Virus record (IMG/VR): IMGVR_UViG_3300035698_015393 | Coordinates: 1-36,993 of that record | Direction: 5' to 3' (one strand) | DNA: 36,993 nt | Source of the DNA: a virus | Shown here: in pieces, positions 1 to 36,993 of the stretch | How positions within the stretch are numbered: position 1 is the first letter of the stretch | Layout: each line of letters starts with the position of its first letter | Notes under the pieces: generated by a model | Database searches by the model: none | What the model was told of the DNA's origin: nothing | Seen by the model: only the letters and a program-made list of their open reading frames with translations | Program-made: the position numbers and the translations under genes

Positions 1-29
1 ATCTTTCATTACTTCTTTCCCTTAAAAAT

Positions 30-746
30 CTACGATTTTACTTTAAATAAACTATCTACTTCTTCTGTCGTTATTGGTGGTATGATCCAATCAGGTATCT
101 TACCTTCTGACACATCCTTAATATAAGTATGTATCGGTGCCCATTGATCTTTATTTTGACCTGGAAAGGAGCACATTAATTGCATATGCCCTATCTTAAC
201 ATTCTGAGCCACTCCCAACTTGCAACCAGATTCTTTAAAATTCTTCCAGAAAGCGATGTCTGGGTCAGTCCTGTTTGGTCCCCATTCACCGAACTCATCC
301 GGCTTGGCTTCCATCCATGGCTTAGGAAGCTTTTTGAAGCAATCAGCCCTAAAGAGAGTTAGGCCAAGATGGCCTGACCCTACTGGGATTACCTCATCTT
401 CGTAGTAACCGGGCTCAACGTCTCCATACAACGCACGTTCATCATCCCGTTTTGCTTGAACTGGCATGATAGCGTCGTATTCTGGATGACTTTCCATCAG
501 GCTATGTAGTTTAATTACGTGGTTAATAGTAAACCAGCTATCGTAATCTATCGTAAGCAAATACTTAAACTCACCCTCTACAGCTCTCTTTTGAAGCAGT
601 CTTGTAATGCCCTGCTCCCAAAATACACCGTAGCTTCGGTCTACTGGGATGCCATTTGCCTTAAGGGCGTCCATTACGCAGAACATATTGTCTGTGAATG
701 CTAATCTTGGTAAGGTCATCATTGCTGCTATGTTGGTTTTTTGCAC
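30..746 (-). CDS. Glycosyltransferase-like (GT-A type) phage protein
   Basis: This 238-residue protein resembles the nucleotide-sugar-binding GT-A domain found in many phage genomes. The segment LLTIDYDSWFTINHVIKL places a D-x-D-like acidic pair after a hydrophobic strand, as in family 2 glycosyltransferases, and a later acidic stretch (RTDPDIAFW) could be the catalytic region. The start is a GTG at 746 behind AGGAAGG; no nearby ATG has a better site. A 6-bp hairpin with a 3-nt loop (775-789) lies in its leader. The stop is TAG. A ribosome site and an ATG at positions 9-7 begin another gene that leaves the left edge after three codons. It may modify phage DNA, virion or host glycans; the substrate is unknown and the family call is from motif and length only. 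Confidence 0.55.
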   Translation of the reverse strand: MQKTNIAAMMTLPRLAFTDNMFCVMDALKANGIPVDRSYGVFWEQGITRLLQKRAVEGEFKYLLTIDYDSWFTINHVIKLHSLMESHPEYDAIMPVQAKRDDERALYGDVEPGYYEDEVIPVGSGHLGLTLFRADCFKKLPKPWMEAKPDEFGEWGPNRTDPDIAFWKNFKESGCKLGVAQNVKIGHMQLMCSFPGQNKDQWAPIHTYIKDVSEGKIPDWIIPPITTEEVDSLFKVKS

Positions 747-774
747 TTTGCCTTCCTTTCAAAGAAGATGGGAA

Positions 775-789
775 GGCGGTAAAACCGCC
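775..789 (-). promoter_or_regulatory. Small leader hairpin upstream of the glycosyltransferase-like gene
   Basis: GGCGGT and ACCGCC pair around a 3-nt loop between two genes. It is followed by the ribosome site of the next gene, so it is more likely an mRNA 5' or processing element than a strong terminator, since no long T run follows. Confidence 0.4.
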
Positions 790-803
790 CCCCCATTTGA
801 TTA

Positions 804-1412
804 CTAAGACTGGTCTGCCCATGTAACAGAAGTTGCTGTTCCAGAAACTACTGTCCCATTAAGCACCCAATTCGTGCCATCACAGTATAGTTTAACAGAT
901 GTTCCGTTATCAGGAGTGATGATATTCACCTTAGAATTGCTATTGCCATCAGGAGAGAAAACTACAGCACCGCCACCGTCGTCGTCAAAGGTTACAAATC
1001 CACCTATATAGAAATTGGTGTCTGAGCCGGTATCAAACTGCCAGTCATGAGCATCAGCAGCTACACCGCTGTAAATAAACTCATACTCCAAACCCGTAGC
1101 AGGAGTAGGCAAGGTAAAGACGCAATCTGCTGTCAAGTCCTCTACAATATGCACTCTCCCTGAATTTGCAGCTAAAAGGGTAAGTGCTGTGGTACCAGCT
1201 GGCACATCAACCTGGAGTGTTAAAGCAGTACTTGCTCCAACCCAGGCTGAGCCATTGTATATTTTCAGTACGTTATTGCTGGTGTCATACCAGAGATCGC
1301 CTTCTGCTAAAATCCACCTTGCTCCGGGAACAGCAGCTAATTGGGTAGATGTGCCCTTGAAAACCATTCCGAAGGTGCCGTTTAGTTTGTATAAATTGTT
1401 GGGGGTAATCAT
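804..1412 (-). CDS. Virion fibre/appendage-like protein
   Basis: The product is about 202 residues, rich in Thr, Gly, Asn and Asp. The N-terminal part (GDLWYDTSNNVLKIYNGSAW) is the repeat seen in many phage tail fibres and head-decoration proteins, and the rest looks like a beta-sandwich. It lies downstream of the capsid genes, in keeping with a structural role. I chose the internal ATG at 1412 because AAGGA sits 7 nt before it, whereas the ATG at 1427 has no ribosome site. The gene ends TAG directly followed by TAA, a tandem stop. The exact position in the virion is not known. Confidence 0.6.
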   Translation of the reverse strand: MITPNNLYKLNGTFGMVFKGTSTQLAAVPGARWILAEGDLWYDTSNNVLKIYNGSAWVGASTALTLQVDVPAGTTALTLLAANSGRVHIVEDLTADCVFTLPTPATGLEYEFIYSGVAADAHDWQFDTGSDTNFYIGGFVTFDDDGGGAVVFSPDGNSNSKVNIITPDNGTSVKLYCDGTNWVLNGTVVSGTATSVTWADQS

Positions 1413-1433
1413 AATTTTGTCCTTCAATAGGTT

Positions 1434-1448
1434 GGCATCATAGATGCC
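1434..1448 (-). repeat. ATC-NNN-GAT mini-hairpin
   Basis: GGCATC and GATGCC pair around a 3-nt loop, about 20 nt upstream of the start at 1412. It is one member of a family of similar hairpins at 7903, 23647, 27567, 31990, 35145, 35192 and 35922. Confidence 0.55.
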
Positions 1449-1546
1449 TAAAGTTAATCAGCTGTTTAGGGTACACTGAAGATAAACCCTAAGATAGGAA
1501 GGGTGGCCGAAACCACCCCGCCTAACTCGAAAGGAGGGAAAGAAGT

Positions 1547-2020
1547 TTAATATCTTTCCAGATATGCTATTGCTTTTCTCAATAGGGGAATAGAATCTTC
1601 AAAGCAACCAAGTCCTGTGTTGCAAGGCTTACAGAGCAATTGTCTCGCTTCGCCAGTTTGGTGATCGTGATCTATAGCGAGGCGGGAGGGCTTGCCCTTG
1701 TATATCCTGGTCTCAGGTTTGCCACATAAGGCACAGAGGCCGCCCTGGTCTTTTAACATTGTTTCGTACTGGGCCAGGGTGATGCCGTACTTGCGTTGGT
1801 AAGCTGCATTACGAGCTGTGTCTTTGTGCTTGTGATAGTTTAGCCGGTTGCGTTCTCGCTCCCTATCGAGTTGTTCTTCAGTACGGTTCGCGTTCTTCCG
1901 CTTCCGGCATACTTTACATTGCGATACATGTCCATTCTTTGGTGCTTTTCCACCTTTATGGAACTCAGTAATCGGCTTAACAGTTTGACACTTACTACAT
2001 TTCTTGGTTACGTTATTCAA
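1547..2020 (-). CDS. Endonuclease VII-type HNH nuclease
   Basis: This is a 157-residue member of the recombination endonuclease VII (His-Me finger) family. It opens with a zinc-ribbon motif (KKCSKCQTVKPITEFHKGG, then CKVC) and contains the nuclease core, with CALCG, the catalytic-type LAIDHDHQTG and the second zinc half LLCKPCNTGLG. I chose the TTG at 2020 because AGGAG lies 7 nt upstream; the longer frame from 2038 lacks a site. It sits alone between the capsid and fibre genes. Such proteins either resolve branched DNA before packaging or act as free-standing homing nucleases; the position between structural genes suits the latter. The fold call is strong, the role is inference. Confidence 0.85.
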   Translation of the reverse strand: MNNVTKKCSKCQTVKPITEFHKGGKAPKNGHVSQCKVCRKRKNANRTEEQLDRERERNRLNYHKHKDTARNAAYQRKYGITLAQYETMLKDQGGLCALCGKPETRIYKGKPSRLAIDHDHQTGEARQLLCKPCNTGLGCFEDSIPLLRKAIAYLERY

Positions 2021-2121
2021 TTTTATTCTCCTACACAAGATAAAGAGCGGGGCTAGCTAAGGTGTAGCTTAGCAAGGATGCGATCCGATTCGCCCCATTA
2101 GCTATTATGGATAAACAAGAG

Positions 2122-3510
2122 CTATTCGGTAATCCCGTATAACTTTATTTGTTTACCCGGATCTAAGCACACGAAATTCCAGTAGTCGACCGCGGTCGCA
2201 AACTGGCTGTCAGTGCCTTGCTTCTGGGTCAGGATATTCCCTGAATCCCCAGTGAGCCAACGATAGCCATCCCAGCCCGGAGGCCTCATAAAGGCAAAGT
2301 CGCTGGTATTGATCAAGAAGCCCACACCACTAGGTACGCTTGCCAGGGTCGTAAGCATAAGCTTAAGATCACCCAACTGGATACCCAGCCCAGTGTAACC
2401 ACCTGTCCAATCCATGGCATCCATGGTATTAAACCGCCTGTCTTCCTTAGAGTTCAGGAAGTATTTCAGCAACGCACGAGGCGTCACGATCAGGAGATTA
2501 GGGTCGGCCTGAGTCTGGTACCTGGACTCGATGATGACATTCAGAAGATTCTCTTCGTCCAGTGCATCAGCGATGTTATTGACCTGGCTCTTCAGGTATT
2601 CATTACCCGCAGTAGTTCGGTCAATATTCCAGGCCTTCTTGAAGTTATCAGTTGATTCAGCGCCAAAGAAGGAGCTACAGGTTGACGAGCCATCAGAAAC
2701 GAGGTTCATTAGCCCATTACCCTCAAGGCACAAAGCTGCTGTGCCGTTGATAGTGCCATATGCGTCTTCACGTGTAAGCCAATCACCAGTAACGATGGTT
2801 GAGGTGGCGTCCATTGTCTGATCTATAACAACAGTACCCTGCGTGCTCGTAGCCTTGTTACCCTTAGTGATACCAGAAACTGTAAGGTCTGAGGTATCGG
2901 TGGCATAAATACGCAATGTAGCCGTAGCATAAGCACTAGCTCTAGCCTCAAAACGCATTCCAGGTTCGAAATACATCGTATCGAAGAAGCCTGGGCCATC
3001 TACGGTAAGCGTAGAAGCCGCGGTTACTTCAGAAGTCGAGTCAACCATACCAATACGGCCGTCAGCTGCACCCATAAGAACACGCTCAACATCCATTTTA
3101 GCGGACTTGATCATGGTCTTCATGTGCTTGCCTACGATATCAACGTAGGAGCCTGAGCCTTGTTTAACGGTTGCGATTGCAGGTCCAGTGAGTTCGAAGT
3201 ACATATTGCTGTACTTAATCCACTCAAAGCCCTGATCAGCGTCGATAGGTACGGATGTTCTGAATGCAGCACCTTCAGCAATGGGGCCAACTCCGCCACT
3301 TCGCTGAGTATCAAACGCATGAATAATTCTTCGGCCAGAAGCATCGAGCTTAGCCGCCTTAGTCTGAATGAGACGCGTAAAGCTGTCGTCAAAAAAGACT
3401 GTGTCTGTCATGCCCTCAAGGTAAACATCCTTAAGTACGCCATTGAGAGTATCAAGGGCACCCGAGGTTGCTGAGCTTGAGTTCATGAGTAATCGTGAAC
3501 TAGCTGCCAT
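2122..3510 (-). CDS. Major capsid protein
   Basis: The 462-residue protein follows the scaffold and portal genes in canonical head-gene order and has the composition of an HK97-fold major capsid protein. An N-terminal arm is followed by VFFDDSFTRLIQTKAAK and a segment on receptor-free assembly surfaces (GGVGPIAEGAAFRTS), then a central insertion of beta-rich sequence (about residues 150-270) and a C-terminal P-domain-like part ending in KLYGITE. The start ATG has AAAGGAATTT upstream. The 54-nt gap before it holds two near-identical copies of a TTAGTAGCTT-type repeat. The stop is TAG; reading on would add only eight residues before TAA. No protease gene is visible beside it. Confidence 0.8.
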   Translation of the reverse strand: MAASSRLLMNSSSATSGALDTLNGVLKDVYLEGMTDTVFFDDSFTRLIQTKAAKLDASGRRIIHAFDTQRSGGVGPIAEGAAFRTSVPIDADQGFEWIKYSNMYFELTGPAIATVKQGSGSYVDIVGKHMKTMIKSAKMDVERVLMGAADGRIGMVDSTSEVTAASTLTVDGPGFFDTMYFEPGMRFEARASAYATATLRIYATDTSDLTVSGITKGNKATSTQGTVVIDQTMDATSTIVTGDWLTREDAYGTINGTAALCLEGNGLMNLVSDGSSTCSSFFGAESTDNFKKAWNIDRTTAGNEYLKSQVNNIADALDEENLLNVIIESRYQTQADPNLLIVTPRALLKYFLNSKEDRRFNTMDAMDWTGGYTGLGIQLGDLKLMLTTLASVPSGVGFLINTSDFAFMRPPGWDGYRWLTGDSGNILTQKQGTDSQFATAVDYWNFVCLDPGKQIKLYGITE

Positions 3511-3564
3511 AAGTTAAATTCCTTTAGTAGCTTCCGTAAAAGCCTTAGTAGCTTTCAGGAAAGC

Positions 3565-4437
3565 CTATGCTTGTCTCGCGCTGTCGATGTATTCCTGGGC
3601 TAACCTGTCCATATTCTTGAGCGTTACTCGCTCTCTGGGCTGATTAACCGGAGGTCCACCGGAGTTCGGAGAGATTGGGTTAATGGCCGGAGTGTTCGGC
3701 TGGTCGGCGGGTTGTCCCGCTGTCTGTCTGCCTTGCTCCGTCCAATAGTCTCGCAATTTTGCCATATTCGCTTGGTTCTGCTGGGCATAGAAGCGATAAG
3801 CGTCCGGCGTTATAAAGTTTTCCGGGTTTTTCGTTTTCTGTGCCTGCTGTGCCAACATGTGATCTGTCGAAGCGACAAACATTTGCGATTCTATCTGTTT
3901 GATTTCATCAGGTAACTTAGCGAAGTTTTCATCGTTAGCCAGTACGCCCTGAGTAGCACTCACGCAGTCATTAAACAATTTCTGCTGGCTATTAGCCTGC
4001 TCATTGCCTTTAACTTCGTTCATGTAGCCTTGCATTAACTTCAGCGATTCGCCGAAATCCTCTGCTGTGGCTCCATCCGTATTGACCTTAGAGATCAAGT
4101 CGGTGAACTGCTCTTCGTAGCTCTTGTTGGCTTCTGGGGCGGGTCGGTAGTCAGGGGTCGGTGCAATGCCCATTTGGCGTGCCACGTCCTGCTTATCTAC
4201 TAAGCCAGCATTGAATCGGTCAGCGAAGTCGCTGGCGGGGTCAATGCCCAGCCCATTAAGAACTTTTCCGTACTTGGCTAATTCCTGCTCTAGCCTTGTT
4301 ACCTTACCATTTTCCACAATTTGGTCCGGTGTGGTTTCCAGTGTCTCTTCGGTCGGTTCCCCGCCATCGGTCGCTTGACCACCGTCATTTACATCGGAAA
4401 TTATAGGTTCCTCGACGTTGACAATTGGTTCGTCCAT
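3565..4437 (-). CDS. Head scaffolding protein
   Basis: This 290-residue protein has a very acidic N-terminus (MDEPIVNVEEPIISD), long helix-forming central segments rich in Gln, Glu and Lys, a Pro-rich linker near residue 245 and a basic C-terminal helix (RVTLKNMDRLAQEYIDSARQ). That charge layout, an acidic coiled body with a basic helical capsid-binding end, and a position between portal and capsid genes are typical of scaffolding proteins. The ATG has AAGGACAGG upstream, overlapping the portal stop region. The gene ends in TAG; the 17 codons that follow (AFLKATKAFTEATKGI) also read as a plausible helix before TAA, so a suppressed longer form cannot be excluded. Confidence 0.7.
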   Translation of the reverse strand: MDEPIVNVEEPIISDVNDGGQATDGGEPTEETLETTPDQIVENGKVTRLEQELAKYGKVLNGLGIDPASDFADRFNAGLVDKQDVARQMGIAPTPDYRPAPEANKSYEEQFTDLISKVNTDGATAEDFGESLKLMQGYMNEVKGNEQANSQQKLFNDCVSATQGVLANDENFAKLPDEIKQIESQMFVASTDHMLAQQAQKTKNPENFITPDAYRFYAQQNQANMAKLRDYWTEQGRQTAGQPADQPNTPAINPISPNSGGPPVNQPRERVTLKNMDRLAQEYIDSARQA

Positions 4438-4448
4438 GTCCTGTCCTT

Positions 4449-6590
4449 CTATTTAGTTTTGCTGGCAGACGCGCTCTTAGGCTTGCTCTTGTCAGCGTTA
4501 TCCTCTTGGGGTTTTGCTTTCTTAACAATCAACTGCGGCAGAGTGTTACCCTTAGTGAAGGCTTCTCTCATCATATCGCCGTCAGCGTTAGCTGTAGCCA
4601 TCTGGGTCAGCATTTGCTTATGCATGTCCGTATGGTTTATTAAAGCCTGATCAAGCAGCATGAACTGCATTTTGCCACTCGCCTGGTATTTCCAGTGATT
4701 CTCAAGTATGTGATTCGTATGCTCTTGTATATGTACTTCATGGTTATCGAATGAGTTCGGGAGAGGGACAAATAACATTTCCTCCATAATTGCCATCATA
4801 GCTGCCTGGTCGCCTTCTATCTCAGATGGGAACGGCGGAACCTCATTAGCCATCTTGTCTGCCTTAATAAACTCTTTCTGGGCAAAGGAGACGTGCTTAT
4901 TGTTCTGAGCCAGTATAGCTTCAATATTGCCAAGGTCCATGTTCTTCATGGCGTAGTGGCGAGCCTGTGCCCCTTGAGGGTCACCCAATAAGCCTGAGTT
5001 CCAAGCCTGGAATGTCTTATCTGCCTCCAACGCTTTATTGAGAGGCAAAGAAGACCCCGTCCTGACTATGACATTAATCTTCCCATTTAGCTCTTGGGGA
5101 TTCATTCGCTGGATCGCCCAGTTATTATCCTCACCTACAATGGACATCAATTTGTCACCATAATTGGCAAGTGAGACGGTAAGCATTTGCCATACCACCT
5201 TCTCATCAGCTTCGTCCAAAGCGTTAATAACTGGCCCAAACTGGGTATGGGCGGCATCCTGAAGCAACTGTAGTCCCTTACCTGAGTCTGGTCCACCTGG
5301 GGTCACCGTTCCCCGCGATGGAGCGTGAAAGGTGAATATTTCATCAATGCTCTTGGCTATCTCTTGGACATAGACAAATGCCGCGCCTGGGATAGGTACA
5401 CCGGACTCTCTAATGGGCTTTCCTGGCCCACTATACTAGATATAGTTCCCTGCGCCATTACTGAGTTTCTTGTATTCAACATTAGAGCCTTCCTGGACCA
5501 TCATAACCGAGTTGCCCATGGCATCTAAATTGTCGCTGATCAGGCTTCGGAATCTATTGTATTCCCTCTGGAGGGGCCTAGCTTGGGAAATCCGACTTAT
5601 GCCGCTGATCATAATGCCATCCAAGGATACCGGGGCTGCTGGCACGAAAGGAATCTCTCCGTGTGGGTACTGCTCGGTCGGGTATGGGGCGTTTATAGCC
5701 ATCCGGTCACCGATCTTGACAGCAAAGGCTCCAGTCGGGAAGCTATCATCCCGGATGTGCCAGAATTCATCGTAAGATACCAATTTGTCGGCATCAACCA
5801 TATTATCGTTGTCTTTTTGGCCAGTATAGGCCATATTGCCAGCTATGTTACTGAAATCCCCCATAACCTGGATTTCAAAGCTCTCTTCGCTGACCTTGGG
5901 CTCTGTGGGGCTAATGGTTAATACAAACTCTCTACCGTAACGGGCTTCAACTTCGCCCATTGTCATAGTCTTTGAATGGATCATCCACTTATGACCACGT
6001 GTGGTGCGCCTACGCCAATCATAAACAAGCTCATTGTTGGGCACATGTTCTACGACTGTTTCGCCATCGAACTGTAGTGTGCCGTCCGGATTCTCTCCAG
6101 AGGCCTTATATTTAGGGTCCCAATAGATTTTGCGCCAACCGATACCATCTAAGTCATACCACAGGACTACCGCTTTCCTGCCCAAATCTCTGCCATTTAT
6201 CTTTTGGAGATAGGGCATCATCTGGTCACTCACCTTAGCAGTGGCCTTATCGTCTTCATCTGTCCCTGCTGGGACAATGTCGAATATAGGGGAGGTTTTG
6301 GTGGCTACAGCAATATCATTAACCACGGCTGGGAGGATACGGTTAGCCTTTGCCGGCGTAACGTATTCCTGTGGAAGAGGCCTAATTGAACCGTCAACGA
6401 TCATAATGTTCTGGTGGCCACACAGATAGGCGATGTTGCACTTAACTTCGAGCAACCTAGCCTTTCTCTCCTGCTGGAAAGCTTTCTTGCGGCTGTCAAT
6501 GAGTTCGACCATCTTATTGTCGACTTCACTCATTGGGCCTATGCCGTGTGCGCTTTCTAAGGGACCACTTTTAATTCCGGTTGATGCCAT
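4449..6590 (-). CDS. Portal protein, interrupted by an in-frame TAG
   Basis: One reading frame of about 714 codons encodes a portal protein, the dodecameric ring through which DNA enters the capsid. The first part (residues 1-384) carries the basic N-terminus and the central DIVPAGTDEDDKATAKVSD region. A TAG at 5438-5436 then falls between GNYI and YSGPGKPI. The frame continues without shift through VYVQEIAKSIDEIFTFHAP and PGGPDSGKGLQLLQDA, a recognisable portal-type helix and wing segment, to a Lys/Ser-rich tail. A GTG at 5306 could restart translation but has no clear ribosome site and would skip conserved sequence. Neighbours are the terminase (upstream) and scaffold (downstream). Suppression, a sequencing error or a nonsense mutation are all possible. 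Confidence 0.8.
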
Positions 6591-6837
6591 CTTCTATGCC
6601 TTGTTCTGTCTTATGGGAGCCAATTATGCCTTCTTGGCCGTTAACCCTGGTAGTTGAGTGGCATGCCGGGCAGACGAGGGTAACGTCGTATGCCCAGATT
6701 TCCATGCCTTTATGTTTTATATGCACTATGAAAGCCTCATCCTTATCCATATGGACAGGAATCCGCATACATAGCAACCTGAAGCATTTTGGGCACCTTA
6801 CTTTTAGGCTCCCCTTGATACTGCTAGGCGATTTCAA
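6571..6837 (-). CDS. Small zinc-ribbon protein
   Basis: An 88-residue protein has two cysteine pairs, CPKC near residue 15 and CPAC near residue 57, spaced as in a zinc ribbon or rubredoxin-like knuckle. The likely start is TTG at 6837, with AGGAG 8 nt upstream. It overlaps the portal start by 20 nt and lies in the terminase-portal interval. No function can be assigned; zinc-ribbon proteins at this place in phage genomes are often DNA-binding or assembly accessories. Confidence 0.5.
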   Translation of the reverse strand: MKSPSSIKGSLKVRCPKCFRLLCMRIPVHMDKDEAFIVHIKHKGMEIWAYDVTLVCPACHSTTRVNGQEGIIGSHKTEQGIEDGINRN

Positions 6838-6890
6838 TTTGATCTTCTCCTGGCTTACCTACTATCTGTGACCCCTCTATCGTGGGAGCC

Positions 6891-7196
6891 TTATTTTCCT
6901 TGGGCTTTGGCTTTTGTTTTTCTATTCCCGCCAACTCCAGTTCCAGTTCTAGGCACTGCTTTCTTAGCTTTGGCCTTCTCGCCTGTAGTGTCAGCCAACA
7001 ATGTTGGAAGTAATTGTCTCTCATCTCTTTCACTTTCTATCTGATCCATTCGCTTAACTATACACTTAATGCAAAGGTATCTTCTCTTCTTGGGCCTTTC
7101 CTCGTACTGCTCAATATACAAGCATTTGCCCTTTATGCCGCATTCTAAGCATTCTCGGTGCACTACAATTGCTGTCCTGCATCTATCTATTCTCAT
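6891..7196 (-). CDS. Small basic zinc-binding protein
   Basis: The 101-residue product begins at an ATG that overlaps the terminase stop (TAATG). Cysteines at CLECG and CIKC, flanking a Lys/Arg-rich stretch, suggest a zinc finger; the C-terminal third is low-complexity Lys/Ala/Gly. In another frame, 7033-6824 reads as ...PTIEGSQIVGKPGEDQIEIA, which also looks protein-like and fills the gap to the next gene. A frameshifted extension or a second overlapping small gene is therefore possible. No function is recognised. Confidence 0.5.
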   Translation of the reverse strand: MRIDRCRTAIVVHRECLECGIKGKCLYIEQYEERPKKRRYLCIKCIVKRMDQIESERDERQLLPTLLADTTGEKAKAKKAVPRTGTGVGGNRKTKAKAQGK

Positions 7197-9907
7197 TAGG
7201 CTATTTCTATCCTTCCATCCGGTAACCGCACTTGGTTCATTAACTTGTCCATCATTGCCCGGTGCTGAGCGTTCTGCTTGGATGGCAAGACTTTTCCTGC
7301 TCTAGCTGCCTGTGGCCACATCTTAGCTGCGTGGTAAGCTAACATCATGCTGATTACGCAGTCATCATTGAGGCCTTGGGCGGCTCCCGTCTTCGACTTG
7401 TCTTCAATATAGACAAACGAGCCAAACTCTTCCACGGTGGTGAGGTCATTGAAAACAATCTCGTCAGCCTGAAGGGCAGCCTGGAACTCTCTAATTAAGA
7501 GCCATTTGCTCGATTCGTTTGTGTTAAAGCCGTACTTACTTGATACGTTAGGCGACTCATCTAAATGTTGCTCCTGTTGGTAGTTCCTTGGGTATTGATA
7601 GGTTAATACCAACGCATCCTGCACAGCGTTGCCTGGGTAGTTTGTCTCTACGCAGATCATAGCGTTATTGTAGTACCGACCTAATTGGTCAGCAAACCGC
7701 GCCACGTCCACCACAGACCACTTAGCCCTAAATACGGCCACTTGCTCGAAAGGAATCCGATTGGACAGCACCTGCATCACTGACCAGTCTGTAGAGACGC
7801 CTGTGGAGGTGTCAATGCCTATGGTGTACTTGGTGTCCTTCTCTGGCTCTCCCCAAACCTTCAGGGGGCCATTTGGTACCGGCTCAAATTCAATTCCCAC
7901 TAAGAATCTCCGATTCTATGCAAGCTACGCAACGTCCTTTAGTATCCCACTAGGGGCTACTTCTTCTTTTACTTTCTCCATCCATTCCAGCAACAGTTTC
8001 CTGCTAAACACTGGGTTCCCACCAAAGATAACATAGTCACCGTAAATACGGGTGGCTCTTTCATCCTCTGGTAGGGTGGCAGCAAACGCCTCAACTGCCT
8101 CCATTGGCAAGTATGGGTTCTCTATCATACCTGCAAAGGTTCTAAATACGTCTTCTCGCTCACTAAGGGCCTTAAGCCAAGCCGTTCCACGAACTGGGGT
8201 GGCAGTCATCCACCATGGCCCTGCCATATCTACCAACCGTGCTTCCAGCTCGGAAAAGATGTCAGTCTTTTTCGGTTCCTCATCTATCCAGGCAAAATCT
8301 ATCTTAGCTGCCTGAAACTTTTCAGTGCCCATCTCAGTGGACTTGAAGACTATCTTCCATTCTCGCCCATCACCCTTACAAATCCAGATATTGTCCTGCT
8401 TGTAGAACTTGGCCTTAAACCTATTTGGTAGAAACTTCTCAAAGAGAGGTCGGTCGACGTCTCTTATCATAGCGTTATCTAAGCCAACTATCCAACCTAT
8501 TCCCTCATCTGGAAATTTCCTGAGCGGGTGCTGGCCTGTAACTGCGAGGCAGCATTCATAGGCTCCCATTTCACTATTGCATGTGGCAATAAAATCGCCT
8601 ACTAAGAAGCAATGATCTGGGTGGTCTATTTCAATACAATAGCATTTGTGCTTGCCTGTCGGTTCAATTGACCTTACAATCCTACTTGAATAATCACAGT
8701 TTCGCTTTGTCTTATCTGGCAATTTATGTTTCATCTCACAGGGAATGTCATATGCTCGCCATGTTACATTCCAATAAATGCCTACCTTGCCATTGTTAGT
8801 GCAGGTTTTTTTGACCCTCTCAAGTGTAGCTTTGCCACCTAAACTTTTAACTAATACCTGGAAATCTCTTGCAAGTTGCTCTGACTTTACAGTGAAGCCA
8901 TATAAGAATCCATCAGTATCAATTAATCCTGCAAGTAATTGCTTTCTTTGTTCTATAGTGCCCGCAAGGTATTCTAAGGGTATAAATTTACTTCCCGACC
9001 TAGTATCACGTAAACCTAGTTTAGTGAGTATGCTTTCAAGGCGTTTACTTCCTGTAAAACGATAAGATATTGCACTTGTTCCCTGCTTACTATCCTCAGT
9101 ACACCCCTTAACTATCGAAGCAACGCCCTCGATTACTCTGTGGGCCACATCTGGGTTATCTGAGGTGAACGTAATACATTTACTAAAACATCCATCACCT
9201 AAAAGAGCACCTAATGAATATGGATCAATTGGCACATTAGCCCTAGCACCGTATTCAACCTTTTTTGGACTTAACATCCTAGTTCTCATTGAAACTGAAT
9301 TATCAAGTCGCACTATAAGCTCTTTGATGGTTTTTCTGCGAATCTTTACTTTCTCTTGTTTGCCATGGTGGTTAAAATACTCGCCACTCCTGAGTTTTAC
9401 GGGGAACGGGTGAGAATCAGCAGATTCAACCGAGGCTTTATCACTAAATGTGGTTTTATAGCAATCAAGCTCCCCATTGTCGTACTTCTTAGTAACCCTT
9501 GCAGGGGCAGAGTTGCCTGTTTTAAGGTCATAGCTTAAGACGTAATCGTTTACACTGATATCTTTAATTGCTTTTTCTGTCCCATCAGCCATCCGCACAA
9601 GCTGAATATCCCGAATAGGCTTTCCGATACGATTTGCGCCTAAAGCTACTCTTCCTTTATGCTTAGCGGCCATAAGGAAGTCCCATTGCCAACTTGGACT
9701 TCCGTCGCTTCTTTTAAAGTAAGGTTCAAATTGATAAAAGGGCTGTTTAGCCCTCTCCAGAGTCGCCCTCATCTGGTTCTTGTTCTGCGGATTGCTCGCC
9801 CACTCCGTATTGGTTGCTAGTTGCCTGTAGGTCACTAAGGAGCTCCGCATCTGATGCACTGGCAAGGCTATGTGTGAGGTCGATTTCCTTTGGGGCGTCA
9901 TCGCCAT
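7196..9907 (-). CDS. terL: Terminase large subunit with intein and two in-frame TAG codons
   Basis: The motor that pumps DNA into the procapsid. The N-terminal ATPase has Walker A GANRIGK-S, split by an intein (residues 97-444), and Walker B FAWIDEEP near residue 539. After residue 660 the frame meets TAG, two codons, then TAG (7927-7925 and 7918-7916), and continues in frame into the RNase H-fold nuclease: YTIGIDTSTG, CVETN and the acidic LNDDCVISM. It may be decoded by readthrough as one chain. Alternatively the nuclease half starts at GTG 7900, which has GGAG 7 nt upstream in the loop of a hairpin (7903-7917), giving a split terminase. The start at 9907 has AGGA 8 nt upstream and overlaps the small terminase gene. 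Stop TAA. Confidence 0.85.
7903..7917 (-). promoter_or_regulatory. Hairpin presenting a ribosome binding site inside the terminase frame
   Basis: AGAATC and GATTCT pair around GGA, so GGAG sits in and beside the loop, 7 nt before an in-frame GTG at 7900. The same geometry is found before the ATG at 35919. This supports separate initiation of the nuclease domain. Confidence 0.5.
8576..9619 (-). other. Intein in the terminase Walker A loop (LAGLIDADG type, probably class 3)
   Basis: About 348 residues are inserted exactly between GANRIGK and the Ser that completes Walker A. The insert ends ...FIATCN with Ser as the +1 residue, as expected for protein splicing. It begins with Pro rather than Cys or Ser. 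Block B is near ADSHPFPV, block F reads CYCIEIDHPDHCF with Cys where most inteins have Asp, and Thr precedes the final CN. A non-nucleophilic first residue plus a block F Cys and block G Thr matches class 3 inteins, although the usual Trp is not obvious. Two LAGLIDADG motifs (LGALLGDG and LLAGLIDTDG) show a homing endonuclease domain. Confidence 0.85.
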
Positions 9908-10232
9908 ATATCTGTCCTAGCTTTTTTATTGCGCCCATTCGGGCTATATTATCTTCCACTTCAACTAGCTCTCCAGCTACGCATATCTTCCTGCTTGCTG
10001 TGGCTAGATGTATAAGCTCCCCTGCGTATTCGGCTACAGAGAAATCCTGAGCCTCCAGAGCATTAATAACCAAGTCCCTGTAAGCCTGCTTCTTCTTGGT
10101 TCGCTTAACAGTGTCTCTGGATGTGCCAACTATTTTGGCTGTTTCGTCTAATGTTTTTCCGTCCAAGGTATGTGCCTTAAATATTTTGAAGTCCCTGAGG
10201 TCCATGGAGTTTTCTGGTCGTTTAGCTGGCAT
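9747..10232 (-). CDS. terS: Terminase small subunit
   Basis: A 161-residue protein has an N-terminal helix-turn-helix (LDETAKIVGTSRDTVKRTKKK), a helical centre and an acidic, low-complexity C-terminus (EQEPDEGDSGEG). This matches small terminases, which recognise the packaging site and regulate the ATPase, and it directly precedes the large subunit gene, overlapping it by about 160 nt. The ATG directly follows the TAA of the upstream holin-like gene. Assigned from context, helix-turn-helix and size; the primary sequence of this family varies widely. Confidence 0.75.
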   Translation of the reverse strand: MPAKRPENSMDLRDFKIFKAHTLDGKTLDETAKIVGTSRDTVKRTKKKQAYRDLVINALEAQDFSVAEYAGELIHLATASRKICVAGELVEVEDNIARMGAIKKLGQIYGDDAPKEIDLTHSLASASDAELLSDLQATSNQYGVGEQSAEQEPDEGDSGEG

Positions 10233-10448
10233 TTAATTCACCACATGGGGCTGCATAGCCAATACTTTCATGAGTAGCCCAACACAAGCCGAGCTCATCA
10301 TGGCAAAGAGGAGGGTGATAACCCAACTTGGGCGACCTAGTAGGCGGTCTCGTATGTCGTTTATAGCTTCACCAAATTCTTCCATCTTTTTTTCAATGTT
10401 CTCTATTTTGGTTTTGTTCTCCACGCCAAGGGTGCATGAGTCTTCCAA
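10233..10448 (-). CDS. Holin-like small membrane protein
   Basis: The 71-residue product has an N-terminal coiled-coil (NKTKIENIEKKMEEFGEAI) and one strongly hydrophobic segment (WVITLLFAMMSSACVGLLM) near the C-terminus. This is the layout of XhlA-like haemolysin/holin proteins. Translation probably starts at TTG 10448, because a full AAGGAGG lies 5 nt upstream. The upstream gene ends in TAG 15 nt earlier in the same frame, so a fused readthrough product is formally possible but the strong ribosome site argues for independent initiation. A lysis role is inference from topology; no endolysin is adjacent. Confidence 0.45.
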   Translation of the reverse strand: MEDSCTLGVENKTKIENIEKKMEEFGEAINDIRDRLLGRPSWVITLLFAMMSSACVGLLMKVLAMQPHVVN

Positions 10449-10460
10449 AGGAACCTCCTT

Positions 10461-11012
10461 CTAATAGCCGTCTATGTCGCAGTTAATGCTTCCTGATGCT
10501 ACAGTAGGGAAGAGTACGATTATATATCCATCCGGACCCAAGTCAAACTCTAGTTGGCCAGTTGAACCCAGGCCGCCGCTTGCTCCAGCGCCTGCTGTTG
10601 CGCCATCCGTAATAGTTACTCCGCCTATTGTGGTGTCTGTGGTAGTTGTGATAGTATCCGCTATATACTCGCCTGCATCATTTGTTTGCGCCCCTGCCGT
10701 GACTACACCTATCCATCTCTGGTTCATTACTCCACCCTTGGTGCATGTCCATACTTCGGTATCTGGGCAAGTAACGTTATCGGCTGAGCCAGTGAAGGTT
10801 AATACGACGGCGTTCCACCGCTGTGTGATCTTTTTGGCATCGTCATGGAGATTTGACCAATGCCGAGTCCCTATGGCCATTGGGGCGTCTGTGGCTGCCA
10901 CTACGGCTGACCGCAGACGGACTACTTGCTGCCTACTGGTCTCTAGATAGGCTCCCATCAAAAGCGGGGTGAGCATTACTGCTAATAGTATGGTTGCTAA
11001 TGTTTTTCTCAT
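10461..11012 (-). CDS. Secreted or virion-associated protein with signal peptide
   Basis: This 183-residue protein begins with a clear signal peptide (MRKTLATILLAVMLTPLLMG). The mature part is Thr/Gly/Asp-rich with four cysteines in pairs (CPDTEVWTC; a later C near the end), suggesting an extracellular beta-rich fold. It is co-directional with the spike-like gene upstream, which also carries a signal peptide. I do not recognise the family. The start ATG has AAGGAAAATT upstream. It may be a surface protein made by the host cell under phage control or a virion accessory. Confidence 0.55.
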   Translation of the reverse strand: MRKTLATILLAVMLTPLLMGAYLETSRQQVVRLRSAVVAATDAPMAIGTRHWSNLHDDAKKITQRWNAVVLTFTGSADNVTCPDTEVWTCTKGGVMNQRWIGVVTAGAQTNDAGEYIADTITTTTDTTIGGVTITDGATAGAGASGGLGSTGQLEFDLGPDGYIIVLFPTVASGSINCDIDGY

Positions 11013-11042
11013 AATTTTCCTTGCTTTGTAGTTTTCTATGGA

Positions 11043-12812
11043 TTACTGCATTATTTCTGGCTTAATCAACAATGCATCAATCACGCCGTTAGCATCGTCG
11101 GTTGCGTAGGCCTCAAGAGCTATTGCGAACACCATTTCTGTGGCGGCTCCCTTCACTGCGATTCCCGCTGCCGTTGTCGTCGTAAGGTAATCACCGATAG
11201 AAATATCCGCCGTGCCGTCAACTTTGACGTTCTTTATGAATCCCTCTATACAAATTGCTCCAGAAGCATCATTCGCTATAGTTTCCATCGCTACACCATA
11301 CACAGCATTATCAGCAGCAGAGGTGGTAGATGCTACCTCTATTGATGCTCCGCCAGTTCCTGTGTACTTCGATATTACTACATCACCTGACCCAAGCGAC
11401 CCACTGCCGGTTGTATTCTCTCGCTGGACAACTCTCTTATTAACTGTTTCAGGGCCACCGCTAGCACAGGTGTTGTCAATAAAATTAAGAAGTGCTGAGC
11501 CTTGCGTAAAGAACACATTTTCGGGGCCATCTATGTAGTTGTTAGAAATAGTGCCTGTTGAAGCAGACGATGTAATAAAATTACCAATCGCATTACTTTC
11601 CGCTTCGGACTCTATTAGATTGCAATTCGTAATAACTATATTTGTTGGATTTGCTAAATAGATTGCGGGCTTAGGTCCTTGCTGTTGAAGCCACGAGTCG
11701 GCAGTGTAAGAAGTACCTCCCCTATCTTTCAACGCCCACGCAGAATCCAGCATACAGCCGACAAGTTGGGAGTTTGCTCCAGAAGCATAAAAATGACCAT
11801 TGCGACTTTGAAGCACTCTGCATGCAAACGCCCTGAAATCGCTTTGAGCCCATACGCCCCATTCGCAATACTTAATGTGTGAGCCGATAAACTCAGATCC
11901 ACCTCTAATACCAACTCGACAAAATTCTACTGTGGTATTAGTGACTTGTTGATTCCATGCGTTACCTAACCATATTCCATACTTCGGAAAACTACTCACC
12001 CACACTCTGGTAATCTTATTATCTTTAGTGTCGGTATCGCTCCAGAAAATACCTGTTCCCGAAAGGTTTCCCATGCGAAGTATACCGTCACTTTTACCAT
12101 AGCCTGCCGCCACCTCAACATTCGGCACAGTCTCTGTCACTGTAAGTATTGCAGTGGTTGTTCCTGCTATACTTTCAATCGTGTACTCACCATTATTCTC
12201 GCGCCCGGTAGCAGTATGCGAACCCTGTATTTCGACTTTTGTGTACCCGTATTGTGTAAACCAGACATCTGCTGTTACGGCTGCCAACGAAATCTCAATA
12301 GTATTAGCCCCAACAGCTACAATATTGTAAAACGTAGACTCTCCCCAAACACCGAGATCGCGAATCTGCATGAAGAAGCCAGTCCCATCGCTGATGTAAT
12401 CAATACAGTTGCCTGTGGTACTCGCGTCAGCAGCGTCATAAGCACCATCACGGCCTCGATACAGCAAGCTGGTTGCATTGATGCCACTACCCTCAAGTGT
12501 TACACCGCCCCGCATACTGATAGTGCTTCCGACGTAAAAGTTTCCCTCAGTCAAATGAACGATCCCTCTGCCATCACCCGCAGCAGGAGTCGTGTATGCT
12601 GTTAGCGAATCAATCGCTGCCTGTATCTGGACATCGTCGTCTGTTCCATTGCAGGTGTAATTAGCTCCCTCTTTTGCTCTCCTAGGTGCATCTGAGGCTG
12701 CTACGGTCACTATTCCAGATAAAGTCCTTCTATACCGCCCTCGTTCAGAACCTGCCCCAAGAGCTAGTGTAGTTAGTCCTAATATTAAGAGTGTTATTAG
12801 TATTTTCTTCAT
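11043..12812 (-). CDS. Beta-helix (pectate-lyase-like) tail-spike-like protein with signal peptide
   Basis: The 589-residue protein starts with a signal peptide (MKKILITLLILGLTTLALG), followed by the DVQIQAAIDSLTAY segment that commonly opens right-handed beta-helix spike domains. It then has GGVTLEGSG and repeated Asn/Gly-rich rungs (for example NIVITNCNLI, TISNNYIDGP). The C-terminal 110 residues form a separate beta-domain, ending in LIKPEIMQ, that resembles phage decoration or DUF2190-like domains. Depolymerase spikes bind and cleave surface glycans. A signal peptide is unusual for a spike because virion proteins assemble in the cytoplasm. The active-site residues cannot be named. Confidence 0.7.
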   Translation of the reverse strand: MKKILITLLILGLTTLALGAGSERGRYRRTLSGIVTVAASDAPRRAKEGANYTCNGTDDDVQIQAAIDSLTAYTTPAAGDGRGIVHLTEGNFYVGSTISMRGGVTLEGSGINATSLLYRGRDGAYDAADASTTGNCIDYISDGTGFFMQIRDLGVWGESTFYNIVAVGANTIEISLAAVTADVWFTQYGYTKVEIQGSHTATGRENNGEYTIESIAGTTTAILTVTETVPNVEVAAGYGKSDGILRMGNLSGTGIFWSDTDTKDNKITRVWVSSFPKYGIWLGNAWNQQVTNTTVEFCRVGIRGGSEFIGSHIKYCEWGVWAQSDFRAFACRVLQSRNGHFYASGANSQLVGCMLDSAWALKDRGGTSYTADSWLQQQGPKPAIYLANPTNIVITNCNLIESEAESNAIGNFITSSASTGTISNNYIDGPENVFFTQGSALLNFIDNTCASGGPETVNKRVVQRENTTGSGSLGSGDVVISKYTGTGGASIEVASTTSAADNAVYGVAMETIANDASGAICIEGFIKNVKVDGTADISIGDYLTTTTAAGIAVKGAATEMVFAIALEAYATDDANGVIDALLIKPEIMQ

Positions 12813-12847
12813 TGTTTCCTTTGTCTTAGCTCACTGCCTCCACCATT

Positions 12848-12876
12848 CTCCCGGTTGTTACTTGCGTAACCGGGAG
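12848..12876 (-). terminator. GC-rich hairpin between genes
   Basis: CTCCCGGTT pairs with AACCGGGAG around an 11-nt loop in the 120-nt gap before the spike gene. There is no T run, so it may be an mRNA stability or processing hairpin rather than an intrinsic terminator. Confidence 0.4.
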
Positions 12877-12897
12877 GAACGTTTCCGGCTGCCAATT

Positions 12898-12918
12898 TTG
12901 CATGGACTTCCGCCCATT
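12898..12918. repeat. 21-bp exact repeat, copy 1 (intergenic)
   Basis: TTGCATGGACTTCCGCCCAT plus one more T is identical to positions 35363-35383, which lie inside the SPFH-like gene. This copy is intergenic, between the 71-residue gene and the spike gene. Confidence 0.7.
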
Positions 12919-12932
12919 TTCCTTATATAGGT

Positions 12933-13148
12933 TTAATTACCCTCATGGGCTTGGTATTCCTTTTCCCGGTGCAGGGAGGACAGGATAGCTTCCTGATAGC
13001 TTTCGTCGGTCAGAACTGCCACCCATCCGTCCTGTTTGAGGTCCTCTCGTTGGCTTTCCGGGGCGTTGATCTGCTCAAGGTAGCTTTCTAGCTCCTCGTT
13101 CACCCGGTCTATCTCAGCCTGCTCGGTGTATTTCTTACTTGTTTCCAC
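12933..13148 (-). CDS. Small acidic protein, function unknown
   Basis: A 71-residue, mostly helical, acidic protein. The segment REDLKQDGWVAVL faintly resembles the DLvQEG motif of sigma-70 region 2, but there is no DNA-binding region, so I do not assign a function. The start is a GTG at 13148 with AGGAAAG upstream. It stands alone between a terminator-like hairpin and the spike gene. Confidence 0.5.
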   Translation of the reverse strand: METSKKYTEQAEIDRVNEELESYLEQINAPESQREDLKQDGWVAVLTDESYQEAILSSLHREKEYQAHEGN

Positions 13149-13234
13149 TGGCTTACTTTCCTATCTTATCTGCCACTTGCCCAGCTTTTTTCTTTCCCTT
13201 GCCAGAGCCTTACCTTGCTTATGTATACCTTACT

Positions 13235-13248
13235 GGGGGGTACCCCCC
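13235..13248. repeat. G6-TA-C6 perfect palindrome
   Basis: GGGGGGTACCCCCC is a perfect 14-bp palindrome in the 224-nt gap between the 71-residue gene and the Zn/HTH gene. It might be a protein-binding site or a short hairpin; nothing else in the gap explains it. Confidence 0.4.
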
Positions 13249-13269
13249 TCTACTATATAGTGGTAATGT

Positions 13270-13315
13270 AAAGAGAAAATATGCCCCATTTAGAGTTAAG
13301 TCCTTATGGGGCATA
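13270..13315 (-). terminator. Rho-independent terminator after the Zn/HTH gene
   Basis: On the minus strand TATGCCCCAT pairs with ATGGGGCATA (10 bp) around a 16-nt loop and is followed by TTTTCTCTTT. It lies about 60 nt past the stop of the gene ending at 13373. Confidence 0.65.
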
Positions 13316-13372
13316 GGGTTAAGAAAATTCGTAAACTTTACATTGTTTTTTATTAGGCCAAAAACGCTGGTT

Positions 13373-13645
13373 TTAGAACTTATGAATGATTTTAGATTCG
13401 TCAATATTATTGAAATTAACCATTTTTGTCAAGTCGAAGTCATTCTCGTGATTTCGGAACAGTATTGGCCTCAATCCTCTCAAGCTTACCATTCTTGCAT
13501 GTATTGTTTGCCTGGACACTCCGAGCTTAGTTGCTGTGGCTTCGGTGGAGAGTCCATCTATATATAAGGCAATATATGCTTCGAGTTCTTTTTCGGTTGG
13601 GGCTACCCTGAGTTTATGGCCGCATTTTGGGCAGGCTATCTTCAT
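13373..13645 (-). CDS. Zinc-ribbon plus helix-turn-helix regulator
   Basis: The start is the ATG overlapping the upstream metallophosphoesterase stop (TAATG). The 90-residue protein begins CPKCGHKLRV, half of a zinc ribbon, followed by a helix-turn-helix (YIDGLSTEATATKLGVSRQTIHARMVSL) of the resolvase/sigma-4 type. It probably binds DNA and may regulate late transcription. The C-terminus is unremarkable. A terminator follows it, making it the last gene of this transcription unit. Confidence 0.6.
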   Translation of the reverse strand: MKIACPKCGHKLRVAPTEKELEAYIALYIDGLSTEATATKLGVSRQTIHARMVSLRGLRPILFRNHENDFDLTKMVNFNNIDESKIIHKF

Positions 13646-14427
13646 TACTCTGTAACCTCCAAACACTTCAATTTAGGTATAATTGGCGTTATCTTAGCTT
13701 CTTTCTTGTCTATATCTATGACAACTATACCCAGATCAACCGTTCCAGAGCACCTTCTGGCCCCGAACTTGCTTCCGTAGCCCTGAAGTGCAGGGGTAGA
13801 GATAGCTTTTACCACCTTATTGCCTATTTTGGATTCACAACAGGCGTACTTGTGAACGTGAGACCGGATTAGTAAGTCCGCTTGAGGTTGCTGGCCCCGA
13901 GAGGCCCACAGTTGGTTCTGGAGCACCTCTTTGGCTAAAGCCGTAAATATCCCGTATGGGACTGATGTCGAGGAGAGGTGGTGTTTGCAGTCTATCGTGA
14001 GGCCGCCCACTCGAATCCATTCGTGGCTGCCTATCTTGCATTTTAGAGCTTTGGCTATTGTCTCTTCGAAGTCTTCCTTGTTTCCGGTGTGGTAGCCCGT
14101 GCCGTAGGTCATCGAGTGTTTTACTGCCTTGGCCTGTTCTATGCATATCAGAGCTATTCGTGCTTGTTCTTGGCGATCCGTAGTAATAACTTCCGTCCCT
14201 CCAGACCTCCATCCGTCCCCGTCTATAGCATCCCCGTTGATTAGAAGGTGGTTTATTGGGGCCAATGTCTTCATTGTCTTGGCATACCAAGCCCAGATTT
14301 CCCTCTGGGCTGCTGCCCACTTGTTCCAGCGGGAGTTGCCCTGGCGGGTCTTGAATTGGAATTCTGGTGGTGTCAGGCCCACTACGTGTCCGGAATGTTT
14401 GTCTGATAGTATCACTAATCGTTCCAT
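13645..14427 (-). CDS. Calcineurin-like metallophosphoesterase
   Basis: The 260-residue protein has the ordered motifs of this superfamily: LSDKHSGH (D-x-H-type metal ligands) at the N-terminus, LLINGDAIDGDG (G-D), GTGYHTGNKEDFEE (GNH-like position) near residue 110, HHLSS, and the terminal SHVHKYACC (G-H-x-H equivalent). It may act on nucleotides, RNA or phosphoprotein; related phage enzymes include 2',3'-cyclic phosphodiesterases and polynucleotide phosphatases. The ATG has AAGGACAACA upstream. A different frame over the same DNA is occupied by the tail of the membrane protein gene. Confidence 0.75.
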   Translation of the reverse strand: MERLVILSDKHSGHVVGLTPPEFQFKTRQGNSRWNKWAAAQREIWAWYAKTMKTLAPINHLLINGDAIDGDGWRSGGTEVITTDRQEQARIALICIEQAKAVKHSMTYGTGYHTGNKEDFEETIAKALKCKIGSHEWIRVGGLTIDCKHHLSSTSVPYGIFTALAKEVLQNQLWASRGQQPQADLLIRSHVHKYACCESKIGNKVVKAISTPALQGYGSKFGARRCSGTVDLGIVVIDIDKKEAKITPIIPKLKCLEVTE

Positions 14428-14695
14428 TGTTGTCCTTCTCTTTAATAGAGTAATAAATTACTAAGCTTAACCATAGGCAGTTGGCAGCCATTGTGAAGAC
14501 TGCGCCTATAAAGCTGGCGGTTTGGTTGAGGCTTGGGTAGTAAGCCAGGTTCCAAATTCCCCATATAGCAAAGAAGGAAAGTGTGGTTGCACTAACCCCC
14601 TTTGCGCTATGGTTTCTGTGTGTCTTTAGGCAGCTTAATAGGATAAAAATACTGCCAGTTAGCTCAAATGCTGAGTTAACTATGTCATGCGGCAT
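13835..14695 (-). CDS. SWEET-like membrane protein with overprinted tail
   Basis: From ATG 14695, about 90 residues form three hydrophobic segments (AFELTGSIFILLSCLK, LSFFAIWGIWNLAYY, FTMAANCLWLSLVIYY), with the KGVSATTLSF motif reminiscent of PQ-loop/SemiSWEET-type proteins. The frame then stays open to 13835, giving 197 further residues rich in Arg, Ser, Pro and Gln that overlap the metallophosphoesterase out of frame. That tail looks like overprinting or the result of a lost stop or frameshift, since the membrane core alone resembles a complete small protein. The start overlaps the HAD gene end. Confidence 0.5.
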   Translation of the reverse strand: MPHDIVNSAFELTGSIFILLSCLKTHRNHSAKGVSATTLSFFAIWGIWNLAYYPSLNQTASFIGAVFTMAANCLWLSLVIYYSIKEKDNNGTISDTIRQTFRTRSGPDTTRIPIQDPPGQLPLEQVGSSPEGNLGLVCQDNEDIGPNKPPSNQRGCYRRGRMEVWRDGSYYYGSPRTSTNSSDMHRTGQGSKTLDDLRHGLPHRKQGRLRRDNSQSSKMQDRQPRMDSSGRPHDRLQTPPLLDISPIRDIYGFSQRGAPEPTVGLSGPATSSGLTNPVSRSQVRLL

Positions 14696-15242
14696 TGGCC
14701 ATCTCCACTGCATTTTCTAGCATTTCTTCTACGAATGAGTACGTATCTTCTTCATAGAATGAGTTCCACTTACGAGGCACTGGGATGGACAAGCCGCCTT
14801 CCTTTGTGAAGTCTTCTAGGTTTTTATCTCTATCATCTATCAAGATGTGATCTTTGCTTGCACAGAAGTCTTTGCCTGGTCCTACAAGATACTGTCTTTT
14901 GTATTGCGGTATATTGGTTTTTATCCATTCTATTTTACCGGATATGCTTCCTGGGTGGAATGTTGGTGATGTTAGTATACATATATCTTCTGTATTAAAG
15001 TTGTTTTCTACCAGGGTTAGAATATCCTTGCCATCTGGCATCCACTTAAGGTTGGCCCAGAAATCATGGTCAAGATTGTCCCAGAACTGTCTAGTTGACA
15101 TTCTTCCGTTTGGTGGTGGGCAAGTGTCCCAATTGGCTAGTTCGTATGGGTAGTCTTCGTACGAATACGGCAAATTGTGGAACTTATGAGCGCCTTTCAT
15201 GAAGTCTATAAGCACTCCATCTAAGTCTAAGAAACATTTCAT
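14685..15242 (-). CDS. HAD-family 5'(3')-nucleotidase-like phosphatase
   Basis: The 185-residue product has the HAD motif I FLDLDGVLIDF, a motif II-like segment CILTSPTFHPG and motif III/IV HILIDDRDKNLEDF. This matches the 5'-nucleotidase-like HAD proteins common in phages, which dephosphorylate deoxynucleotide monophosphates. I chose ATG 15242 because GAGG lies 7 nt before it and it sits two bases past the previous stop. It is next to a DUF5664-like nucleotide hydrolase, forming a small nucleotide-metabolism pair. Confidence 0.75.
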   Translation of the reverse strand: MKCFLDLDGVLIDFMKGAHKFHNLPYSYEDYPYELANWDTCPPPNGRMSTRQFWDNLDHDFWANLKWMPDGKDILTLVENNFNTEDICILTSPTFHPGSISGKIEWIKTNIPQYKRQYLVGPGKDFCASKDHILIDDRDKNLEDFTKEGGLSIPVPRKWNSFYEEDTYSFVEEMLENAVEMANAA

Positions 15243-15243
15243 T

Positions 15244-15681
15244 TTATCGCCTCGTTTTTCCATGTCTTTTGATGGCTATCAACTTTGGTTGGTCCTCTTG
15301 GTTAAGGTTCTTTGTTGGGGCTTGTAGGCACTTCGGTGCCTCAATGAGCTCTTCTCTAATGAACTGATCTAAGGCCATCATGGCCCGTGTGGCGAAGTGT
15401 GAGAGCTCCTCAAACCGTGCTTGGACTCCGCAGCCAGGAACGTCTGACATGGCATAGTAGCGGAAGCAATGCCTGAGTGCATGGTCAACTTCGCTGTTCA
15501 CTGGGATGTTGTGCCAATTCTTACTGCCGTACTTGGCAGCACCCATGCTCATTACTCTGGAGATTTCCAGGATGGCGTGGGGAGGGAGTTCTGTTATGCT
15601 TTCCGAGATGGTGGTTTGCTTTCCACCGAATTCATTAACTTCCACATTGTTTTCGCTGTCTTTTGTTAGATTTGCTGTCAT
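15244..15681 (-). CDS. DUF5664-like dATP/dGTP diphosphohydrolase domain protein
   Basis: The 145-residue protein has the signature order GAAKYGSKNWHNIP, VDHALRHCFRYY and FEELSHFATRAMMALDQF, seen in the DUF5664 family, annotated as an N-terminal dATP/dGTP diphosphohydrolase. The histidines and acidic residues suit a metal-dependent MazG-like all-alpha fold. It would shape the deoxynucleotide pool. No purZ-like or polymerase gene of the aminoadenine pathway is in the window. The start overlaps the sigma-like gene end by 47 nt. Confidence rests on pattern memory, not a search. Confidence 0.7.
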   Translation of the reverse strand: MTANLTKDSENNVEVNEFGGKQTTISESITELPPHAILEISRVMSMGAAKYGSKNWHNIPVNSEVDHALRHCFRYYAMSDVPGCGVQARFEELSHFATRAMMALDQFIREELIEAPKCLQAPTKNLNQEDQPKLIAIKRHGKTRR

Positions 15682-16411
15682 TTTTGCTTTCCTTCTTAGT
15701 TTCGGTTACTGGGTGGGCTACTGCGAACCCGCCTTTCTTTTCTTTGCTTATAATGCTCCAATCTATGGCTTCCCAGCCTTTTACCCATTTTTTGTGGTCG
15801 ACTGGTCGTGGTCTATGGCCTTTTCCCATTATTTTTAATTCCTTATTCATGTCTACTTCTCTGCATCTTTGAAGAAATTTTTTTATTTGCAGGCTTATAG
15901 TTGCTCTTTCGTAGCCTCTTTCTCTTGCTATTTCTTTTTGCTGCTTTCCTTCAATGAAATAACTAAACGCTGCATCCCATTCTTTTTGTGGTGCTTTGAC
16001 TTTTTCTAATATATGTTCTAGTAGGTCTTTCTGCTCTATCTGGATTGATGGGTCTATTGGCTTTGTTGGCCCTGCAATAAAGCTTAACACTCTGTCTTCT
16101 TTGCTGCCATTCTCTAAGCATTCTAAGTTAAAGTGATCAATTGGGGATACTTTTGGTACTTCTTCTTTTCTTACCTCATAAGCATTCCTGCATCCATAAG
16201 GCTTGCATCTGATTGCGTATCTGCTTATTGCCCAGCCAATTGTTTTAAATATAAAACATCCCTGGTTTTCTTTGAGTTTTTGTAGGTGTCCTGATGCCCA
16301 AACTTCATTAACTAGGTTATCTATATCTCCTTGGCGTTGAAGGTCTGTATTGCAAGCCCATCTTTTTTGGCACATATACCATAATTCCTTTTTTACTTCT
16401 TCATATTTCAC
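15635..16411 (-). CDS. Sigma-like transcription factor
   Basis: This 258-residue protein has a region 2-like part (DIDNLVNEVWASGHLQKL) near residue 30 and a region 4-like helix-turn-helix (EGKQQKEIARERGYERATIS) near residue 155, the layout of phage ECF-type sigma factors. Two cysteines (CKPYGC) lie between them. The C-terminal 70 residues are basic and Lys/Ser-rich, perhaps a separate tether. The start is GTG 16411 with GAGG upstream, directly after a 55-residue gene. It could redirect host polymerase to late phage genes; the promoters it would use are not identified. Confidence 0.55.
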   Translation of the reverse strand: MKYEEVKKELWYMCQKRWACNTDLQRQGDIDNLVNEVWASGHLQKLKENQGCFIFKTIGWAISRYAIRCKPYGCRNAYEVRKEEVPKVSPIDHFNLECLENGSKEDRVLSFIAGPTKPIDPSIQIEQKDLLEHILEKVKAPQKEWDAAFSYFIEGKQQKEIARERGYERATISLQIKKFLQRCREVDMNKELKIMGKGHRPRPVDHKKWVKGWEAIDWSIISKEKKGGFAVAHPVTETKKESKNDSKSNKRQRKQCGS

Positions 16412-16418
16412 TTTAACC

Positions 16419-16586
16419 TCACTTAGTTATAGGTTTGTTTTTTCGTTCACGCTTAATCATTTTGATGTATTCCCTTGGTAGGTATGGTCTCTTGCCTTGG
16501 TTATCGTACATGCATAACCGGCACAGTAGTCCGAGTTTGGGATCATCTACGAAAGCGTGAGCACCGCATTCGCACTGGTAATTCAT
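16419..16586 (-). CDS. Small zinc-binding protein (55 aa)
   Basis: A short gene between the NinG-like and sigma-like genes. It has CECG at residues 5-8 and CRLC at 22-25, a compact zinc ribbon, followed by a basic C-terminus (REYIKMIKRERKNK). Both ends are tightly spaced with neighbours (13 nt to NinG, a few nt to the sigma-like start). No function is recognised; it may bind nucleic acid. Confidence 0.6.
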   Translation of the reverse strand: MNYQCECGAHAFVDDPKLGLLCRLCMYDNQGKRPYLPREYIKMIKRERKNKPITK

Positions 16587-16598
16587 TGCCACCTCGAT

Positions 16599-17006
16599 TT
16601 AGCCAAGAGCTTTTAACTTTGCTTTAAACTCTTCAAAAACTTCTTCAAGTTTTTCAACGGTGAACTGCTTAATGAGCTCATTCTTTGCTTCTAGCTCTTG
16701 TATAACCTCTTCTCCATACTCTTTTTGCATGAATCTGAAGTATTTGACAGGATTGCCGCCCATGTGCATATTACAGGAATAGCATTGGGCGTGGATGTTG
16801 CGCTCATCAAACAGTGCTCCGTTTCTTCGTCGTGGTAGGAAGTGCCCAGCTTGCAACTTCTTGTAGTGGTAGACCTTTTTGCAGGTGCAGCATATTGCAT
16901 ACTCGCCTGTCTCTTCGTTTTTGAATGCATCTCGCCGGCGAATGTACGTACTGCACATTTTCCATGCTTTAGCCTTCCACCAGGTTACACTTCCATGTTT
17001 GGCCAT
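16599..17006 (-). CDS. ninG: NinG/Rap-like recombination nuclease
   Basis: The 135-residue protein (from ATG 17006) has the lambda NinG pattern: CCTCKKVYHYKKLQAGHFLPRR followed by NIHAQCYSCNMHMGGNPVKYF, a His-Me/HNH nuclease with structural zinc. NinG/Rap resolves branched recombination intermediates. The ATG overlaps the previous stop (TAATG), which fixes the start. It lies downstream of a NinB-like gene and an annealase, consistent with a recombination cluster. Confidence 0.8.
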   Translation of the reverse strand: MAKHGSVTWWKAKAWKMCSTYIRRRDAFKNEETGEYAICCTCKKVYHYKKLQAGHFLPRRRNGALFDERNIHAQCYSCNMHMGGNPVKYFRFMQKEYGEEVIQELEAKNELIKQFTVEKLEEVFEEFKAKLKALG

Positions 17007-17182
17007 TAGTAAGGACCGCCGTCTTCCTTCTTCTTGTCCTCGAAGATTTGGCAATCTCCAATTGAGTAAATCTGGCACCAACGCTTGCCATCTTTTTCGA
17101 ACATCTTACCGATTGGGTCCCAGTAAGTTTTCTCCGAATCATTGCGATCCGGACGCGGTTTTACTATGTTAAAAATCTGCAT
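17006..17182 (-). CDS. Small conserved-looking protein (58 aa)
   Basis: The frame starts at ATG 17182 with AAGGAACC upstream and ends TAATG, overlapping the NinG-like start. The protein (KTYWDPIGKMFEKDGKRWCQIYSIGD) looks like a compact domain with one W-x-D and two cysteines and an acidic tail. It is translationally coupled to the recombination genes. I do not recognise the family. Confidence 0.55.
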   Translation of the reverse strand: MQIFNIVKPRPDRNDSEKTYWDPIGKMFEKDGKRWCQIYSIGDCQIFEDKKKEDGGPY

Positions 17183-17243
17183 AATGGTTCCTTAAAAAAT
17201 AGTATTGCCCTTGCGGGCGGTTTAATGCACACCAATGGATGTG

Positions 17244-17669
17244 CTAAGAGATATAGTCAACCTCGTTTGGAAGGGGGATGACTATTCCAAGATCAGCTAT
17301 TGCCCAGTTTCTTACTTCGGTTAAAAACTCTTCAAATTGTGCTGTGTTTACCGAGGTTTTACTGAGCACCTTGCGTACCATAAGGCATTCGCCGTCTTTA
17401 ACTGGTACACTGATTGGGAGAGATAGGAACTTGTTGCGCAGCACAACGTCTACCTCGTCCTTTGTGAAGCCTGTGTGGTCTGCTATTAGCCTAACTGGCA
17501 CTGCGTAGTAGTAGGCGAACTGTGGGTTGCTGGTGGTTTTTTTCCAAGGCTCGACGATTATTGCTATGTCGCCTTTTAGCGTTTTCAGATATTGACTGAA
17601 ATCTTGTGCTTGGTGTATATCTAAATCTCCATCTGGTCCCTCTAAGTGGGCTCTCCATCTTTTTCGCAT
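17244..17669 (-). CDS. NinB/Orf-like recombination mediator
   Basis: The 141-residue protein has the NinB-type layout: a KGDIAIIVEPWKK strand region, a central QFAYYYAVPVRLIADHTG helix, a segment on helix-forming residues (KDEVDVVLRNKFLSL) and a C-terminal helical part. Lambda Orf (NinB) loads recombinases onto single-stranded DNA. It overlaps the annealase gene by 28 nt, which supports joint function. The gap to the next gene holds a weak GC hairpin with a downstream T-rich stretch. Confidence 0.6.
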   Translation of the reverse strand: MRKRWRAHLEGPDGDLDIHQAQDFSQYLKTLKGDIAIIVEPWKKTTSNPQFAYYYAVPVRLIADHTGFTKDEVDVVLRNKFLSLPISVPVKDGECLMVRKVLSKTSVNTAQFEEFLTEVRNWAIADLGIVIPLPNEVDYIS

Positions 17670-18448
17670 TTCTGGTCAATTCCTATATTAAGAGTGTTCA
17701 TGATCTCCTGCTCATCTGCTACAGAGTCAGGCCACCTGCCCAGTACGGCGTAGATTCCCACAGCGATGTCGGCTGGTGGCATCTTTTCTGCGCCAGTGAA
17801 GCTCTTCATTGCCCAGATGTGTAATCTGTTCATCCTGGACTTCTCAGCCTCGTTCATGGTGGGAAGGTTAGCCAGGGCTACCTGGGTGTCAGACTTAGGT
17901 TGTTCTTTAGCCGGCTTGGCTGTTTTGGATGTCTTGGTGGGTATTTTGGCTGGCGGAGTATCTTTAGCGAACTCAGTCTTCATTTGCTGAACATACTTAT
18001 TGTCGTCATATAGACCCTCGAAGACGTCTGAGTTGAAGCCTAGCTTGGAGAGGCCTTTTGTGAGGGCGTCTGTGGCCGTCTTCTTACAAATGTCACCTTC
18101 ATTCCTGCCATTAGAGCCTTTAAGTGGCATATCGGAGTGTATGCATACCTCGCCAATTCCAGCTATGGTATGAGGCACTTCTCCTGGGCCAGCTGGGTAA
18201 TAGAGCTTAGCTGAATAGAGAATTAGGTTGAGTTCTGGCTTGAGGATGAACTGTTCGTCTTTGACTCCCCACGCGCTGCCATATGAGCCCCACAGGGTGG
18301 TGGCAGCCTTTAATTGGCTTTGAGCGCATACTGAGGTGAATCCGCCGCGCTGGTTAACCTTCTTCGTGTTGGCTGGGTCAGTTTTGCATACTTGGTTCCA
18401 CACGTGGAGTGTATCGTGTACTTTAGGTACTGTTTTCTTTGCTGGCAT
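17642..18448 (-). CDS. ERF/Rad52-superfamily single-strand annealing protein
   Basis: The 268-residue protein has an annealase-like core (QLKAATTLWGSYGSAWGVKD and KKTATDALTKGLSKLGFNSD) typical of phage ERF/Sak-type proteins, then a low-complexity Lys/Thr/Ala linker (about residues 165-195) and a C-terminal helical domain. It would anneal single strands for recombination-dependent replication and pairs with the RecB-like nuclease and SSB of this phage. The start ATG overlaps the upstream zinc gene. Stop is TAG. Confidence 0.65.
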   Translation of the reverse strand: MPAKKTVPKVHDTLHVWNQVCKTDPANTKKVNQRGGFTSVCAQSQLKAATTLWGSYGSAWGVKDEQFILKPELNLILYSAKLYYPAGPGEVPHTIAGIGEVCIHSDMPLKGSNGRNEGDICKKTATDALTKGLSKLGFNSDVFEGLYDDNKYVQQMKTEFAKDTPPAKIPTKTSKTAKPAKEQPKSDTQVALANLPTMNEAEKSRMNRLHIWAMKSFTGAEKMPPADIAVGIYAVLGRWPDSVADEQEIMNTLNIGIDQKCEKDGEPT

Positions 18449-18797
18449 CTTCTTCTTTCTTTAATTTATCTAAGTTTTGGCCTAGGCAGGCGAAGCATTT
18501 GCCTGATCGGGTGGGCATTTTCTTGCAGTATGGGCAGGTGTGGTAGGTGTTGATGCTAGGGGCCTTTTCATGCTTAATGTCATTTCCTAGGCGTAGTAGC
18601 TTAAGTTGACGTTCACTGTGGTTTTTTAGCTTTTCTTGTGTTATTTTTATTTTTAAGTATCGTTCATCTTCTTCTAATTGTAAGAGCTCGTTGGCAAAGT
18701 AATCTGGCATGTTGTGTTTTTTAATGGCTATTGTTTTTATAACATTTTGTCTTGTTTGAATTGCAGCGAGATTTATTTCATTTTGGCTTTTTGGCAT
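18423..18797 (-). CDS. Coiled-coil zinc-ribbon protein
   Basis: A 124-residue protein with a long charged helix (about residues 35-75) and a C-terminal zinc ribbon (CPYCKKMPTRSGKCFAC). The ATG at 18797 overlaps the upstream gene; the ATG at 18818 has no ribosome site. It is embedded between nuclease and annealase genes, suggesting a nucleic-acid accessory role, but no family is recognised. Confidence 0.55.
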   Translation of the reverse strand: MPKSQNEINLAAIQTRQNVIKTIAIKKHNMPDYFANELLQLEEDERYLKIKITQEKLKNHSERQLKLLRLGNDIKHEKAPSINTYHTCPYCKKMPTRSGKCFACLGQNLDKLKKEEDASKENST

Positions 18798-18990
18798 ATT
18801 CTGCTCTTCTTTCTGCATCTATAAGTGTGTTTAGTTCGGCACACCATTGGCATTGCTCTTGTTCTGATTCTTGATCTCCTACTTGTTGTGGTATGCCTCC
18901 TGAGCCATCGCATACTGGGCAGGCTGCTTGGATGAGTAGGGTTTCTAGGATGTGAATATGGCGGCGTAGTTCGGGCACTTTTTCATTCAT
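18778..18990 (-). CDS. Small zinc-finger protein (70 aa)
   Basis: The protein has CPVCDGSGG and CQWC, a DnaJ-like zinc motif pair, between helices. It starts at an ATGA overlap with the nuclease gene and overlaps the next gene by 20 nt. It is probably translated with its neighbours. No function is recognised. Confidence 0.55.
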   Translation of the reverse strand: MNEKVPELRRHIHILETLLIQAACPVCDGSGGIPQQVGDQESEQEQCQWCAELNTLIDAERRAEYAKKPK

Positions 18991-19847
18991 TGTGTATCCT
19001 TATCATTTTTATATGGGTTATATGGGCATACGGATCGAGCCTGGCACCAATCTTTGCATCTGGTGCATTCGCCAACTCTTTCTTCTATAAAATAGGGTGG
19101 ACCTTCAGGGATTTCCTTTTTTCGCATATAGTGAAAAAGGGAATCTCTGGTAGGTTCCACCTTAACTGCCGACTTTCTTCCTACCTTCTTTAAGGCATAC
19201 GTGGTAGGTTTTTCCCACCTCTCTGAAGCATTACACTGGATTACGTTAGGGTCCTTATGTATAGCTACCCTGCGTTTTATGTATTCTCGCTGCTTTTCTT
19301 CACCCCAATTGGGTACAGGGATTAAGATCATGCGTCGACGTGGGAACTTCTCATTTTGAAACATCTTATATTTAGACCAGTCTTTGATTAGCGCAGCTAT
19401 CATTGCTTTCTTGACTTCACATCCGCTTTGTACTGCCAACCAGCTGTATGTGTTAGCTTGGGCAAAGTAATCTTCCAGGTCATTCATGATAATTTTTGTG
19501 GAGGAGATAGCCTTATAATCTGTTATTATCTTCTTTTTCTTATCATTCACGTCAATCTGTCCAGATACATTTACCCCATCAACCTTATGGGTATGCCTCT
19601 CTTCAATTTCCCAGTCGTCTGGGGCGTACTGCTCAAGGTATTTATGCCAAGCTGTACCAAGCATGGAGGGGAGGAGCTCTTCAATGTCGATCTCCAAGTC
19701 ATCCCAGTGCTGTAAGGTGAGCTGTTTGATTAACGGTGGCCCAATTAGCTCGGTTACTCTCAACCTATTTTTAGTTGGCTTCTGTAAAGAGGCTTCTGCC
19801 GCCCTGATTACCGATATAGGGTAGTTCCCATGTGTTATTACTTTCAT
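18987..19847 (-). CDS. RecB/Cas4-like PD-(D/E)XK nuclease
   Basis: The 286-residue protein has the RecB-like nuclease core: LGTAWHKYLEQY (upstream helix), VSGQIDVNDKKK and ITDYKAIS (the E/D-x-K strand pair), then a helix with QANTYSWLA. A C-terminal cysteine set (CTRCKDWCQARSVCPY) suggests an iron-sulphur cluster, as in Cas4 and AddB. It likely resects DNA ends for the annealase. ATG 19847 is preferred over TTG 19874; the gene overlaps the helicase end by 77 nt. Confidence 0.8.
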   Translation of the reverse strand: MKVITHGNYPISVIRAAEASLQKPTKNRLRVTELIGPPLIKQLTLQHWDDLEIDIEELLPSMLGTAWHKYLEQYAPDDWEIEERHTHKVDGVNVSGQIDVNDKKKKIITDYKAISSTKIIMNDLEDYFAQANTYSWLAVQSGCEVKKAMIAALIKDWSKYKMFQNEKFPRRRMILIPVPNWGEEKQREYIKRRVAIHKDPNVIQCNASERWEKPTTYALKKVGRKSAVKVEPTRDSLFHYMRKKEIPEGPPYFIEERVGECTRCKDWCQARSVCPYNPYKNDKDTQ

Positions 19848-21111
19848 TTGCTTGTCTTTCTCTTTGAGGTTCAATGAACAGGGTGTATTGCGGAAGGAAT
19901 AGCATTCTGGCTATCCCTTGCTCACCTCTGCGGTTCTTGTCAATGATTATCTCAGTTGAGCCATCATTGGTTCGTTCTCGTAGTCCTTCACGGTATATTA
20001 AAGCTACCACGTCGGCATCCTGTTCCAGGCTTCCGGAGTCCTTTAGGTCGCTTGAGCGAGGCTTGGGGTCGTCTCGGTTCTCACACTGCCTGTTAAGCTG
20101 GGCAAGGACTACTATTGGTATCTGAAACTCGTTACTGATTGTCTTGATTGCTTTAGATATGTTTGTTGTAGCCTCATAAATCCCTTCAGATGACTTATCT
20201 GGCCTCATAAGCTGTAAGTAGTCAATAAAGACTGCTTGAATGCCAAACTGGTGTTTCATTCGCATAATCTTAAGCCTGAGTTTTTCGGGTGTTAGGTATG
20301 TGTCGTCGTCTATGTAGAATCTATGCTCCTTAACCCACGTTTTGGCTAATTGTATATCTTCTTCTTGCTGCGGTGATAAGCGTTCCATGATAGCATCGCG
20401 CATATTAACTCTGGCCAGTGAGCATATTAATCTTTGTTTGAGCTGCGTAGCTGTCATTTCTAAGCTAAATAGGGCTACTGGGATGTTCTTGGATGCCAAG
20501 TTGGATGCTATATTGACGCCAAGGCAGGATTTTCCAGACCCCGGCCTGCCTGCGATCACGATCATGTCCCCGTGTCCTAAGCCATAAATTAGGTTATCTA
20601 TTCCAGCGTAACCAGTTGGGGTATAGCAACCCAAACCGAACTCCAAGTCATTTATGGTGTCGGCAACGGATATCACGGTGTCTTTAGTACTACCTTTAAT
20701 GATCCTAGATAGCTTGATTTCTGCTTGGATCATTTTTTCATCAATATCGCCTGGTCTTCCAGCTTGCTCTGTGAGCTCACTGGCGTACGCTAGGAGGCTT
20801 TTACGCTTGTGAGCCTCCCGTAGGATGTCTATGTAGTTATCGACGACTGACTGGCCCACAGCGGCTTGTAGGGCGACATCTACCTTCATGGAGTAATCGA
20901 AGTTCACAAGCTCCATATTGGCCAATTCATTACAGAGCAAAACTTGGTCTATAGGTAGGTTGTTACTAGCTAAGCTCTTGATAGCTCTGAAGATACACTG
21001 GCCTTGGTTTTCGCTGAACTGCTCTGGTTTAAGCTCGTTTATAGCCTTAAAGTTCTCGTTTGGGTTTCGGGCAAATGTGCCTAGTATGGCTAGTTCAATT
21101 TTATTTGGCAT
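19771..21111 (-). CDS. DnaB-like replicative helicase
   Basis: The 446-residue protein has the DnaB N-terminal domain (about residues 1-130) and the RecA-like C-terminal motor with Walker A GRPGSGKSCLG, a Walker B-like AVFIDYLQLM, the QLNRQCENRDDPKPRSSDL (H3/R-finger) region and DADVVALIYRE. It unwinds the phage fork. It starts at ATG 21111 behind TAGGAG, where the previous gene's TAG stop overlaps the ribosome site, so TAG acts as a stop there. The DnaD-like protein upstream may load it. Confidence 0.9.
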   Translation of the reverse strand: MPNKIELAILGTFARNPNENFKAINELKPEQFSENQGQCIFRAIKSLASNNLPIDQVLLCNELANMELVNFDYSMKVDVALQAAVGQSVVDNYIDILREAHKRKSLLAYASELTEQAGRPGDIDEKMIQAEIKLSRIIKGSTKDTVISVADTINDLEFGLGCYTPTGYAGIDNLIYGLGHGDMIVIAGRPGSGKSCLGVNIASNLASKNIPVALFSLEMTATQLKQRLICSLARVNMRDAIMERLSPQQEEDIQLAKTWVKEHRFYIDDDTYLTPEKLRLKIMRMKHQFGIQAVFIDYLQLMRPDKSSEGIYEATTNISKAIKTISNEFQIPIVVLAQLNRQCENRDDPKPRSSDLKDSGSLEQDADVVALIYREGLRERTNDGSTEIIIDKNRRGEQGIARMLFLPQYTLFIEPQRERQANESNNTWELPYIGNQGGRSLFTEAN

Positions 21112-21119
21112 ATGGTCTC

Positions 21120-21266
21120 CTAATTCTTTTTTAATACATCTGAGAACTTATAGATTTTATCACCTATCTCATAATCGTGCTTTTTGTTAATATCATCTTT
21201 CGTGACGATATGCGGAATGATTAACCTCAGTTTTTCAGCTAGTTTTTGGATGTCGCCTTTGTTCAT
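21120..21266 (-). CDS. Small helical protein (48 aa)
   Basis: An ORF just upstream of the helicase, MNKGDIQKLAEKLRLIIPHI then a charged region and KFSDVLKKN. The TAG stop is part of the TAGGAG ribosome site for the helicase. No function is recognised. Confidence 0.45.
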   Translation of the reverse strand: MNKGDIQKLAEKLRLIIPHIVTKDDINKKHDYEIGDKIYKFSDVLKKN

Positions 21267-21290
21267 TGTGTTATCTTTGATATTATATTT

Positions 21291-21458
21291 TTAGCATTTT
21301 TTCTGGATTATGGTATGGGCAAATTCTTGTAGCTTTTTTATCGCGCTGCTCAAAGAAGCGAGTGGGCAGGTTCCGCTTGTTGTTACCGCGTCATGCTCTA
21401 TTAGGGCTGATACTTTTTTGAAATCACTTATTCGGATATCTTCTTTATAAATTTTTTT
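21291..21458 (-). other. Possible -1 frameshift extension of the upstream 46-aa gene
   Basis: The 46-aa frame contains A AAA AAA (21458-21452). A one-base backward slip there enters a frame that stays open for about 55 codons (IYKEDIRISDFKKVSALIEH and on to QKKC) and ends at TAA 21293-21291. That frame has no start codon of its own but reads like protein. It could equally be a homopolymer sequencing error. Confidence 0.35.
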
Positions 21459-21568
21459 GCTTTTTTTCTGTTTGGAAATTGCTTGACCACGCGACCTGTT
21501 TTCTTGTCCTTCACGACGAATCCGCCCCTTCCACCAGGACTTTGCTTTCTGATACTATATTTACACAT
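21428..21568 (-). CDS. Small basic protein (46 aa)
   Basis: The frame from ATG 21568, with AAGGGGAGAA upstream, encodes a basic protein (GGFVVKDKKTGRVVKQFPNR then a Lys-rich end). The ATG overlaps the preceding zinc-gene stop. The fold looks like a small beta-hairpin DNA-binding type, but no family is recognised. A run of seven A near its end offers a -1 frameshift site. Confidence 0.5.
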   Translation of the reverse strand: MCKYSIRKQSPGGRGGFVVKDKKTGRVVKQFPNRKKAKKFIKKISE

Positions 21569-21719
21569 TTCTCCCCTTCTCCCTCCAGCAATGATTGCAG
21601 TTTCCGCACCAAAGCTTATTTGTGCCCCATTGCATTTTATAGCTTTTTACTTTCCATTTGCTACAGTGGGGGCAGTGGCCTCTGCCTATGTGGTACAAGA
21701 GTCTTATTATTGGGTTCAT
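21561..21719 (-). CDS. Small zinc-ribbon protein (52 aa)
   Basis: The protein has CPHC and CGNCNHC (residues 16-19 and 38-44), forming a zinc ribbon with Trp-rich flanks. The ATG follows AAGGAACC. It is the first gene after the terminator at 21733-21779, so a promoter may lie here, though I cannot point to one. Confidence 0.6.
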   Translation of the reverse strand: MNPIIRLLYHIGRGHCPHCSKWKVKSYKMQWGTNKLWCGNCNHCWREKGRNV

Positions 21720-21732
21720 AGTGGTTCCTTTC

Positions 21733-21779
21733 AAAAAAAAGCAGACCCGCCCCGCCTGGAGGCTTAACTGGCGAGTCTG
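21733..21779 (-). terminator. Strong rho-independent terminator
   Basis: On the minus strand CAGACTCGCC pairs with GGCGGGTCTG (10 bp, one G-T) with a smaller inner hairpin, followed by C and eight T. It ends the unit containing the papain-like gene that stops at 21796. Confidence 0.8.
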
Positions 21780-21795
21780 TCAATGAATACGGCTT

Positions 21796-22326
21796 CTATA
21801 GGGCCGTAATATAAGGTCTTTGTGGATATTTCCATCTAAGAAGCATATCAGCCATGGTTGGGTGAAATTGCTCTGGCTTAGTAAGCTTGTCTTTTATGCG
21901 AACAACACCTTTAGCTGCGTCATGAACTCTCACGCAGATTTCAGTGCACCATGACTTACCCTCTCTGGGCTCAATGATCCCATTAACTAAGCTGAGTACA
22001 CCCACTATGTCGTAGGGTTCGCCTTCTAAGGCCATAGCTTGCCCATAGGCACGTTTCTCTTCATCTTCGGTCATTGGTATCCATACGGTGTCCCATCGCT
22101 CTATGTTGCCATAGGTGATGTTTTTGAACCGGGCACATCTGCCTTTGTCCATAAGCGTATTAGAGAAGCTTATGCCATCGTACCTGGGTGAGAATTGCCA
22201 CTCTGTGTGTTGGTGGATGGGAGATACTTTAAGGATAGCCTGGGCAATGAGGTCGGGCTTGTAGCCAAACATCTCTGCCCTTAGCGTATTAAGGCTTCTT
22301 AGTTTACAGTATTTAATTTCGCTCAT
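21796..22326 (-). CDS. Permuted papain-like (NlpC/P60 superfamily) protein
   Basis: The 176-residue protein resembles a family of phage and bacterial permuted papain-like hydrolases: an early His (HTEW, residue 40), the FSNTLMDKGRCARFKNITYG segment, and a Cys near residue 127 in SWCTEI after GEPYDIVGV. Such enzymes cleave amide bonds in lipids, peptides or cell wall. It follows two tiny membrane-protein genes with ATGA overlaps, suggesting a membrane-linked or lysis role. Stop TAG, then a terminator. Confidence 0.55.
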   Translation of the reverse strand: MSEIKYCKLRSLNTLRAEMFGYKPDLIAQAILKVSPIHQHTEWQFSPRYDGISFSNTLMDKGRCARFKNITYGNIERWDTVWIPMTEDEEKRAYGQAMALEGEPYDIVGVLSLVNGIIEPREGKSWCTEICVRVHDAAKGVVRIKDKLTKPEQFHPTMADMLLRWKYPQRPYITAL

Positions 22327-22409
22327 TTTATCTTTCCAACAATTGCTATACCAAGTGTTATGCCAAGAATGGCTCCTGCTATGCTATATAGTAATATTTC
22401 TAGGTTCAT
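22323..22409 (-). CDS. Tiny membrane protein (28 aa)
   Basis: The frame overlaps both neighbours by ATGA and encodes one hydrophobic segment (ILLYSIAGAILGITLGIAIV) with Lys at the end. The double coupling supports real translation. Role unknown. Confidence 0.5.
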   Translation of the reverse strand: MNLEILLYSIAGAILGITLGIAIVGKIK

Positions 22410-22723
22410 AATGCCATTAGTACCTTTCCTGTTTCGCCTATAGCCCCGCCTAAGGCCTCTATGCTGTTGGGGTCTGTTTTAGTTTCAGTTTGGCCTACAT
22501 TGAACCAGAATATGCCATCCAGGCCACCGCTTACATTCTTCCTCATTATCCATGAGCACACCATTGTTTGGCCGTAGTGGAACTCTTTGGTTACTTCCTG
22601 GGTGATTGGGTTGTATTCTGTGTAATCAAGGATGCTTTGGGCACAGCCGTTACATATTACTATAAGTACTATAGCTATAATTCCCAGGCAGATAATGGCT
22701 ATTGTTTTGTCTCTTTCTGTCAT
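22406..22723 (-). CDS. Membrane-anchored small protein
   Basis: A 105-residue protein with an N-terminal transmembrane or signal segment (IAIICLGIIAIVLIVICNGC) that ends in a Cys, which could be a lipidation site though the lipobox is imperfect. The remainder is polar and soluble (SWIMRKNVSGGLDG, ETKTDPNS). It begins a three-gene coupled string, with ATGA overlaps, to the papain-like gene. Confidence 0.5.
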   Translation of the reverse strand: MTERDKTIAIICLGIIAIVLIVICNGCAQSILDYTEYNPITQEVTKEFHYGQTMVCSWIMRKNVSGGLDGIFWFNVGQTETKTDPNSIEALGGAIGETGKVLMAL

Positions 22724-22836
22724 TTGGTTCCTTTCGATTAATTAGTTATTAAAGCAGGCCTGACCGCAGTTTTCCTTCTGCATTCCCGTTTCGCCAGGCT
22801 GGATGGGATTCCTTTAGTGGTTTATTGGCCAGGCAG

Positions 22837-22902
22837 GATTCCTAGTGGGAGTCGAACCCACGACTGCACGTCTACCGCTCTAGCCACTGAGCTACAGGAA
22901 TC
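22837..22902 (-). pseudogene. Truncated tRNA-like gene (possibly His type)
   Basis: The acceptor stem (with an extra 5' G and 3' C, a His-like feature), the D arm (GCTC/GAGC) and the T arm (GTGGGTTCGACTCCCAC) are intact. Only 15 nt separate the D and T arms where about 22 are needed, so the anticodon arm is incomplete. It is 66 nt long and probably non-functional as an adaptor. Confidence 0.55.
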
Positions 22903-22910
22903 AAGAGATT

Positions 22911-22982
22911 TGCGAGGGAGGGATTCGAACCCCCGACGGTCGGCTTATGAGGCCGCTAAGCTACCAACTGCTCTACCTCGCA
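22911..22982 (-). tRNA. tRNA-Met (CAT) or Ile2
   Basis: A complete cloverleaf: acceptor TGCGAGG/CCTCGCA, D arm, anticodon loop CTCATAA with CAT, and T arm GGGGGTTCGAATCCCTC. The outer anticodon-stem pair (G-A) is mismatched. Lacking the initiator 1-72 mismatch, it is an elongator Met or, if modified, Ile. Confidence 0.85.
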
Positions 22983-22990
22983 TTGAAAAA

Positions 22991-23066
22991 CACCCCTACT
23001 GGAATCGAACCAGCTTCTCTCTCGTTCCTAGGAATTCTTGAGGCTCTGCCATTGAGCTAGAGGGTC
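22991..23066 (-). pseudogene. tRNA-like gene with abnormal anticodon arm
   Basis: The D arm (GCTC AATGGCA GAGC) and T arm (CTGGTTCGATTCCAG) are good, and the acceptor pairs partly (G-G and C-A mismatches at the ends). Between them no 5-bp stem with a 7-nt loop forms; instead a palindrome TTCCTAGGAA occupies the place. The anticodon cannot be read. Confidence 0.45.
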
Positions 23067-23070
23067 TTAG

Positions 23071-23150
23071 TGTGTGAGGGGGCGTTACGTCCCAACACGG
23101 CAATCTGTCCGTCGCGACTTTACCGTGGGCTGCGCACATTAAGCCACACA
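23071..23150 (-). pseudogene. tRNA-like element with perfect acceptor stem only
   Basis: TGTGTGG pairs with TCACACA (7 bp). The inside has a GTCGCGAC palindrome and a CACGG/CCGTG stem but no TTC-type T loop or normal D arm. It could be a degraded tRNA or a different structured RNA. Confidence 0.3.
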
Positions 23151-23152
23151 AA

Positions 23153-23225
23153 CTCCCCCAGCTGGAGTCGAACCAACAACAGCCGACTTAACAGGCCGGC
23201 GCTCTACCAATTGAGCTACAGGGGA
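23153..23225 (-). tRNA. tRNA-Asn (GTT)
   Basis: A complete cloverleaf: acceptor TCCCCTG/TGGGGGA with two wobble pairs, D arm GCTC/GAGC, anticodon stem CCGGC/GTCGG with loop CTGTTAA (GTT), and T arm GTTGGTTCGACTCCAGC. Confidence 0.9.
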
Positions 23226-23232
23226 TTTAAAT

Positions 23233-23307
23233 GTTCCCGGCAAGATTCGAACTTGCAACCGTAGCTAACGGCCACCGCCTATTGGGTCTAATAGGTATTA
23301 CGGGAAC
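23233..23307 (-). pseudogene. tRNA-like gene with abnormal D and anticodon arms
   Basis: The acceptor (GTTCCCG/CGGGAAC) and T arm (GCAAGTTCGAATCTTGC) are perfect. The D region instead holds an inverted repeat (CCTATT/AATAGG), and the anticodon region is GGCCG TTAGCTA CGGTT with no variable loop. A loop reading AGC would be Ala, but I regard it as unsure. Confidence 0.4.
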
Positions 23308-23391
23308 TGTGCTAGGTCAGGGACGCTACTCCCAATGCGTGTCGCTTTCACCTAAGGCCAGCGCATGCTCTATGCTTATCGAGCAACCTAA

Positions 23392-23498
23392 GGCCAGCAG
23401 TAGGAGTCGAACCTACATCTCCCGGTAATGTGACCGGGGTCCTACCTTCGGCTTTATAGCTTAAGAATCAGCTTTATAGCCTCTTGGACGATGCTGGC
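23392..23498 (-). tRNA. tRNA-like gene (Val-type CAC?) with D-loop insertion
   Basis: Acceptor GCCAGCA/TGCTGGC, D stem GTCC/GGAC, anticodon stem CCCGG/CCGGG and T arm GTAGG-TTCGACT-CCTAC are all complete. The D loop is enlarged by about 30 nt built from two copies of GCTATAAAGC, and the anticodon loop is TCACATTA, eight bases instead of seven. It may be inactive, processed by an unknown mechanism, or a +1 decoding tRNA. Confidence 0.4.
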
Positions 23499-23504
23499 AA
23501 TACT

Positions 23505-23634
23505 GGATAGGTAAGGATTTACACCTTACATGGGACCCTACGGCATCCCCCGTGTCCTTTCTTAGAGGACCTCTAAGGGGCTTCTCCTTCGCATACGTAG
23601 TTCTGGCTAGCGTTTACTTATTTCGCCACTATCC
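23505..23634 (-). ncRNA. Class II tRNA-like structured RNA with insertion
   Basis: GGATAG pairs with CTATCC, the D-arm-like stretch AGTGGCGAAATAAGTAAACG resembles Leu tRNAs, and GTAAGG/CCTTAC forms a T-arm-like stem with loop TGTAAAT. About 75 nt between them contain further hairpins (CTTAGAG/CTCTAAG). At 130 nt it is longer than any normal tRNA. It resembles the element at 29451-29629. Confidence 0.4.
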
Positions 23635-23646
23635 AATCTTTAAATT

Positions 23647-23659
23647 GCATCAGAGATGC
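23647..23659 (-). repeat. ATC-NNN-GAT mini-hairpin
   Basis: GCATC and GATGC pair around a 3-nt loop between the broken gene and the tRNA-like RNA. It belongs to the family described at 1434-1448. Confidence 0.45.
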
Positions 23660-24131
23660 TTAAAATGAGGTTCGGTTGGCTGGGAGGCAGAGACCTTTGT
23701 AGCTATCTTTCCATTTTTTGTTAGTTGAGCCGTTCGGGTTGAATGGTGAGCATATTAGTCTGCTTAGTGTGTAAACACTTACGTATCGTCTTTGCCTGAG
23801 TGACCATTTTTTAGATAGTGGGCTATGTAGCCAGAAGAAGTCTCCGTCAGATGGAACATAGTGATCTGGTGTAGGTGTGCCTTTAGGTGGCTTATCTTTC
23901 CACCAGCCATTTTTCGACTGTCTGCTAATGTCCTTAGCTGCAAAAGGGACGGCACAGTATGGTTATCTTGCCTGTTTTCTTAGCGTTCTTCAGCACGGTT
24001 GCATTATTGATTGTATAGGTCTGCTCTGCATCTGCTTAATCCTCGCCGAGGATTAACTGGGCAGGTTCGGCGATAATTTTAGTTGTGTTTTCTTTGGTAC
24101 ATACGGTTGAGATTGCTTCAAATAGTCTCAT
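23660..24131 (-). pseudogene. Broken gene of unknown function
   Basis: ATG 24131 has AAGG upstream and opens a 31-codon ORF (MRLFEAISTVCTKENTTKII...) that ends in TAA at the end of a perfect 21-bp palindrome (24036-24056). After the palindrome the same frame reads ADAEQTYTINNATVLKNAKK, then a one-base shift near 23965 leads to YCAVPFAAKDISRQSKNGWW and on to NRTSF. The downstream part is clearly protein-like, so an original gene of about 140 codons seems to have been broken by a 7-codon palindrome insertion carrying a stop and by an indel. The family is not recognised. Confidence 0.5.
24036..24056. repeat. Perfect 10+1+10 palindrome inside a broken gene
   Basis: TTAATCCTCG-C-CGAGGATTAA is a perfect inverted repeat. 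Removing it restores a protein-like frame, which suggests it was inserted. Confidence 0.6.
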
Positions 24132-24234
24132 TTTGTTACCTTTCGATATGACGTAAAACGTTGATATAGTGATTGATTAGTTATTTATTCAAACATTTGG
24201 CCCATCCATGGGCACACTTGCCATCCTTGGAATT

Positions 24235-24516
24235 TCATTTCCTGTTTTGCCTATTTTTTTCAAACTTAGCTATCACGTCGGCTGCATTGGTATTCTCCTT
24301 AATAGGTTCAGTTTTCTTTCTGTAGGTTCCACGGGCTATCTCTCCCCGAAGCCAGGTTCTTACACAGGCCTTCCAGCTTTTGACGGCTACCCTTTTGCTT
24401 GGTGGGCCAAGGAGCCAACCACGGGCTTCGTAATAATCGAAGAACCGGCCAGCATCCAGGTTATAGTCTATGCTGTCTGCGTACTTCTCTATTTGTTCTA
24501 TGGTTGGCTTTTTCAT
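24235..24516 (-). CDS. DnaD/replisome-organiser-like small protein
   Basis: The 93-residue protein contains FFDYYEARGWLLGPPSKRVAVKSWKACVRTWL, which resembles the C-terminal motif of phage DnaD/DnaT-like replication proteins (Y-Y-x-x-x-G-W-x-x...W-K-x-x-x-x-x-W). These load helicase onto single-stranded DNA, and a DnaB-like helicase is encoded nearby. ATG 24516 with AAGGACAC upstream is the start; the longer frame reads through the tRNA-like region. Confidence 0.6.
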   Translation of the reverse strand: MKKPTIEQIEKYADSIDYNLDAGRFFDYYEARGWLLGPPSKRVAVKSWKACVRTWLRGEIARGTYRKKTEPIKENTNAADVIAKFEKNRQNRK

Positions 24517-24535
24517 TTTAGTGTCCTTTAAATAA

Positions 24536-24686
24536 ACTAAATTGGCGGAATTGAACCGCCCTCTAGTATGCCGTGAGGCGCTATGAGCCCAATACCTCCA
24601 GGGATGCCAGTGGAATTTAACCACCCTTAGCAGCCTCGGCCATACCCGAGTTGTTACCAAGTTACCGTGTTTACCAGGGATTTAGT
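24536..24686 (-). ncRNA. tRNA-like element with long insertion
   Basis: ACTAAAT pairs with ATTTAGT over 151 nt, and a canonical T arm (GGCGG-TTCAATT-CCGCC) lies just inside the 3' arm. The interior includes a Ser/Leu-like D-arm stretch (TATGGCCGAGGCTGCTAAGG) but no clean anticodon arm. It may be a class II tRNA remnant carrying extra sequence. Confidence 0.35.
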
Positions 24687-24710
24687 CGAAAGGGTTTCAT
24701 AATACTTGGC

Positions 24711-25364
24711 CTAAGCGGCATTTTTAATTATTTCGCCGCTTAGTAAATTGACTGTGAAATCTTTGGTGTTTGGAAACCCTCTCAAGTGTTTAGTGAACTC
24801 GCAGACCATGAGCCCAGCTGCTATGTTAGCACAGTATATGGTCGCTTTTGCTGTACATTGGCCCCCTTGAGCCTCTTCAGCTACAAATACGGTGTCCATG
24901 TAAGCCTGGTTGTCGACTATGCCCTCGGCGGTAATGATACGCATTACTTCGGCTGCCATTCGGCCGTCTATAAAAATTGACGAGTTTAGGCCTGCATGCT
25001 TCCAGATAAAGACCCGTGTGTCTATGCTGTCTACGCAGCAGAAGATCGTGGGGGCAAGCTCCATACCCTTCTTGTACTTTGTAGGGTGGGCAATTACTTC
25101 TAGCTCGCTATTGTTGGCTAGACAGTCGTTTCTGGTGGCCTCAACTTTCAGCTGACCCAATTGGCTCTCTTTGTAGCCCTGGGTGGCTAAGTTAGTGAGG
25201 TCTACGGTGTCGTGGTCAACCAGAATCAGGCTTTGGATACCTGAAGCAGCTAACTGGAGAGCAACTTGTCTCCCAATAGCTCCCAGGCCAATTATGGCGA
25301 CTGGGGTTTTGAATATTTTATCTGGTATTAATTCGCTTGTTCTTTCGTATCTAGATGTTTCCAT
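24711..25364 (-). CDS. E1/ThiF-like activating enzyme of the ubiquitin-like module
   Basis: The 217-residue protein has the ThiF/E1 nucleotide-binding fold: GLGAIG at residues 26-31, the acidic end of the second strand in LVDHDTVDLTN (D50), LGQLKV, a CVDSIDTR strand (D112-115), and a Cys in AQGGQCTAKATIYC (C170), at the position of the catalytic Cys of E1-like enzymes. It would adenylate the modifier C-terminus and form a thioester. It lacks the extra domains of MoeB or eukaryotic E1. The ATG at 25364 overlaps the JAB gene end, with GGAAGGGG upstream. The stop is TAG. Confidence 0.85.
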   Translation of the reverse strand: METSRYERTSELIPDKIFKTPVAIIGLGAIGRQVALQLAASGIQSLILVDHDTVDLTNLATQGYKESQLGQLKVEATRNDCLANNSELEVIAHPTKYKKGMELAPTIFCCVDSIDTRVFIWKHAGLNSSIFIDGRMAAEVMRIITAEGIVDNQAYMDTVFVAEEAQGGQCTAKATIYCANIAAGLMVCEFTKHLRGFPNTKDFTVNLLSGEIIKNAA

Positions 25365-26130
25365 ATAGTCCCCTTCCTGGGTATCTTTTAAGAATGTCTT
25401 TGATTTCTGCGCTGATTTCTTGATTGTGCCAGATTTCCATTGACATTTGATCGTAAGCTTCTTCGTTGATTTCTCCAGCTATATGGGCTTGGTGGACTGC
25501 CTCTTCGTAATCTAGTTGGGTGAAGTAGTCGCTATTCAAATCCAAGTTTGGCATCGTCTTGTATTCATAATCGCTTACTAGTCCTGACTGAGTTTGTTTT
25601 ACCCAAGACTTAGTTGTGACTGCAAGGATGTCTTCTTCAACATTTTCTTCGAATTCTTCTTTCCATGCCTCTGGGTTAGTTGGCGTTGCGTCGCTGTAAT
25701 CAATTTCGACATCCATAATTGTGTCTACTTCGGGGAAGCCGTGATGTAGTTTTGCGTATATGTCACCTTTTTTGGTAACAATAAGCATTATGGCCCAATC
25801 ACACTCAGCCAACGTTCTATCGAAGTTGGTATTATCAAGCCCAGATGGCGTCTTGCAGCTTCCTGGGTGGGTGTGCATCCATATTCGGTAGAAGTTCTCC
25901 AGTGGTAGGCCAAGGTCCACCATGTCCTGCACGTAGTCAGCTTGGCTGTCATCGTCCAATTTAACGGTGACTGAGGTTACTGTTTGCTTGCATAGCCTGA
26001 AGTCCTCTACATATAGAGGGTCTTGTGGGTGTGCTATACAAAACGCACCGTACTCGTTCTTTGATAGTGAGTTTAGGAACATTATCTTGTTCCATGCGTA
26101 TCCACTTATTGTTAATACTGGTTTAATCAC
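25351..26130 (-). CDS. JAMM/JAB peptidase of the ubiquitin-like module
   Basis: The N-terminal half of this 259-residue protein is a JAB/MPN metalloprotease with the complete motif: E26 in KNEYGAF, then H86-T-H88-P-G, S96 and D99 (HTHPG...PSGLD), spaced as H-x-H-x10-D. It would process the modifier's C-terminus or remove it from targets. The C-terminal 120 residues are acidic and helical, with no recognised domain. The start is GTG 26130, with AAGGGAAACA upstream; the first 8 nt overlap the E2-like gene, so the two are translationally coupled. Confidence 0.9.
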   Translation of the reverse strand: MIKPVLTISGYAWNKIMFLNSLSKNEYGAFCIAHPQDPLYVEDFRLCKQTVTSVTVKLDDDSQADYVQDMVDLGLPLENFYRIWMHTHPGSCKTPSGLDNTNFDRTLAECDWAIMLIVTKKGDIYAKLHHGFPEVDTIMDVEIDYSDATPTNPEAWKEEFEENVEEDILAVTTKSWVKQTQSGLVSDYEYKTMPNLDLNSDYFTQLDYEEAVHQAHIAGEINEEAYDQMSMEIWHNQEISAEIKDILKRYPGRGLYGNI

Positions 26131-27208
26131 TTGTTTCCCTTTCGATTCTAGATTGTTCTAGTGTTTCTTCTCTAATTCTTGTCTCTTGTTGACTTGCGCA
26201 TTCTTCGCATACGCCCTCTTCTATGCAACTACTACAAAGCTCCTTGCCACATGTTTCACAGCATATTATACAGTTTATACACATGTTTTTGTTGCATACT
26301 GAGCAGTGGTTCACACAGCTATCACACAGTCTTGCTCCGCAGTCTATACATGATCGAGAGCATTGTTTGCATATTATTTTATTGCAGCCTTGGCAAGTGC
26401 CTGAATGGTTTTGGCAAATGCAATCATCGCAGTCCTCGCAGTATCTTGAGCATTCCTCGCACATTACAGTTTCACAATCCATGCAGTAACGCATGTTATC
26501 GCATTCGGAACAAAAGTGGTTGTTGCAGAATGGGCATAGTGTATTTCTACAACCGCATTCTAGGCAAGATTCTGCAAACCAGCTATTTATTTGCCTGTAT
26601 GGGTTCCTGCTTTTCTCATTTGAAAGGACTGTTTTTGCTAGTTCGAATACTTGGTGAAAATCTCCCATTACCAGGGCTTTATAGGCTATTTTTTGTGTGT
26701 CCCCTAAGCACAGCTTGCCTTCTGAGACGACTGGGTGGACATACCTGGCTCCACTTGCCGGGTGTGGGTCTAATGCGAATACTTCCACTCTTGGGATTGG
26801 TTCGTTTTCCGTAGGAACAGAGTGGTTTACTATGGATATTTCAAATGGGCCAAGATAAACACCCTTTAAGGTCAGCGGTTTAGTTTGGCAGGCTATTCCA
26901 TTGGCAATTGGGTAAGCGTTGTGCCATTCTACTGATTTTCGTATTCCTTCAGCCAATTGGCCTTTTCTTGGTATTGTCTCATAGTTAATTGATTCCAAGA
27001 AATCTCGTGATGTATTTATGAAGCAAAACAGGTTGTCTCTATTACCTTGGCCTGTATTATAATAGCTTTCAATGTTTCTTTTAATTTTTTTAAGTTCTTG
27101 TTGAACTCTTTTTATGTATCCGTTGTATTTTGTTACTTTATCTTCAGTTGAATAAAAACGTTCAAACACCTTAGCTTTTCTTACTGCTTGCTGTATTCTT
27201 TTATTCAT
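26123..27208 (-). CDS. E2-like enzyme fused to a cysteine-rich (RING/zinc-type) domain
   Basis: The 361-residue product begins at ATG 27208 (AAAGGG upstream). Residues 1-75 are a basic helical region. Residues about 95-200 look like an E2 (UBC) fold: LGPFEISI and RVEVFALDPHP strands, then HPVVSEGKLCLGD, with H158-P159 and C167 at the positions of the E2 HPN motif and active-site Cys. Residues about 215-337 contain some 34 Cys in repeated C-x2-C and C-x4-C units, zinc-binding, reminiscent of stacked RING or B-box fingers. No His-rich ligand set fixes the subclass. The likely role is transfer of the modifier, the zinc tail acting like an E3. Confidence 0.75.
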   Translation of the reverse strand: MNKRIQQAVRKAKVFERFYSTEDKVTKYNGYIKRVQQELKKIKRNIESYYNTGQGNRDNLFCFINTSRDFLESINYETIPRKGQLAEGIRKSVEWHNAYPIANGIACQTKPLTLKGVYLGPFEISIVNHSVPTENEPIPRVEVFALDPHPASGARYVHPVVSEGKLCLGDTQKIAYKALVMGDFHQVFELAKTVLSNEKSRNPYRQINSWFAESCLECGCRNTLCPFCNNHFCSECDNMRYCMDCETVMCEECSRYCEDCDDCICQNHSGTCQGCNKIICKQCSRSCIDCGARLCDSCVNHCSVCNKNMCINCIICCETCGKELCSSCIEEGVCEECASQQETRIREETLEQSRIERETSD

Positions 27209-27281
27209 GGGAGCCCTTTCAAAAGCTGAAGGAAGGGTAACGTAATAAGCCACCCTTCCCTCTAGTTTCGGTTGCCGCCCT

Positions 27282-27536
27282 TTACAGTGCGCCTTCCATC
27301 TTCTTATACGTGACTGTCACGTTATCATCCTCGCAGAGGGGCTGAGTGATGAGAATGGCATCTGCGTCTGCCAAGCGCTCATCGGCACAGACGGCCTGGC
27401 CGTTAACCCGGATGAAGAAATCCTTGGGCTCTCCGCCGATCTTATCCTTAAAAACGTTCTCGATTGTGCTCTCATCACTTACATAAATCTTGTCTGCGAA
27501 TCCTGAGCCCTGGTTGCTTACTAAATGTACGTACAT
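27282..27536 (-). CDS. Ubiquitin-like modifier
   Basis: The 84-residue protein has a beta-grasp/ubiquitin-like layout: a first beta-hairpin (MYVHLVSNQGSGFADKIYVSD), a helix (TIENVFKDKI) and beta-strands (DFFIRVNGQAV, DAILITQPLCEDD, NVTVTYKK). It ends KKMEGAL rather than GG. From memory, the PRTRC system protein C family has a very similar ending (EGA) and a matching R-V-N-x-x-x-V region; this was not checked. The ATG follows AAAGGGAAAA. It is the first gene of the module; the next gene starts 74 nt on. Confidence 0.75.
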   Translation of the reverse strand: MYVHLVSNQGSGFADKIYVSDESTIENVFKDKIGGEPKDFFIRVNGQAVCADERLADADAILITQPLCEDDNVTVTYKKMEGAL

Positions 27537-27738
27537 TGTTCTTTTCCCTTTCTATGGGAGTAAATAAGCATCTATGATGCTATTGAAGTGTGGTGCCTCA
27601 TGGCTACCGTTACTGAGTGGGCTGGACTTCCGAAGCCCACTGCCCGTATTTTTTTGATATGCCAGTGAGCCGTACTGTTATGACTCACTGGCTAAGTTGC
27701 TAGTTCAACTAGTCTGACCATATATTATTATTTACCTT

Positions 27739-27763
27739 TTAATAGCGCATAATACACCTCCTT
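27739..27763 (-). promoter_or_regulatory. Mini-ORF with strong ribosome site (Met-Arg-Tyr-stop)
   Basis: AAGGAGG (27763-27757) precedes ATG CGC TAT TAA at 27750-27739. This resembles phage minigenes such as lambda bar, or a leader peptide. It could be only a fortuitous match. Confidence 0.4.
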
Positions 27764-27844
27764 AATTCTGTTTTGTATTATTATGGTTACTTTGCTGGGT
27801 CTTTTGCCCATGAGGATAAAAATTGGGAGGAAAGGCTTTTTAAA

Positions 27845-27897
27845 TAACCTACTGGCCTTCCCTCCCCTCACCTTGTGTGGGGGAGGAAGCCAGTGGG
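27845..27897 (-). terminator. Long GC stem after the gene ending at 27910
   Basis: ACTGGC-TT-CCTCCCC pairs with GGGGAGG-GAA-GGCCAGT around a 12-nt loop. It lies directly after the stop of the upstream gene, with only a weak T run following. Confidence 0.5.
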
Positions 27898-27909
27898 GTG
27901 TTTTATACC

Positions 27910-28572
27910 TTAAACTTCGAAGCTTATTAATTCATTTAGTAGCGCGAAAGCCTTCTTGCAGTCGCCTAATAATAGCTCATCTATGATTTTGATGGCCAAT
28001 TTTGTAACTTCTTTAGCTTCAGTAACCCGCGATTCATTATCAACCATATCATCAATGTTTGGGAAAATCCACAGGTCTTTGAGCTTATAGGTAGCGTAAC
28101 ATGAGTTGTCTGGAATAGCTTCCTTGTTAAATTCTACTTTCCCATCGCAAATTAACTTCCATTGTTGTTTTTGAGTAAGGTCTGTGCCTTTCACTGTGTG
28201 TTTTAGTCTGATTTTTCGATATAGATCGTCTTTGATTGCGAGGACACGATTCTCTAGATAGTCTTTTTGTGTCTGGGTCATTGCTTGCTTTGGTTCTTGT
28301 TCTATTTCTGGCTTAGTGATATTCTTTCCGAATATTCCTATATGGATTGGCACTAACGCGATATCATCGCCTTTTCTTAGTATGTAATTGCTTTCGATGT
28401 GCAGGTTATCGACAGTTGCTCGGAAGTCCTCCAATTTGCGATCTGGGAGTTCGTCCTGCATATATTGATTGAGTGTGTAGTCTGGGTCAGTTTTTTCTAC
28501 TCTAAACCGCCATAATTCATTAGTCATAGTTATTAAGTTTGTTCGTTCCCAGTTTTTCATTTTATAGCTCAT
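27910..28572 (-). CDS. Protein of unknown function (220 aa)
   Basis: From ATG 28572, overlapping the previous stop by ATGA, the protein has mixed charged alpha/beta sequence with PIHIGIFGKNITKPE and a Lys/Glu-rich helical middle. No domain is recognised. It is the last gene before the ubiquitin-like module and is tied to the preceding gene by coupling, so it could belong to the early region or be a target. Confidence 0.6.
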   Translation of the reverse strand: MSYKMKNWERTNLITMTNELWRFRVEKTDPDYTLNQYMQDELPDRKLEDFRATVDNLHIESNYILRKGDDIALVPIHIGIFGKNITKPEIEQEPKQAMTQTQKDYLENRVLAIKDDLYRKIRLKHTVKGTDLTQKQQWKLICDGKVEFNKEAIPDNSCYATYKLKDLWIFPNIDDMVDNESRVTEAKEVTKLAIKIIDELLLGDCKKAFALLNELISFEV

Positions 28573-29384
28573 GCTGCTATCCCTTCTTCCCACCCATCAT
28601 AGACTGTATCGCGAAAGTCTATGTTTGTAGCCTTATTAAGCTTTCTGGGTATAGCTGCGGCTGCTGTATGGCCAACCTGGTTTATTGATAGGGGTTCAAT
28701 GGCAACTTCAACCCAGTCGCCATTTACATCTGTTACTTCAAATATGCCTACTCTGTGCTCCATAAATTCTGGTATTTGCCACTCAGCGTCTTCATAGAAG
28801 GCTAATCCTTGCAATTGGATGCTGTCGTACATCTCCAAGTTGTGGCCCGGTAGCTTAACAGAGAGCCAGTCCTTGTCTATTTCGAGTTCGGTTACTGGCA
28901 ATGGATTGCATTCATGCCACATCTGGTTATACTCTTCTAGACCACGATGATCTGCTACTGTTTTCTCCACACCCTGCATCTCCTCTTCCATAGAGAGGTT
29001 AAAGAGGTATGGGTCTTCAAAGAGGTTAACGTCCTCTATGTACTCAAGCTTGTATGGCTCTTCGAAGGCATCCATGAGCCTTGATTGGTACTCCAGCGAA
29101 GTTATTTCGCCCAACTGGAAGGCTTCTCTGGCCAGTTGGCCAAAGTTAGTGACCTTGGCACGCTCTGAGCCAAGGTAGACAAAGCCATCCATCACTCTAG
29201 CCTCTGCCATAGCTAATGGTAGGGCTGCGTCGCATACTTCGAAGACAGCGGGTAGAGCCCAGTCGAGTATGGCCAAGTGGGCAGGTGAGCAAGGCCTGGG
29301 CGTTACACGGCCAACTATGTGCTGGTCCATGGTAGGTCTTTGGTAGTCCGCTGATATTAGCTGTTCTGTTGCAAAATGGTCCAT
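28569..29384 (-). CDS. Acidic protein of unknown function (271 aa)
   Basis: The start is ATG 29384 with AAGGAG 7 nt upstream. The protein is strongly acidic, with segments such as YIEDVNLFEDPYLFNLSMEE and a C-terminal beta-rich part (DSIQLQGLAFYEDAEW, VGIFEVTDVNGDWVEVA). No catalytic motif is visible. A long hairpin (29405-29445) lies just upstream in its leader, and a tRNA-like RNA precedes that, suggesting special regulation. Confidence 0.6.
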   Translation of the reverse strand: MDHFATEQLISADYQRPTMDQHIVGRVTPRPCSPAHLAILDWALPAVFEVCDAALPLAMAEARVMDGFVYLGSERAKVTNFGQLAREAFQLGEITSLEYQSRLMDAFEEPYKLEYIEDVNLFEDPYLFNLSMEEEMQGVEKTVADHRGLEEYNQMWHECNPLPVTELEIDKDWLSVKLPGHNLEMYDSIQLQGLAFYEDAEWQIPEFMEHRVGIFEVTDVNGDWVEVAIEPLSINQVGHTAAAAIPRKLNKATNIDFRDTVYDGWEEGIAA

Positions 29385-29404
29385 TTCATTCTCCTTTAAA
29401 TTAC

Positions 29405-29445
29405 GCATCTACCACCCTTCTTTTTTGCAAAAGGGTGACAGATGC
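29405..29445 (-). promoter_or_regulatory. Leader hairpin upstream of the 271-aa gene
   Basis: GCATCT-gt-CACCCTT pairs with AAGGGTG-gt-AGATGC, 13 bp around an 11-nt A-rich loop, ending about 20 nt before the start codon. It could control translation or mark RNA processing after the tRNA-like element. Confidence 0.55.
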
Positions 29446-29450
29446 TAGAT

Positions 29451-29629
29451 TGTATGGGCAGGCAGGGATTTTCACCCTGCAAGGTTACTTTATTGGGCCT
29501 ATTCATATGCTACACAGGTGCGCAGTGGCACGTGTCACAAACCACCTTAGTTGAATTAGCAACTTAGCATGGGAACCCATCCTCGACCGCTATCGGCCTA
29601 GCGTCTACGTATTCCGCCACTGCCCTACA
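29451..29629 (-). ncRNA. Class II tRNA-like structured RNA with insertion
   Basis: TGTAGGGCAG pairs with CTGCCC-A-TACA (10 bp with one bulge). AGTGGCGGAATACGTAGACG is a Leu-like D arm, and GCAGGG-TGAAAAT-CCCTGC resembles a T arm with a non-standard loop. About 120 nt lie between them. The D-arm sequence is nearly the same as in the element at 23505-23634. The gap between two coding genes makes a real RNA plausible, but the anticodon is not readable. Confidence 0.45.
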
Positions 29630-29630
29630 T

Positions 29631-35939: not shown

Positions 35940-36993
35940 TTACCTTCCCCTCTTATGCGTAGTTGAAGTGGAGAATCCGCCAGCCTTCATAATGGCGTCC
36001 CACCAGTCTAATTCGCCCGATATTGGGCCTAATCCGGCCTGTATGCCAGCTGGCAATGCTCCACCGAACTGGTTAATGAGGTAAGATGGGAAGGTTCCCC
36101 AGCCTACTACCGGGCTTCTGTCTGCCCATTCTACCGTTTTCCCTGTCGTAAATAGCGTTTTAGCGTCAGTGAATGACCGCCCAGCGAAGTCTTCTCCTCC
36201 GAATGCGTCATAGACCAAAGAAGGTATCCTGGCTGACTTATGCCTGGCTGACTTGATTGGGTGGACAACGAACTTTACCGGGTCCTTAAAATGGCCAAGG
36301 ATATTCCAGTATTTTCGTATATCTTTATCTCCGCCCAGCCCGTGGTATACGGGAGAAACGTCGATATCAAGCCACTTAAGCCCGCCAGCCTTATATGCGG
36401 CCTTCAGGCGGTCCATAAAGGTCTCATCTTCGTCTAGTCCGGCCATTAGGGCATTAAACATTACGTACCCTGCTGCGGCCTTGAAGCCGATACCGGACCA
36501 GAAAGAGGCGTGTAAGCGGCGTGAGCCAGGTGCACCCTTTTTAACAAGGCCTATCATAGACATTATATTGGAAATTGTCCAGTCGTGGCCTAATAGCATG
36601 AATCTGGCAACGTCTACCTTAGAGGAGCTCACGCTCATTCGTCGCCAATTAAGGCCACCGAAGTCTTCATTCATGAGCCTAGCTACATTAGTTAGGATAT
36701 TATCCCTACCTAGCTGCTTTGATGGCGGGCGTTTAGCATCTTTGCGTAATTGGTGCTTCAGTTCTGTAATCGCGGTCATGGTTTTGAGGCCAGGGCCCAG
36801 GTATTCGAATAAATACCGATCATACCGGTCTATTAATGCGCTGACTTGCTTGGCTGCTTTATCGCCTACTTTGACTCGCTTAGCAAGGAACTTGCTCCAT
36901 GCTGAGTCGTTGTGAGTTCTTCTTGGGTCCCAGTCAGCTCTTATCCCAATAGTCATCTCGTGCTTAACTAGGTCTGTCACGTCGGCATCCAGG
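35940..36993 (-). CDS. Partial large virion-type protein (C-terminal piece)
   Basis: The frame is open to the right edge, so the 5' end is outside the window; the GTG at 36980 is only the first possible start. The visible 350 residues have hydrophobic patches (SGIGFKAAAGYVMFNALMAGL), a WLDIDVSPVYHGLGG stretch, and Lys-rich C-terminal sequence. This resembles the end of large polyvalent or injected virion proteins found in phages with this gene order. Exact function is uncertain. Stop TAA, then a hairpin and the next start. Confidence 0.55.
   Translation of the reverse strand, partial: LDADVTDLVKHEMTIGIRADWDPRRTHNDSAWSKFLAKRVKVGDKAAKQVSALIDRYDRYLFEYLGPGLKTMTAITELKHQLRKDAKRPPSKQLGRDNILTNVARLMNEDFGGLNWRRMSVSSSKVDVARFMLLGHDWTISNIMSMIGLVKKGAPGSRRLHASFWSGIGFKAAAGYVMFNALMAGLDEDETFMDRLKAAYKAGGLKWLDIDVSPVYHGLGGDKDIRKYWNILGHFKDPVKFVVHPIKSARHKSARIPSLVYDAFGGEDFAGRSFTDAKTLFTTGKTVEWADRSPVVGWGTFPSYLINQFGGALPAGIQAGLGPISGELDWWDAIMKAGGFSTSTTHKRGR

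Follow-up and report, generated by a model that had tools for sequence, protein, structure and literature searches.

A four-gene cassette in a phage genome fragment predicted to encode a ubiquitin-like conjugation system of a Planctomycetes family

We report that a phage genome fragment carries four consecutive minus-strand genes (24711-27536) which, in transcription order, appear to encode a ubiquitin-like protein (Ubl), an E2-like enzyme, a JAMM peptidase and a ThiF/E1-like enzyme. We put the probability that they form a self-contained, reversible Ubl conjugation system at roughly 0.7, a reading that concerns biochemistry and not biological role. The window analysed here is the whole 36,993-base IMG/VR virus record IMGVR_UViG_3300035698_015393. 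Matches to capsid, portal, terminase, DnaB-type helicase, exonuclease and SSB proteins are encoded in the record, and its identity as a phage fragment is well supported by the matches of the capsid, portal, terminase and replication genes; no terminal repeat was seen in the 36,993 bases. Since the window is a fragment, accessory genes of the cassette may be missing from it. Elsewhere in it, at 15635-16411, a phage RNA polymerase sigma factor family is weakly matched (1.8e-4). The initial annotation had proposed a complete cassette of these four components in a phage genome, and sequence, synteny and predicted structure (weakly for the E2) back the proposal: all four open reading frames lie where it had placed them, and the last three overlap as it had said, by 8 bases between the E2 and JAMM (JAB) genes and by 14 between the JAB and E1 genes. 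The features are as follows.

22837-23498, minus strand: tRNA-like cluster of four genes (four by Rfam; two intact by ARAGORN, Met and Asn)
24711..25364, minus strand: E1/ThiF-like adenylyltransferase, 217 aa, single domain, GLGAIG, C170
25351..26130, minus strand: JAMM/JAB metallopeptidase, 259 aa; E26, H86-x-H88, S96, D99
26123..27253, minus strand: E2-like enzyme, 376 aa counted from a GTG; coiled coil, E2 core and CxxC array
27282..27536, minus strand: Ubl, 84 aa, ubiquitin-like beta-grasp, ending ...KKMEGA then L
27910..28593, minus strand: possible associated protein; Ubl-like stretch at aa 37-85 and a C-terminal part of about 140 aa, no Gly terminus

The cassette is flanked on one side by the tRNA-like cluster and on the other by genes for a 3D-domain protein and SSB. 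The neighbouring tRNA genes had been described as remnants; the cluster does adjoin the module, but two of its four genes are intact and the term does not hold. The protein at 27910-28593, whose gene lies just upstream of the Ubl gene, was matched by a Ubl profile built without the window (1.3e-07 in a search space of the window's 42 proteins) and weakly by Pfam ThiS (0.086); judged by its position, it may be a member of the cassette.

As single sequences the window's proteins differ in how readily they can be assigned. The E1 is secure (Pfam ThiF, 1.5e-25) and the JAB protein has a weak Prok-JAB match (0.0033), while the Ubl and E2 gave no convincing database match; the assignment of these two consequently rests on their relatives, both proteins being conserved at the corresponding position in dozens of loci. 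Relatives were located through homologs of the E1; position beside these, not annotation, identified the initial relatives of the Ubl, E2 and JAB proteins, so that agreement among the Ubl, E2 and JAB proteins is largely independent evidence. Profiles built from these relatives without the window recover its proteins at 1.4e-20 (Ubl), 3e-52 (E2), 1e-52 (JAB) and 3.7e-75 (E1), values that refer to a search space of the window's 42 proteins. Judged by these comparisons, the conservation of the four genes together is beyond chance.

The residues expected of the two better-recognized enzymes are in place. The GLGAIG motif and C170 singled out in the initial annotation are present in the E1, and C170, which is invariant among relatives, is the predicted thioester cysteine; the Arg of the usual N-x-x-R-Q motif is absent, the window reading NLATQ. 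The full JAMM motif claimed for the peptidase is likewise confirmed: E26, H86, H88, S96 and D99 are invariant among relatives, the motif occurs in 34 of 34 proteins, and a five-sequence profile is closest to archaeal Rpn11 (2.1e-9). We predict that this enzyme handles both the processing of the Ubl and its deconjugation.

The E2-like protein requires more argument. According to the homolog alignment an internal ATG at 27208 is a likelier start than the GTG, and the motif reported as H158-P159...C167 is correct when counted from that ATG; it corresponds to H173-P174...C182 from the GTG, the numbering used here. An N-terminal coiled coil precedes the core bearing this motif, and a CxxC array occupies approximately aa 230-352. 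H173, P174, C182, G184 and W225 are invariant in an alignment of 26 sequences, and HP...CxG is found in 34 of 34 E2s. The AF2 model (pLDDT 72, with low confidence in places) has a helix, a four-strand sheet, the HP...C motif and two helices, and its best Foldseek match is human UBE2H (E 0.066, prob 0.90), with several other E2s lower. Because that match is weak, the assignment leans mainly on the invariant HP...C, the order of secondary structure elements and the operon. A comparison of the E2 profile with PDB sequences returned zinc-finger and coiled-coil matches only, and was set aside. The CxxC array is present in all aligned window-type E2s except that of locus L008, with a mean of about 22 Cys past the catalytic Cys; the tail matches B-box, RING and FYVE folds weakly, as expected of a Cys-rich sequence. 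We suggest that the array may bind zinc and may have an E3-like role.

For the Ubl, the AF2 model (pLDDT 67) has the order E-E-H-E-E-E and matches ubiquitin and BfUbb in Foldseek with prob 1.00, which places it, with modest confidence, as a beta-grasp fold alongside ubiquitin. The initial annotation had staked its proposal on predicted E2 and beta-grasp folds; the second was obtained, and the first only weakly. Among 25 aligned Ubls K79 and G82 are invariant and position 83 is Ala in 23, and a wider set conforms to K-[IVM]-x-G-[A/G], with Ala in 33 of 35 and Gly in two. A variable tail of 0-35 residues follows the motif in these 35 proteins. The Ubl of locus L119 stops exactly at ...KIEGA where the others carry tails, which suggests that the mature protein ends in Ala. 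K-[IVM]-x-G-Ala with its variable tail thus looks like a predicted JAMM maturation site, and in the window's Ubl the cut would probably fall after Ala83. The tails of L147-L150 are unusually long (28-35 aa) and have a W[EA][PQ]DN stretch in common; these could be coding, or could be read into the E2 leader.

From these features we infer a scheme, including every catalytic step, the order of transfer, the binding of zinc and the part played by the array. The JAMM enzyme would trim the Ubl precursor at ...KKMEGA/L so that it ends in Gly-Ala. The E1, which is ThiF-like and probably forms a homodimer (as MoeB and ThiF do), would adenylate the Ubl and form a thioester with it, most likely on C170, and the Ubl would be handed on to the E2 at C182. 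The CxxC array of the E2 may be an integral module that recruits substrates or acts like an E3. Removal of the tag would also fall to the JAMM enzyme. We note that a modifier ending in Gly-Ala would be an unproven substrate for such an E1-E2 cascade.

Outside virus collections the nearest relatives of the cassette are in Planctomycetes metagenome-assembled genomes. In a sample of one Planctomycetota class a close E1 was found in 32 of 397 genomes, and E2 and JAB genes adjoin the E1 in 22 of 24 small loci; four close E1 copies, each within a whole cassette, occur in a single Planctomycetes genome. A sample of the phylum yielded the E2 in 15 of 392 genomes, in some cases on contigs of several megabases and in up to five copies, and the four-gene order was kept in all ten chromosomal copies examined, as it is in L007, L008, L087 and L088. 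A quick E1 tree joins the window and the viral contig L007 to the Planctomycetes clade (SH-aLRT 99), and we are unsure whether the two, both long branches, lie inside or beside it. The best explanation of these sequence relationships is a family centred on Planctomycetota chromosomes and here carried by a phage. A search for the window's capsid protein in 149 Planctomycetota genomes, run with no positive control, was empty.

The surroundings of the chromosomal copies bear on what the cassette might do. DUF2958, integrase, HerA-like and mobile-element genes are among their neighbours, and two loci lie beside type III restriction-modification genes or GajA/AriA-like and GajB-like (Gabija/PARIS-like) genes. 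A "defence island" setting is a lead, drawn from seven loci that were picked for large genes and had no background set. An AAA+ ATPase gene adjoins the cassette in eight of the ten chromosomal copies of the phylum sample and in L007, which is 167 kb long; its Pfam label is just AAA, and we take it to be Ycf46-like. At L008 a gene for a Clp-like AAA+ ATPase, with AAA matches, lies one small ORF past the E1 (7962-10481). It is conceivable, although we consider it doubtful, that substrates destined for an AAA+ unfoldase are tagged with the Gly-Ala-ended modifier by an E2 and zinc-array ligase combined in one protein; no gene for such an unfoldase was found in the window fragment.

With regard to role, the reading we favour, at somewhat less than even odds, is that the cassette is mobile cargo which, in the manner of chromosomal defence systems, would protect the phage or the infected cell from competitors. 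The initial annotation had suggested instead that the modification may serve the phage. Given that the nearest relatives are chromosomal, that several are on mobile-looking islands and that two are beside defence genes, service to the phage is no more likely than a role as defence or competition cargo.

Alternatively, at perhaps a little under one chance in three, the cassette might serve the phage itself by tagging proteins of the host or the virion to aid takeover, replication or assembly, a role with which the distant phage modules are compatible. Single-protein scans of viral sequences with the window's E1, E2, JAB and terminase gave no close relatives, and tblastn of the E2 and JAB against phage records was empty. 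An E1 profile found E1 relatives on 170 viral contigs with one search pattern, and a JAB gene is directly upstream of the E1 gene in most of the 80 contigs kept; distant modules recur in unrelated phages. Around key motifs, the E2 and Ubl of marine phages show a relationship to the window type (P 1.7e-5 and 1e-4), and in 23 of 40 marine loci, a count that overstates the independent cases as several loci are near-identical, the small ORF just upstream of the E2 has GG within a few residues of its end, compared to 48 of 1116 similar-size ORFs overall. In crAss-like Steigviridae and Flavobacterium phages there is a JAB-E1 pair with upstream E2-like genes and a primase and/or uracil-DNA glycosylase gene nearby, a setting among DNA-replication genes that would fit a phage function. 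Against this, most of the window's closest relatives are on chromosomes, and a profile comparison detected no relation between the crAss-like E2 and Ubl and those of the window family; we treat the crAss-like group as having a similar module, with homology taken only for the E1 and JAB. Also in keeping with service to the phage, a Xanthomonas jumbo phage encodes a Ubl that ends in GG, an E2-like protein whose tail is rich in Cys, and an E1; a search for a JAMM gene in this jumbo phage, run with no positive control, was empty. A rule that a Ubl ending in GG needs no JAMM gene was rejected, since marine phages with GG-ended Ubls keep JAB.

It is improbable that the cassette serves a ThiS/ThiF-type pathway, for a sulfur carrier or a small molecule, and not protein conjugation. 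Pfam ThiS matches 16 of the 25 Ubl members and the single-domain E1 resembles MoeB, ThiF and MccB, but nearly every locus has an E2 with the invariant HP...C and a JAMM peptidase, rhodanese, thiazole synthase and molybdopterin genes were not recognized nearby, and Gly-Ala with a variable tail is unlike the exposed Gly-Gly of sulfur carriers. A counter-defence device aimed at defence proteins of the host, for example the host's copies of this system, is similarly improbable: Planctomycetes do carry as many as five copies with which a divergent phage relative sharing the Gly-Ala end could interfere, but the phage keeps the full cassette with all catalytic residues and not the JAMM part alone.

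Bacterial Ubl cascades are already known, and the initial annotation had named Bil systems and PRTRC clusters as systems of this kind; as these are described, the window-type combination differs from both on the features tested. Bil shares the same four components, and its DUB processes a Ubl precursor, but BilA is a two-domain Ubl, BilD has an inactive and an active adenylation domain and BilB uses a CEHH motif (PMC11354881). In contrast, the window's Ubl has one beta-grasp in 84 aa and ends in Gly-Ala, its E1 has one ThiF domain in 217 aa, and its E2 carries a coiled coil and a CxxC array; in the 26-sequence alignment there is no conserved E/H/H past the Cys, and the invariant His precedes it. 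BilD matches the window's E1 at only 5.6e-4. PRTRC operons, which we take to be Iyer type 6d, also have Ubl, E2, JAB and E1 as separate genes. The type 6d E2 lacks the upstream His, and the JAB of that type carries an additional N-terminal domain (PMC1779556), whereas window-type E2s keep that His in all 34 proteins. Furthermore, Pfam and NCBIfam gave zero matches for any E2 member (26 E2s against NCBIfam), and PRTRC_ThiF scores the window's E1 at 20.7 bits, far below its cut-off of 144.75. Membership of either group is thus not supported.

Other systems are similar in part. Type II CBASS Cap2/Cap3 and 6A-MBL have E1, E2 and JAB parts, and the window's E1 matches PADLOC E1-E2 models at about 1e-14; in those systems, however, the E2 and E1 are fused, and CBASS conjugates a CD-NTase, while the window's E2 and E1 genes are separate and neither a CD-NTase nor an E2-E1 fusion was found among the proteins scanned near the module. 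The Caldiarchaeum-type archaeal system (Ub, E1, E2, small RING, Rpn11) is likewise a complete cassette with an Rpn11-like JAMM enzyme, and its Rpn11 is the one reached by the JAB profile at 2.1e-9, but it has a separate RING E3 in place of an E2-fused CxxC array, and a different terminus. Phage-encoded Ubl and JAB are known from lambdoid TAPI/TAPK tail assembly (PMC1779556), which differs in lacking E1 and E2 and in its structural-gene context. A literature search of incomplete coverage found no paper describing the window-type family.

If the conjugation reading is true, this cassette would add a bacterial and phage family of Ubl conjugation systems, with a modifier end other than Gly-Gly and possibly an E2 and E3 in one protein. 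It would also mean that phages carry complete E1-E2-DUB-Ubl cassettes, beyond the known Ubl and JAB tail-assembly genes. The proteins modified by such systems could be sought by using the multi-copy versions in Planctomycetes.
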